Source of the DNA: Thermoplasmata archaeon
GTDB lineage: Archaea; Thermoplasmatota; Thermoplasmata; UBA10834
Reading direction: 5' to 3'
Assembly (NCBI GenBank): GCA_021789945.1
Contig: JAJYIS010000004.1
Span: 1 to 52,944, forward strand
Length of the DNA stretch: 52,944 bases
How positions within the stretch are numbered: position 1 is the first letter of the stretch; every line of letters starts with the position of its first letter. Shown here in pieces: positions 1 to 52,944 of this stretch. The notes under the pieces were generated by a model. That model made no database searches and was not told the DNA's origin. It was given only the letters and a program-made list of their open reading frames with translations. A program made the translations under genes and the position numbers.

Positions 1-470
1 TTCCGATCTCCCTGGTAGGACTCCTCGTCCCACTTGAGGATCGTGCCGCTGAAGAAGAACAGCAGGGTCACTGCGAGCAGGAGCACGCCTATCACCCAGT
101 TCAGCTCCCTCGGCCGCTTGTAAGAGGCCGTGACGAACACCCTGAACATGTGGAGTATGACGGATATCACGACCGCCTGGGCGGCCCAGTAGTGGATGCT
201 CCTCACGAGGCTGCCGAAGGGCACGGTGGTCATTATCGCGCGCACGCTCTGGTTCGCGGTCGCAGGGTTCGGGTCGTAGTAGAACGTGAGGAATATGCCC
301 GTGAGGATGAGTATCACGAACCCGAAGAACGTGATCCCGCCGAGCATGTAAGGCAGCGTGTTGCCGTGCTTGGGGACCGTGTAGTCGAGCGCGTCCAGCC
401 CCAGCCTCTCGTCCAGGAACGCCCAGAGCCTGCTCTTCGGCGGGGCGGGCTTAGTCCCCTCGGAGGTCAT
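1..470 (-). CDS. Cytochrome b/b6 N-terminal part (partial, runs off the left edge)
   Basis: This is the first 156 residues of a membrane cytochrome b, the haem subunit of bc-type quinol-oxidising complexes. It starts at the ATG at 470 and is open to the window edge. A helix follows at residues 41-65. The next helix carries His93 and His107, spaced 14 apart as for one pair of haem ligands in cytochrome b. The following SYKRP and ELNWVIG stretch is typical of the family, and another hydrophobic helix comes next. The second histidine pair lies outside the window. Its ATG overlaps the stop of the upstream DOMON-like gene (ATGA), so the two are translationally coupled and probably act together. 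A Rieske protein or further subunits may lie beyond the edge. The family call is firm; the exact complex is not known. Confidence 0.87.
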   Translation of the reverse strand, partial: MTSEGTKPAPPKSRLWAFLDERLGLDALDYTVPKHGNTLPYMLGGITFFGFVILILTGIFLTFYYDPNPATANQSVRAIMTTVPFGSLVRSIHYWAAQAVVISVILHMFRVFVTASYKRPRELNWVIGVLLLAVTLLFFFSGTILKWDEESYQGDR

Positions 471-1294
471 AGCGGCCGCCTCCTGATGACGAACTCGTAA
501 AGGATTGCAAGCACGCCCGCGCTCAGAAGCACCACAGCGACGATGCTCGGGACGGGCGAGATATTCCCGTTCAGCAGCTGGTTGACGTTGTAGGTGTTGT
601 CCTCCTGCCTGAGGAGATAGGTCCCCATGAAGTGGAGAGAGCTTCCCGAGAGGGTCGCGGGGAAGGCGCCAGTCGAAGTCAGATTGGTCGCGACGACGGT
701 CGGATAGACCACGCCAGGTCCGAGAGTCCAGAGGCCGGAATCGAGCGATAGCCTGAGCTCCGCGACTACATGGCTCGAGGTGGCAGTGACCTCGAAGTCC
801 TTGATGGCCTTGGGGTTGGCGCCCGGTGAGAGAGTCATCGACTCGGCGACGGACGCGCTAGTCCGCTCGGCGGCCTCGTATTCCCCGTTCACGTCGGCGA
901 CGAGCACGAACCCCATCGTCGTCGCACCGTCTGAGGAGATGCCGATCGCCACCGAGCCCCATGTCGGGCCCTCGATGGCGACGTATAGCGAATAGTTGTC
1001 GTGGATCATCGATATCGAGATGCCAGTGTCGGGGGTCGTCCACGTGACGGAGGGGTCGTACTCCCCGCTCGAGATGGTGCCGTCCACGTGCACGGTCGGG
1101 TTCGGAGAGTATGGTGCAATGAGCGTGGTGACCCCGCTGAAGAGCGGCAGCTCGTCGCCCCTTGCCGCCCCCATGCCCAATGCGGAGGCGACCGCGGCGA
1201 ACGCCAACAAAACTGTCAAGATTCCCGTCCGAGATGCCCAACGAGCGCGCGATGACAATCCGCTCAGACTTCTCCCCTCGGGACCGAACGGCAT
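467..1294 (-). CDS. Membrane-anchored DOMON-like protein coupled to cytochrome b
   Basis: The protein has an N-terminal hydrophobic signal or anchor segment (about residues 20-40), an extracytoplasmic beta-rich domain beginning with a V-D-G-T-I-S-S-G-E-Y motif, and a C-terminal transmembrane helix followed by Arg residues. The motif and a later LYVAIEG strand resemble the DOMON/ethylbenzene-dehydrogenase-gamma type of domain, which binds haem b or sugar in known members. No haem ligand can be assigned by eye. It overlaps the cytochrome b start by four bases, so a role as an external redox partner of that cytochrome is a reasonable inference; archaeal CbsA-type cytochromes offer a parallel. 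An upstream ATG at 1306 is also in frame. I prefer 1294 because a TATA-like element at 1312-1319 would place the transcript start very near it. Confidence 0.72.
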   Translation of the reverse strand: MPFGPEGRSLSGLSSRARWASRTGILTVLLAFAAVASALGMGAARGDELPLFSGVTTLIAPYSPNPTVHVDGTISSGEYDPSVTWTTPDTGISISMIHDNYSLYVAIEGPTWGSVAIGISSDGATTMGFVLVADVNGEYEAAERTSASVAESMTLSPGANPKAIKDFEVTATSSHVVAELRLSLDSGLWTLGPGVVYPTVVATNLTSTGAFPATLSGSSLHFMGTYLLRQEDNTYNVNQLLNGNISPVPSIVAVVLLSAGVLAILYEFVIRRRPL

Positions 1295-1303
1295 GTCCGG
1301 GTA

Positions 1304-1319
1304 CATATAAAGATATAAG
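1304..1319 (-). promoter_or_regulatory. TATA box for the DOMON/cytochrome b operon
   Basis: On the minus strand this AT-rich element reads TTATATCTTTATAT within otherwise GC-rich DNA. Its distal half lies about 22-25 bases before the ATG at 1294, which suits a leaderless archaeal transcript. Confidence 0.55.
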
Positions 1320-1481
1320 AACAGGTTCGGGACGATTCCCGGAACTTAACAGTGTTGTATTTGAACAGAAGTCCAAAGCCAGACCATTGTTCTTACAATC
1401 GGAAGGTCGAGGTGGGCACCTTTCCCGTGCAATCGTCGGACCCAAGTCCATCCGAAGAAGACTTGCAGGAACCGCACCGGA

Positions 1482-2180
1482 CTAATCCTCGGCAGGGAGG
1501 GCTCTGCCAGTGTAGAGCTTGAGCATCGGGTACGAGTTCTCGACGAGCTGGAAGACCGCCTTCCTCAGGTGCTCCCCGTAGGTCGACCGCGAGAGGCCCT
1601 CCTTCTCAGCGACCTTGTCCATCTTCGTCCTGGAAGGGATCTCGAAGAGGCCGTTCTCGAACGCGGTGACGAGCGCCCGGACCTGCTTGTCCGTGAGTCC
1701 GCCGAAGAAATGGACAGGCATCACTCCGAGGGAGCTGAGCATGTCCAGCTGTTCCCGCTCCTTGAGGGAGATAATCTCTACTGTCCCCACCTTCCTGATC
1801 TCGTCGGCGAAGCACTTCAGGTCCCCCTTGCATCTGGCGATCAGCCTGTGGGTCTCCCATCCACCGTAGTATCTCGTCGGAGGCACGGACCACGAGTTGA
1901 ACCTGTCCAGCATCGACGACACGGTGGTGTACGTGTCGCACAAGCACACGCCCGTGACCAGGAGCGCCGAGTTGCCTTCGCCGGCCACCTGCCTGGCATC
2001 GAATACGCGCTTGGCGTACACCAATATGTCCGCCATCTGGTCGCTGTCAAGCGCGGTTATCTGGACGACCTCGCAGTCGACATTGCACCAGGTGGCCATC
2101 TCCATCTCGGGGAACTTTCTCGAGAACTCCACGAACGGGCACGGGTGCTGCAGGCGGATCTTCGCGTCGAGGAATTTCAT
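1482..2180 (-). CDS. Bat-type HTH transcriptional regulator
   Basis: This is a 232-residue regulator. The C-terminal 70 residues match the bacterio-opsin-activator (HTH_10) family: an LTDKQVRALVTAFENG segment, then a helix-turn-helix with LSRSTYGEHLRKA. The N-terminal part starts with an HPCPF motif, has WCN and several cysteines, and is likely a sensing domain. I chose the ATG at 2180 because a TATA box at 2203-2211 places the transcript start almost on it, and the longer upstream reading frame reads through the promoter. Two identical palindromes lie just upstream and may be its operators. Ligand and targets cannot be read from the sequence. Confidence 0.8.
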   Translation of the reverse strand: MKFLDAKIRLQHPCPFVEFSRKFPEMEMATWCNVDCEVVQITALDSDQMADILVYAKRVFDARQVAGEGNSALLVTGVCLCDTYTTVSSMLDRFNSWSVPPTRYYGGWETHRLIARCKGDLKCFADEIRKVGTVEIISLKEREQLDMLSSLGVMPVHFFGGLTDKQVRALVTAFENGLFEIPSRTKMDKVAEKEGLSRSTYGEHLRKAVFQLVENSYPMLKLYTGRALPAED

Positions 2181-2202
2181 GCTACGGAATAGCGACTTTC
2201 TG

Positions 2203-2211
2203 AGTATTAAG
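2203..2211 (-). promoter_or_regulatory. TATA box of the bat-type regulator
   Basis: The minus strand reads CCTTAATAC, centred about 27 bases before the ATG at 2180. The first palindrome (2218-2231) lies directly upstream, where the BRE/TFB contact would be. Confidence 0.5.
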
Positions 2212-2217
2212 GAATTA

Positions 2218-2231
2218 CCGCCTGAGGGCGG
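2218..2231. repeat. Palindromic element, copy 1 (CCGCCTGAGGGCGG)
   Basis: This is a 14-base element with a perfect 5-bp dyad (CCGCC/GGCGG) around TGAG. It lies just upstream of the regulator's TATA box. The identical element recurs at 2285-2298. It could be an operator, or a short hairpin if transcribed. Confidence 0.6.
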
Positions 2232-2284
2232 CTCGCTCATGGGCCAGCAGAGCCGAGTCGTCCGCCGCTCCGGGCCAAAACCTG

Positions 2285-2298
2285 CCGCCTGAGGGCGG
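2285..2298. repeat. Palindromic element, copy 2 (CCGCCTGAGGGCGG)
   Basis: This copy is identical to the one at 2218-2231, with start points 67 bases apart. It lies 39 bases before the start of the small reading frame at 2338, so the pair sits between two divergent genes. Confidence 0.6.
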
Positions 2299-2337
2299 TA
2301 GAAAGCCAATCCCGACGGCAGGTCGTAAACATTCACG

Positions 2338-2532
2338 ATGATAGCAATAGAGACCGAAATGAGGCCCTTCGCGAGAAGGGCGCTCAACAGAGAAGCCGAG
2401 GAGATGGCGAAGTACGCGAAGTATGAGTTCGGGGCGGGACCAGGGTTCCTGCAGCCGAGGGAGAGACACGAGCGCAACCACAGGAACCTGTTCATCATGA
2501 TGACAAGGCTCCTGATCCACCCGCTCCGCTGA
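2338..2532 (+). CDS. Small hypothetical protein, 64 aa
   Basis: This short basic protein (many Arg, His and Glu) is of no family I recognise. Its codons match the highly expressed style of neighbouring genes (AAG, GAG and AGG are frequent). It lies divergently from the bat-type regulator, with two palindromes between them, and ends 50 bases before the phosphate transporter. No strong ribosome-binding site is visible. It may be a target of the regulator or may not be translated. Confidence 0.4.
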   Translation: MIAIETEMRPFARRALNREAEEMAKYAKYEFGAGPGFLQPRERHERNHRNLFIMMTRLLIHPLR

Positions 2533-2582
2533 CCGGACGATTAGCTAGAAATGCGCGGATACTATTCCGAGCCTGGAATCTG

Positions 2583-3614
2583 ATGTCCGTGCTGCTCTTG
2601 GCCGTGGCCATTGTAGTCGTGTCGCTGCTTTTCGCAGTCACGAACGGCATCCACGACTCAAGCTCGATGGTCGCGACGCCGATCTCGTGCGGGGCGATGT
2701 CCCCGAGGGCGGCAGTCGTGCTCGCGAGCGTGGTCGGGTTCGCGGGAGCGATGCTGGGCGGCAGCGCGGTGTCCAACACGGTGGGTTCGATCATCAGCCT
2801 ACCCGCCGACGAGCACCTGCTGCCGATACTGCTCGCGTCGGTCCTGTCTGCGACCGTCTGGAACCTTGTCACGCTGAGGTTCAGGCTGCCATCGTCGTCC
2901 ACACACGCCCTCATCGGAGGGATGATCGGGGCCGCGATCGCTGCGAGCGGGACGGGGAGCGTGCACTGGGGCTGGGACGAGCTCACGGGGTTCGAGCACA
3001 GGCTAGACGGGATCACGCTGGTATTGGTCTTCCTCGTCGTGTCAATCATGCTCGGCTTCTGGCTGGGCTACATCGTTCAGGCGATCTCGAAGCATGCCCT
3101 GAAGAATGCCACCAAGGATGCGAACACGCCCGTGCGGAGAGTGCAGCTGCTGACGGCCGCGCTGCTCGCGTTCGGGCACGGGGCCAACGACACTCAGAAG
3201 CAGATGGGGGTCATCACGCTCGGCCTGGTCGCCGCAGGGTACGCGTCATCGTCGGAGGGGATACCCTTCTGGGTGAGGACAGTCGCGGCATTCATGATGG
3301 CAGTGGGCACCGTCGGAGGCGGCTGGGGCATCATGAAGACCCTCGGGAGCAGGATATTCAAGCTCGAGCCGATCCACAGCCTCTCCTCGCAGATCGCGTC
3401 GTCGTCCTCACTCGTGGCGTCGACGCTCGTCGGCGCCCCCGTATCCTCCACGCACGTGGTGGCGTCGAGCATAATCGGCGTCGGGACTTCCGAGAACCCT
3501 AGGATGGTCCAGTGGTCCGTCGGGAAGGAGATGATCGTGGCGTTCCTTCTGACGATCCCCGCCGCAATGGCTTTGTCCGCGGTATTCTATTACGCCCTCG
3601 ACTGGATGCTGTGA
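2583..3614 (+). CDS. pitA: Inorganic phosphate transporter, PiT family
   Basis: This integral membrane protein takes up phosphate with a coupled cation. It has the two inverted PiT halves: the first carries FAVTNGIHDSSSMVATPISCGAMSPRAAV in the position of the family's N-G-x-x-D signature, and the second has FGHGANDTQKQMG and later APVSSTHVV. Length (343 residues) is normal for archaeal PiT proteins. It is followed after 22 bases by the DUF47 gene, the usual archaeal and bacterial arrangement. Gene symbol by family. Confidence 0.9.
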   Translation: MSVLLLAVAIVVVSLLFAVTNGIHDSSSMVATPISCGAMSPRAAVVLASVVGFAGAMLGGSAVSNTVGSIISLPADEHLLPILLASVLSATVWNLVTLRFRLPSSSTHALIGGMIGAAIAASGTGSVHWGWDELTGFEHRLDGITLVLVFLVVSIMLGFWLGYIVQAISKHALKNATKDANTPVRRVQLLTAALLAFGHGANDTQKQMGVITLGLVAAGYASSSEGIPFWVRTVAAFMMAVGTVGGGWGIMKTLGSRIFKLEPIHSLSSQIASSSSLVASTLVGAPVSSTHVVASSIIGVGTSENPRMVQWSVGKEMIVAFLLTIPAAMALSAVFYYALDWML

Positions 3615-3636
3615 CCCGCTGAACCAAAGGAGTGAT

Positions 3637-4275
3637 GTGATGGACAAAGGACCGGAGGACAGGAACCTTCTGGACAGGCTCTTCCCTCCAAAGTACGACT
3701 TCACCAGAATGCTGCGGGACCAGGCGGCGGCCACCGTGTCGGCCATCGAGAGCCTCTCGGCCTGGCTCTCGGAAGGCAAGATGACGGATCCCGCCGAGGT
3801 CATCCACAAGGAGAAGGCCGCCGACAAGGTCAGGTACGACCTCGAGGCGAAGCTCTCGGTGGCCTTCTCGACCCCGTTCGACCGACAGAACATATACTCG
3901 TTCTCGAGGCAGATGGACCTGATCGTCGACTTCGCGATGTCGACCGCGCTGGAGATGAAGGAGTTCGGCGTGCTCCCCGATGCCGCGATCAAGGGCATGG
4001 CCGACTCCCTCCTGAACGGCGTGAGGCTGATCTCCCGGGCACTGGACCTGCTCCCGGCGGAGCCTGGGAAGGTCGAGCCGATGATCAGGGACATGCGGGC
4101 GACCGTAAACTCGATAGAGAAGGTCTATGTCATCTCGATGGCCGGCCTGTTCAAGACGAAGGACCCGTTCGAGGCGATGACCAAGAGGGAGATCTACCAC
4201 CATCTCAGGGATGCCGGGAGGAACCTCGGAGGGAGCATCGACGCGCTCCACAGGATCATCGTCGGCCTCGCGTAG
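3637..4275 (+). CDS. DUF47 (PhoU-like) Pit accessory protein
   Basis: This 212-residue all-helical protein is of the DUF47/PhoU-related family, thought to regulate or assist the PiT transporter encoded just upstream. The pattern of long amphipathic helices, with HKEKAADKVRYDLEAKL and TPFDRQNIYSFSRQMD, is characteristic: the conserved metal-facing Asp/Glu and the 'DR-I' motif are present. A good ribosome-binding site (AGGAGTG) precedes the ATG. It is probably cotranscribed with pitA. Confidence 0.88.
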   Translation: MMDKGPEDRNLLDRLFPPKYDFTRMLRDQAAATVSAIESLSAWLSEGKMTDPAEVIHKEKAADKVRYDLEAKLSVAFSTPFDRQNIYSFSRQMDLIVDFAMSTALEMKEFGVLPDAAIKGMADSLLNGVRLISRALDLLPAEPGKVEPMIRDMRATVNSIEKVYVISMAGLFKTKDPFEAMTKREIYHHLRDAGRNLGGSIDALHRIIVGLA

Positions 4276-4286
4276 GGGCCGCCGTC

Positions 4287-5300
4287 TCAGAGCCCGATGC
4301 TGTTTATGACGTTGCCAGTGTTCGCATCGATGACGAGGGAGACCTTCTTCCCCTTATAGTCGTACCTCGCGAACCAAATGGGCGCGTGCAGGAGCTCCGC
4401 GTCCCCGACCTCGACCTCCGTGTGCAGCTGCTGGATCATGTGGTATTGAGAGTGGGCCTTGTCCGACTGGAGCTGGGTGACCAACATCTTCGCCTGGGAC
4501 TTCGCGCCCTCCTCGCCCACGTCACCGTTCAGGATCTTCACGTCCTTCGAGACCTTCGAGACGTCGAACAGCTCCCTTTCATCGAGATTGAACTCGTAGT
4601 CCTTCGGCTGGTGGTCGAACAGGGCCTTGAGGGCGACGACAGGGAAATTGTAGGTGCCTGCGATGTCGTAGCTCTTCTTCTGGCCGCCTCCGCTGGTAGC
4701 GCCCATCGTCGAGCCCATCATCGTGCCCATCATGAGTGGGCCTGCGAAGCCTCCGCTCCTCCTTCCGCCCATGCCGCCCATCGCGGCCCCCAGCAGGCCC
4801 ACGACAGCCGCGGTGGTGGCTATCTGGCCCGCCTCCGCTGCGAGATCGCTCGCGACGATCGATGTCCTTGCGGAGGCGGAGATGATCCAGTATGGCACGA
4901 GGCTGAGGTTCATCTCCTCCAGGGTCGAGCTCTCCTGCAGATGCCTGTGGAGGAGCCCTTTGTCCATGTGCTCCCCGATCCTGGCGACCATCTGGTCCTT
5001 CTGAGCGAACCGGAGCGGGAGCATCGTCTGCTTCTGCACGCCCTTCCATCCGTCGCTGCCGAGAGTGATCCCGGACCCGCAGTACTCGCACGTGACGACC
5101 ATCTCGCCGAACTGCGGGTTTATGGGCGCCCCGCAGTTCGGGCATTTCAGGGCCGTCGCGCCCATCGGGGCGATCACGGGTCTGCTGGAGTCCGTGGTCG
5201 ATTCCGTCGTGGCCGCGCCAGAGCCGGGCATCTTTGCGCCGCACTTCATGCAGAACAGTGACTCGTCCGGGAGCTGAGAGCCGCATTTCGGACAGTACAT
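4287..5300 (-). CDS. Zinc-ribbon protein with glycine-rich membrane-like middle and PepSY-like tail
   Basis: This 337-residue protein begins with two zinc ribbons (CPKC...CMKC at residues 3-20 and CPNC...CEYC around 52-75). A region with PYWIISASARTS follows, then a small-residue stretch rich in Gly, Met and Ala (about 150-195) that could insert into or associate with a membrane. The C-terminus (LLHAPIWFARYDYKGK then VIDANTGNVI) resembles a PepSY-type terminal strand. The start at 5300 has GGAGAGG ten bases upstream and a TATA box at 5351-5359. An ATG at 5324 is an alternative. Function unknown; many such ribbon proteins occur in this window. Confidence 0.75.
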   Translation of the reverse strand: MYCPKCGSQLPDESLFCMKCGAKMPGSGAATTESTTDSSRPVIAPMGATALKCPNCGAPINPQFGEMVVTCEYCGSGITLGSDGWKGVQKQTMLPLRFAQKDQMVARIGEHMDKGLLHRHLQESSTLEEMNLSLVPYWIISASARTSIVASDLAAEAGQIATTAAVVGLLGAAMGGMGGRRSGGFAGPLMMGTMMGSTMGATSGGGQKKSYDIAGTYNFPVVALKALFDHQPKDYEFNLDERELFDVSKVSKDVKILNGDVGEEGAKSQAKMLVTQLQSDKAHSQYHMIQQLHTEVEVGDAELLHAPIWFARYDYKGKKVSLVIDANTGNVINSIGL

Positions 5301-5350
5301 CACATCATCGCCTCTCCATGTCATCCTATGTGGAAGGTATTCAATGGTTT

Positions 5351-5359
5351 GATATAAGC
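5351..5359 (-). promoter_or_regulatory. TATA box for the zinc-ribbon gene
   Basis: The minus strand reads GCTTATATC, predicting a start of transcription near 5329 and a leader of about 29 bases that carries the GGAGAGG ribosome-binding site. Confidence 0.5.
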
Positions 5360-5462
5360 AATGCCCCTGAGCCATATCCAGCAAAATCGCATATCATTAA
5401 GGATGAAACTCGTCACGATTAAGTACATTGCGGACCCTCCACGCTCCGGCAAGAGGGTGTAA

Positions 5463-8066
5463 ATGGTCAAGACAAGCTGCGGCATGTGCTACGGCACATG
5501 CACCGTCGATGTGCATTTGGAGGACGGGATCGTCTCGGGGATCGAGGGAGACCCCGACTCGCCCCAGGGGTACGGGAACATCTGCGCGAAGGGGCTCTCC
5601 GCGCCGATGATGCTGTACGACCCCAGCAGGCTGAACTATCCGATAGTCCGCACGAACCCCGTGAAGGGCATAGGCGTTGACCCTGGATGGAAGCGCATCA
5701 GCTGGGACGAGGCCATGGACCTGCTTACCTCGAAGCTCAAGGAATGCATGGCGAGGGATCCGAGGGGACTGTACACCGTCGGCAGCCCCACGTTCCCCGC
5801 CGAAAGGGCATTCAACATTCTGTCCTTCAGGAAGGCCTTCGGGACCCCGAACTACTACACGGGCGGGGGAGGGCTGCATTGCGGGAACGGGGCCCACATG
5901 ATCGGGGGCATATACCACGCCTCGTGGTCCGTGATACCCGACTTCAAGTACACCAACCTCGCGATCTACTGGGGCTGCTCGAAGGGCCACGGGGCGGGGC
6001 ACGCGGCGAACGTGGCGGCCAAGCAGGCTGCGGACGCGAAGGCCCGGGGCATGAGGCTCATAGTGTTCGACCCCTTCCTGAGCACTCAGGCCTCGACAGC
6101 GGAGGAGTGGGTGCCCATCAAGGCGGGCACGGACGCTGCGGCGGCGCTCGCGATGGCGAACCTGCTCGTGAACGAGTACGGGCTCTACGACGCCGACTAC
6201 CTGAAGTGGAAGACGAACGCGGGGTATCTCATCGGGCCCGACGGGCTCTATGTCCGGGACAAGAAGACCGGGGTCCCGCTGGTCTGGAACACCGGCACGA
6301 ACAAGCAGGACGCGTTCAACTCGAAGGGCCTCAAGGACATGGCGCTCGAGGGGGACTTCGAGGTCAGCGGCGTGAAGTGCTCCCCGTCATTCAAGATCCT
6401 CAAGGAGCACCTGAAGAAGTACACGCCGCAGTACGCCTCAGAGATATGCGGGGTGCCTGCGAACACGCTCAGGCGAGTCGCGAAGGACTTCGGCGAGGAG
6501 GCGAAGATCGGCAGCACGATCAACATCGAGGGCAAGGTGCTGCCGTACAGGCCCGTCGCATCCATCTACTTCAGAGGCTCCCAGGGACACTACAACCAGG
6601 CCTGGGACTGTATGTCCCTCGTGCTGTTGAATCACTTCGTCGGAGCCGCGGATGTCCCGGGCGGCGCGCTCGCCTTCGGGCCGCCCGTGCACCTTGGATA
6701 CCCGGGCACGGGCAAGCTGAAGTACTCCGTCGAGCCGGACAAGGACGGCCTGATGGTCGCCTCGAACTGGCCGTACGCGCACCTGCCCTACCCGCCCAAC
6801 GAGCCCAAGGACCCGCCCCAGAGGCTCGACCTCCAGGACCTGTTCTACATACCCACCTACACCACGATCATGGCGTGGGAGAACAACGAGGAGCTCTGGC
6901 AGAAGTTCAAGATACCGTACAGGCCGGACGTGATGATCAGCTTCGCGACCAACCAGATCATGTCCGTCGGCAACCCGAAGACGCTGTTCGAGAACTTCCT
7001 GAAGAAGTTCAGGTTCATCGCGTCGTTCAACATCTACTCGACCGAGTTCGAGGAGGCCGCGGCGGACCTCGTGCTCCCGGACGCGAGCTTCCTCGAGCGG
7101 TACTCGTCTGCGACCACGTTCCCGACGGTAGGAGTCTCGTGCCACGCAACGGGATTGGGCGAGTGGATCTGGGCCATCAGGCAGCCAGTCATCCAGCCGA
7201 TGGCCGAGCGCAGGCCCATGGTCGATGTCATCCTCGAGCTGTCCGAGCGCCTCGGCCTCCACGACAAGTACCTCGAGGCCGTGCGCGAGTGGGTCGACCG
7301 GGCGTACGGCGGGGACATAGACCTCAAGAAGGTGTTCAAGCCCGGCGAGAAGCTCAACTTCGAGCGGCTCCTGGACGTCATCATGAAGGACAGGTTCGGC
7401 GAGGACAAGGGCCTCGAGTTCTTCAAGGAGCACGGGTACCTGAAGTGGGACAAGCGAGTGGAGGAGGTCTACTGGCGCTGGTTCAACGATGTCAGGGTGC
7501 CCGTGTACCTCGAGTGGATCATCAGGGCCGGGAGGAAGAGCAAGGCCGTCGCAGAGAAGTACGGCGTGCCCGACCTGGTCGACTGGTCAGCGCACACGGC
7601 GCTGCCCGACTGGAGGCCCTGCCCGACGCATGCCGAGAAGGATCCCGAGTACGACCTCGAGGGATTCTACTGGCGCTCGGCGCTGCACACGTACTCGATG
7701 ACCATGCAGAACCCGTGGCTCGACGAGGTCTCGCAGAACGATCCCTACACCTACACCATCCAGGTGAACGCGGAGACCGCCAAGAGGAAGGGCGTGAAGG
7801 AAGGCGACTACGTCTGGCTCGAGAACCCGAAGGGCTCGAAGGCCAGGGGCAGAGTCCACCTCACCGACGGCATCAGGCCAGATCACGTGGCGATCGCGGC
7901 AAACGCAGGGCATTGGGGCAAGGGGCTCCCGCGCGCGAAGGGCAAGGGAGTGTTCTTCAACGAGCTCATCGAGATCGACAAGGAGCACACATGCCCGGTC
8001 TCGCTGGGCCAGGACATCTGCGTCAAGCTCAAGCTCTACAAGGACGGGGGTGCGCGAAGTGGTTAG
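5463..8066 (+). CDS. Molybdopterin oxidoreductase catalytic subunit (DMSO reductase family)
   Basis: This 867-residue catalytic subunit binds a 4Fe-4S cluster and a bis-MGD molybdenum or tungsten centre. The cluster ligands are Cys6, Cys9, Cys13 and Cys41, followed by Lys43. The Mo-binding region has GGGGLHCGNGAH, making Cys140 the likely metal ligand. The C-terminal MopB_CT domain has QVNAETAKRKGVKEGD and AIAANAGHWG. There is no Tat signal: the protein begins two residues before the cluster motif, so it is predicted to be cytoplasmic. It is followed, with overlap, by a ferredoxin subunit, an NrfD anchor and fdhD. It is not an ordinary formate dehydrogenase, since the Cys is not followed by His. 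Substrate unknown. Confidence 0.9.
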   Translation: MVKTSCGMCYGTCTVDVHLEDGIVSGIEGDPDSPQGYGNICAKGLSAPMMLYDPSRLNYPIVRTNPVKGIGVDPGWKRISWDEAMDLLTSKLKECMARDPRGLYTVGSPTFPAERAFNILSFRKAFGTPNYYTGGGGLHCGNGAHMIGGIYHASWSVIPDFKYTNLAIYWGCSKGHGAGHAANVAAKQAADAKARGMRLIVFDPFLSTQASTAEEWVPIKAGTDAAAALAMANLLVNEYGLYDADYLKWKTNAGYLIGPDGLYVRDKKTGVPLVWNTGTNKQDAFNSKGLKDMALEGDFEVSGVKCSPSFKILKEHLKKYTPQYASEICGVPANTLRRVAKDFGEEAKIGSTINIEGKVLPYRPVASIYFRGSQGHYNQAWDCMSLVLLNHFVGAADVPGGALAFGPPVHLGYPGTGKLKYSVEPDKDGLMVASNWPYAHLPYPPNEPKDPPQRLDLQDLFYIPTYTTIMAWENNEELWQKFKIPYRPDVMISFATNQIMSVGNPKTLFENFLKKFRFIASFNIYSTEFEEAAADLVLPDASFLERYSSATTFPTVGVSCHATGLGEWIWAIRQPVIQPMAERRPMVDVILELSERLGLHDKYLEAVREWVDRAYGGDIDLKKVFKPGEKLNFERLLDVIMKDRFGEDKGLEFFKEHGYLKWDKRVEEVYWRWFNDVRVPVYLEWIIRAGRKSKAVAEKYGVPDLVDWSAHTALPDWRPCPTHAEKDPEYDLEGFYWRSALHTYSMTMQNPWLDEVSQNDPYTYTIQVNAETAKRKGVKEGDYVWLENPKGSKARGRVHLTDGIRPDHVAIAANAGHWGKGLPRAKGKGVFFNELIEIDKEHTCPVSLGQDICVKLKLYKDGGARSG

Positions 8067-8688
8067 GTGGGGCATGGTCATCGACCTGAAGAGATGCACC
8101 AGCTGCCACTCGTGCACGGTCGCATGCAAGGCGGAGCACCACACTCCTCCGGGAGTGTTCTGGGCGAAGGTCGTGCGCCTCGAGTCCGGCAAGTACCCCA
8201 CAGTCGTGAGACAGGCCTTGCCGCTGCTCTGCATGAACTGCAAGGAGCCGGAGTGCGAGAAGGTCTGCCCGACCGGCGCCACGAAGAAGAGGCCAGACGG
8301 GATAGTCATCGTCGACTCGAAGCAGTGCGTGGGTTGCAGGTACTGCGCGGTCGCGTGTCCGTATGGTGCCAGGAACTTCTCGAGCGACTGGACGGACTAC
8401 TTCACCGGCGAGAAGAAGCCGTCCTCGGAGTTCGCGGCACACTCGAAGAAGAAGTGGATGAAGGAGAGCGACAAGGGCGTCGTGAGCAAGTGCAACTTCT
8501 GCGTGGACCGGGTGGAGAAGGGCCTCAAGCCCGCATGCGTGAACGCGTGCCCGACCGAGGCGAGGACCTTCGGGGACCTTGACGACCCTGAGTCCGAGGT
8601 GTCCCAGCTGATAAAGAAGAGGCGGGGGATGCAGCTGCATCCGGAGTACGGGACGGATGCGAGCGTGTACTACCTGCCCGCGAGGTGA
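8050..8688 (+). CDS. Four-cluster ferredoxin subunit of the molybdoenzyme (DmsB/NrfC-like)
   Basis: This is the electron-transfer subunit between the Mo subunit and the membrane anchor. Sixteen cysteines form four 4Fe-4S sets: Cys16/19/22/26, 61/64/69/73, 93/96/99/103 and 148/151/163/167. The GTG start overlaps the end of the catalytic gene by 17 bases. An ATG at 8074 (residue 9) is the alternative start, preceded by AGGTGGGG. No signal sequence is seen, in keeping with a cytoplasmic complex. Confidence 0.9.
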   Translation: MREVVRWGMVIDLKRCTSCHSCTVACKAEHHTPPGVFWAKVVRLESGKYPTVVRQALPLLCMNCKEPECEKVCPTGATKKRPDGIVIVDSKQCVGCRYCAVACPYGARNFSSDWTDYFTGEKKPSSEFAAHSKKKWMKESDKGVVSKCNFCVDRVEKGLKPACVNACPTEARTFGDLDDPESEVSQLIKKRRGMQLHPEYGTDASVYYLPAR

Positions 8689-8695
8689 TGATGGC

Positions 8696-9652
8696 ATGGA
8701 GAGCAGTTCGACTTCGAGCGGTTCCGTCCTGCAGTTCGAGGACTTCAAGTCCGGCCCGAGGGCTCAGACGGAATGGGGGTTCGGCGGGAAGAGGAAGTGG
8801 CGCGACGGCTGGCTGCTGATGGCGATGTTCCTGGGGGGCATCGGGGCAGGGCAGTTCGTGGTCTCCACATGGTTCTTCCATTCGGTCACGAGCGCCGTGG
8901 TCGGGGTCGCAATTGTCGCGGTGGGCAAGACGGTCGCGCACCTGCTGTACCTCGGCCAGCCCTCGAGGTTCTACAGGCTGTTCCTGAAGCCGCGCACGTC
9001 GTGGATCAGCCGGGGGCTCATATTCATGATAGTGTTCGTGGCATTCGCGGCGGCGTACCTCGCGCCCGACATAGGGTTCTCGTGGGTGCCGTGGACGACC
9101 GGCTCCTCCCTCGGCCAGGCGCTCTGGCTGGGGGCGATCCTGAGCGCCTCGCTCGTGATGGTCTATGACGGCTTCGTTCTCGCGTCCTGCAAGTCGATAA
9201 CATCGTGGAACACCGCGCTGATGCCGCCTCTGTTCTTCACATACGCGATAGCCGGAGGGGTCGCGATGACCTACCTCACGGTCACCGCGGCCGGGAAGAA
9301 GATACTCAGCGAGGGCGACATGACGACCCTGGACGCCATCCTGCTGACGACGATGTTCGCGCTCGTGGTGATATACATCGTCAACATGGCCGCGTCGACG
9401 GCGACGGCCAGGGAATCGCTCAGGAGGCTCGTGGGCACGAGGCTCGCGGTCGCGTTCATCGGCCTCGCGATTGTCGCTGGCCTCCTGGTGCCGCTCGTCA
9501 TCGCATACTACCGAGAGCTCGCGGTCGAGGGGACCGTGGCGTCGGTCCTCCTGGCGGCATCGTGCATACTCGAGCTCGCCGGAGACCTTTCGATCAGGCA
9601 CTCCATACTCAGTGCCGGCCTGCACACCCCGGTCTTCTCCGAGGGGCTCTGA
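8696..9652 (+). CDS. NrfD/PsrC-like membrane anchor subunit
   Basis: This 318-residue polytopic membrane protein has about eight or nine hydrophobic helices. It belongs to the NrfD/PsrC type that links ferredoxin subunits to the quinone pool: helix one has FLGGIGAGQFV, and helix three follows HLLYLGQPSRFYR, a family hallmark. The ATG at 8696 has GAGGTG eight bases upstream. It forms the third gene of the Mo enzyme operon, so the complex is likely membrane-bound and exchanges electrons with quinones. Confidence 0.85.
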   Translation: MESSSTSSGSVLQFEDFKSGPRAQTEWGFGGKRKWRDGWLLMAMFLGGIGAGQFVVSTWFFHSVTSAVVGVAIVAVGKTVAHLLYLGQPSRFYRLFLKPRTSWISRGLIFMIVFVAFAAAYLAPDIGFSWVPWTTGSSLGQALWLGAILSASLVMVYDGFVLASCKSITSWNTALMPPLFFTYAIAGGVAMTYLTVTAAGKKILSEGDMTTLDAILLTTMFALVVIYIVNMAASTATARESLRRLVGTRLAVAFIGLAIVAGLLVPLVIAYYRELAVEGTVASVLLAASCILELAGDLSIRHSILSAGLHTPVFSEGL

Positions 9653-9681
9653 ATGCGGGCCATGCGGTGCTCCGAGGGAAC

Positions 9682-10500
9682 ATGGGCGAAGGAACCAGGC
9701 GAATGAAGGTCACGCGAGTGAGCGGCGCGGGCCGTGAGTCCGTGAACGACCTCATCTCCGCGGAGATCCCCGTGACAGTCTTCCTGAACGACGATGAGCT
9801 GGCCACGATGATGTGCTCGCCCAAGGACCTCGAAGCGCTCGCGGTCGGGTTCCTGTTCGCCGAGGGGCTGGTGAAGGACAGGATGGACATCAAGCGGGTG
9901 TTCGCGGACGCAAAGCAGGGCGGCGTGTGGGTCGAGACGAGGTCGGCCAGGCGTCCCCAGGAGAACATCGCGGGAAGGAGATACATCACGTCCGGGTGTG
10001 GAAGGGGGGTCACGTTCGTGGACGCTACGAAGGCCTCGAAGCTACTCAAGAGCCGCTCGAAGCTGAGGGTCCCCTCGAACTCCATCTCGGCCCTGATGGC
10101 GGAGTTCCTCAGGATGTCGAGGATCTACCGGCTCACGGGCGGGGTCCACGGCGCGGCCCTTGCCAGCGCCAAGAAGATACTCGTGTTCAAGGAGGACATC
10201 GGGAGGCACAACGCCGTGGACAAGGTCATCGGCGCGAGCATACTGAAGCGCATCCCGACCAAGGACAAGATCATGCTGTCCAGTGGTCGGATCACGTCTG
10301 AGATCCTCGTCAAGGCCGCGAGGGCGCAGATTCCGATAGTCATCTCGAAGGCCGCGCCCACGGACCTGGCAGTCCAGCTCGCGGACGACTTCGGCCTGAC
10401 GCTCGTCGGCTTCGCCAGGGGCTCGAGGATGAACGTCTACACGAACCCGCAGAGGATAGCCGTACGAGGAAGGGCCCGCAAGAGCTCGAGAGACTCATGA
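9682..10500 (+). CDS. fdhD: FdhD, sulfurtransferase for molybdenum cofactor activation
   Basis: FdhD passes sulfur to the bis-MGD cofactor and is required for active formate dehydrogenases. The protein has the SGCGRG motif with the functional cysteine, FLFAEGLV, and the conserved GGVHGAAL, FKEDIGRHNAVDK and SSGRITSEI segments. It is the last gene of the Mo operon, 29 bases after the NrfD-like gene. This suggests that the neighbouring catalytic subunit needs a sulfurated cofactor even though its active-site motif is not that of a formate dehydrogenase. An ATG at 9703 is the alternative start. Confidence 0.9.
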   Translation: MGEGTRRMKVTRVSGAGRESVNDLISAEIPVTVFLNDDELATMMCSPKDLEALAVGFLFAEGLVKDRMDIKRVFADAKQGGVWVETRSARRPQENIAGRRYITSGCGRGVTFVDATKASKLLKSRSKLRVPSNSISALMAEFLRMSRIYRLTGGVHGAALASAKKILVFKEDIGRHNAVDKVIGASILKRIPTKDKIMLSSGRITSEILVKAARAQIPIVISKAAPTDLAVQLADDFGLTLVGFARGSRMNVYTNPQRIAVRGRARKSSRDS

Positions 10501-10543
10501 GCACGAGGCTTGCGATGGCGCTCGGCCAAGGATTCTCGATGCA

Positions 10544-12034
10544 TCAGGCCTTGGGCGGCCCGACGAGGCCGCCGTCGGTCGTGAACGGAGGGGACTGGTG
10601 CCTGCGCCTGTATACGAACCCGACGAAATGGCGCAAAGGATGAGCAAGGAACCTCTCACCCTGCTCGTACGTCCTACGCACGATAGCGTCCCTCGATAGG
10701 AACGCCTCCCGGAGCTCTTCCAGCTCCTTCTTGGGCGAGAACAGCGCGTACACCGGGACCCCAACCACGAGCATTCCAGCTGAGATGAGTATCAGCCAAG
10801 GGCCTACCAGCAGCATGAGCATGGCCGAGAGAACGATTCCGGCGACGGGTATCGCCCTCCTGCCGAAGATCCCGGAGGACCTCTCAGGATACTTCTTCGC
10901 GAGCAGGAGGGCAGACACGCAGGTCCACAGGTAGGCGAAAGCCAGCAGGAACACGGACGCCGCGATGAGCTGTCTCAACCCGCCGAGAACGCTCGCGACG
11001 AAGGCGGACGCGCATATCACTCCGAGCCCCATGGCCGGCGCCTTGGACCTTGAGGTCAGCCTCGAGAAGACCGACGGGAACAGCCCGTCCACGGACATCG
11101 CGAACGCCAGCCTCGACGTGCCGATGGTGCCGGACTCGTCCGCGCCCAGGATGGAAATCAGGGCGCCCAGCCCGACGACGGCGAGCGCTATCGCCGACAG
11201 TACCCCGACGGAACCGAAGATCGCGGAGCCGGTGTCCAGCAACGGGCTGGCGGAAGACGCGAGCGTCGGCTGGTCCACGACGCCGACCACGACGAAGTTG
11301 GTCGCTAGATAGAACGCCGCGACAATGAGCATCCCTATCACCATCGCCTTCGGGATGGTCCTCTGGGGCTGCTCAATCTCGTCGGACGGAAGGGTCGACA
11401 GCTCGAACCCCGCATACGCCCAAAAGATCAGGACGAAGGCCTGCCCTATGTCGCTCAAGCTGCCCTTGGCGAACGGCGTCATGTTCGAGACCGCGGTCCC
11501 CGGCTGAAGACCTATCAGTGCGAGCCCGCCGATGACCACGAGGACCAGCGGCCCGAGCTTGGCGACCGTGAGCACATCATTGAACCTCCCGGCCGCCCTG
11601 ATCCCGAAGGCGTTCGTGCCGAACACGATCACGGTGAAGGCGAGTTTCAGGGGTATGCCAGAGGCCCAATCTAGCCGAGGATCGAGGGCAATCGCGTAGT
11701 TCGCGAACGCGACCGGGAAGATCGCGAGGGACAACCACTCGGCGAGGAACATGCCCCAGCCGACAATGAACCCGTTGAACGGCCCGGACACCTCCTTCAC
11801 ATACGCGTAAGGCCCGCCGACCCGGGGCAGGATCGCCGCGCAATGCGAGAACGACAGCGCGATCACGATAGCCACAGCGCCGGCGGCGACCCATACCAGC
11901 AGCGAGGAGGGACCTATCAGCCGGGCGCCAATCGCTGCGGCCACATAGATGTCCGCGCCAATAATGGAGCCCACGACGAGCCCGACGACATCGAAAGTGG
12001 TGAGCTTACGGTACAGGCCGACCCTGCGGTTCAT
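10544..12034 (-). CDS. APC-family amino acid permease
   Basis: This 496-residue protein has twelve predicted membrane helices. Its N-terminus has VVGSIIGADIYVA, the G-S-I-I-G type motif that opens the substrate site in APC transporters, and helix three has LPRVGGPYAYVKEV. A hydrophilic tail of about 60 residues follows the last helix. It probably imports amino acids; the specificity is not evident. It is convergent with the Mo operon and co-oriented with the MFS gene upstream. Confidence 0.87.
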   Translation of the reverse strand: MNRRVGLYRKLTTFDVVGLVVGSIIGADIYVAAAIGARLIGPSSLLVWVAAGAVAIVIALSFSHCAAILPRVGGPYAYVKEVSGPFNGFIVGWGMFLAEWLSLAIFPVAFANYAIALDPRLDWASGIPLKLAFTVIVFGTNAFGIRAAGRFNDVLTVAKLGPLVLVVIGGLALIGLQPGTAVSNMTPFAKGSLSDIGQAFVLIFWAYAGFELSTLPSDEIEQPQRTIPKAMVIGMLIVAAFYLATNFVVVGVVDQPTLASSASPLLDTGSAIFGSVGVLSAIALAVVGLGALISILGADESGTIGTSRLAFAMSVDGLFPSVFSRLTSRSKAPAMGLGVICASAFVASVLGGLRQLIAASVFLLAFAYLWTCVSALLLAKKYPERSSGIFGRRAIPVAGIVLSAMLMLLVGPWLILISAGMLVVGVPVYALFSPKKELEELREAFLSRDAIVRRTYEQGERFLAHPLRHFVGFVYRRRHQSPPFTTDGGLVGPPKA

Positions 12035-12187
12035 GTTCGCGCTCCTGGGTGAAAACGGAAGATAGGACCAGAACTCAAATCTCGGCTATAATCCCTCTCT
12101 CCTGCCTGTGCGGGCCCGGATCTTCGCATCGAATTTGCCCCCAATCGAAGCTGGCAACTATGATCAGCGATCTCTCCCATCGCCCGG

Positions 12188-13360
12188 TCAGTCGTGGAGG
12201 CTCAGCGCGACGGGCACCAGCAACAGGAACGCGCCCCCGGCCACGATGAACGTCGCCTGGATGCCAAGCACAGGGATCAGGAACCCCGCCGAAAGGGGGC
12301 CAATGGTGTATCCCAGGTCCTTGAAGGTCGCGATCGCCCCCGTCATGGCCACCTTGTCCTGCTGGATGACGTCTGCCATCCGAGAGTAGAGCGCGATGAA
12401 GACCGCGGTGTAACTCACCGTGAATGCGGTCACGACGAGGAGCGCGTAGACGAGGTTCCCCGACAGCGGGAGCAGGAGCCCGGTCGCCCCGGTGAGGACG
12501 AGGGCCACGGTGAGGGTTCTCCTCACCCCCACGCGGTCGACGAGGTTCCCCATAATCATCTCCAGTGAGACCGCTGGCGCCAACGCGACCGTCAGGATGA
12601 TGCCGATCCAGTCGACGGCCATCCCCTCCCCGTTAAGCAGTATGGCGAGGAAGCCATAGTAGATGTTGATGAGCGCGTAAAACCCGACTATCAGGACTAT
12701 GGTCTTCAGGAACCGTCGGTCCCGCACGTACCGGGAGAGCGTGGCCACCTGCGTCGACCACGGGGCACGCTGCGGCTGGGGGGACTCGTGAAGGGCCACG
12801 GTGGCGACCCCGAGGGCCAGGAGGCTCGTGAGGGAGAGAAGGTAGAACGGTAGGAATATGGATATCAGGGCGACAAACCCCCCCAGAATGGGCGCCACCG
12901 CTGAGGCGAGGTCGTTCATGTCGGAGAAGAACCCCGTCTCCTTGCCCTTGACCTGCTTCTCGGCGTAGCTGAGGACATAGGCCCACGATGTGAGCCAGAG
13001 GAAGGAGGAGGCGATCCCCCGCGCGACGCTCAGGAGAAGGAGCAGGGGAAATGTGTCCGCGAGCGGGTAGAGCACGGCGAGTCCCGCATAGGTCAGCAGG
13101 GAGGCCTGCAGGACCCGCTTCATGTTGAGCCGGTCTTCCAGGATCCCGAACGGGATGTTGAGCAAGATGCCAGCCATAGTCGTCAGCGAGAGGATGAGCC
13201 CTGTGAGTGTCGCGCTCCCGGTCACCTGGTTGACGTAGATCGAGAACACCGGAGAGACCACCCCCCATCCGAAGGTGTAGATGAAGAAGGTCGCCGAGAG
13301 CGGGAGGATGACCCGGCGGAACGAGCGGAGGTGCCGCAGCTCGCTGAACTCTCTGAACAT
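12188..13360 (-). CDS. MFS transporter
   Basis: This is a 390-residue major facilitator protein with twelve hydrophobic helices in two halves. The cytoplasmic loop between helices 2 and 3 has GILEDRLNMKRVL, and the second half has GNLVDRVGVRRTL, both of the MFS signature type. GGAGG precedes the ATG at 13360. Substrate unknown; drug or metabolite export is typical. Confidence 0.85.
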   Translation of the reverse strand: MFREFSELRHLRSFRRVILPLSATFFIYTFGWGVVSPVFSIYVNQVTGSATLTGLILSLTTMAGILLNIPFGILEDRLNMKRVLQASLLTYAGLAVLYPLADTFPLLLLLSVARGIASSFLWLTSWAYVLSYAEKQVKGKETGFFSDMNDLASAVAPILGGFVALISIFLPFYLLSLTSLLALGVATVALHESPQPQRAPWSTQVATLSRYVRDRRFLKTIVLIVGFYALINIYYGFLAILLNGEGMAVDWIGIILTVALAPAVSLEMIMGNLVDRVGVRRTLTVALVLTGATGLLLPLSGNLVYALLVVTAFTVSYTAVFIALYSRMADVIQQDKVAMTGAIATFKDLGYTIGPLSAGFLIPVLGIQATFIVAGGAFLLLVPVALSLHD

Positions 13361-13540
13361 TGGCCTCCGGGCGGTCAGGGAGCGGCAGCGTCAAGTATCT
13401 TTCCACGCACAGGAGCCAACAGGGGAGGAAAGGCGGCAGACATGTGAGTTCTTGCTACGACAAGAGCTCCTCGATATTCCAGCTTGAACGAGCCTGCATA
13501 GACTTCGTCGTCCTAATGGGAGCTTTGCAGACTCGCGCTT

Positions 13541-14101
13541 TCAGTCCACTCTAGTCTCTAGCAGGCCAGCTGCCCTTAGCTCTTGCGAAATCCTGTCGAC
13601 GGCAGTCTGGACATCCTCCGGCCTTCTGGCGCCCGTGCAAACGAGCTTCCCACTGCCGAACAGGAGCACGACCACCTTTGGTGAGTCGAGACGGTAGACG
13701 AGCCCTGGAAACTGCTCAGGTTCGTACTCGACCTTCTCAAGACCAACGCTGATGGCTATTGAGTTGAGATTGATCTTCGCCCCCAGGTCGCTTGAGGCGA
13801 CGATGTTCTGTACCTCTATCTTGGGCGTCGCCTTGACCACAATGCCCGCAGCCTCAATCTTCTTGACCACCTTGCTGATCGCGGTCTCCACCTGTTCAAG
13901 GCTCTTGCCGCCGGTGCATACGGCCTTTCCACTCCTGAAGAGCAGAGTCGCGGTCTTTGGTTCTTTGAGCCGGTAGATCAGCCCCGGGAACTGCTCAGGG
14001 TCATACTCCGCGCCATCAAGTGCAAGCACAATCGCCTGAAGATCCAGCTCCGTCCCGAGAGATGTCGAGGCGACTACGTTCTCTATCTTAATCACTGACA
14101 T
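13541..14101 (-). CDS. tbp: TATA-box-binding protein (TBP)
   Basis: TBP recognises box A and recruits TFB and RNA polymerase. The 186-residue protein shows the two saddle repeats: each has EYDPEQFPGLIYRL or EYEPEQFPGLVYRL, then a hydrophobic strand and a KAVCTGGKS or KLVCTGARR loop. The start at 14101 lies almost on the transcript start predicted from a box A at 14126-14134. The longer reading frame upstream passes through that promoter. This is clear evidence that the DNA is archaeal. Confidence 0.96.
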   Translation of the reverse strand: MSVIKIENVVASTSLGTELDLQAIVLALDGAEYDPEQFPGLIYRLKEPKTATLLFRSGKAVCTGGKSLEQVETAISKVVKKIEAAGIVVKATPKIEVQNIVASSDLGAKINLNSIAISVGLEKVEYEPEQFPGLVYRLDSPKVVVLLFGSGKLVCTGARRPEDVQTAVDRISQELRAAGLLETRVD

Positions 14102-14125
14102 CGAATCTATACCAGCCTGACGGTA

Positions 14126-14134
14126 GTTAAATAG
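14126..14134 (-). promoter_or_regulatory. TATA box of the tbp gene
   Basis: The minus strand reads CTATTTAAC, about 27-30 bases before the tbp ATG, implying a nearly leaderless transcript. Confidence 0.6.
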
Positions 14135-14260
14135 GTATGTAATGAACCCTTCGTACATGAATAGAGTCAGAGGATCGGGTCCAGGTCGGCACAATGACCC
14201 TCTGATTGAGAAATGGGCACGACGACAATCGCACATAGACAGGCTCCGATCTCCCAACCG

Positions 14261-14596
14261 TCATGATCTGTAGACCACTTCGCCGTCGGAATATGCTTCA
14301 AAATGATTCCAGAATGCCCCTCTTATGCGGATATTGACCTTGTGCTTCTCGTTCTCCCCGATAGTGAAGGCAACCGTTATTGAATCGACAACACGACTCG
14401 TGGGTCGCAGCGCTCGGCCGTTGAAGATGACTATTGATTTTCCATTGACGATAATCTCTGACTTCCCTGTCGTCGCGCTGTGGCTGATCCTGATACTCTG
14501 CTTCTCTTCCTTGCCGATCTTGAATCTGTGCTCAACCATTACCGACAACACCAGGAAAGCTGTGGCAAACCATGGGATTCCTCGTGTTAGGCTCAA
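14261..14596 (-). CDS. Hypothetical protein, 111 aa, coupled to a double zinc ribbon
   Basis: No family is recognised. The reading frame starts at a TTG that overlaps the stop of the zinc-ribbon gene; an internal ATG at 14539 is an alternative. If the TTG is used, a hydrophobic segment (residues 7-20) opens the protein. The rest is strand-rich, with alternating charged and hydrophobic residues (KSEIIVNGKSIVIFNG). Base composition is lower in GC than the flanking operons. It might originally have been one protein with the zinc ribbon. Confidence 0.5.
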   Translation of the reverse strand: MSLTRGIPWFATAFLVLSVMVEHRFKIGKEEKQSIRISHSATTGKSEIIVNGKSIVIFNGRALRPTSRVVDSITVAFTIGENEKHKVNIRIRGAFWNHFEAYSDGEVVYRS

Positions 14597-14823
14597 CCAC
14601 TTTTCTTCTTTCGTTCCTGCACAGACGATGCGATCCTTTGTGTCCGAGGAATCATACTTCCGCAGTCCGTACAGAACCTCCTGCCTTGGGGGTTGTCAAA
14701 CCCACAGTTCGGGCACTTTTCCATACCTAGCCTTTCCTTGGGCGGTGCATCGAGACTCCCGCCGCAATTGCCGCAGAACTTCTGCCCTTCAGGATACTCA
14801 GAGCCGCAGTTCGGGCATTTCAT
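14593..14823 (-). CDS. Double zinc-ribbon protein, 76 aa
   Basis: This small protein has two zinc-ribbon modules: CPNCGSEYPEGQKFCGNC, then CPNCGFDNPQGRRFCTDC. Each offers four zinc-binding cysteines. The tail is basic (QERKKKSG). An ATG two codons upstream at 14829 is also possible. The stop overlaps the next gene's TTG. Role unknown; such modules often bind nucleic acid or protein. Confidence 0.75.
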   Translation of the reverse strand: MKCPNCGSEYPEGQKFCGNCGGSLDAPPKERLGMEKCPNCGFDNPQGRRFCTDCGSMIPRTQRIASSVQERKKKSG

Positions 14824-14829
14824 TGCCAT

Positions 14830-15362
14830 TCCTCAATTATCAGCCGTTCTTCCTATTCTTCCTGTTCGCACTTCCTTTTCGATGCCTGCTGATCCTTTCC
14901 TTGATGGCTCGATTCTTACTTCTTGGTGATTTTAGATACGAAATCCTCACACCCCCTGTATGGGCTGTCCGTGCAGTTCCATCCTCTAGGGTGAAACAGC
15001 CACTCGGCATTGTCCGAATGCCGTTTCAAGCTCTTGGCTTTTCCCCCAAACAGGCCTTCCAAGCATTGAGGGGGCATATCCAGTTCATTATCGAAGGGCT
15101 TGTTCCTTCCGCCCATTCAGCGGGCGTCTGAATCAACTCGGGCGACGCATGAGTCGCCGCTAGTGTCGATGACCCCGCCCCCGCGTGCCACACTTGGGAT
15201 ATAACATCGTCGGCGGTTACCGTGTTATAGTGTGGCATAGGCACATGGTTGAGGGACCAGGCGCATTAGAGACGTTGCACTGGGTCAAATACGTGATTCT
15301 TCTCCGTCTATTATGCGGTGGGGATCTCTTGCGCACTTGTTCTTGTGATAGGAGTGAAGAAT
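14830..15362. other. Intergenic stretch with an inverted repeat and a doubtful small frame
   Basis: No confident gene lies here. A minus-strand frame of 66 residues at 14916-15116 (ends DFVSKITKK, contains three cysteines) could be a small gene but resembles nothing I know and lacks a ribosome-binding site. The right part holds the inverted repeat at 15187-15236 and the leader of the ACT-domain gene. Confidence 0.4.
15187..15236. repeat. Imperfect inverted repeat upstream of the ACT-domain gene
   Basis: The left arm is GCCACACT, six unpaired bases, then ATAACA. The right arm is TGTTAT joined directly to AGTGTGGC. The 14 paired bases are perfect complements apart from the six-base bulge, with a 16-base loop. 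It could be a hairpin RNA, a terminator or a regulator site. It lies about 130 bases before the ACT gene. Confidence 0.55.
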
Positions 15363-15740
15363 ATGGAAAAAGAGTTCAGCGTCAAACTAGCGAACAAGTC
15401 GGGAGAGCTGGCACGAGTGACGGAGATCCTGCAGAAGGACGGTGTCAATATTCGCTCAATCTCGACAGAGCCACAGGCTGAGGTCGTCAGAATCGTGACG
15501 TTCGACCCCGAGAAGGCTCGCCAGAGCTTCAGCCGGGCCAATATGCAGTTCTCCGAGAGGAACCTGCTTGTGGCCAAGCTCGAGGACAAGCCCGGGGAGC
15601 TCGCACGAGTCTCGAGAGCCCTCGCAAACGAAGGCATCAACATCGATGCCGCCTACATGCTCGACAAGGATTCGAGGCATGTGCATGTGGCACTAGCTGT
15701 CAGCGACGAGAACAAGGCCAAGAACATTCTGAAGCTTTGA
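15363..15740 (+). CDS. Tandem ACT-domain protein
   Basis: This 125-residue protein is built of two ACT domains. Each opens with the signature of the fold: NKSGELARVTEILQKDGVNI and DKPGELARVSRALANEGINI, whose Gly is at the usual ligand-binding turn. Stand-alone ACT pairs sense amino acids and regulate their metabolism. The start is supported by GGAGTGA five to eight bases upstream. No enzyme partner is adjacent. Confidence 0.85.
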   Translation: MEKEFSVKLANKSGELARVTEILQKDGVNIRSISTEPQAEVVRIVTFDPEKARQSFSRANMQFSERNLLVAKLEDKPGELARVSRALANEGINIDAAYMLDKDSRHVHVALAVSDENKAKNILKL

Positions 15741-15896
15741 TCGGGACTGATACCTAGTCAACAAACCCCTTCGATTATCCGTTTTTGTGGACAGTGATGA
15801 TCGCCTTGGTCAATACCGCACGGATCCTTCGTCAACGACCTTGGACGAGGTTGAGAGCATTATTCAAATGAGAGCCTGAACCCAAGAGAAGACGGT

Positions 15897-16115
15897 ATGA
15901 CCAGTGAGAAGAAGGAGTCTAGTTCAGTACTGAATCGCCAAATTGAGAATTTGCCGGCGTCGACAGTTCATATCCACTTGAACGCACCCCCTGCATTCTG
16001 CACTACGCAATCCGGGGGCTCTTCCGAGCGAGGGACGATACCATCAGACTATACTCCTACCTGTCCCTATCGTAGCACTCTCTGCAGTAGTACCTCGTCA
16101 CTTGGCAGGACCTGA
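15897..16115 (+). CDS. Doubtful small frame, 72 aa
   Basis: The only support is a TATA-like stretch (TTATTCAAA, about 15860-15868) some 30 bases before the ATG and a polar N-terminus (EKKESSSVLN). The 3' part overlaps the opposite-strand CxxC gene, and its codons there look like an antisense reading. It may be a short real transcript that is not translated as predicted. Confidence 0.22.
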   Translation: MTSEKKESSSVLNRQIENLPASTVHIHLNAPPAFCTTQSGGSSERGTIPSDYTPTCPYRSTLCSSTSSLGRT

Positions 16116-16173
16116 TCATGGCCGCAACTCTCACAGACCCGCTCGCATCGTTCCCGCAGGTGCAGCATTTCAT
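16057..16173 (-). CDS. Small CxxC zinc-finger protein, 38 aa
   Basis: The protein begins MKCCTCGN and ends YYCRECYDRDR, so two CxxC pairs can hold one zinc. GGTGAG lies about nine bases before the ATG. The longer upstream frame has no such start. Family unknown, but similar tiny archaeal zinc proteins are common and usually missed in annotation. Confidence 0.55.
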   Translation of the reverse strand: MKCCTCGNDASGSVRVAAMIRSCQVTRYYCRECYDRDR

Positions 16174-16289
16174 ACCTGGCTCACCTACCCGATGAATCGC
16201 CTTCCCTCCCTGGTGGGCTTCTTCGAGGCGAAGTCGCCGTATCCAAATCCCACCTAGGATTCGGAACCGGGAAGGGTTCTGATAGAACT

Positions 16290-16568
16290 CTAACGGAATG
16301 TCGACCATCTGTCGAGCAGGCTGCATATCTCTTCAGATGCTTCGCTCGGGTAAGCCCCCATCTTCACCTGCTCGCGGACGAACGCCTTGGCTGATTCGAT
16401 GGATACTCGAGATCCCTTCGCAACGATGCTCGCCAGAATGGACCCTGCGACTGTCTCGTTCACTTCGAACTGAGTCAGTATCTCCCTAAGATCGTACCTG
16501 AATGTCCTCGATCTGCGCAGATTGAGCATGGAAGTTCTCTGGCTCTCAAGAGGACCGGATTTCCTCAC
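16290..16568 (-). CDS. Hypothetical helical protein, 92 aa
   Basis: Not recognised. The start is a GTG at 16568, with an ATG at 16529 as the alternative. The N-terminus is very basic; the rest is predicted helical (EILTQFEVNETVAGSILASI, then AKAFVREQVKMG). A TATA-like CTATATCG around 16624-16632 on this strand could be its promoter. It partly overlaps an upstream extension of the 38-residue CxxC gene but not its likely start. Confidence 0.55.
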   Translation of the reverse strand: MRKSGPLESQRTSMLNLRRSRTFRYDLREILTQFEVNETVAGSILASIVAKGSRVSIESAKAFVREQVKMGAYPSEASEEICSLLDRWSTFR

Positions 16569-16791
16569 TTCGTCGTACCTGCGCCTTTTGTATCCGCTGT
16601 TTCTAGCCAGAGTTAAGCCTCTATCGATATAGTAGACGGTCGTATCTACTTAATGGTTGACTGGATACCGGTTTCCGGCAGAAAACCTCGGTTTCCTCCC
16701 GAACCCGAGGACGCTGGCATCACCCTCGCTGCGATTCCGTGGTGACATACATCACTACTAGTAGTATGACGGGCTAGGATAGATCGCGCAG

Positions 16792-16807
16792 AGCGTGTGA
16801 ACACGCT
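16792..16807 (+). promoter_or_regulatory. Hairpin in the leader of the CxxC protein gene
   Basis: AGCGTG-TGAA-CACGCT forms a perfect six-base stem with a four-base loop. It ends ten bases before the AAGGAG ribosome-binding site of the next gene, so it may influence its translation. Confidence 0.5.
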
Positions 16808-16831
16808 TTCGCTAGAAAGGAGATATAGACA

Positions 16832-17017
16832 ATGAGTTTCGGCACGTATGGAGGCGGCAGCCGCAGATACGACTCAGGCCCCAGGGAGATGCACAAGATA
16901 AAGTGCTCCGACTGCGGATCTGAGGCAGAGGTTCCCTTCAAGCCTACAGAGGGAAGAGCTGTTTACTGCCAGGCCTGCTTCCAGAAGCACAGACCCCCAC
17001 GAAGAGACACGTTCTGA
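16832..17017 (+). CDS. CxxC-x17-CxxC zinc-binding protein, 61 aa
   Basis: This is a small zinc-ribbon protein of a widespread archaeal and bacterial type: a Gly/Arg-rich start, then KIKCSDCGSEAEVPFKPTEG, then VYCQACFQKHRPPRR. The basic tails suggest nucleic acid contact, but no function is established. It has a strong ribosome-binding site (AAGGAGATA) and a leader hairpin. T-rich runs after the stop could terminate transcription. Confidence 0.85.
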   Translation: MSFGTYGGGSRRYDSGPREMHKIKCSDCGSEAEVPFKPTEGRAVYCQACFQKHRPPRRDTF

Positions 17018-17562
17018 TCGTTCAGTTCATTTCGGTGAATTATTCGTTCATTTCGTTTTGATTCGCAAACCCCTTAATCATGCCATTTTGATCACTTGGT
17101 GCCTCGTCGCCCGTTGCCGCGTTCGATTGTCAAAGGTAAACTGACCCCGGGAAAAGAGCGCGCTCTGAGTCCGCTCTATGGATTGGGCCAAGTTCATGAC
17201 AAGTGAAGGAGTCACCATCGTGCGGCCCAAACCGCGAACAGAGGCAAGACTAAAACCCCTTGAACCGTCGACAAGGAGGCAAACCGGAAGAACGAGCGAC
17301 GCGATGCAGACTGGGCGCGGGGACACATCCATGTAGAGGTCCTTTCCGAGGAGAAGCTCGGCGTGCGGAATGGTGTCGAGAATCCCTTCAGCATCTGTTC
17401 AAGGCAGCAAGGGATGCAGCGACTCCATGCACGAGTGTCCCGTACAATCAAGCCTAAGTGGAGGGCTTATCTATTCGCTGTTCTATCGCGGCTTCAAACC
17501 GATCCCGCGCTTGATGGACAGAGCCCACTTCATATCGATTGGATGTCATAGGGTGACATAGA
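17018..17562. other. Intergenic stretch without a confident gene
   Basis: T-rich runs just after 17018 may be a terminator. A 52-residue plus-strand frame at 17178-17336 (MDWAKFMTSEG...) is followed by frame-broken stretches with coding-like composition up to about 17450, possibly the remains of a decayed gene. Just before 17563 a ten-base tandem pair (CATAGGGTGA CATAGAGTGA) contains the likely ribosome-binding site of the next gene. Confidence 0.35.
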
Positions 17563-18282
17563 GTGAATGAACAGAATATCGAGACAGACACCGAGCGGTT
17601 CCTTGAGGCCATGCACTGTTGCGGAAGCAGAGCGATTCGAGGATCCGCATGGATCTCATTTGACGCGGAGAAGAAATCGACTTCGCCGGCCATCTTGTTT
17701 CCGTTTACATCCATCTCGGTGCTGATTGTGCTAATGTCCTTGTTCGTCATGTCGTTTGATTGGGGCGGCTGGTCATGGTCCAGCTGGACCTATGCCCTCT
17801 CTTTCATTGTGCTCGTGCCCCTCGTCCTGCTCGAGAGCGCCAGAAGAGTGATCATCACTGGCGGGGGATTCATAATACTGTTTCTCACGGTCCTTGTCGA
17901 TGCTGGAATGCCCAGATACTTCGGCTATTCCCTTGCAGACTATAATCTCTATGACAAGTTCGCTCACTTCGCCGGAGCGGCCACAATCACGCTGTTCCTG
18001 TGGGCCGTGACATGGTGGACTCTTTCTCCGGCAGGACCATCGAAGACGGAGAGACGAAGGATCTTGTTGATCACGATAGTGATCGTGATCGTCGCGTCCA
18101 CACTCTTCAAGTCCACAGAATACCTTGGTGACTTCCTGTACGGTCTCAAGAACACTCATGGTTATGTCGACACGGTAAGCGACCTCATCTTCAACGTCGC
18201 CGGCATTGCAGCAGCAGCAATAGTCATATCAAGGCACAATTATAGCGTGCTGAGAAGACCATTTTGGTACGCCGAGGACTAG
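17563..18282 (+). CDS. DUF2238-like polytopic membrane protein
   Basis: This 239-residue protein has about six membrane helices after a 45-residue soluble start. The motifs YDKFAHFAGAAT and later DTVSDLIFNVAGIAAAA resemble the DUF2238/YjdF family (D-x-x-x-H in a helix and D-T-x-x-D near the end). The function of that family is not established. It stands alone, with lower GC than the metabolic operons around it. Confidence 0.7.
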   Translation: MNEQNIETDTERFLEAMHCCGSRAIRGSAWISFDAEKKSTSPAILFPFTSISVLIVLMSLFVMSFDWGGWSWSSWTYALSFIVLVPLVLLESARRVIITGGGFIILFLTVLVDAGMPRYFGYSLADYNLYDKFAHFAGAATITLFLWAVTWWTLSPAGPSKTERRRILLITIVIVIVASTLFKSTEYLGDFLYGLKNTHGYVDTVSDLIFNVAGIAAAAIVISRHNYSVLRRPFWYAED

Positions 18283-18283
18283 A

Positions 18284-18433
18284 TCAGCTTACGTCCATGA
18301 CATCTCCGTCTCTCCTGATTCCCATACGGGCTTGAGGCCTGCGGGGTTCGGTGGCCATTCCTCCCAAAGGGTCTTTTGCGAAATGAGCCGCATCCTCCTT
18401 CCCTTTCACTTCATTTTCCATCATGGATGTCAT
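18284..18433 (-). CDS. Candidate small protein, 49 aa
   Basis: This polar frame begins MTSMMENEVKGKEDAAHF and has plausible codon use, but no ribosome-binding site and no recognised family. It follows another short frame on the same strand. Expression data would be needed to accept it. Confidence 0.28.
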   Translation of the reverse strand: MTSMMENEVKGKEDAAHFAKDPLGGMATEPRRPQARMGIRRDGDVMDVS

Positions 18434-18470
18434 GCTGACGATGCAGGGACTCTAGAGACTGGGTCCATTC

Positions 18471-18590
18471 CTAGTGGCGCTTCGAAGCAATGTCGAGCAT
18501 CTCTTCGAGGCTCATCTTCATTGGAGAAGAAAGCTTCTTGAACTTCCGCTTAACCCTCAGTACTCTTAGCTTTCTGACTTTCAGGGACAT
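18471..18590 (-). CDS. Candidate small basic protein, 39 aa
   Basis: The frame encodes MSLKVRKLRVLRVKRKFKK followed by a short acidic helix. Such a strongly basic start could bind nucleic acid. AGAGAAGG is close before the ATG. No family recognised. Confidence 0.3.
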   Translation of the reverse strand: MSLKVRKLRVLRVKRKFKKLSSPMKMSLEEMLDIASKRH

Positions 18591-18636
18591 GGCCTTCTCT
18601 TGCTTCCGTTCCTCTTTTCTTCTTGTTCATCGTTCC

Positions 18637-18906
18637 CTACCAGGAATGAAGGATGGGAGACGGGACAATCTTCCTCGACGACATCCACAAGGAGGAGAGG
18701 TGCGTTCGGGCATGAACCCGCTTGTGGTTGACCGGCCCGCCGCCGTCGACCTTCGGTCGTCTATAAGGCACAGGCCAGTATATGGCAGCGAGGTCGTGGT
18801 TATCGTTTCTGATACCACTGGACCATATTGTACATTGAAGATCCACGCGAGCCACCGACACCCTGCCATCCTCCATCGGCTCATTCATATCTTCCGAACG
18901 AATCAT
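18637..18906 (-). CDS. Candidate hypothetical protein, 89 aa
   Basis: The frame begins with MIRSEDMNEPMEDG after an AAGGAT-like ribosome-binding site. The middle (DLAAIYWPVPYRR) is coherent, but the rest is not obviously protein-like. An opposite-strand frame covers the same bases, so the coding strand is uncertain. Confidence 0.28.
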   Translation of the reverse strand: MIRSEDMNEPMEDGRVSVARVDLQCTIWSSGIRNDNHDLAAIYWPVPYRRPKVDGGGPVNHKRVHARTHLSSLWMSSRKIVPSPILHSW

Positions 18907-18952
18907 TCCGAATCCTTCGTTGTGCCGTCACAGACTTAACCCCAAAGGGCAT

Positions 18953-19660
18953 ATGCGCGAGACTGTCAAGAGAGAAGGACTGGTGATCTTACTGTTCGCG
19001 ATCTCTTGGAGCGGCGGAAAGGACTGTTGCTTGGCATACTGGAAAGCTGTGTCCGAGGGGCTTGACGTTCAATACCTCCTCAATACCTATCGTGAAGAGA
19101 GCGGAAGGGTCGCATTTCATGGCGTCAGAGCAGAATTGATTCAGAGACAGGCCGATGCCGTTGGAAGAACTCTGGTGCAGAAGGCGGTGGGTGACGGCAA
19201 CTATGGGGAGGTCTTCCTCGGAGCTCTTGCGGAATTGGGATCCAAGGGCGTGGAAGGGATTGTCTTTGGAGACATTGATGTGATACAGAATCGCGAATGG
19301 TGCGAGACCATGACCCGCAAGGCAGGATTGGAATCGGTGTTTCCTCTTTGGAACATGGACCAGAAAGAGATCATCGAGGAATTCATTGGTGCTGGCTTCA
19401 AGGCGATCGTTGTTGCGCTTGACTCGAAATTCCTGACGAAAGATGATCTGGGAACAAGAATCGATCAAGCCTGGATGGGACGGATTGAGAACCTGCGAAG
19501 AGAGGCCACGGATGTCCCAATAACTTTCTGCGGCGAGAATGGGGAATACCACAGCTTCGTATTTGGGGGTCCGTGCTTCAAGTCGGACATCAAGGTCAAG
19601 ACTGGCGAGTCCATCATGAGGAACGGCTATTGGCTCATAGATGTCATGAACCTGCGATAA
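18953..19660 (+). CDS. dph6: Diphthine-ammonia ligase (Dph6-type ATP pyrophosphatase)
   Basis: The enzyme completes diphthamide on elongation factor 2 using ATP and ammonia. The N-terminal PP-loop is SWSGGKDCCLA; the family motifs EVFLGALAELG, GIVFGDIDVIQNREWCE and CGENGEYHSFV all follow. Length (235 residues) is usual for archaeal members. The start at 18953 sits near the transcript start predicted from a CTTAACC element about 20 bases upstream. Diphthamide is found only in archaea and eukaryotes. Confidence 0.92.
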   Translation: MRETVKREGLVILLFAISWSGGKDCCLAYWKAVSEGLDVQYLLNTYREESGRVAFHGVRAELIQRQADAVGRTLVQKAVGDGNYGEVFLGALAELGSKGVEGIVFGDIDVIQNREWCETMTRKAGLESVFPLWNMDQKEIIEEFIGAGFKAIVVALDSKFLTKDDLGTRIDQAWMGRIENLRREATDVPITFCGENGEYHSFVFGGPCFKSDIKVKTGESIMRNGYWLIDVMNLR

Positions 19661-19990
19661 CTCATGAAGACTTGCCCCGGACAACGGTCCAGACATGCGG
19701 AGCGGTCAATGGGGTGAGTCCGCATGGTCGAAGGAAGGGGCCCAAGGGGTCTGGAACCCGCGATGAACAGGAGACTCGGCGGCCTCGCAATAGATGTCGC
19801 GAGCATTGTGACCGTGGCCGAGATGCTGATTTGAGCATCGGCTCGGGAAGGGACACAAGATATGCACTACATGTATAACCGCGGTTCAAGTACCGCGGGA
19901 CACCTGGTCGTCAATGCTGGGTGCCGACGACACGCGGAGCACAGTGACGGCAGCCGAAGCTCTGCGGAATAGGGCCTGGCGGTTGATAAC
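19661..19990. other. Intergenic stretch with a small frame and a hairpin
   Basis: A 36-residue plus-strand frame at 19724-19834 (starts MVEGRGPRG, preceded by GGGGTGAG) might be a small gene. A perfect inverted repeat at 19879-19898 follows. Nothing else is seen before the protease gene. Confidence 0.35.
19879..19898 (+). repeat. Inverted repeat before the protease gene
   Basis: CCGCGGT and ACCGCGG form a perfect seven-base stem around a six-base loop. It is preceded by TGTATAA, so it could be a promoter-proximal operator or a leader hairpin of the protease gene 93 bases downstream. Confidence 0.45.
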
Positions 19991-20911
19991 TTGACCGAAG
20001 CATTGCGCGATAAGCTGGGAAGGAGATTCCCAGCCATGGGCTGGCTCCCGGACCATCCAGACTTCAGGGACTACACGTTCGACGACAAGGCGCTCCTGGG
20101 GAACAAGGACGTCGGGAGCCTCGTAAGACCGACCGGGCTCGACAGGAAGGACGGTCCCGACCTGCCTTCCGCCGCCGACCTGAGGAGATGGTGTTCCCCA
20201 ATCGAGGACCAGGGCGACCTCGGCTCCTGCACCGCGCACGCGGGCGCAGGAATAGTGGAGTACTACGAGAGGAAGGCGTTCAAGAAGCACATCGACGCTT
20301 CGAGGCTGTTCCTGTACAAGGTCACCCGGAGGCTGTCGCATCTCACGGGCGACTCAGGCGCGTACCTCAGGAAGACCATGGGCGGCCTCGTGCTGTTCGG
20401 CGTGCCGCCCGAGGAATACTGGCCGTACACCGACAGCTCGCCGGAGTTCGACCGGGAACCCGACCCGTTCTGCTACTCGTTCGCGGAGAACTACAGGACC
20501 ATCAAGTATTTCAGGCACGACTCTTCGAGGTCGTCCGAGCCGGCGACCCTCGGGAGCGTCAAGCGGGCGCTTGCGGCGAGCGTCCCGTCGATGTTCGGGT
20601 TCACGGTCTACAATTCGATAGACCAAGCGTCGGCCACGGGGAAGATACCATTCCCTGGCAGGAACGACAGCTCAGTGGGCGGCCATGCGATCGTCGCTGT
20701 CGGGTACGACGACCGAATGGAGATCGAGAACGCCGACGGAGGGCCCAAGACCATAGGCGCTCTGCTCATAAGGAACTCCTGGGGAAGGTCCTGGGGGGAG
20801 GACGGCTACGGCTGGCTCCCGTACGAGTACGTCCTCAGGGGCCTTGCGACGGACTTCTGGTCCATGCTGAGCCAGGAATGGGTGGACACGGGCGAGTTCA
20901 GCATCGCCTGA
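19991..20911 (+). CDS. Papain-like cysteine peptidase (C1 family)
   Basis: The 306-residue protein contains the papain catalytic set: Gln74 in EDQGDLGSCTAHA, Cys80 as nucleophile, His232 in GGHAIVAVGYDD and Asn262 in IRNSWGRSWGEDGYG. The N-terminal MGWLPDHPDFRDYTF element is typical of prokaryotic C1 peptidases. The start appears to be a TTG at 19991; an ATG at 20036 would also keep the domain. No signal peptide is visible, so it may act inside the cell. Confidence 0.88.
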   Translation: MTEALRDKLGRRFPAMGWLPDHPDFRDYTFDDKALLGNKDVGSLVRPTGLDRKDGPDLPSAADLRRWCSPIEDQGDLGSCTAHAGAGIVEYYERKAFKKHIDASRLFLYKVTRRLSHLTGDSGAYLRKTMGGLVLFGVPPEEYWPYTDSSPEFDREPDPFCYSFAENYRTIKYFRHDSSRSSEPATLGSVKRALAASVPSMFGFTVYNSIDQASATGKIPFPGRNDSSVGGHAIVAVGYDDRMEIENADGGPKTIGALLIRNSWGRSWGEDGYGWLPYEYVLRGLATDFWSMLSQEWVDTGEFSIA

Positions 20912-20961
20912 GGAGTCTGCCGGCAGCGATTGTGTAAACACCAACCCACTAATAGAACGGC

Positions 20962-21531
20962 ATGATAATCATCCTTGAAGTCGAGATGATATCGAGACGA
21001 AAGGCGCTGTGGATAGTCGCAGGGGCGGTCATCGCCGTCTCCGTCCTCATAGCTGCAGTGATCCTCTCCAGCTCGAGGCCGAAGGACCAGACCTCGACCG
21101 AGCTTTCGGTGACAGGGCTCGTGAAGAACGAGGTCGTCATCACCATAGGAGAGCTCAAGGCGATGCCGAAAGTCACCGTCCAGGCAGAGCTCGTGTGCGT
21201 CGACGGCCAGTCCCTCGGGAATCATAGCTGGACTGGAGTGAGGCTGAAAGACATCCTCGACACCGCAGTCGTCCAGGCGTCGGCCATAAAGGTCGCGTTC
21301 TTCGCCACCGGATACTCCACCGACCTCACTTTGAACGACTCGATGCGGAACGACATCATCGTCGCGTACCTCGAGGACGGCGCCCCGATGGCGGAGGTCA
21401 CGAGGCTGGTTGTCCCCGGGGAATGGGGCTACAAGTGGATCTCCGGCCTGAACTCTATCGAGCTCGTCGACTACGACTTCACCGGCAAGTGGGAGAGCCG
21501 AGGCTATCCGGACGACGCGACGATCCACTAA
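20962..21531 (+). CDS. Membrane-anchored sulfite-oxidase-like molybdopterin domain protein
   Basis: This 189-residue protein has one N-terminal transmembrane helix (about residues 14-35) and an external domain of the oxidoreductase molybdopterin-binding fold. AELVCVDGQ places Cys79 where the Mo-binding cysteine of the family lies, and VPGEWGYKWISGLNSIEL matches the family's later K-W motif. It is much shorter than true sulfite oxidases, so cofactor binding is uncertain. The second methionine-like start is at 20986. Not clearly in an operon. Confidence 0.75.
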   Translation: MIIILEVEMISRRKALWIVAGAVIAVSVLIAAVILSSSRPKDQTSTELSVTGLVKNEVVITIGELKAMPKVTVQAELVCVDGQSLGNHSWTGVRLKDILDTAVVQASAIKVAFFATGYSTDLTLNDSMRNDIIVAYLEDGAPMAEVTRLVVPGEWGYKWISGLNSIELVDYDFTGKWESRGYPDDATIH

Positions 21532-21589
21532 TCCTGAAGGGCCGAACGGCGCATAGTATTAGCCATATGAGCGTATTCGCGGCGGCCGG

Positions 21590-22258
21590 GTGACACACTT
21601 GGAAGTAGTCCCAGGCATACACCGGATAGACGGCGTGAACGCCAACTGCTACCTGATCGCGGACCAAGAGCTGATTCTCGTCGACACTGGCCTTCCGAGA
21701 AACGCGAGGAAGGTCCTGAACTACATCACCGACGATCTCCACCGGCAGCCGTCCGACCTCAAGACCATCGTGCTGACGCACTGCCACATGGACCACATCG
21801 GCAACGCGGAGACGATCAAGCAGGCGACGGGGGCCAAGATCGCCGCTCATGGCGAGGATGCGCCATACATGGATGGCCGGAAGCGCCCTCCCCGACCAAA
21901 GGGCGTCTTGAGGTTCCTCTTCAGGCTGCTGTCACCGGCGATGAGGGTCGAGAAGTTCAAGGTCGACGTCCTTCTCGCCGGGAACGACAGGCTCGGGAGC
22001 ATGGAGGTGGTCCATGTCCCCGGGCACACGCCCGGAAGCATCGCGCTGTACGACCCGAGCAGGAAGGTGCTGTTCTCGGGAGACGTCCTCAGGTATCAGG
22101 AGGGTCGGCTGGCCGGTCCCCCGGACAGGTTCACCATGGACCTGGAGGAGTCCCGACGATCGGTGGAGAAGCTGAAGTCGATCGACTTCGAGACGCTCTG
22201 TGCGGGCCACGGGGAGCCGCTCAGGTCGAGATCAGCCCTCGCCTCCAAAGGCCCGTAG
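21590..22258 (+). CDS. MBL-fold metallo-hydrolase
   Basis: This 222-residue metallo-beta-lactamase-fold enzyme has the metal motif THCHMDHIG, a second histidine in HVPGHTPGSI, aspartate in LFSGDVL and a final histidine in CAGHGEPL. It is of the short glyoxalase-II-like group. The start is a GTG at 21590, roughly where a TATA-like element near 21555 would start transcription. Substrate unknown. Confidence 0.87.
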   Translation: MTHLEVVPGIHRIDGVNANCYLIADQELILVDTGLPRNARKVLNYITDDLHRQPSDLKTIVLTHCHMDHIGNAETIKQATGAKIAAHGEDAPYMDGRKRPPRPKGVLRFLFRLLSPAMRVEKFKVDVLLAGNDRLGSMEVVHVPGHTPGSIALYDPSRKVLFSGDVLRYQEGRLAGPPDRFTMDLEESRRSVEKLKSIDFETLCAGHGEPLRSRSALASKGP

Positions 22259-22340
22259 GCCGAGACGAGCCGCGGATTCGACGGCGTCCCGGAAATCATC
22301 TTATGGTCGGCCGGCGCTTTCCCGCCGAGGGAGCAGGAAC

Positions 22341-22520
22341 ATGCCGACCGTCATAGTGCACATGTGGTCTGGAAGGAGCGAAGACGTTAAGAGAAGGATC
22401 GCCGAGGGGATAACCAAGGTCTTCGAGGACGAGAAGATACCCCGGGACGCTGTCTCGATCATCATGCTTGATGTGCCGAAGAACAGCTGGGCCGAGGGCG
22501 GGAAGCTCTGCTCTGACTGA
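22341..22520 (+). CDS. 4-oxalocrotonate tautomerase family protein
   Basis: This 59-residue protein has the catalytic proline directly after the initiator Met (MPTVIVHMWSGRSEDVKRR). The helix and final strand IIMLDVPKNSWAEGG match the family. GGGAG precedes the ATG. Tautomerases of this size form hexamers; the physiological substrate here is unknown. Confidence 0.87.
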   Translation: MPTVIVHMWSGRSEDVKRRIAEGITKVFEDEKIPRDAVSIIMLDVPKNSWAEGGKLCSD

Positions 22521-22604
22521 GCCTCCGCCCGATTATCGCATCTGATAATCTCGTGCTAGCGGTTAAAAGCGGGCGGCCGCCTAGCCTGTGGCGAGGATGG
22601 CTAG

Positions 22605-22994
22605 TTGAAGTGCCCTGGCTGCGGAGCCGAGATACCAGAGGTCTCCAGATTCTGCCTCAGCTGCGGGAGGAGCATCCCCCCGCCGAAGGAGGTCCCGTCC
22701 CCGGAGAACGACGACCCCGACCCGAGCGGCTTCTCGATGGTCCTGATAGGCCTCTCGTTCATGGTATTCTTCTTCGCGATCGTGCCTGTCATATTCCAGC
22801 TCTGGATCGGCGCCGGGCTCATGATCGGCGCGGGGATCGTTATGGTCGTCGTAGCCGTCATGATGATCAAATCGAACAAGAAGGAGATTGCGAAGAAGCA
22901 CGAGGAAGCCTTGGTCCGCGTGAAGTGCCAGTACTGCGGATCGCTCAACGTCCAGGACGCCGAACGTTGCGACTCGTGCGGAGCCACTCTCTGA
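22605..22994 (+). CDS. Membrane protein with zinc ribbons at both ends
   Basis: The 129-residue protein has an N-terminal ribbon (CPGC...CLSC), a Pro/Asp-rich linker, two membrane helices (about 45-85) and a C-terminal ribbon (CQYC...CDSC). The start must be the TTG at 22605, since the nearby ATG reads into a stop. Both ribbons are predicted on the same, cytoplasmic side. Function unknown. Confidence 0.75.
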   Translation: MKCPGCGAEIPEVSRFCLSCGRSIPPPKEVPSPENDDPDPSGFSMVLIGLSFMVFFFAIVPVIFQLWIGAGLMIGAGIVMVVVAVMMIKSNKKEIAKKHEEALVRVKCQYCGSLNVQDAERCDSCGATL

Positions 22995-23024
22995 CACGGA
23001 TTGAGATGCCGATGGCCACGCGGC

Positions 23025-23639
23025 TCAGTCCACCAGGACAAGGCCGGTCCATCTGACCTTACTTTTCGAGGACAGCCTCACGGGCATGCCCGCGCGCTCG
23101 CACGTTCTGACAACGTCGATCCCTACCGCCTCCATCGAAGGCCTCACCTCGAACGGGTGAACGCACTCGCGCCGACCATCCGACAGGACGCACCTGTTGC
23201 ACAGGGGGCACTCCCCGCCCGAGAATCCTGCCGCGAGGTAGAACCCGCGCTTGAATGCCTCGGCCTCGATCCTGCCGACCAGCTCCAGGAGCCGCTTCTT
23301 CCATCTGGACGAACCGTCCGTCGCCTCGACCGACTCGCACAGCTCCCGGCTGAGCGGCCGGGAGGACTTGTCCGAAGAGTCCAGGGGCGTCTCGACCTGG
23401 ACCAGAATGGCTCGGTGATAGCGCTTCAGGACCTCCCTGAACTCGTCGATCGTGGGCACGTTCGGAGGGCACATGAGGCTAGTCCCGTAGGCGGAGCACA
23501 TGGGCACCATGCACTTCAGCCTCACCCTCGGGTCCACGACGACGTCCCTCGCGCTGATTGCCTTCGCGCCGCTGGCTCCTTGCGTCTTCGCGAATTCAAC
23601 GAGCGACTCAACCACGGGATCCTTCGTGCCCTTTGCCAT
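23025..23639 (-). CDS. DUF2284 cysteine-rich metal-binding protein
   Basis: The 204-residue protein shows the DUF2284 pattern: KCMVPMCSAYGTSLMCPPN near the N-terminus, FSGGECPLCNRC in the middle and a final RTCERAG. The cysteines probably bind a metal or Fe-S cluster; the function is not established. It lies 45 bases downstream of the MttB-like gene on the same strand, so the two may be cotranscribed. Confidence 0.83.
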   Translation of the reverse strand: MAKGTKDPVVESLVEFAKTQGASGAKAISARDVVVDPRVRLKCMVPMCSAYGTSLMCPPNVPTIDEFREVLKRYHRAILVQVETPLDSSDKSSRPLSRELCESVEATDGSSRWKKRLLELVGRIEAEAFKRGFYLAAGFSGGECPLCNRCVLSDGRRECVHPFEVRPSMEAVGIDVVRTCERAGMPVRLSSKSKVRWTGLVLVD

Positions 23640-23684
23640 CTCGGTCCCGGGATGGCCTACCGACTAGTAATCGTTTGCCGGCGG

Positions 23685-25157
23685 TTATTTCGATTGGCTG
23701 ACCTTGGTCAGCGATCTCAGGTTGTAGCCTTTGGCGTACTGCTTCAGAAGCTCCTCGAAATCCTTGGCCTGCTCAGGCTCGAGCGGGTCTGGGACGTGCG
23801 AACTCAGCAGCTGTGAGACCCTCGCATCCGCCCTCTGCCTCACGTCGGAATGCCCTGCGGCGGACCATTGCTGCCTGGTGGCCCTGTCCGAGAGCTTCGC
23901 GCGCGAGTGTTCCTTCCTGAACTGCGCGAGCGTCTTCGGGTGCTTGAGGTAGTTCCCCATCGGGCCAGTCTTCGCGATGATGTCCAGGGAAAGCGTCTCC
24001 TCGCTCACGTCGATGCCTTGCGCCAGGCGAAGGGCGTTCGAGGCGATCTCGTCGTCGATCATGAGCTGAGAGAACGAGAACGTGCTGAACGCCTCGGTCG
24101 AGCCGAGGAAGAGCTCTGCGAAGTCGGCACCTGACATGACGGCCATCACGGCGGCCTGGGACTTCTCGTAGGCGGTCTGGGCGTCGACGGCCTTCGAGTC
24201 GCTCTGCACGCCCATGTCGCTCGGCATGTGGTAGTGCGTCGCCATCTGGACCGAGCCGACCCCGAGAAGAGAGAACTCCGGCGAGCCCGTCGCCGACACC
24301 CCGGACCTCATGTCGAGCGGGCATGACACCGAGCCGTAGACGATCTTGGGGCTCTTCGTGACGCACTTCGCGACGACGACCGCGCTGAGTATCTCCGCGT
24401 TCTGCTGGACGAGAAGGCCCGCGAGGGATGCGGGCGCAGTGCCTCCGGCGAGCGCCATCGCCATCACGAAGACGGGCATGTCCCATTCGGCATACTGGAT
24501 CAGGGTCCTCATCATGAGGTTGTCATGCCCGAGCGGGCTGACGGGGTCTATGTACGCGGGGAACATGTGCTTCTTCCTCAGGAGCTCCCGGTCGCCCATC
24601 AGGATGTCGGCGATGCGCAGCATGAGCCCGAACTCCTTCTCGTCCCCCCAACCGCCATATGTCGGCTTTGACGAGTTCGCCAGGCCTGCGAGCCACATGA
24701 CGGCGCTCATCGATTCCTCGGGTACGTCGAAGGGATATATCGGCACATATCCCAGCGCGGAAGTGTCCAGGGCATCCAGGAGCCTAGTGGCGGCTATCCC
24801 GTCCGCGAGCGTCGTCTGCCTGGTCCGGCCGGAATCGGACTCCATGATGTTGAGGCACTGCGCCCCGGGCCCGAACTTGGTCCTGCCGTCGACGGCGTCG
24901 AACGAGTTCCTATCGCTCCTCGCGTGCCATCTGAAGTCCGGCCTGCAGCTCTTGACCGCGTCGAGAACGGCCTGCTCGCGCATCTTGGCGATCTTGGTCT
25001 TCCAGTCTATCTCGAACCCGTTCTTCTCGAGAATGCCGAGGGCCTCGCCGGACTCGAACCTGACGCCCACCCGCTCGAGCACCTCGAGGGTAGCCCCGTG
25101 GATGGCCTCGATGTCCGCGCTGCTCAGGACCTTGAGCCGTCTGCTTTCGGAGATCAT
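23685..25157 (-). CDS. MttB-superfamily methyltransferase without pyrrolysine
   Basis: This 490-residue protein belongs to the trimethylamine methyltransferase superfamily, which moves a methyl group from an amine to a corrinoid protein. Family landmarks are VLERVGVRFES, KFGPGAQCLNI, DMRSGVSATGSPEF and SDSKAVDAQTAYEK. The frame has no internal amber codon, so it belongs to the non-pyrrolysine branch, whose known members use betaines and related quaternary amines. The start at 25157 is close to the transcript start predicted from a TATA box at 25187-25198. No corrinoid protein gene is in the window. Substrate unknown. Confidence 0.87.
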   Translation of the reverse strand: MISESRRLKVLSSADIEAIHGATLEVLERVGVRFESGEALGILEKNGFEIDWKTKIAKMREQAVLDAVKSCRPDFRWHARSDRNSFDAVDGRTKFGPGAQCLNIMESDSGRTRQTTLADGIAATRLLDALDTSALGYVPIYPFDVPEESMSAVMWLAGLANSSKPTYGGWGDEKEFGLMLRIADILMGDRELLRKKHMFPAYIDPVSPLGHDNLMMRTLIQYAEWDMPVFVMAMALAGGTAPASLAGLLVQQNAEILSAVVVAKCVTKSPKIVYGSVSCPLDMRSGVSATGSPEFSLLGVGSVQMATHYHMPSDMGVQSDSKAVDAQTAYEKSQAAVMAVMSGADFAELFLGSTEAFSTFSFSQLMIDDEIASNALRLAQGIDVSEETLSLDIIAKTGPMGNYLKHPKTLAQFRKEHSRAKLSDRATRQQWSAAGHSDVRQRADARVSQLLSSHVPDPLEPEQAKDFEELLKQYAKGYNLRSLTKVSQSK

Positions 25158-25186
25158 CGAAGCCCGATGTCCAGAACCATCTACTG

Positions 25187-25198
25187 ATAGATAAAAGC
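25187..25198 (-). promoter_or_regulatory. TATA box of the MttB-like gene
   Basis: The minus strand reads CTTTTATCTATC, centred about 35 bases before the ATG at 25157. It also lies just downstream of the stop of the next gene upstream. Confidence 0.5.
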
Positions 25199-25212
25199 AG
25201 AAGGCCCGGTCA

Positions 25213-26310
25213 TCAGAGCTCGGAGCGACCGGGCCTGGGCCGGCATGGAAGTGCCACCACGACCCATGTCGCTGCAATCGGCCCCATGGCCGCGCTCAGC
25301 GCTCCCGGCTGAAGGGATGATACGGACGCGACCGGGATCGTGCTGACATGGTAGGCTACGTAGATGTCCGCCTCGATCAGGCTGATGTTCTGCGTCACGT
25401 AGTGGTGCACGAAGTACAGGTTCCCCTTCGCGTCCAGCGTCGGCTCCCCGGCGAACTGGGACACTATCTCCTCCGGCTGGGACCAGCCGCTCCCGCTCCT
25501 GACGGACCTGAAGACCGCGGGCCCAGGCTTGTTCATGGTGCTCTGGCCGGTGAACCAGAGCTCGTTCCCGCTGGGGGTCACGAACGGCTGGTCCTTGTTC
25601 ACGACCGAGTCCAGGTTCTGCACCTTGGTCGGGGCGGCCCATACGCCGTTCGAGAGCGTGGTCACCCATATGTCCCCGCCCTTTCCGTAGTACAGCGTGT
25701 TCCCGTCGGGCGTGAAGCAGAACGCGCCTATGTCTATCTGGACATTGAGCTGCTGGCCCGCGTTCTTGACATCGGTCCACTTGCCGTTCAGGTACTGCGA
25801 TGTGTAGACATCGATCTCCCCCAGGTTGCCCGTCCTGACGGACCCGAACCACATCGTGTCGTTCTGGATGAACTCGTCTCCGTCCAGAGAGTTCGTGCTT
25901 CCCAGGATCAGGCGCTGGGGCTCGGTCCATGTGCCGTTCACGAGCCTCGTCCACCAGATCCCCGTGACATGGTCCCCGAGCTGGTTCTGGAGCGGGATGT
26001 TCAGGTCAGGCGTGAAGAAGAAGAAGAACCACGAGCCGTTGGGCGTGATGAAGGGGGAGTCCTCTGCGCCCGCGGTGTTCACGGGCCCAGGCATCGGGAC
26101 GGGCGAGGACCACTCGCTCGAACGGAGGATCGGCGGGTACAGGTCGGTCGAAGGAGTCATTTTGACGGCGCTCGCGGGTATGGTGTCCAGCCTTGGCGGC
26201 ACGACGAAGCTCTCCTTCTGCGACAAGGACGCCGCTACCAGGATGACGACCACGACGATCACTACTGCCAGCGCCACGAGAGCCTTACCCTTCTTCGACA
26301 TTGGAGACAT
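25213..26310 (-). CDS. Membrane-anchored PD40/TolB-like beta-propeller protein
   Basis: The 365-residue protein has one N-terminal transmembrane helix (about 9-30) and an external repeat domain. Repeats such as SPFITPNGSWFFF, FCFTPDGNTLYYG and PFVTPSGNELWFTG are PD40-type blades, with D-I-W/Y and G-x-W elements between. GGAGGA lies six bases before the ATG at 26310. The last 40 residues form a hydrophobic stretch ending in PRPGRSEL that could be a second anchor. Function unknown; probably a surface binding protein. Confidence 0.75.
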   Translation of the reverse strand: MSPMSKKGKALVALAVVIVVVVILVAASLSQKESFVVPPRLDTIPASAVKMTPSTDLYPPILRSSEWSSPVPMPGPVNTAGAEDSPFITPNGSWFFFFFTPDLNIPLQNQLGDHVTGIWWTRLVNGTWTEPQRLILGSTNSLDGDEFIQNDTMWFGSVRTGNLGEIDVYTSQYLNGKWTDVKNAGQQLNVQIDIGAFCFTPDGNTLYYGKGGDIWVTTLSNGVWAAPTKVQNLDSVVNKDQPFVTPSGNELWFTGQSTMNKPGPAVFRSVRSGSGWSQPEEIVSQFAGEPTLDAKGNLYFVHHYVTQNISLIEADIYVAYHVSTIPVASVSSLQPGALSAAMGPIAATWVVVALPCRPRPGRSEL

Positions 26311-26314
26311 CCCC

Positions 26315-26989
26315 TTATCCTCCGGACGCACGGGTGCCTTGCGGCTCCGTTGCGCCCCCTTCTGACATCAGCCAAGCGCCGTATCCCAGTATCCAGAACA
26401 TCGCCGGATAGAAGATCATCCGTTCCATGCCTCCCCGGCCAATCCCAAGGTCGATCTCAGCCGCGGTGAGGACGAGAGCGGATATCCCGATCAGGCCGAG
26501 GCCGGCGCACAAGAGCGAAAACGGGCGCCGGACCAGGCCGTAGGAATACACGGCCGCGAGGTTCCCGAACAGGAATGCGATGAGGGCGAACAGGGCGTGC
26601 ACGAGGGGTATCCAGTTCTCGTTGACCAGGCCGACCCCGATGGCTCCGACCCCAGACAGCCCGACGAACAGCCAGAGCCTCGAGCCGGTGCGCTCCTGTC
26701 TCATCAGATAGGAAGCGATGAGGGCCATGAGCCCGAACAGAATGAGACCCGAAGTGAACACAATGGCGGGGCCAGAAGGACCGACTGCGAGGTCGCTGAT
26801 CATGTTCTTGGACACGCTGTACCCCGGATAGAGGAACTCGGCCAAGTGCACGAACAGGAGAAGCTCCAGACCTCCCAGGAAGAGCCACAGGCCGGGAGAC
26901 CTGACGCGACCCATGAGAGCGGTATTGCCCTGGGAGTTCTTGGATGTTCCCTCTGGAACGTCCTTGGAGTCCGACTGGGAAAAGACCAT
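26315..26989 (-). CDS. DUF998 membrane protein
   Basis: This polytopic protein has six helices. The DUF998 hallmark YPGYSVSKNMISDLAVGPSG is in the first loop. Length fits the family. The ATG at 26914 (residue 26) is an alternative start and leaves the whole domain intact. It ends five bases before the start of the PD40 gene, so the two form an operon. Function of DUF998 is not established. Confidence 0.8.
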   Translation of the reverse strand: MVFSQSDSKDVPEGTSKNSQGNTALMGRVRSPGLWLFLGGLELLLFVHLAEFLYPGYSVSKNMISDLAVGPSGPAIVFTSGLILFGLMALIASYLMRQERTGSRLWLFVGLSGVGAIGVGLVNENWIPLVHALFALIAFLFGNLAAVYSYGLVRRPFSLLCAGLGLIGISALVLTAAEIDLGIGRGGMERMIFYPAMFWILGYGAWLMSEGGATEPQGTRASGG

Positions 26990-27060
26990 TACCCCGCAGG
27001 GCCGATATAGGTACTGCTCGGGAGGGGATTCCGGCAGACCGGTTCTAGGAGGCGAGGCGC

Positions 27061-27696
27061 ATGGTGGGCGAAGCGATAAACCCGGACATCATCAAGAAGC
27101 GGATGTGGCTCGACTACCATCGTGCGTGCAGCGACCCCGTTTGTGAGAGACAGGAGTGCGTGCACGAGCTCTTGGACAGGCTGACGGCCTCCTCGATCGA
27201 CCTTCACCAGTTCCTCCAGGAGGCCGTCGACGCCCTTCACGCCAAGCTCTACCTGAGCGAGGTCACGATAGGCCTGAGACGGCCCGACGGCACCTACACC
27301 TATGAGGTCATGGCCGGCCTCCAGGACTCCGAGTGGAAGGCTCACCAGGGGCTCTCGTACGTGTACGACCAGTTCGTCAGCAAGGAGGTCTACAAGTACG
27401 AGGAGGTCAGCGAGCTGACGAGGCTGTTCCTGGCTGAGGACAACCCCTACGCGAACGGAGAGGACGAGACCTACCAGAAGGACGTGATGCTCCAGTCGAG
27501 GCGCAAGTCGCTCGAGGACTTCATAGAGGGGGACTACATCGACACGCTCGTCCTGGGCGCGGACCGCGAGCTCTGGGGCTGGATAGAGTACTCCGGGATG
27601 GACAACGGCAAGTTCCCCGACGGTCAGACCATCAAGAGCATCGAGCTGATGGCGTCGGTAATAGCGGTCGCGGTCACGCTCCTGGGGAAGCGATGA
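27061..27696 (+). CDS. GAF-like paralogue A
   Basis: The 211-residue protein is one of three related proteins in this window (others at 37519 and 44885). The shared C-terminal half has LAEDNPY, EGDYIDT, then ELWGWIEYSG, GKFPDGQTIKSIELMAS. Its strand-helix order resembles a GAF domain, though no ligand site is visible. The N-terminus carries three cysteines (ACSDPVCERQEC) that might bind metal. GGAGG precedes the start. A CCGATATAGG element at 27003-27012 could serve both this gene and the divergent DUF998 gene. Function unknown. Confidence 0.75.
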   Translation: MVGEAINPDIIKKRMWLDYHRACSDPVCERQECVHELLDRLTASSIDLHQFLQEAVDALHAKLYLSEVTIGLRRPDGTYTYEVMAGLQDSEWKAHQGLSYVYDQFVSKEVYKYEEVSELTRLFLAEDNPYANGEDETYQKDVMLQSRRKSLEDFIEGDYIDTLVLGADRELWGWIEYSGMDNGKFPDGQTIKSIELMASVIAVAVTLLGKR

Positions 27697-27780
27697 GGTG
27701 GAGGCTGCGAGGGCACTTTCGGCGACCCGCGGGACAGGGAGATAGCGTAGGTCTCGCTCGCCCGTGACAGGGTCATCTCG

Positions 27781-28131
27781 ATGATGAAGGAAGACGTCAA
27801 GACCGAGCAGGACGTGGTCGAGTTCCTGCAGGACTGGTCGGAGTTCGAGAGAGCGGTCTACCTCAGGACGTACAGGATCCCGTACGGGAAGGTCTCGACC
27901 TACGGAAGGATTGCGAAGGCCGTTGGCAAGCCTGGGGCGGCCAGGGCGGTCGCGAACGCCCTCCACAACAACCCCCTTTGGCCCGTGGTCCCCTGCTGGC
28001 GGGTGGTCAAGGCCGACGGCAGCTTCGGAGGGGGAAGCAACGCGGCCGCGGATAGAAGGAAGCACGTGCGGGACGAGGGAGTGCCCGTCGAGCACGGCGC
28101 GGTCGTGATGAGCAAGGAAGTGATCTTCTGA
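27781..28131 (+). CDS. O6-alkylguanine-DNA alkyltransferase-like protein with PCWR active site
   Basis: This 116-residue DNA-binding and active-site domain of the Ogt/MGMT family repairs O6-alkylguanine by transferring the alkyl group to its cysteine. YRIPYGKVSTYGRIAKAVG, ARAVANALHNNP and RRKHVRDEGV are typical. The active-site motif is PCWRVV: Cys72 is kept but the following His, which activates the cysteine in known enzymes, is Trp73. In alkyltransferase-like proteins the Cys itself is replaced, so this is neither standard form. It may still react slowly or act as a lesion sensor. Confidence 0.85.
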   Translation: MMKEDVKTEQDVVEFLQDWSEFERAVYLRTYRIPYGKVSTYGRIAKAVGKPGAARAVANALHNNPLWPVVPCWRVVKADGSFGGGSNAAADRRKHVRDEGVPVEHGAVVMSKEVIF

Positions 28132-28157
28132 TGGTCCGTTCGAGCACGGGTGCCGGA

Positions 28158-31100
28158 TCAGCTCTGGGCCTTCCGGCCTGACCTGAAGCGGCCGATGGCA
28201 ACCACTATCACCATGGCGATTATGGGCACGGCAGGTGCTGGGAACTCGGGGATCGCGGTCATGGGCACGACGGCGACTATTCCGCCCGCGGACTGGCCCG
28301 TGAAGACGAAATTGCTGTAGGTCGTGGTGTCGGTAGACCTGTAGCAGTAGCCAGTGTCGGTCACCACCCACATGTAGCCCGACGGGTCTATCCCGAGCCC
28401 GACGTACTTGCTGGTGTTGCCTCCGGTCGGGACCGGGAGATTGCCCAGCGAGTTCCAGGTGACGCCTCCGTCGGAGGAGTTGCGGATGTTCCCGTTCTCA
28501 CAAAGCACGAATAGCTTGTCGTCCGCCGACCCTGCCGCGCCCGGGATGAACGCCAGCTCGGTCTGGTTCGAGGTCGACCCGGTCGGATTCGTCACGGAAG
28601 TGAATGTGTTGCCGTTGAGCGAGAACAGCAGGCTTGAGTTCGGCGACGACCTCAGCGCATACATGGTTCCCCCCGCGTACACGAGGTCCGTGAAGTCCGT
28701 GTACCCGCTCGCCGCGATGTCCTGATAGGTCCAAGGCTTCTTGTTACCGGTCGCGTCCATCAGCCAGAAGTACGAGCCGTTCTTCGTCATAAGCCAAGCG
28801 CTCGGGTTGTGCGCGCTGTAGAAGGACATAGTCACGGCTTCGGAGTAGGTTGCCACATCGATGGGGTTGGTCTCCCCGGCGGTCCAGTTCGTGCTCGTGC
28901 CGATATTCCAGTAGTATGTCCGGCCGGTGTTGGTCACGAGGAACACCTGTGAGAGATCCTGGGACTGGGCGATGTCGACTACCCTGTCCCCGGGCACGAG
29001 CGCAGGGCTCGCCAGGAAGGACCATGTCCCGCCGTCGGCGGACTGGTAGGTGTTGCCTGAGGAGTCGACGACCCACGGGTCGGGGGCAGTGCCTGCCCAT
29101 GCCCAATCGGTCCTCTCGCGCCAGTCGGTGGTCTCGATGATGGTGACAAGGGACGCGCTATTCCCTATGCTCGCCGATGCCACGCTAAGCTCGATCTCCT
29201 GCGAGTCCTTCCCGACAGCGACGCTCTTCGCGGTGGACAGCCACTCGCCTCCGCTATACTTCATCAGGGACTGGGAGACTATCTTCCCGTTCACGCCGTC
29301 GATCTCGATCATGTAGTCAGCGCCTATCGTCTTGTTCCCGCGCTGGACGAGCTGGCCAGTGGCATTGGAGATGTCGCTGTCGATGTAGATCCTGAGGAAG
29401 TCCTGTCCTGTCGTACGATGCGGGGTGACCTGCCCGCCGCCTCCGCCCTGAGTGGAAGGCTTCCCCTCGATCGAGGGCACGTAGGCGCCCTGGAAGATCT
29501 TCCCCTCCACGCTCACATAGAACGCCGCATACGCGGTCGTGTTCACGAGGCCTGTGGACGCGATGTTGATGTTCGGGTCGTTCACCTGTGCCGAGTCGCT
29601 GTCCGGGGACGTCCGGCCATTCCAGTCCCCGAACGCCCCGTCGATGGATATTCCCAGTGGCGGGGTCGTGACGTATGCCTTCGGCCCATCGCCTACGACG
29701 ACGACATCCGAGAAAGTCGAGGCGACATCGTTCGCTGTCAAATTGACCGCCACCAGCGACCCCGCCGGAGTCGACGAAGTATCGACCATGATGTCAATCG
29801 TCTGGGTATCTCCTGCCTTGAGCGAGATATCAGATATGCGGGTCACGAGGTTGGCGCCCGCTACGGAAGGGACGATGCTGTTGATCACTCCGTCGCCACC
29901 CTCGCATTTCACCACCAGCCTGAGGAATGAGACAAGCGATGCGGGGACCGTTCCTGTGTTCTGGTCGATCTCCGGGCCCGTGTACTGATGGATGATCAGG
30001 GTCCCGCCCTTGGCCGACACTGGATAGCTCGCCGAGTACGCCGGATCTGGAAGGTTGTTCTGAGATACGAGGAGGTATTGCGCGCCGCTGTCCAGAGCGA
30101 TCGGCATCTCCGCCATCGCCTCCAGCTTGTCCGCGCTGATGGCCACAGTCGTGGAGCCGAGCAGCGTCCAGCTAGTCCAGTTGTACTGGTCCTGGGAATC
30201 GAACTCCATGAGCGACGAGGACCTGACCTGGCCGTCCCAGCCGTGCAGATCGATCATGTAGTCGGCGCCGAGCCCTGAGACGGCGTAGCCTGTCGCCGGG
30301 TTGTTGTCCGAATCCACGAATAGGTAGAAGCTGTCGACATTGGAGGACGACATCATCGATGTCCCTGTCTGGATGTACACGAAGAGGTCCTTGTCAACGG
30401 TCTGAACGGACCACTCCAGCACGGTAACATCCGGCGTGATGGCCGCAGCCTGCATGTCGAACATCTCGGCGTGAACCCAGTCGCCGAAGCTACCGTCGAT
30501 GGCAGGGCCCGTATGGCGAGGAAGTGCGATCAGGAGAAACGTGGGTATGATGATCGCAAGAGCGATGAGGACGGCCAGGAACTGCCATCTCCTGACCGGA
30601 GAGCCAGGCATGCGAGCACCAGCATCCCCCCTATCGGCCATGCCGGTGCCGTTCACCATCCCCGTCCCGTTCACGAGCCCGGGCCCGCTCGCGCGCGCGC
30701 GCCCGTTCGTAATGCCACCGCCGTTCACGGCTCCCCGCCCGTTTACCAGGCCCTCCTTTCCGGCCCTTGCGCTCTCAGGGATGGTCGTCGTGATACCCGA
30801 AGGCACCGAAGGCACAGGAGCCGCTACGGGAGCAGCCTCGGATGGCGGCACGTGTGCGACATCAAATGCCACGCCGCACTTGAGGCACGAGATGGAGCCA
30901 ATCGGTGAGAACGACCCGCACTTCGGGCACTCGAGGAGCATCTCGGAGGAGCTTCTGAGAGGAATGCCACACCGTGGGCATTTTGAGTCCGACGAGGAAA
31001 TCGTCATCGAGCAGAACGGGCAGAGCTGACGCAGGTCGGGGAGCGGGACGCTGGCTGGAAGGCTCATGAGCAGGTCATCACGAGATCCTGGCTTCTGAAC

Positions 31101-31223
31101 GGCCGGCTTCGGCTGCTCGGCACTCTCGCCCTTGACCTGAGTGCCGCACCTGGGGCATGAAGAGGCGCCGGGGGGAACATCGGCCCCGCAGAGCACGCAC
31201 TGTCTCGTCATTTCCTCGGTCAT
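28158..31223 (-). CDS. Giant zinc-ribbon, NG-repeat, membrane, beta-propeller protein with PEF-type tail
   Basis: This protein of about 1,020 residues has an unusual order. The N-terminus has three zinc ribbons (CVLC...CPRC, CPFC...CPRC, CPKC...CLKC). Next is an NG-rich low-complexity linker (VNGGGITNGRARASGPG and similar), then one transmembrane helix (about residues 210-235). Outside lie two copies of a domain, each opening with IDG-x-FGDW and containing GADYMI; then a BNR/Ycf48-like propeller. The tail is PEFPAPAVP, a hydrophobic segment and RFRSGRK, like a PEF-CTERM sorting signal. The start may be 31223 or 31211. Upstream TATA-like elements are near 31301-31332. Role unknown; a cell-surface sensor is possible. 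Confidence 0.8.
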   Translation of the reverse strand: MTEEMTRQCVLCGADVPPGASSCPRCGTQVKGESAEQPKPAVQKPGSRDDLLMSLPASVPLPDLRQLCPFCSMTISSSDSKCPRCGIPLRSSSEMLLECPKCGSFSPIGSISCLKCGVAFDVAHVPPSEAAPVAAPVPSVPSGITTTIPESARAGKEGLVNGRGAVNGGGITNGRARASGPGLVNGTGMVNGTGMADRGDAGARMPGSPVRRWQFLAVLIALAIIIPTFLLIALPRHTGPAIDGSFGDWVHAEMFDMQAAAITPDVTVLEWSVQTVDKDLFVYIQTGTSMMSSSNVDSFYLFVDSDNNPATGYAVSGLGADYMIDLHGWDGQVRSSSLMEFDSQDQYNWTSWTLLGSTTVAISADKLEAMAEMPIALDSGAQYLLVSQNNLPDPAYSASYPVSAKGGTLIIHQYTGPEIDQNTGTVPASLVSFLRLVVKCEGGDGVINSIVPSVAGANLVTRISDISLKAGDTQTIDIMVDTSSTPAGSLVAVNLTANDVASTFSDVVVVGDGPKAYVTTPPLGISIDGAFGDWNGRTSPDSDSAQVNDPNINIASTGLVNTTAYAAFYVSVEGKIFQGAYVPSIEGKPSTQGGGGGQVTPHRTTGQDFLRIYIDSDISNATGQLVQRGNKTIGADYMIEIDGVNGKIVSQSLMKYSGGEWLSTAKSVAVGKDSQEIELSVASASIGNSASLVTIIETTDWRERTDWAWAGTAPDPWVVDSSGNTYQSADGGTWSFLASPALVPGDRVVDIAQSQDLSQVFLVTNTGRTYYWNIGTSTNWTAGETNPIDVATYSEAVTMSFYSAHNPSAWLMTKNGSYFWLMDATGNKKPWTYQDIAASGYTDFTDLVYAGGTMYALRSSPNSSLLFSLNGNTFTSVTNPTGSTSNQTELAFIPGAAGSADDKLFVLCENGNIRNSSDGGVTWNSLGNLPVPTGGNTSKYVGLGIDPSGYMWVVTDTGYCYRSTDTTTYSNFVFTGQSAGGIVAVVPMTAIPEFPAPAVPIIAMVIVVAIGRFRSGRKAQS

Positions 31224-31523
31224 GATCGCAATCGACCCCAATCTAGCCGCTTTGCGTCGCGTTAGTCGTGTCTGTGATGGCTACGCAAATGGAGACCTGG
31301 CATAAATATCAGGTAGCTAGCTCTATTTAAGCAACGTTCTGGCCCGATGGTTTGCCAGCCGGGGCATGGGCACGAACGCCACGACTGGCATCGGGAGATT
31401 TCGTCAGTGGAATTCAGGATTCAATAACATTGATATATTACCCGCCGGAGGGGCCCGTTCTTGCCAACCTGATGTACACAAATGTACAGCGAAGAGCCCC
31501 CTGAGATGGCATAGCAGATCCGG
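31224..31523. other. Intergenic stretch with promoter elements
   Basis: On the minus strand GATATTTATG (31301-31310) and GCTTAAATAGAG (31321-31332) are candidate TATA boxes for the giant zinc-ribbon gene, on either side of the palindrome AGCTAGCT. No gene is seen. Confidence 0.45.
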
Positions 31524-32084
31524 TCAGACTCCTTTCAGCTCCCTGGTCCATGAGACGAGGCTGGTGAGGAGGTCCTTGATGAAGCCCTTCGAGGCCTTGT
31601 CGATCAAGACACCGTTGGCATCGAACTTGTCGGCCGCGAAGGGCACCATGACCTCGGGCCTGTTGACGGGATGCATGTTCAGGAACACGAACGATTGCCT
31701 GAGGACGTACTGCGCCCTCGAGCCTCCGAGCATTCCGATGGACTCGCTCATGACCGCGACCGGCTTTCCGTCGAACGAATTGTCGCCATACGGTCTCGAG
31801 GCCCAGTCAATGGCGTTCTTTAGCACTCCAGAGACGGAGTAGTTGTACTCCGGGGTCGAGATCAGGATCGCGTCGGCGGCCTTGATCTTCGCCTTGAACT
31901 CCTTGACCCTCGCAGGCATGTTGGCCTCGAGGTCCTGGTTGAAGGGCGGTATCCCTTCGAGGTCGAATATCTCCAGCTTCGCGCCTTCCGGGAGGGACTC
32001 GGAGGCCGCCCTCAGCAGGCCCTTGCTGTACGAGTTCTTCCTGAGGCTGCCGGCAAATCCCAGTATCTTCACTTCACCTGACAT
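31524..32084 (-). CDS. NADPH-dependent FMN reductase-like flavoprotein
   Basis: This 186-residue flavodoxin-fold reductase has the phosphate-binding GFAGSLRKNSYSKGLLRAA motif and the flavin-contacting STPEYNYSVSGVLKNAIDW, which are classic for the NADPH-dependent FMN reductase/azoreductase family. It probably reduces quinones, flavin or iron. It is divergent from the aldo/keto reductase gene. Confidence 0.88.
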   Translation of the reverse strand: MSGEVKILGFAGSLRKNSYSKGLLRAASESLPEGAKLEIFDLEGIPPFNQDLEANMPARVKEFKAKIKAADAILISTPEYNYSVSGVLKNAIDWASRPYGDNSFDGKPVAVMSESIGMLGGSRAQYVLRQSFVFLNMHPVNRPEVMVPFAADKFDANGVLIDKASKGFIKDLLTSLVSWTRELKGV

Positions 32085-32226
32085 CTTCCTACCTTCTTTG
32101 ACCTCTATTCATCTCATCCCTCAAGGGCCTTGGGCCGAACCCATACAGTATGCTCGCAAAGCTTTTGAACATGGATGCGTAAGCCTGTCCATCAAACCAG
32201 ACTGAGTGATTCGAGGTCGATCTGAA

Positions 32227-33384
32227 ATGAAGTACCGCAGGTTCGGCAAGCTCGATTGGCAAGTGTCGGCGCTCGGGTTCGGGCTGATGCGCCTCCCGAC
32301 GCTGGACGGGAACCCTCTGAGCGAGAAGGTCGACGAGAAGCAGGCGATCGCTATGATCCGGAGCGCGATTGACCGCGGGGTGAACTACCTCGACACAGCG
32401 TATGTATACCACGGCGGCAAGAGCGAGGTCGTGCTGGGAAAGGCGCTCCAGGATGGGTACCGCGAGAAGGTCAAGGTGGCGACCAAGTCCCCGGTCTGGC
32501 AGATCGAGAAGCAGAAGGACTTCGACAGGTACCTGGACGAGCAGCTCAAGCGCATCGGCACTGACCACATCGACTTCTACCTGTTCCACGGGCTCGGGGC
32601 GACCAGGTGGAACGACGTCGTCCTCAAGCTGAACCTGATCGAGCCGGCCGAGCGGGCCCTCGCGGACGGCAGGATAAGGAACCTCGGGTTCTCGTTCCAC
32701 GACGAGTTCAAGGTCTTCAAGGAGATCATCGACTCGTACGAGGGCTGGACGTTCTGCCAGATACAGTACAACTACATGGACACGAAGAACCAGGCGGGCA
32801 CCAGGGGGCTCAAGTATGCCGCCTCGAAGGGGCTCGGCGTCGTCGTCATGGAGCCGCTCCTCGGGGGCAGGCTCGCGAACCCCCCGAAACCCGTGAGGGC
32901 GGTCCTGGAGAAGCACGGTAACGGACACACGCCCGCGGACCTGGCGCTCCAGTGGATCTGGAACCAGCCCGAGGTGTCAGTGGTCCTGAGCGGGATGAGC
33001 GCGGGCGCCCAGGTCGAGGGGAACCTGAAGTCCGCCGACGAATCGGCCCCGGGCTCGATGAGCGCTGGCCAGCTGAAGCTCATAGACCGCATCAGGAAGA
33101 CCTACACCGCCCTGGTGCCGATCCCGTGCACCAAGTGCAGCTACTGCATGCCCTGCAAGAACGGGGTGAACATCCCGAGGAACTTCGAGGAGTACAACGA
33201 GGCCTTCATCCACGACGACTTGCGGACGGCCCGCTCCACCTATGTGAGGTTCATACCCGAGACGGAGCGCGCGAGCGCGTGCAAGCAGTGCAAGGAATGC
33301 GAGGAGAAGTGCCCTCAGAAGATCAAGATAAGCGAGCTGATGCCCAAAGTGCACGCCGTGCTGGGGAAGGGCGAGCCGTTCTGA
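32227..33384 (+). CDS. Aldo/keto reductase with C-terminal Fe-S domain
   Basis: The 385-residue protein has an AKR TIM barrel (LGFGLMRLPT, then NYLDTAYVYHGGKSE with the catalytic Asp and Tyr, KVATKSPVW with the Lys, and YLFHGLG) fused to a ferredoxin-like tail (CTKCSYCMPC and CKQCKECEEKCP). This fusion is known in anaerobic archaea and bacteria and suggests reduction by ferredoxin or a role in redox balance. The start at 32227 is preferred to 32206 because the family begins MKYRRFGK. Confidence 0.88.
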   Translation: MKYRRFGKLDWQVSALGFGLMRLPTLDGNPLSEKVDEKQAIAMIRSAIDRGVNYLDTAYVYHGGKSEVVLGKALQDGYREKVKVATKSPVWQIEKQKDFDRYLDEQLKRIGTDHIDFYLFHGLGATRWNDVVLKLNLIEPAERALADGRIRNLGFSFHDEFKVFKEIIDSYEGWTFCQIQYNYMDTKNQAGTRGLKYAASKGLGVVVMEPLLGGRLANPPKPVRAVLEKHGNGHTPADLALQWIWNQPEVSVVLSGMSAGAQVEGNLKSADESAPGSMSAGQLKLIDRIRKTYTALVPIPCTKCSYCMPCKNGVNIPRNFEEYNEAFIHDDLRTARSTYVRFIPETERASACKQCKECEEKCPQKIKISELMPKVHAVLGKGEPF

Positions 33385-33429
33385 CCTGAAACCCCGAAAT
33401 ATCCGACGGCTGCTCCAGGATGGACCTGG

Positions 33430-34832
33430 TCATCTAACCCTGCCCCGCGCGAGCGACGCGAAGACGCCCAGGAAGCACAGGGCCGCGAAGACCGCGAATG
33501 AGAGCCTGTAGCTCTGCATGAACTGCTCGGAGAGCGCATGGGTGATCTCCTGGCTGCCGAGGTAGATCGAGATGAATATCGTCGCTATGCCCAGGCTCAG
33601 CACCTGGCCGACGAGCCGCATGGTCCCGAGGGATGCGGATGCGACCCCGTAGGACCTCCTCTCGACCGAGCTCATGACTGCGTTCGTGTTCGGGGACGAG
33701 AAGAGCGCGAACCCGAAACCGATGAAGGCGAGCGAGACCACTATCACCAAGACCTCGGAGGACTCCGTGAGGAGATAGAGGAACACGAGGCCGACGGCGG
33801 TGACCGCCATGCCGGCCGAGGCCAATACCTGAGGTTCGATCCTGTCCGACAGCCGGCCAGCGAGTGGCGAGAAGACGGCCATGACGACCGGCTGAGCCAC
33901 GAGTATGATTCCGGCCTTCTCGGCGGTGTACAGCTTCACGTCCTGAAGGTACAGGCTCATGAGGAACGTGACCGCGAATGTCGCGCTGTAGTTGATGAGC
34001 GCGGCCAGGTTCGAGAAGGCAAAGGCCCTGTTGTGCCTCCAGAAGGTCATGTCCATGACCGGCGAGCTGATCCTGAGCTCGAAAAGGACGAATGCGATGA
34101 CGCCGGCCGTCCCGGCAAGCGTGAGGATAGAGCCCACGGTGCCCGGCAGCATCGAGAACCCGACTATGACAGCCGTGAGCGACACCCCGTAGACGACAGA
34201 GCCGCCCAGGTCGAACCGCTCCCCGCACGCCTCTCCCCATTCGTCCTTCAGCCTGAAGTGGCTCAGGATGATGACCGCGGCGGCGACCGGCATGACGACG
34301 AGGAATATGCTCCTCCAGGTCAGGAGCGCGGTGAGGAACCCGCCAGCGAAGGGCCCGAGAGAAAGCCCGACGTAGGTCATCGCTGTCGACATCCCGAGCG
34401 CCTGCCCTCTCTGGGCTGGCGGGTACACCGAGGTGAGTATCGCGATCGCGGTCCCGTATGTCATCGCAACGCCTATGCCTGCAAGATCCTGAGCAGGATT
34501 AGCACGTAGGACGAGGTGGCGAGAGCGCACAGCCCTGAGGCCACGAGGAAGATCCACATGCCCATCAGGAAGATGCTCCTCCGCCATCGGATGTCCGCGA
34601 GCCGGCCGAACGGGACCAAGAATGCTGCGGCGGCCAGCGGGTACGAGGTCGCGACCCAGGTCAGGAGAACCGCTCCGGTCGAGAACTCCACGGAGATCGC
34701 GGGGAGCGCCACATTTATCGCGGAGGCCATGAACGGAGTGAGGAAGGAGCTGAGCATCACGACTGCGAGGACGAACCTTCTATCCGTCGACTTGTCGGTC
34801 GGCGGGCACGATGGCTGCACGGCGCGGGACAT
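33430..34832 (-). pseudogene. MFS drug exporter (DHA2 type) with a single frameshift
   Basis: The two halves of a fourteen-helix EmrB/QacA-like transporter are in different frames. The first part (34473-34832) ends ...LLRILQA-stop. The second continues ...GIGVAMTYGTAIAILTS... in another frame. Adding one G at 34478-34479 (minus strand CAGGC to CAGGGC) restores LRILQGIGVAMTYG, exactly the family sequence. So a single base has been lost in a short G run, either in the cell or in the sequence data. The rest is intact. The start at 34832 is supported by a TGATTTATG element at about 34869. Confidence 0.75.
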
Positions 34833-34908
34833 CGGCAAGGTGGTATCAATAATTGGCCATCTGGGCATAAATCAGACGTCCGATAGCTGTAGCCAAGCGC
34901 AACCTGTT

Positions 34909-34925
34909 TGGCCAAAATGTAATCC
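34909..34925 (+). promoter_or_regulatory. Shared msr promoter motif, msrA copy
   Basis: TGGCCAAAATGTAATCC lies 24 bases before the msrA ATG. The same sequence with one difference precedes msrB at 38936. It probably holds the TATA element plus a regulator site. Confidence 0.6.
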
Positions 34926-34948
34926 GGTCACGACATCTAGACGGCCCC

Positions 34949-35425
34949 ATGGTCGAGAGCGCCATCTTCGCGGCGGGCTGTTTCTGGGGCGTCGAGTCCG
35001 CGTTCAGGGAGGTGAAGGGGGTACTCGACGTGACGGCCGGATTTTCTGGCGGCACCACGAAGAACCCCAGCTACAAGCAGGTATGCACGGACACCACCGG
35101 CCATGCGGAATCCGTGCTCGTGAAGTTCGATCCGGAGGTCGTCTCCTACGACCGGCTCCTCGAGGTCTTCTGGAGCATCCACGACCCCACGACGAAGGAC
35201 AGGCAGGGTCCGGATTTCGGCACCCAGTACAGGTCCGCGATCTTCTATCTCTCGGACGAGCAGAGGGAGAAGGCCCTCGCGTCGAAGCAGAGGCTACAGG
35301 AGAGCGGGATGCTCAAGGGCCGGAAGATCGTCACCGAGATATCGCCCGCGGGGGAGTTCTACCCGGCCGAGGAGTACCATCAGAGGTACCACGAGAAGCA
35401 TCACATCAAGAGCTGCCGTACTTGA
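34949..35425 (+). CDS. msrA: Peptide methionine-(S)-sulfoxide reductase MsrA
   Basis: This 158-residue enzyme repairs methionine S-sulfoxide. The catalytic GCFWG motif has Cys11, and HAESVLVKFDPEVVSYDRLLEVFW, FGTQYRSAIFY and EEYHQRYHEKH are conserved family segments. A cysteine in the C-terminal KSCRT may be the resolving residue. The short leader suggests a nearly leaderless message from the motif at 34909. Confidence 0.95.
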   Translation: MVESAIFAAGCFWGVESAFREVKGVLDVTAGFSGGTTKNPSYKQVCTDTTGHAESVLVKFDPEVVSYDRLLEVFWSIHDPTTKDRQGPDFGTQYRSAIFYLSDEQREKALASKQRLQESGMLKGRKIVTEISPAGEFYPAEEYHQRYHEKHHIKSCRT

Positions 35426-35531
35426 GGAAGAACGAGAAGAAGGCGTTCGTGGGGAAAAGAAGTCAAGAGGCTCCCGGGAATGCCTTCCACGGGAGCTTGT
35501 TGCGCGCTCGGACCGTCGAGCGCCTCTGCCC

Positions 35532-36065
35532 TCAGCTCTGAGTAATCGAGCCGAGGACCGGCGTGAAGGTCCATCCGTTTGCGGTCTGGACTATCGAGTG
35601 CGCCAGGTCTATGTCCACCGTGAACACCGTGGTCGAGCCCGCGACCAGCTGGAACGGATGCGTGGTCTTCAGCTCGCCCGACGGCACCTTGAAGTTCACG
35701 ATCGTCCCGTTGGCCATCACGCCCACAACCGAAGACACGACCAAGCGTATCTGAGTGTAGTTCCCGGCCTGGACGTTGCCAGAGGCCAGGAGCGCGGACA
35801 CATTGACCAGGGACGACAGGTCGATCGTCTGGTTCGTGATGGGCAGCGTGTGCCATCCGGACTGGTTGCCCGCTCCCGACTGGTGTATCTCGACGCTCGA
35901 GAACGTGACGTTCACGGACGACCATGTCGCTGGCAGGTCCTTGACGTACATCGATACCTTCGCGGTTCCCGTGTTCTTCGAGAGCGCGAGGTATACCCCC
36001 GCTCCGCCGATGACGACGAGCACGGCTATGCCCAGCGCCAACAGCGCCTTTGATCCGCCTGACAT
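35532..36065 (-). CDS. DUF4382 membrane-anchored protein
   Basis: The 177-residue protein has an N-terminal membrane helix (about 7-27) and an external DUF4382 domain: VSMYVKDLPATWSSVNVTFSSVEIHQ, then HTLPITNQTIDLSSLVN and GNYTQIRLVV. The start at 36065 is about 27-30 bases after an AAGCTTATC element on this strand (about 36090-36100), so the more upstream ATGs are probably not used. The function of DUF4382 is unknown. Confidence 0.85.
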   Translation of the reverse strand: MSGGSKALLALGIAVLVVIGGAGVYLALSKNTGTAKVSMYVKDLPATWSSVNVTFSSVEIHQSGAGNQSGWHTLPITNQTIDLSSLVNVSALLASGNVQAGNYTQIRLVVSSVVGVMANGTIVNFKVPSGELKTTHPFQLVAGSTTVFTVDIDLAHSIVQTANGWTFTPVLGSITQS

Positions 36066-36369
36066 GAGGCTGACAACCCTGGGCATTCTTGATAAGCTTT
36101 TGGGCACACATGCACGGGTACTGGCACAAAGCCCGAATGGTTCCGAGCGCTGGGTATATCAGCATCCCGAAGGGGACCTATTTGAATCGGTTCTTAAACC
36201 ATTCCATCGCTGCGCGCCGACACGGAACCTACCGGACGTGAATCGCGGATGGGCCGTTCCGGCGCTGTGGCCCCGAGCGACCGCATCGAAGCTGATTGTG
36301 ATCGGGGTCTAGAAAAGATTAAGCTAGACCATCAGGATTCATGGCTTCGCTAGAAATTCGGTGATAGCA
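36066..36369. other. Intergenic stretch with divergent promoters
   Basis: The left side holds the minus-strand TATA region of the DUF4382 gene. The right side holds AAGATTAAGC (about 36315-36324) and GGTGAT just before the small lysine-rich gene. No other gene is seen. Confidence 0.4.
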
Positions 36370-36516
36370 ATGGCAGATGAGGAGAAGAAGGGAAAGGTCG
36401 AGGAGACCGCTGAGAAGACTGGTGAGCTGGTCGGAAAGGGCTTGAAGAAGGGATTCGGGGCAGTGAAGGCCTTCGGCAAGGGCGCGAAGGAAGCCGTCGA
36501 GAAGAAGAAAGAATGA
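36370..36516 (+). CDS. Small lysine-rich helical protein, 48 aa
   Basis: The protein begins MADEEKKGKVEETAEKTGE and ends AVEKKKE. It has a repeated pattern (GKGLKKGFGAVKAFGKGAKEA) that would form an amphipathic helix, like short stress or membrane-surface peptides. GGTGAT precedes the start and a TATA-like element lies about 50 bases upstream. Codon use is like the strongly expressed genes here. Family not recognised. Confidence 0.6.
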   Translation: MADEEKKGKVEETAEKTGELVGKGLKKGFGAVKAFGKGAKEAVEKKKE

Positions 36517-36576
36517 GACGGGGGCCCCCTGTGGGGCGCAAAACCGTTTCTCCTTTGAGAGCAATAGTGTGCCGAC

Positions 36577-37485
36577 ATGAGCGACGGTCGGCCATCGATC
36601 ATTTCGACAGCGGCACGTGCCTGCCTGGCCGTACTTCTCATGCTAGCCTCCTTGCCGGTCGGGGCGTCGGCCTGGAGCAACGGGGGCTATTCCTCAGACC
36701 CGTCGAACCCAGACTACGGTACCCATGACCTCATCGCGGACCGGGCGCTGTCGATCGCCACCGCGGACGTCACGTTCCTGAAGACCACATATCATGCGCG
36801 ATTCCTCCTCGGCACCGAGGCCCCCGACAATCCGGCGTACATCGGGGACACCATGAACCATCATGTGTACTACCACGCCACAGGCCAGCTGCAGGACGAC
36901 GCTGCAGCCGCGCGCGCGAGGGAGACCTACTCCGAGGCGCTTTCGTACCTCAGATCCGGAGACCTCAGTGACGCCGCGTTCTATTTCGGGGCGATGACGC
37001 ACTATGTGTCCGATGTGGGAGTGTTCGGGCACACGATGGGCAGCGGCACCGATTGGGGTGCCGAGGTGCATCACTCGGACTACGAGAGCACGATGCAGAG
37101 CAACGCTCCCACGCATCAGCTCTCGAGTGACGTCCACTCGACCCCGATCGACGCATACAACGCCACCCTCGGGCTGGCCCTGAGGGTCACCTTCGGGAGC
37201 GGTCTCATCAAGGCCAACGTGTGGATGGACTCTCACTACAACTGGTCCGACACGACGACCTTCGTGCCCAGCGCATACGCCTCCCTCGACGCGGCCGTGG
37301 GTGCCGTCGCATCGTCAATCGATTCCCTGATGGCAGAGTACGGAAGCCCTGTGCCGACCGGCCCAGGATCGCCCACAACGAACGGCGGGAATGGCTCTCC
37401 AGATCCGTTCATCGTCGGGCTGGCAGCGGCGGCGGTGCTCGCGGTCTCGGGACTTCTGGTCGTCCGGGTCAGGAGACGGCGCTGA
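36577..37485 (+). CDS. Secreted zinc-dependent phospholipase C-like protein
   Basis: The 302-residue protein has a signal peptide whose mature part begins with WSNGGYS, the Trp being the N-terminal zinc ligand of this family after cleavage. GTHDLIADRAL, TMNHHVYYH, MTHYVSDVGVFGHT and EVHHSDYE give the histidines and aspartates of the zinc cluster. A Gly/Ser/Pro-rich linker and a C-terminal membrane helix with RRRR anchor it outside. The substrate may be phospholipid or nucleic acid. Confidence 0.85.
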   Translation: MSDGRPSIISTAARACLAVLLMLASLPVGASAWSNGGYSSDPSNPDYGTHDLIADRALSIATADVTFLKTTYHARFLLGTEAPDNPAYIGDTMNHHVYYHATGQLQDDAAAARARETYSEALSYLRSGDLSDAAFYFGAMTHYVSDVGVFGHTMGSGTDWGAEVHHSDYESTMQSNAPTHQLSSDVHSTPIDAYNATLGLALRVTFGSGLIKANVWMDSHYNWSDTTTFVPSAYASLDAAVGAVASSIDSLMAEYGSPVPTGPGSPTTNGGNGSPDPFIVGLAAAAVLAVSGLLVVRVRRRR

Positions 37486-37518
37486 CCGACATGTCCGGAG
37501 GCCGCGTCCGATACGGAA

Positions 37519-38208
37519 TTGCTTAAGACGCTCAAGGTCAATCGGGGGGAAAGCAAAGGGAATGGGATACAGTTGGGTACGGTCGACTCCGAGAGCGTCA
37601 ACAGAAGGCTGAAGTTCGAGTATCTCCGGGTCAAGAACGACCATGCCTCCAAGTCACTTGAGGTATTCACGCAGCTGGCAAGCCACCTTCAGAAGCCCCA
37701 GATATCGGTCATGGAGATGATCCAGGACGCCTCCGGGGTCTTGCAGAGGCAGTTCCGGTTGAGATGGGTCATGATCGGGCTCAAGGAGTCGGACGGGTAC
37801 TACAGGTACCTGGTCAACACTGGCATGCGGGACGACGCCTGGGCCAAGCAGAGGTCCAAGCAGTATCTGCTCAAGGACTTCGAGCTCAGCACCGAGAACT
37901 ACAGGGCCGCGGAAATCAGCAAGCTCACGAGGTCCTACCTCGAGGAGGACAATCCACTGGGTAAGAACGACGAGGGTGTCGTCAACCGGCCGGCGCTCCT
38001 GAAGGCCAAGAGGAGGACCGACGACGAAACGCTCGAGGCAGACTTCCTGGACACCCTGATAACGAGCCCCACAGGCGAGCTCCTGGGGTGGATCGAGTAC
38101 TCGGGGACCGTGACTGGCAAGTTCCCGGACGCGATCACGATAAGGCACATCGAGGTCGCCGCGTCCCTGATCGCATCGGCCGTCATCCTCAGCCGATTCC
38201 GCGCGTGA
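37519..38208 (+). CDS. GAF-like paralogue B
   Basis: The second member of the three-protein family. It shares with the others FRLRWVMIGLK, YLEEDNPLG, EADFLDTL, ELLGWIEYSG and GKFPDAITIRHIEVAAS. It has no zinc ribbon. Start uncertain: TTG at 37519, or TTG at 37573 with AAAGGGAATGG upstream; the first may lie inside the TATA box (TTGCTTAAGA). It follows the phospholipase-like gene after 33 bases. Function unknown. Confidence 0.72.
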   Translation: MLKTLKVNRGESKGNGIQLGTVDSESVNRRLKFEYLRVKNDHASKSLEVFTQLASHLQKPQISVMEMIQDASGVLQRQFRLRWVMIGLKESDGYYRYLVNTGMRDDAWAKQRSKQYLLKDFELSTENYRAAEISKLTRSYLEEDNPLGKNDEGVVNRPALLKAKRRTDDETLEADFLDTLITSPTGELLGWIEYSGTVTGKFPDAITIRHIEVAASLIASAVILSRFRA

Positions 38209-38212
38209 CACC

Positions 38213-38839
38213 TCAGGTCTTCTTGTCCCAGTTAGACGGGCTCACGAGGCTGAACCACACGAACATGTACCCCATGATCACCGCGAGGACGAACACCGCC
38301 GGGAGCACGAGTACCGTCAGGCTGGACAGGGTGTCGAGGCCTGGATGCGACGCGTCTGCCGCTGCCAGGTGGAGCACCTGCGCCAGGATCCACAGCCAGC
38401 CGACGACGGCTATCGCGCTCACGATGGGGTTGACCCACTTGAATGTCGGCCGATAGACGTACATGAAGAACCCCTGGAAGGCCCCCAAGGCTATCAGCCC
38501 GAGGAAGAGCCAGAAGTAGTCAGCCATGAAGTCCGCGAGGTCGTTCCAGAAGGCCGGATGGTCGGAGGCGGACGCGATCATCCCGACGACGAACAGCGCG
38601 AGCACGAAGGCCACCATCAGGCTCATTGCGACGATGAGTGGCGCGACGAGGCCTAGGGTGCGGACCCATCCTGAAGAGAACGAACCTCCGCCCGTCCACG
38701 GCTCCCTTCCGAACCGATCCGCGAAGGACTTGAACGGAGCATCGGGCCTCAGTCCGGGCTCATCCGCAATCGGATTCCCACAGCTCTTACAGTACTTCGA
38801 GTCCGGCGAGTTCTCGACCCCGCACCTAGGGCAGATCAT
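38213..38839 (-). CDS. Zinc-ribbon membrane protein (YIP1-like)
   Basis: The 208-residue protein has an N-terminal ribbon (CPRCGVENSPDSKYCKSC) and about five membrane helices, with a layout like the YIP1/DUF1282 membrane family in other archaea. It is convergent with GAF-like paralogue B. Function unknown. Confidence 0.7.
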   Translation of the reverse strand: MICPRCGVENSPDSKYCKSCGNPIADEPGLRPDAPFKSFADRFGREPWTGGGSFSSGWVRTLGLVAPLIVAMSLMVAFVLALFVVGMIASASDHPAFWNDLADFMADYFWLFLGLIALGAFQGFFMYVYRPTFKWVNPIVSAIAVVGWLWILAQVLHLAAADASHPGLDTLSSLTVLVLPAVFVLAVIMGYMFVWFSLVSPSNWDKKT

Positions 38840-38935
38840 GATGTCCGTCCAGCGATCGACAGATTGTCCCCCGAACCTCTATACTTTGCCCTGGGAACGG
38901 GTAACGGCATTCGTGGACACCCCCTCGAAGATGTA

Positions 38936-38952
38936 TGGCCCAAATGTAATCC
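38936..38952 (+). promoter_or_regulatory. Shared msr promoter motif, msrB copy
   Basis: TGGCCCAAATGTAATCC differs at one of 17 bases from the element before msrA. It lies 34 bases before the msrB ATG, ten bases further than in msrA. Confidence 0.6.
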
Positions 38953-38985
38953 CCCGCCACTACCTTCGAATCCCCAGGGGCAAAC

Positions 38986-39390
38986 ATGGTCGAGAAGGTC
39001 AAGAAGACAGATGATGAGTGGAAGAAGTCGCTCTCACCAGAAGAGTACAAGGTGCTGAGGGAGAAGGATACTGAAAGTGCGTTCACGGGAAGCCTCCTCC
39101 ACAACGAACGGACGGGGGTCTACCGATGCGCAGGCTGCGGGAGCGTGCTGTTCCGCTCGGATACCAAGTTCGACTCCGGGTCCGGCTGGCCCAGCTTCTT
39201 CGAGCCGAAATCCGAGGACGCCATCGAGAAGAAGATGGATCGCTCGCTGCCCGTCCCCCGGACCGAGATACTCTGCGCGAAGTGCGGCGGCCATCTAGGA
39301 CATGTGTTCGACGACGGGCCGGCGCCGACGGGCCTGCGGTACTGCGTCAACTCCGCGGCGCTGCATTTCGAGGATAAGGAGGACAAGTAG
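38986..39390 (+). CDS. msrB: Peptide methionine-(R)-sulfoxide reductase MsrB
   Basis: This 134-residue enzyme repairs methionine R-sulfoxide. Zinc ligands are Cys48, Cys51, Cys97 and Cys100. The catalytic [11 protein letters not shown] has Cys120, and SGSGWPSF and [12 protein letters not shown] are family motifs. It is separate from msrA, but they share an upstream motif. Confidence 0.95.
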
Positions 39391-39490
39391 GCGCATCGGG
39401 AGACGGGGGATGGCTAGGCTCCGCCCCCTTCGATTCCCGCGCCCAATTTATTAGTCCGTAGCAGATACGGCATCCGAAAGGCGGACCCCC

Positions 39491-40402
39491 GTGGACATCA
39501 TAGAAGCGCACGGCCTGACGAAGAAGTTCGAGGACCTCATCGCGGTCAACGGCATAAGCTTCGCCGTGAGGGAGGGCGAGGTGCTCGGCTTCCTCGGCCC
39601 GAACGGCGCTGGCAAGACCACCACGATGAGGATGATCCAATGCGTCTCCCCGAAGACCTCGGGGACGCTCACAGTCGCGGGGAAGGACGTCGACAAGAAC
39701 CCGAGGGAGATCAAGAACATACTCGGAGTGTCCCCTCAGGAAGTGAACCTCGACCCTGACTTCACGGTGATCGAGAACCTGATCATCTACGCTCGGTACT
39801 TCGACATAGCCAAGAAGGAGGCGGAGAGGCGCTCGGACAAATGGCTCTCGTTCTTCCAGCTCCAAGGCAAGAAGGACACGCTCATCGACAAGCTCTCGGG
39901 AGGCATGAAGAGGCGGCTGCTCCTCGCGCGGTCGATGCTGAACGAGCCGAGGATCCTAATTCTCGACGAGCCGACGGTGGGCCTCGATCCCCAGGCGAGA
40001 CATCTCATCTGGGACCTCCTGAAGAAGCTCAGGTCGGAGGGCATCACGATCATACTTACGACCCACTACATGGAGGAGGCACAGCGGCTCTGCGACAGGA
40101 TATTCGTCATGGACAGCGGCCGGATACTCGCAGAAGGGGCCCCCAAGCAACTCATCGAGAGGTTCGTGGCATCCAATGTCGTCGAGGCGGGGAACACTCC
40201 CGAAGTCCGCGAATGCGTCATGAGACACGAGAGGCAGGCCCAGGTCGAGGTCGCAGGGGAGACCATCCATATCTTCACGAACGAGCCGAAGGCGACCCTC
40301 TCCTACCTCATGGACGAGTGCAAGCTCGAGTCGGCCACCGTCAGAGAGTCCACGCTCGAGGACGTGTTCCTGAAGCTCACCGGGAGGATGCTAAGGGAAT
40401 GA
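39491..40402 (+). CDS. ABC exporter ATP-binding protein (DrrA-like)
   Basis: The 303-residue ATPase has Walker A GPNGAGKTT, signature LSGGMKRRL, Walker B ILILDEPTVGLDP and the switch histidine in LTTHYMEEA. The C-terminal extension typical of daunorubicin-type exporters is present. Its stop overlaps the start of the permease gene (ATGA). Probably exports a lipophilic compound or serves in envelope maintenance. Confidence 0.92.
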   Translation: MDIIEAHGLTKKFEDLIAVNGISFAVREGEVLGFLGPNGAGKTTTMRMIQCVSPKTSGTLTVAGKDVDKNPREIKNILGVSPQEVNLDPDFTVIENLIIYARYFDIAKKEAERRSDKWLSFFQLQGKKDTLIDKLSGGMKRRLLLARSMLNEPRILILDEPTVGLDPQARHLIWDLLKKLRSEGITIILTTHYMEEAQRLCDRIFVMDSGRILAEGAPKQLIERFVASNVVEAGNTPEVRECVMRHERQAQVEVAGETIHIFTNEPKATLSYLMDECKLESATVRESTLEDVFLKLTGRMLRE

Positions 40403-41190
40403 CGCTGAAAGGGATGCTCTCGCTCCCCCACATAAGCCGACGCGCTTGGATGGTCTGGAGGCGCGACCGGGACGTCTTCACGAAGACGATCATCGTCAAC
40501 TTCATCCCTCCAATCGCCGAGCCCGTGATTTACATCGCGGCCTTCGGGTTCGGCCTGGGACTGCTCGTCAGCCAGATAGGCGGGCACAGCTACGCCGAGT
40601 TCATCGCGCCCGCGCTCGTGGCCATCACGATCATGAACGCAAGCTTCTTCGAGTGCACGTTCGCCTCGTTCGTGCGCATGTATTACCAGAAGACCTTCGA
40701 CGCGATCGTGTCGACCCCTCTCAACGTGGACGAGGTGATCGCAGGCGAGATCCTCTGGGGCGCGACCAGGAGCACGATATCGGCGACCGTCATCACCGTG
40801 GTGATCGCGCTGTTCGGACTCGTGCACGCGTGGACCGTCCTGATCGTCATCCCGTTCTCCTTCCTAGGAGGGTTCATGTTCGCGTCGATCGCGATGTGCT
40901 TCACGGCCGTGACGCCGAAGATCGAGAATCTGAACTACCCGACAAGCCTCTTCATCATGCCCATGACGCTCGTCAGCAACACTTTCTTCCCGCTCTCCCT
41001 GCTCCCGGGCTCCGTCCAGGCAGTGGCGCAATGGATCGTCCCCCTGCTACACGTGACGGACATCGTCAGGGCAGCCACCTGGGGGGACTTCAGCGTGGGA
41101 CTCATCTGGAGCCTTCTCTGGATACTGGTCATATCTGCGGTGTTCTTCCTGTTGGCGATCAACCTCATGAAGCGCAGGCTGATCGTCTGA
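40399..41190 (+). CDS. ABC-2 type permease (DrrB-like)
   Basis: The 263-residue membrane partner of the ATPase has six helices. YYQKTFDAIVSTPLNVDEVIAGEI after helix two and NTFFPLSLLPGSVQAVAQW before the last are typical of the ABC-2 family. Start at 40399 by four-base overlap with the ATPase stop. Confidence 0.9.
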   Translation: MTLKGMLSLPHISRRAWMVWRRDRDVFTKTIIVNFIPPIAEPVIYIAAFGFGLGLLVSQIGGHSYAEFIAPALVAITIMNASFFECTFASFVRMYYQKTFDAIVSTPLNVDEVIAGEILWGATRSTISATVITVVIALFGLVHAWTVLIVIPFSFLGGFMFASIAMCFTAVTPKIENLNYPTSLFIMPMTLVSNTFFPLSLLPGSVQAVAQWIVPLLHVTDIVRAATWGDFSVGLIWSLLWILVISAVFFLLAINLMKRRLIV

Positions 41191-41229
41191 AGAAATGGAG
41201 AATGGGGAAAGGGTTTGGCATCTCTGAGA

Positions 41230-43380
41230 TCAGAGAGTGCCTATCAAGCTCTCGATCTGCCCGTCGACGTTCTCAAGGCCGGTGTACATCGTCGCGAAGC
41301 TCAGGTCCAGGTTGTGCAGGGCCTGGGTGACCATCTTGGTCTCGAGCGAGTGTATCAAGGGCTCGAGGGCGGACATGGTCAGGCCCTTCTGGTGCGCGAG
41401 CTGTGTGAGGCCATCGTACTCGTCCCATATCTCGACCGCCGGCAGGAGGTGAGTCTGCAATCCCCACGATGCGACCTCCGCCCCGCACAGCCTCGAGTAC
41501 TGGTCAAGGTAGTTCGCCTCGGACATGTAGTCGTAGTACCAGATGATGCCGACCCAGTTCAGCTCCCCGATGCCGTCGTTCACGTCGTAGCCGTTGCCGT
41601 AGCTCTTGAGCATCTCGATGCCGTTGTTCATGTGGATGACATCGTTCGCGCTCTGCTGGTAGGGATACCAGTCCTGCTCCCACACACCCTGGGCTATCAG
41701 GGTCTGCCCGAGGACCGCCTCGATGGACATCAGCTTCGCGTTTATCTCGGCGGCGTTGGCCGGATCGGCCTTCGAGAGCTTCGTCTTCAGGACCGCGACA
41801 TCGGCCGCGTACCTGCTCGCGGCGTCCACGGCCCTGCCCATGTTGGCGTTCGGGTCAACGCCGTACTTCTCGTAGACCGGGTACAGCTGGTCCACCGAGA
41901 AGTCGTCGCTCGTGGTCAAGGTGCTCCACAGGTTGGTCGCGCTGACCTCGAAGTTGTATGGAACGAACGGCAGGTTGACCAGCCTGAGGGCCATGTCGGC
42001 GAAGACCGAGAACAGGTTCGCCAGGTACGCCGGGTCGATCCTGCTTATCGTGTCGAACTGGTTGTGATAGAACATCGAGTCCCACTCGGCGGTCACGGTC
42101 TCGAGCTCGATTCCAGGCACTCCCGCGGCTGTGAAAGTCCAGTGGTCCGCCCACGAGTGCGGGATCGGGGTCACCTTGGTCCCGTAGGGCAGCAGCGGCT
42201 TGTTCTGGCCGAAGACGTTGTGGACGAAGCTGGCCAGCTCAGGAGCACAGTTGCTCTCGAGCGGCAGCCCGGCCTTGCCCATCAGCTCGAAGTTCATGTA
42301 CGCCACGGTCCTTCCGACCCAGTCCGTGTGCACCTTCGTTATCTGGTACCACGCGCCGTAGCACCAGTCGTAGTAGGTGTTGAGGATGCCGTACTCCTCT
42401 GCCTCGTGGGTCGTGAAGACGATTGTCCTGTCGGGCACTATCCCGAGCTTGTCAAAAGTGGTCTTCAGGGCTTTGGCCATCGTCAAAGTCGCAGCCACCC
42501 CGGAGGTGTCATCCATGCCGCCCGTGAACCAGGAGTCCGTGTGGTCGCCGAGGATCACGAAGGTGTCGGACCCGTCGTGCTTGTAGTAGTTCTTCCCTGG
42601 AATGTAGCCCACCACGTTGTACCCGAACCCCCCGTCCTTCATCAGCTTGGTCACGATGTCGCTGTATGCGGACACGACCAGGCCGGGGTTCTTCGCGATC
42701 TCGGCCTTGACCTTCAGGCCGTCGTCCCCGCTTATGCTTATCAGCGGGGGCCAGGTGGGTCTGTAGAGCCCGTCGTGGCACTCGATTGCCCCTGGCTGGT
42801 TGCCGTAGTCTGACGCGTAGGTCGTCACGATTATCGCGACCGCCCCGTGGAGCTCCGCCTCCTTGGCCATCGAATCGACCCAGAAGTCGTCCCCGATCCA
42901 GTTGGCTAACACGATCTTCCCGGTGACGTCCTTGCCGACATAGTCGTTCGCGAAGCCGTTCCCCACATCGACTATCTCCTTCGTCAGGACGCCGTTGGTC
43001 CCGGGAGAACCTCCGAAGGATGCCGCCTGGATCTTCCCAAGCCCGGGCACGTCCACCCACGCCTGGTGGAACTCCCAGGCGTCGACTGGGATCTGCTCGA
43101 GCGTGACATCGCTCAAGTGCATCGCGGTCATCTCACTCGCCACGTACTCGGACGCGGCGATGGCGGAAGAGCTCCCAGCGCCCCTGAAGCCCATGGGGCT
43201 GGTCTCGAAGCTCACTACCTGATCCATCACCTGCCACGCATAATCCATGTCGATGTTCGCTCTCAGCTCGCTGAGAAGGCTGCTCTTCTTCGCCGGCGTC
43301 GCCCCCGTGGGGCCCGCCAGGGAGAACCCAACGACGATCACGAGCACCAGCACTACTGCTGACAATTCTCTTCTAATCAA
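41230..43380 (-). CDS. Secreted M28-family metallopeptidase with PA domain
   Basis: The 716-residue protein has a signal peptide, a protease-associated (PA) insert (GKIVLANWIGDD, then GAVAIIVTTYASDYG) and an M28 catalytic domain. The two-zinc site is visible: GDHTDSW (His), GGMDDTSG (bridging Asp), THEAEEYG (Glu) and MFYHNQFDT (His). A C-terminal helical domain of about 250 residues follows, as in glutamate carboxypeptidase II. Likely an extracellular aminopeptidase or carboxypeptidase feeding amino acid uptake. Confidence 0.88.
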   Translation of the reverse strand: MIRRELSAVVLVLVIVVGFSLAGPTGATPAKKSSLLSELRANIDMDYAWQVMDQVVSFETSPMGFRGAGSSSAIAASEYVASEMTAMHLSDVTLEQIPVDAWEFHQAWVDVPGLGKIQAASFGGSPGTNGVLTKEIVDVGNGFANDYVGKDVTGKIVLANWIGDDFWVDSMAKEAELHGAVAIIVTTYASDYGNQPGAIECHDGLYRPTWPPLISISGDDGLKVKAEIAKNPGLVVSAYSDIVTKLMKDGGFGYNVVGYIPGKNYYKHDGSDTFVILGDHTDSWFTGGMDDTSGVAATLTMAKALKTTFDKLGIVPDRTIVFTTHEAEEYGILNTYYDWCYGAWYQITKVHTDWVGRTVAYMNFELMGKAGLPLESNCAPELASFVHNVFGQNKPLLPYGTKVTPIPHSWADHWTFTAAGVPGIELETVTAEWDSMFYHNQFDTISRIDPAYLANLFSVFADMALRLVNLPFVPYNFEVSATNLWSTLTTSDDFSVDQLYPVYEKYGVDPNANMGRAVDAASRYAADVAVLKTKLSKADPANAAEINAKLMSIEAVLGQTLIAQGVWEQDWYPYQQSANDVIHMNNGIEMLKSYGNGYDVNDGIGELNWVGIIWYYDYMSEANYLDQYSRLCGAEVASWGLQTHLLPAVEIWDEYDGLTQLAHQKGLTMSALEPLIHSLETKMVTQALHNLDLSFATMYTGLENVDGQIESLIGTL

Positions 43381-43707
43381 TCGCCCCCCTCCTATAGCCG
43401 ACTATCACAGGATAATCCTGCAACGGTCTTGCGGTCAGTATATCGCGGTGCATGCCTAAAAGGATGTCAGTGTCCCGCTGGGCAATGTCTCGGGGTGGCG
43501 GCATGTCGGGGACGAGGTCTCCGTCGTCCAGGGACGTATGCATGCACGAAGAGACAGTATGACAACCTAGCATTCATTCTCCAGAAGGCTTTTACGCTGG
43601 TTGGCCGATGACGAGTTGCCTGGGCGTCGCCACAGTGTACAAGGAGAACCCATCCACAAGTGCCGGGCAGCCGTCGCACTTGCCACAACCGATACCGGAG
43701 TCAGACA
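43381..43707. other. Intergenic stretch without a confident gene
   Basis: A TTTTAC element near 43589 may start the next transcript. A 38-residue minus-strand frame at 43592-43708 has a CGKCDGCP motif but no ribosome-binding site, and a 44-residue plus-strand frame opens at 43608. Neither is convincing. Confidence 0.35.
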
Positions 43708-44805
43708 TTGCAGGCGAAGGAGATAGACAAGGTCGTTGACGAGGCTTCCAGGAGGCTCTTCCAGATAGCGTCACCGGCAATCCGATACTACATTCTCACG
43801 AGCCTCTGGGGAAGACCACAGGACAATGTCATGGTCCAGAAGGCGCTCGAGGAGTCGAGGGGCTATGCACCCAAGGTCAAGCTCCTAGAGAGGCAGAACG
43901 CCGATGGCACATGGCCGATCCCGGTCCATAAGAGGGCCGAGGAGGAGGCCGGTCCAGGTCAGCCCTACGGCTGGACCTACATGACGATGCTGAGGAACCT
44001 GAACGACCTCACCGACTACCTCGCGACGAGGGAGGACGGGCACATCGAGGACGCACTCGAGAGGATCCTGAGCTGGCAGACGGACGAAGGGTACATCCCC
44101 GGCCCGTGGAACGTCCCGTTCCCACTCCCGCATTTCAACGGCCACGCCCTCAGGATGTTCCTCAAGTTCGGGATGGAGAAGGACCCCAGGGTGCAGAAGC
44201 TGAGTAGATGGCTCGTGAAGGCCCAGAGGCCGGACGGAGGCTGGAGGGTCCCGTATCTCGAGGACGTCAAGTACGATCCGAAGTACAGGCTGATGCGCCG
44301 GTCGGACTTCATCGACCTCATCAAGAAGAACCGGGTGGAGCCGTACGACCCTAGGAAGTTCGACAGCATCCCGAGCTGCATCTGGAGCACGGTCATGGTC
44401 ACGAGGGCGTTTTCCTGGAGCGTCCGGATGGTGGAGTCCCCGGAGACGAGACGTGGTGCGGAGTTCTTCCTCAACAGGTTCTTCCAGAGGAACTACCACG
44501 CGCTCATCTACCAGTCGGCCAGCAACTGGACGAAGCTCCGCGACCCGAACTACATCGGCAACGGACTGTGCGCCCTGGACATACTCACCTGGATAGGGTA
44601 CGGCGCGGACGACCAGCGCATGGAGAGACCCATCAACTGGCTCTACGGGTCGCGGTCCCCGGACGGGCTCTGGAACCAGACCGACAGGCCCCAGCCGAAC
44701 AGGGACGAGTCCATAACGGAGATCGCCCTCGGGATCCTTTCGCGGTACTCCAACTCGATCAAGAAGAAGCCTTTCGGGTACAAGGCGAAGGGAATGGGCG
44801 TCTGA
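43708..44805 (+). CDS. Terpene-cyclase/prenyltransferase-like alpha-toroid protein
   Basis: The 365-residue protein is made of helical repeats with QW-like motifs: RQNADGTWPIP, WQTDEGYIPGPW, AQRPDGGWRVP and GSRSPDGLWNQ. These occur in squalene-hopene cyclases and related toroid proteins. The DxDD acid motif of class II cyclases is not visible, so enzyme activity is doubtful. The TTG at 43708 has GGAG nine bases upstream; a GTG at 43660 is the alternative start. Function unknown. Confidence 0.75.
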   Translation: MQAKEIDKVVDEASRRLFQIASPAIRYYILTSLWGRPQDNVMVQKALEESRGYAPKVKLLERQNADGTWPIPVHKRAEEEAGPGQPYGWTYMTMLRNLNDLTDYLATREDGHIEDALERILSWQTDEGYIPGPWNVPFPLPHFNGHALRMFLKFGMEKDPRVQKLSRWLVKAQRPDGGWRVPYLEDVKYDPKYRLMRRSDFIDLIKKNRVEPYDPRKFDSIPSCIWSTVMVTRAFSWSVRMVESPETRRGAEFFLNRFFQRNYHALIYQSASNWTKLRDPNYIGNGLCALDILTWIGYGADDQRMERPINWLYGSRSPDGLWNQTDRPQPNRDESITEIALGILSRYSNSIKKKPFGYKAKGMGV

Positions 44806-44884
44806 GACCTCCAGTCCGCCCTCGCGCCGTGTCATACGAAAGGCTCATACAGTCACGCAAGAATAGACCCCCGGGCACCCTCCT

Positions 44885-45685
44885 ATGAAATGTCCTACCT
44901 GCGGGTTCGAGAATCCGAAGTCCTACGGCCCCTGCCAGAGGTGCGGCAAGTACCTCGGGGCGTTTTCAATGCAGGCGCCCAAGCAAGCCGACACGTCTGC
45001 TCGGAAACCGACATTCGATTTCTCCAAGGAGATCAGCTACACCAGCAGGGCGCGCGAGGAGACCTCGACTCACGAGGACATCGCGAAGAAGATGAAGCTC
45101 TACTACCTCCACGGGACTAGGGAGCCGAACCAGAGGACGCTCGAGGTAATCCTGAAGCTCATGGAGGGCCTGAGGGCGAAGAACCCGGACACCCGCGAGA
45201 TCATCGAGGAGGCCGCCAACTACATCCACGACCAGTACCGGCTGCGATGGGTGGCGATTGGCACGAAGAGCGCCAAGGACGGGATCTTCAGGTACGAATC
45301 GCTGGTCGGCTTCAGGGACGAGGCGATGCTTGCCCGGAAGCGCCAGACCTTCAAGGCGGAGGACTTCCTACAGGACGCCAGGTACAAGGGATGGCCGATC
45401 AGCGACTACTCCAAGATGTACTTCGAGGAGGACAAGCCGTACTCGGACGGCGCGGAGTCGACCTTCAACCGGCCCGCCCTGCTGAAGTCGAAGAGGCATT
45501 CTCCCGAGGACGCACTCGAGGCCGACTACCTGGACGTCCACATCTTCGGCCCCGACAAGGAGCTCATCGGATGGATCGAGACTTCCGGGACAATCACAGG
45601 TAAGCTCCCGGACGTCCAGACGATCAAGACAATCGAGATCATAGCGTCGATAGTCGGCGCAGCCCTGGTCCGCGCAAGGCAATGA
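44885..45685 (+). CDS. GAF-like paralogue C with N-terminal zinc ribbon
   Basis: The third and longest member of the family (266 residues). A zinc ribbon (CPTCGFENPKSYGPCQRC) opens the protein. A helical middle follows, then the shared C-terminal domain: YRLRWVAIGTK, FEEDKPYSDG, EADYLDVH, ELIGWIETSG and GKLPDVQTIKTIEIIAS. Paralogue B shares RPALLK with it. The ribbon suggests that the family links a sensing domain to a protein or nucleic acid partner. Function unknown. Confidence 0.75.
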   Translation: MKCPTCGFENPKSYGPCQRCGKYLGAFSMQAPKQADTSARKPTFDFSKEISYTSRAREETSTHEDIAKKMKLYYLHGTREPNQRTLEVILKLMEGLRAKNPDTREIIEEAANYIHDQYRLRWVAIGTKSAKDGIFRYESLVGFRDEAMLARKRQTFKAEDFLQDARYKGWPISDYSKMYFEEDKPYSDGAESTFNRPALLKSKRHSPEDALEADYLDVHIFGPDKELIGWIETSGTITGKLPDVQTIKTIEIIASIVGAALVRARQ

Positions 45686-45855
45686 AGAAGGGGCGGCGAG
45701 CCGGAAGGGAAGGTGGGCGGACTACCTCTTCGGGGAGAGAGTCTACATAATCCATACCCTAACCGCGAAGTCCGCCCTGGCGTGGCAGGTGTTTGCCGGC
45801 ACGCCGAGATGAGAAGGCTCCGTCGATTGAGAGTTGCGCGATCCACGTGATGGTC

Positions 45856-47238
45856 CTAGAGCTCAGGGCTGAGCTCGAGCCCGAGGTCCGTCATCTCCGC
45901 CTTGAACCTCTTGACCACCGCAGCATATTCCTTAGAAGGTTTCCTCGAACCCGCGTCCCAGCATTCCTGATGGATCTTCCCGAGGGGCGGGTCTGCGAGC
46001 CTGGACTCGTACTTCCGGAGCAGGGCCTCGGCGATCCGATTCGCCTCGGTCCTCTTCATCCCGGCCGCCGCGTGCGCCACCTCGCCCGAGATCCTCGGCT
46101 CGACGGGGGTCATCCTGTCCTCGAACTTGTTCGTCGCGGTCCCTCCCATCTCTATTGAGAGGCCGGAGGCGACAGCGGCGATGACCGAGGCCGATGTCTC
46201 CCGCAGGACCATGGGGGTGCACGGCCCCGCGGCCGTGTAGTTCAAGCTCAGGCTGAGCAGATGCGTGTTCCTGCTGACCGCCTGGCCCATCGTGCTGATG
46301 ACCCACAGCATGTCCCTGCTGCTGTTGGAGACGTATCTCAGGTGGAGCGGGAATGGGATCAGATAGCTCGTCTGCAGAGTCAGCAGACCCATGAGATGGC
46401 TCGCGACCGCGCACACGGCCGTCCCCTCCGGCCCTCCGGAGTAGCCGCCGAGAAGGGGCGCGAAGTCCATCCCTATCGGCGCCCCCATCGAAAGTGCGAG
46501 GGTCACCTTGTTGAGCCTGGCGAAATCGACCTTCATCGGGTCCATGCTGGCTATCATGAACCCGTCCGAGCTCCTCAGCCCGTACCTCGGCATCATGGCG
46601 GCCGCGAGGGCGATGTCTGATTCGGCGGTCGCGAGCGTGTTCATGAACGGGATGCCCTCCCTTCCCGCCCTGCTGCACGCCTCCCGGGCAAGGGAGGCAT
46701 TCCTCATCGCGCCGAGCAGCTCGAGAGGGGACGCGGGCCTGATCCGCATCCCACCAGCGCGAGTGATCGCTGGCGTGGTGATCGCGTCCACCTCGGGTAT
46801 CTCAGCGTAGCCCTCCATGAGCGTGAGGAACGACTCTTCGCCCGACACCGGCCCGCCGCCGGCGCCCAGGAGACACCACGGGGGAGTCCTGTCCTCCGGC
46901 TTCCTAGGGACGAACGCCCTTCTGTCCCTCCCCTCCCCGAAATGCACCTTCGAAGGCGAGTTCCTGAGCGCCTCCTTCACCTCCCCCTCGGTGTAGCTGA
47001 TGACTCGCCCGGTATCGATGCAGTATGCTCCTACGTCGACGAGGAGCTCGAGCCCGGCCTGGAAGAGATCGTCCGCGAGGGAGTCGTCGTCCGGAACGGG
47101 GAGGCTCGGGTCGTACTTGATCTTGAACTCCCGGACCTTCTCCTTCACCTTCGGGGAGAACCTGCGGAGCTGATAGTCGTTCTCGCTGACCGGGGCGCCG
47201 TTGAGAGCCTTCTCCACCACATCTAGGATCTGAACCAT
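45856..47238 (-). CDS. MtmB-family (monomethylamine methyltransferase) homologue without pyrrolysine
   Basis: The 460-residue protein matches MtmB in length and along its sequence: LFQAGLELLVDVGAYCIDTG near residue 60, LGGYSGGPEG, AGPCTPMVLRETSAS and SGEVAHAAAGMKRTE. MtmB moves methyl from monomethylamine to a corrinoid protein with pyrrolysine (UAG) at residue 202. Here the matching stretch is TLATAESDIAL, with Glu206 (GAA at 46621-46623) in that place. Thus the known chemistry cannot operate. The start at 47238 has AGGAGGAAG seven bases upstream. It lies downstream of a saccharopine-dehydrogenase-like gene on the same strand. No pyl or corrinoid genes are in view. Confidence 0.85.
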   Translation of the reverse strand: MVQILDVVEKALNGAPVSENDYQLRRFSPKVKEKVREFKIKYDPSLPVPDDDSLADDLFQAGLELLVDVGAYCIDTGRVISYTEGEVKEALRNSPSKVHFGEGRDRRAFVPRKPEDRTPPWCLLGAGGGPVSGEESFLTLMEGYAEIPEVDAITTPAITRAGGMRIRPASPLELLGAMRNASLAREACSRAGREGIPFMNTLATAESDIALAAAMMPRYGLRSSDGFMIASMDPMKVDFARLNKVTLALSMGAPIGMDFAPLLGGYSGGPEGTAVCAVASHLMGLLTLQTSYLIPFPLHLRYVSNSSRDMLWVISTMGQAVSRNTHLLSLSLNYTAAGPCTPMVLRETSASVIAAVASGLSIEMGGTATNKFEDRMTPVEPRISGEVAHAAAGMKRTEANRIAEALLRKYESRLADPPLGKIHQECWDAGSRKPSKEYAAVVKRFKAEMTDLGLELSPEL

Positions 47239-47365
47239 GGGCTCGACTTCCTCCTGAAGACTTCGCGGCTCCTTCGGGCCGCGACGGTGCATGGGGATTC
47301 TCTCATAAAGCAGTTGACCTGGAGAGTGCGAACTGCGATTCGGCCGAGGACGTGCCATGACGAGT

Positions 47366-48517
47366 TCAGAGAGCCACTATCTCCCGCCGGACCTCCAGCC
47401 CCTTCTTCGGAAGCCTGGCCAGCAGCTTCTCCGCGGGCAGCTGCTCGGGGACCAGGAAGCCTTTCTCCTTCACCTCGCCCTCTATCAGCAGCTCAGCCGC
47501 CGCGGAACCGCCGCTGCCGACGAGGTATCCTGTGGCGTTGCTCCTGCAGAGTTCATGCGCCTTCTCGTGGGACATCATGACGCACTGCTTGACCATCGTC
47601 CTCTTCCCGCCCTTGAGGCCATAGACCTCGACCACGATCGCCGCCCAACCCTTGACCTTGCCAATCAGGTCGACGGGCCTGGGCATCGTCGCGACCACCA
47701 CGTCGATCGGCCGCACCTTGACGCCCTTGACATCGATCGGCTCGAGGCCGTGCATGCCGAGCTTCCGGATCATCCTGGCAGCTGCCGCCCAGCTGTCATC
47801 GATCGCGATCCTGAAGTCGGCGTTCCTCAGGCCCTTGATGAACCTTGGCATCAGATAGGTCTCCTCGTGGTTCGTCTTGTAGACGGGGAGTCTGCCCACG
47901 GGAGCCGGGAAGTCGTAGAACTCCTTCTCGTGCAGGGGCGGCACGAACTCCAGCTTTCCGTCCCTGAAGACGGCCGCGGGGACCGTGGTCTCCTCGAGGA
48001 GGTCGATCGGCGACCACAGAGAGAAGAACTCGTAGCCTTCCGCGGAGCCGCTGTCGCCGTCCATGACCCTCGCCTCCGTGGCCTCGTCCAGGAGCGCAGC
48101 CCCGGCCTTCGCCATGCAGTCGGAGATCCCCGGGTCCTCGCCGGTGGCCGTCAATGCGGTGATCCCCGCATCGCTGACCATCTTGACAGTCGGAGCGTAC
48201 TGCTCCATCCTGTCTATCGTCAGGCAGAAGTCGACGTAATTGGCGCCCGAGGACGCTGCGGCCTCGAGCACCTTCATGTTCAGCTGCCAAGGCAGCGAGC
48301 TCACGACGAGGTCGCAGCCTTTCAGGAGCTTCCTCAGGTCGGGAGTCCTCGTCGCCTCGACCTTCCTCAACGATATCTTCTCGCTCTTGACGCGAGCCGC
48401 CATCGCCTCGGCAGCGTCCGTCCTCGCGTCGGCGAGGACGACCTCGTCAACGCGGGGGTTTTTCGTCAGTTGTTCCGCGCACACAAGCCCAGTTATTCCG
48501 CAACCGAGTTGCACCAC
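47366..48517 (-). CDS. Saccharopine-dehydrogenase-like oxidoreductase
   Basis: The 383-residue protein has a Rossmann start VVQLGCGITGLVCAEQL and the family's LLKGCDLVVSSLPWQLN, GANYVDFC and TGEDPGISDCMAKAGA (substrate-side) segments. Related enzymes act on lysine-derived imines or carboxynorspermidine. It begins at a GTG and lies 127 bases before the MtmB-like gene on the same strand, so they probably form an operon and could act on the same amine-containing compound (inference). Confidence 0.83.
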   Translation of the reverse strand: MVQLGCGITGLVCAEQLTKNPRVDEVVLADARTDAAEAMAARVKSEKISLRKVEATRTPDLRKLLKGCDLVVSSLPWQLNMKVLEAAASSGANYVDFCLTIDRMEQYAPTVKMVSDAGITALTATGEDPGISDCMAKAGAALLDEATEARVMDGDSGSAEGYEFFSLWSPIDLLEETTVPAAVFRDGKLEFVPPLHEKEFYDFPAPVGRLPVYKTNHEETYLMPRFIKGLRNADFRIAIDDSWAAAARMIRKLGMHGLEPIDVKGVKVRPIDVVVATMPRPVDLIGKVKGWAAIVVEVYGLKGGKRTMVKQCVMMSHEKAHELCRSNATGYLVGSGGSAAAELLIEGEVKEKGFLVPEQLPAEKLLARLPKKGLEVRREIVAL

Positions 48518-48644
48518 CCTTATATTCCCACTCGGGAGCGGTATCGCATCGGTGGATAATCAGGATTATCAGACTGATTTAAGAAGCTAGGGGTCGAAGC
48601 CGTCCGGCTAAAGGATTATCCCGCAGAGTCAGAATCCGAGCCGA

Positions 48645-49304
48645 ATGTGCGGGAGGTTCGCGCTCACACACATAGCCGGCTTCTGGACCAGGTTCGCGGT
48701 CATCGACCGTCAGGCGACCCTCGGACCCAGGTTCAACATCGCCCCGTCGCAGACAGTCCCGGTCATCGTCTCGGGCAGCGGGAACAGGGCGATGCCCATG
48801 AGATGGGGGCTCGTGCCCTTCTGGGCCAAGGACCCGAAGATCGGCGACAAGCTCATCAACGCGCGCGCGGAGACGGTGGCGATCAAGCCAGCCTTCAGGA
48901 CCAGCCTGAAGGGCAGGAGATGCCTCGTCCCGGCGACCGGGTTCTACGAATGGAGGAAGGGGAAGCCTGGGAAGGTCCCGTACTACGTTCGCATGAAGGA
49001 CGACTCGCTGTTCGCGTTCGCGGGCCTGTACGAACGGTGGAAGGGACCTGACGGCAGCGAGCTTCTCACTTTCACGATCATCACGACGACGCCAAACGCA
49101 ATCATGGAGAGGATACACGACCGCATGCCGGTGATACTGGACCCTTCCGAGGAAGGCCGATGGCTCGCCAAGGAGTCCCTGACCGAAGACGACCGGGCCG
49201 GCCTTCTTGACCCATACCCGGCGCGGGGCATGGAGGCTTTCGAGGTGTCCACCGCGGTGAACAGCCCGGCCAACGAATCCGAGGAACTGATCAGACCAAT
49301 CTGA
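48645..49304 (+). CDS. yedK: SRAP/HMCES-family abasic-site protein (YedK-like)
   Basis: The 219-residue protein shields abasic sites in single-stranded DNA by a covalent bond to Cys2. MCGRF at the very start, RFNIAPSQ, MRWGLVPFWAKD, INARAET, PATGFYEW (catalytic Glu) and IHDRMPVIL (catalytic His) are all present. The start is fixed by the need for Cys2. It is divergent from the dehydrogenase operon. Confidence 0.94.
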   Translation: MCGRFALTHIAGFWTRFAVIDRQATLGPRFNIAPSQTVPVIVSGSGNRAMPMRWGLVPFWAKDPKIGDKLINARAETVAIKPAFRTSLKGRRCLVPATGFYEWRKGKPGKVPYYVRMKDDSLFAFAGLYERWKGPDGSELLTFTIITTTPNAIMERIHDRMPVILDPSEEGRWLAKESLTEDDRAGLLDPYPARGMEAFEVSTAVNSPANESEELIRPI

Positions 49305-49318
49305 AAGGAGGCGAAGAC

Positions 49319-49840
49319 ATGGATCTTATAGATGCGATGAAGGAGAGGAGATCGGTCCGGTCCTACGAGCCGGACCCGGTACCTGAGGAACTGCTTTCGA
49401 AGGTGCTCGAGGCGGGCCGGATCGCCCCGTCCGCGAGCAACAACCAGCCTTGGCACTTCGTGATAGTCCAGGACCCCGAGAAGAGGAAGGTCCTATCAGA
49501 GGGGAGGTATGCCCACTTCCTCGCGCAGACGCCGGTCGTGATAGTCGGCTGCGGGGATACGGCCAAGGCCCCGAGATGGCACATGGTGGACGTGACGATC
49601 GCGCTCCAGCAGATGGTACTCGCGGCGACGAACGAGGGGCTGGGGACCTGCTGGATCGGGAGCTTCGACGAGGACGGCGTCAAGAAGTGCCTCGGCGTCC
49701 CGGAGGGCTGGAAGGTGGTGGCAATGCTGGCCCTTGGGTACCCGAGGAAGAAGCTGGACCTAGGGGCCGCGCTCATCCGCTCAAAGAACAGGAAGCCCCT
49801 CGAGGATATTACGAGCAGGGACGAGTTCGGAAAGCGGTGA
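49319..49840 (+). CDS. Nitroreductase-family flavoprotein
   Basis: The 173-residue FMN enzyme has MKERRSVRSYEPDPVPEELL, IAPSASNNQPWHFVIV and GTCWIGSFDE, as in the nitroreductase family. AAAGGAGG precedes the ATG and it lies 14 bases after the SRAP gene, so they are likely cotranscribed. Substrate unknown. Confidence 0.92.
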   Translation: MDLIDAMKERRSVRSYEPDPVPEELLSKVLEAGRIAPSASNNQPWHFVIVQDPEKRKVLSEGRYAHFLAQTPVVIVGCGDTAKAPRWHMVDVTIALQQMVLAATNEGLGTCWIGSFDEDGVKKCLGVPEGWKVVAMLALGYPRKKLDLGAALIRSKNRKPLEDITSRDEFGKR

Positions 49841-49920
49841 AGGGCCGCCGAGCCCTGAGCGGGCGTCTCGGCCTTTGCTGAGCGCTTCCTTTAATAACGT
49901 TCTCATCATCGGAGGTCACT

Positions 49921-51999
49921 ATGGCGCAGTGTGAGGGCATCCGGCCGCCAGTCGCCAGGAAGTCCCCGGCGGAGACGACCATCCACGGACAGTCCCTGGT
50001 CGACGACTACTTCTGGATCAGGGAGAGGTCGAACCCCGGGGTGATCGAGTACATCGGGGCCGAGAACCGCTACACCGACCACATGATGAAGCACACCGAG
50101 AGGCTCCAGGAGAAGCTGTTCGGCGAGCTCAAGGACAGGATCGTCGAGACGGACAGCACCGTCCCGGTGAGGATGGACGATTACTTCTACTACTCGCGGA
50201 CGGAGAAGGGGAAGCAGTTCCAGATCCTGTGCAGGAAGAAGGGCGGCCTTGACGCGGCCGAAGAGGTGATCCTCGACGTCAACTCGCTCGCCCAGGGCAA
50301 CGAGTTCTTTAACATGGATGTCCACAAGGTCAGCCCGGACCACACGCTACTGGCATATCTCGCGGACACAACGGGTTCCGAGAGGCACACGCTCTACATC
50401 AAGGATCTTAGGACCGGGAGCCTGCTGCCGGAGACGATGACGGACACAGCCGCGGTCGAATGGTCGAACGACAGCAAGGTCGTATTCTACGCGGTCATAG
50501 ACGCGGAGAACAGGCCAGATAGGATCATGAGGCATGTACTGGGGACGGACCCGAGGGACGATGCCGAGGTCTTCCGCGAGAAGGACAAGACATACTACTA
50601 CCTCCAGCTCGAGAAGACGAAGAGCAAGGCCTACGTCGTCATAACGGTCGAGAGCGCGACGACCTCGGAGGTGCACTATCTGGATGCGGACAAGCCGCTC
50701 ATGCCGTTCAAGGTGTTCAGCCCGAGGAGGCACGGCATCAGGTACTTCCTGAAGCACAGCGGCGACAGGTTCTTCGTCATCACGGACGAGGACGCGAAGA
50801 ACTTCAAGGTCATGGAGGCTCCCGTCTCGAATCCCTCCAAGGAGAGCTGGAAGGAGTTCCTGCCGCATGACAGCAGGGTCTCGATAGACATCAACGACCC
50901 CGTGCCGTTCGTCGAGGTGTTCAAGGATCACATGGCCCTGTTCGAGCGCGAGAAGGGCATCAGCAGGATAAGGGTCGTCGACCTGAGGAGCAAGAGCTCG
51001 CATGTGGTAGACTTGCCCGAGGAATACCACACGATAGCGCCGGGAGATAACCCGGAGCCCTCTTCGAGCACGCTCAGGTTCGTGTTCTCGTCGATGGTCA
51101 CGCCGACGACCGTGTACGACTACGACATGAAGGAGCGGAAGCTCGTCCTCAGGAAGCAGCTCGACGTGCCAGGATACAGGCCCTCGGACTATTCCTCGGA
51201 GCGCATATGGGCGACGGCCAAGGACGGAACCAAGGTCCCGATCACGCTCATCCACAGGAAGGGGCTGAAGAGGAACGGACGCAACCCGTGCTACCTCTAC
51301 GCGTACGGCGCGTACGGCGACTTCGAGGGGTCGTCGCCGCAGTTCAACCGCAACTGGATCAGCCTGCTGGACCGGGGGTTCGTGTGCGCGCACGCGCACG
51401 TGCGCGGCGGAGGAGACCTCGGGAAGGAGTGGCACGAGCAGAGCAGGGTCCTGACGAAGCGGACGACCTTCGAGGACTTCATCTCGTGCGCGGAGCACCT
51501 CATCGAGGAAGGGTACACCTCCCAAGACAGGCTCGCGATCAGAGGCCGGAGCGCCGGGGGCCTGCTGGTGGGGTCCGTGGTGACGATGCGGCCCGACCTG
51601 TTCAAGGCCGTCGTGGCGGAGGTGCCCTTCGTGGACGCCATCAACACGATGCTCGACGACACCATCCCGCTGACCGCGGGCGAGTTCGAGGAGTGGGGAG
51701 ACCCAAAGATCAAGGAGCATTTCGATTACATCAAGAGCTACTCGCCCTACGACAACATCCGCGCGACCGCGTACCCCAACATGCTGGTCACATCAGGCTG
51801 GAACGACGCGAGGGTCCAGTACTGGGAGCCGACCAAGTTCGTCGCGAAGCTGAGGGCGATGAAGACCGACGACAACATCCTCATGCTCAGGACGAACATC
51901 GTCCAGGGCCACTCTGGTGCGCCTGGAAGATACGACATGCTCCGGTACTACGCGTTCATGTACGCCTTCATCCTGGACACGCTCGGCATCAAGGACTAG
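49921..51999 (+). CDS. Prolyl oligopeptidase (S9A)
   Basis: The 692-residue serine peptidase has an N-terminal seven-bladed propeller and a C-terminal alpha/beta-hydrolase domain. The catalytic serine is in IRGRSAGGLLVG, followed by ASP in the NMLVTSGWNDARVQYWEP region and the histidine in VQGHSGAPGR. It cleaves short peptides after proline; no signal peptide, so it is cytoplasmic. CGGAGGT and a TTTAATAA element precede the start. It fits with the secreted peptidases of this window. Confidence 0.93.
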   Translation: MAQCEGIRPPVARKSPAETTIHGQSLVDDYFWIRERSNPGVIEYIGAENRYTDHMMKHTERLQEKLFGELKDRIVETDSTVPVRMDDYFYYSRTEKGKQFQILCRKKGGLDAAEEVILDVNSLAQGNEFFNMDVHKVSPDHTLLAYLADTTGSERHTLYIKDLRTGSLLPETMTDTAAVEWSNDSKVVFYAVIDAENRPDRIMRHVLGTDPRDDAEVFREKDKTYYYLQLEKTKSKAYVVITVESATTSEVHYLDADKPLMPFKVFSPRRHGIRYFLKHSGDRFFVITDEDAKNFKVMEAPVSNPSKESWKEFLPHDSRVSIDINDPVPFVEVFKDHMALFEREKGISRIRVVDLRSKSSHVVDLPEEYHTIAPGDNPEPSSSTLRFVFSSMVTPTTVYDYDMKERKLVLRKQLDVPGYRPSDYSSERIWATAKDGTKVPITLIHRKGLKRNGRNPCYLYAYGAYGDFEGSSPQFNRNWISLLDRGFVCAHAHVRGGGDLGKEWHEQSRVLTKRTTFEDFISCAEHLIEEGYTSQDRLAIRGRSAGGLLVGSVVTMRPDLFKAVVAEVPFVDAINTMLDDTIPLTAGEFEEWGDPKIKEHFDYIKSYSPYDNIRATAYPNMLVTSGWNDARVQYWEPTKFVAKLRAMKTDDNILMLRTNIVQGHSGAPGRYDMLRYYAFMYAFILDTLGIKD

Positions 52000-52822
52000 C
52001 GAGGAGCTTCTCGTAGGCCTCTTCCGCGACCTTGATGTTCGACTCGAACGTGAACTGGTTGGCGGGGTCTAGGATCATCTCCCTCGCGCGCCTGCCCATG
52101 GTCGCCAGCATCGTCCTCAGCGAGAACGACTTCCGGATCTTGTCGGCGAGGACCGACGGGTCTATCTCCGTCAGGTACCCGTCTACTCCATCCTTGATGC
52201 ACTCTCGTATCGGTGGTATGCTGGAGCCGATCACCGGCAGCTCGCACGCGAGCGCCTCGAGGACGCTCGACGGGAAACCGTCGCTGCTGGCCACCGAGAT
52301 CGCGATGTCAGCGTTGTTGTAGACATCCACCATCTCCTGGTGCGGCCGCTTCGGCACGAACCTGGTGTGCTGCTTGAGCAACGGGTCCTGGTCGACCGCT
52401 GCCCTGACCTTCTCGATCATCTCCCCATAGTCGGACAGGTAGAGGTACGCCCGTGGCATCTGAGGCGCGAGCGACCTGAATGCCTCCACCACCACGAGAG
52501 GGTTGTATATCTTCGAGCACGGCCGGATGTCCAGGACCCTGAACTCGTCCGTGCCATGGGGAGCGGTCTTCCTGAAGACCGCAGGGTCGACGCCGAACCT
52601 GAACATCGCGATGTCGCCCCCGTAGCCGGCCTCCCTGATCCGGTCGTTCATGTCCTTGGTCATGGAGAACACGAGGTCGCAGTGGCGGAGCACGTACCAT
52701 AGTATGCCCCTCTCGACGATCGATCGTCTGGGACGGCCCCTTTGCGAGCAAATCCTCGACGCGGGCAAGGCCGAGCTACGCGGTGACGCGACCCAGGACG
52801 GTTCGCCGACTTCCTTCACCAC
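51989..52822 (-). CDS. Glycosyltransferase, group 1 (GT4), with an abnormal 5' end
   Basis: The C-terminal 230 residues form the nucleotide-sugar half of a GT4 enzyme: FRFGVDPAVFRKT, DIAISVASSDGFPSSVLEALACELPVIGS and DGVDGYLTEID. The N-terminal half is missing. Upstream of about 52740 the frame reads poor sequence. A second frame there gives LARVEDLLAKGP, which would suit a GT4 protein before PRRSIVERG, so a frameshift or a false join is likely near 52720-52745. The gene overlaps the peptidase stop by eleven bases. Confidence 0.75.
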   Translation of the reverse strand: MVKEVGEPSWVASPRSSALPASRICSQRGRPRRSIVERGILWYVLRHCDLVFSMTKDMNDRIREAGYGGDIAMFRFGVDPAVFRKTAPHGTDEFRVLDIRPCSKIYNPLVVVEAFRSLAPQMPRAYLYLSDYGEMIEKVRAAVDQDPLLKQHTRFVPKRPHQEMVDVYNNADIAISVASSDGFPSSVLEALACELPVIGSSIPPIRECIKDGVDGYLTEIDPSVLADKIRKSFSLRTMLATMGRRAREMILDPANQFTFESNIKVAEEAYEKLLASP

Positions 52823-52944
52823 GACCGAGACCTACTACGAAGGCGGCTATTCGGGCTCTTATTACCGCAACCCGTTCATCGACAACTCGCTGTGGTGGCT
52901 CCTCTTCTTGACGTGAGCGCGGCCAGCGGGCGCGTTCGCTCGCT
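52745..52944. other. Edge segment of different composition, possibly a false join
   Basis: The plus strand is open to a TGA at 52914-52916 and ends with TTTETYYEGGYSGSYYRNP and a tryptophan-rich tail, which look like a real protein end but have no start within the segment. The last 30 bases are a GC-rich run (GCGCGGCCAGCGGGCGCG). The segment interrupts the 5' half of the glycosyltransferase. Confidence 0.4.

Follow-up and report, generated by a model that had tools for sequence, protein, structure and literature searches.

A pyrrolysine-free homologue of MtmB

The window, a DNA stretch of 52,944 nucleotides from a Thermoplasmata archaeon, encodes on its minus strand (45856..47238) a 460-residue homologue of the monomethylamine methyltransferase MtmB in which the position of pyrrolysine (Pyl) is taken by a methionine. 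The protein, one of two paralogues in its genome and referred to here as paralogue A, is probably a corrinoid-dependent demethylase of the MtmB type that acts without Pyl on an already charged methylated amine, its corrinoid protein being encoded elsewhere. Pyl-free MtmBs are already known, and the window gene joins a barely characterised family.

The open reading frame is intact, extending from an ATG at 47238 to a stop codon that ends at 45856 and is included in the coordinates, with AGGAGG about 10 nt 5' of the start codon and no in-frame TAG. The Pfam model of MtmB, PF05369, matched the protein over positions 1-450 of 450 (E=4.6e-100, 336 bits, against a curated cut-off of 25 bits); no NCBIfam model matched it. 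Among solved structures only MtmB1 of Methanosarcina barkeri was recognised as a relative by sequence, with 230 bits for 1tv2 and 1l2q in phmmer and 574-576 bits in a profile search. The AlphaFold (AF2) model (pLDDT 92.5, pTM 0.93) has the MtmB TIM-barrel fold and superposes on 1l2q, 1nth and 1tv2 with a TM-score of 0.94 at 1.5 Å, MttB-type structures coming next at about 0.5. Homology to MtmB over the full length, as originally predicted, is thus well founded. Comparison with three orthologues gave dN/dS values of 0.08-0.12 and, with a ratio of about 0.1, paralogue A is evidently under strong purifying selection.

Methionine at the pyrrolysine position

The original prediction regarded the protein as a Pyl-free relative of MtmB with Glu206 in place of Pyl. 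The first part stands, as Met199 occupies the Pyl column and the frame holds no TAG; the second does not. The segment TLATAESDIAL is indeed found at residues 201-211 and Glu206 is encoded by GAA (46621..46623, minus strand), however, this residue lies opposite Ser209 of MtmB. The assignment was made using phmmer and a MAFFT alignment of 67 sequences, comprising 32 clade members, 34 Pyl-MtmBs of Methanomassiliicoccales-like archaea (an order name which is inferred) and MtmB1; the M. barkeri row, entered by hand, agrees around Pyl202 with the PDB alignment from phmmer. In both alignments AGRPGMGV-Pyl and AGREGIPF-Met pair without gaps from the conserved AGR motif, which sets Met199 (codon ATG, 46642..46644, minus strand) against Pyl202. 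This column contains Met in 32/32 clade members and Pyl in 34/34 of the Methanomassiliicoccales-like homologues. In the AlphaFold model Met199 sits on the barrel strand 198-200, the same position as that published for Pyl202, which is anchored to a barrel strand (PMC9842639). Glu206, seven residues further on, is excluded as the Pyl-position residue by phmmer, MAFFT and the model alike, although it is invariant in the clade (32/32), as had been proposed for checking. Since Pyl202 aligns with Met199, the protein is correctly described as having Met in place of pyrrolysine.

The surroundings of Pyl have changed as well. His228, Glu229, Glu259 and Gln333 are invariant in the 34 Pyl-MtmBs of the MAFFT alignment and all four are replaced in the Pyl-free clade, by Phe/Tyr227, Met/Leu228, Asp/Cys258 and Leu332 respectively; the window protein thus has neither a TAG at 202 nor any of the four partner residues. 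Tyr335 of MtmB is kept. Overall, 33 positions are fixed differently between the Pyl and Pyl-free classes, while 52 near-invariant positions are common to both. Paralogue A therefore resembles MtmB1 (1tv2, 1l2q, 1nth) in family, length, fold, Tyr335 and these 52 positions, but differs in its overall sequence (31% identity), in the residue at Pyl202 and the four around it, in the lack of a neighbouring mtmC and in a host where neither PylRS nor MCR was found. As the window protein contains no pyrrolysine, Pyl chemistry is impossible for it.

Distribution and relationship to known systems

Matches to MtmB were found in 22 of 60 related genomes. In the order of the window (families f1 and f2) these are Pyl-free copies, as a rule two per genome, with identities of 65-83%; in two of the 60 genomes (G036 and G046) MtmB contains TAG. 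Of 390 genomes drawn from the phylum, 40 had MtmB, and outside the genus of the window these belong to Methanomassiliicoccales-like families with TAG copies. Among the genomes searched, the Pyl-free clade occurs only within a single order of Thermoplasmata, in nearly all searched genomes of which it is present. In the tree, which we read as unrooted, one fully supported and very long branch splits the Pyl from the Pyl-free sets, the path from the clade to the Pyl-MtmBs amounting to 2.3 + 3.0 changes per site; branches of this length indicate that function may have shifted further.

The clade also lacks PylRS as far as searched, a point that had been raised for checking: no PylRS match above the TIGR02367 cut-off was obtained in the genomes of the order that were searched (that of the host is 88% complete), and MCR was not found in them either. 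The host archaeon appears unable to make methane. A tRNA scan of the window found none, and homologues were neither found on plasmids nor confirmed on viral contigs. An in-frame TAG suspected in one relative (L051) is probably an ordinary stop codon, the tblastn match over 1-457 being stop-free. In the isolate UBA9653, the second paralogue, B (L026 8001-9874 / L046), appears to be in pieces in different frames, owing either to an assembly error or to a pseudogene.

The original prediction held that Pyl-free relatives of MtmB are little known, and this has been overtaken by the literature, in which a tree of 1,061 Pyl and non-Pyl MtmBs, with many Pyl-free ones that have no assigned function, is available together with the only Pyl-free MtmB reported with an assayed function (PMC13044021). 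The latter, MtqB of Methanococcoides methylutens Q3c, was described in 2026 as removing methyl groups from tetramethylammonium and choline with the help of its cognate corrinoid protein; its modelled site is rich in sulfur and aromatic residues, among them a conserved Met (PMC13044021). By description, rather than by comparison of sequences, MtqB is like the window protein in being a Pyl-free MtmB homologue and like the second paralogue in having an adjacent corrinoid gene, unlike them in that the window host appears not to be a methanogen. The Pyl-free MttB family (MtgB for glycine betaine, MtpB, MtcB and MtyB; PF06253 / COG5598) may serve as an analogy, as it takes methyl groups from quaternary amines by corrinoid-dependent chemistry and does so without Pyl; however, it is another sequence family and resembles the model only at a TM-score of about 0.5.

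The order of the window is probably Ca. Gimiplasmatales (UBA10834), an identification which we infer. For MAGs of these non-methanogenic Thermoplasmata, a published description reports mtmB, mttB, mttC and the Wood-Ljungdahl pathway with no MCR, and proposes methylotrophic acetogenesis (PMC11264602). Pyrrolysine goes unmentioned in that paper and, as far as it was consulted, neither the paralogue pair nor the dimethylargininase link discussed below is described.

Two paralogues with and without a corrinoid partner gene

Paralogue B is encoded on another contig of the same genome (C42) and is 73% identical to paralogue A. A corrinoid-protein gene directly precedes it in 16/16 loci, with a gap of 4 bp in the genome of the window. 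Beside paralogue A no such gene was observed in any of 15 family loci including the window, within the available flanks, some of which are short; the window copy thus lacks the adjacent cognate corrinoid gene that accompanies MtqB. One copy from an outlying family (L043) has A-type residues, groups with B and still has an adjacent corrinoid gene. This retention is suggestive, rather than proof, of the A lineage having lost its partner gene. Paralogue A as a strict clade is unsupported, as both L043 and L051 fall with the B copies (94). In genus g3 (L016, L018, L019), paralogue B forms one four-gene cluster with its corrinoid gene and two MttB genes.

Seven sites (141, 230, 231, 258, 292, 305 and 331) are fixed to different residues in the two paralogues; five of them lie on core barrel strands, which make up 36 of the 460 residues (hypergeometric p = 4e-5, a value which is descriptive only since sites in one alignment are non-independent). 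From A to B, these include a change of AS to CC at 230-231. Residue 258, the counterpart of MtmB Glu259 (46465..46467, minus strand), is Asp in 16/16 copies of paralogue A and Cys in 15/16 of paralogue B. Together, the differences at 230-231 and 258 point to different substrates for A and B. The pair, with its corrinoid gene absent or present and its seven fixed differences, five on core strands, makes it possible to ask what takes the place of pyrrolysine, how the choice of substrate shifts and whether orphan methyltransferases share corrinoid proteins.

Proposed reaction and methyl-transfer genes of the host

We propose that the substrate of paralogue A would carry a positive charge already, being a quaternary or otherwise activated methylated amine, and would most likely be bound in the cavity which Pyl202 fills in MtmB. 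Met199, Phe227, Met228, Leu332, Tyr334 and Asp258, together with Glu206 in the loop that follows the strand, may replace the Pyl activation apparatus. The methyl group would be presented to cob(I)alamin, carried by a corrinoid protein whose gene lies at another place in the genome; the neighbour of paralogue B on contig C42 is the most likely candidate. The methyl group could then pass via a methyltetrahydrofolate:corrinoid methyltransferase to methyl-tetrahydropterin, and from there to MTHFR or acetyl-CoA synthase instead of methane.

The other components of such a route are present in the genome (2.01 Mb, 88% complete; selected stretches read). A search for corrinoid proteins, as suggested originally, returned three (contigs C42, C39 and C96). 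A methyltetrahydrofolate:corrinoid methyltransferase (PRK07535, above cut-off) is encoded beside the corrinoid gene of C96; contig C60 carries an intact corrinoid activase as well as a CdhC domain (acetyl-CoA synthase) in an open frame of 1,446 codons; and MTHFR is encoded too. There are 18 MttB-type matches; since the methyltransferase genes number about 20 and the corrinoid proteins three, the latter are likely to be shared. One Pyl-free MttB homologue (PF06253) lies in the window at 23685-25277 (minus strand), followed on the same strand by a DUF2284 predicted metal-binding protein (23025-23639). The gene set fits the methylotrophic acetogenesis that the description of Ca. Gimiplasmatales proposes (PMC11264602) and, along with the clade, supports the view that sediment archaea can be methylotrophs without being methanogens.

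Gene neighbourhood and alternative explanations

A saccharopine/carboxynorspermidine-dehydrogenase-like gene (47366..48517, minus strand; PF03435/PF16653) lies upstream of paralogue A across a gap of 127 bp, the solved structures closest to its product being 4ina and 8deb. It belongs to an expanded family in the order, and homologues occur no more than 5 kb from paralogue A in 9/15 loci. In most genomes of the family, dehydrogenase paralogues are placed about 0.3 kb or less from the corrinoid activase (RACo) gene, as on contig C35 of the window's own genome (G000:C35, L159 2679-7161), which suggests a tie between the dehydrogenase family and the corrinoid system. The original prediction stated that the protein must use other chemistry or another substrate, and noted its pairing with a dehydrogenase gene instead of a corrinoid gene. 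The pairing, on the same strand, was confirmed; the missing corrinoid neighbour does not imply other chemistry, because paralogue B follows a corrinoid gene, three corrinoid proteins serve about 20 methyltransferase genes and dehydrogenase paralogues adjoin the activase. On the other side of paralogue A, a squalene-cyclase-like repeat protein (43660..44805, plus strand; weak PF13243) is matched by homologues in 7 further loci of paralogue A. Such sharing of neighbours may stem from common descent of gene order and not from function.

A more specific version of the proposed role is that paralogue A shares a corrinoid protein and, as a Pyl-free MtmB, acts on a substrate new to the superfamily; one example would be a methylated amino acid with links to dimethylargininase and to a dedicated saccharopine-dehydrogenase-like enzyme. 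We consider this a tentative option; if it is true, the turnover of proteins or osmolytes supplies non-methanogenic archaea with methyl groups for the Wood-Ljungdahl pathway. No paper in the literature searched links saccharopine dehydrogenase or dimethylarginine to corrinoid methyltransferases, or deals with a dehydrogenase-like gene beside RACo.

Dimethylargininase (DDAH) converts methylarginines to citrulline and mono- or dimethylamine. In such a catabolism of methylated arginine, paralogue A might demethylate, without Pyl, the amine so released or a related methylated amino acid. A DDAH-family gene is located near paralogue A, upstream of it, in 8/15 loci, about 70 bp away in genus g3, a relative of that of the window (72-73 bp in the loci measured), and 372 bp away in one genome from the same genus as the window (L030, G007). 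The term dimethylargininase is used here on the basis of resemblance and of the conserved catalytic Glu/His/Cys, the scores being under the NCBIfam equivalog cut-offs. However, unless activated by Pyl, free mono- and dimethylamine donate methyl groups poorly, the residues which surround Pyl in Pyl-MtmB are gone, the DDAH genes of the window's own genome are on other contigs (C81/C87) and one occurs near a paralogue B locus too (L025). Even with the little methylamine activity reported for MtqB (PMC13044021), we regard this explanation as rather unlikely.

Departure from corrinoid chemistry altogether, with paralogue A as a TIM-barrel enzyme coupled to the saccharopine-dehydrogenase-like protein and with an amino acid or polyamine as its substrate, would account for the linked same-strand dehydrogenase and for the lack of an adjoining corrinoid gene. 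It is improbable in view of the high identity to paralogue B, which always occurs with a corrinoid gene, the few differences between A and B and the proximity of dehydrogenase paralogues to the activase gene. A decaying or non-catalytic relict of MtmB, for which the lost Pyl site and partner residues could be taken as signs, is hardly credible given the low dN/dS, the invariant new residues and 33 fixed class-specific sites, the retention in nearly all searched genomes of the order and the full-length fold of the AlphaFold model. We thus prefer to read paralogue A as a demethylase that depends on a corrinoid and acts on a methylated amine which already carries a charge.

Elsewhere in the window, genes for a molybdopterin oxidoreductase, an Fe4S4 protein, an NrfD-type membrane subunit and FdhD follow one another at 5463-10500 (plus strand), which by sequence resembles a polysulfide/formate-type respiratory module. 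Three proteins encoded at 27061-27696, 37519-38208 and 44885-45685 (plus strand) appear related by eye, with the C-terminal pattern ...GWIEYSG...GKFPD..TI..IE..AS...; the two that were scanned, at 27061 and 44885, gave no Pfam match, and the three may represent an undescribed family.
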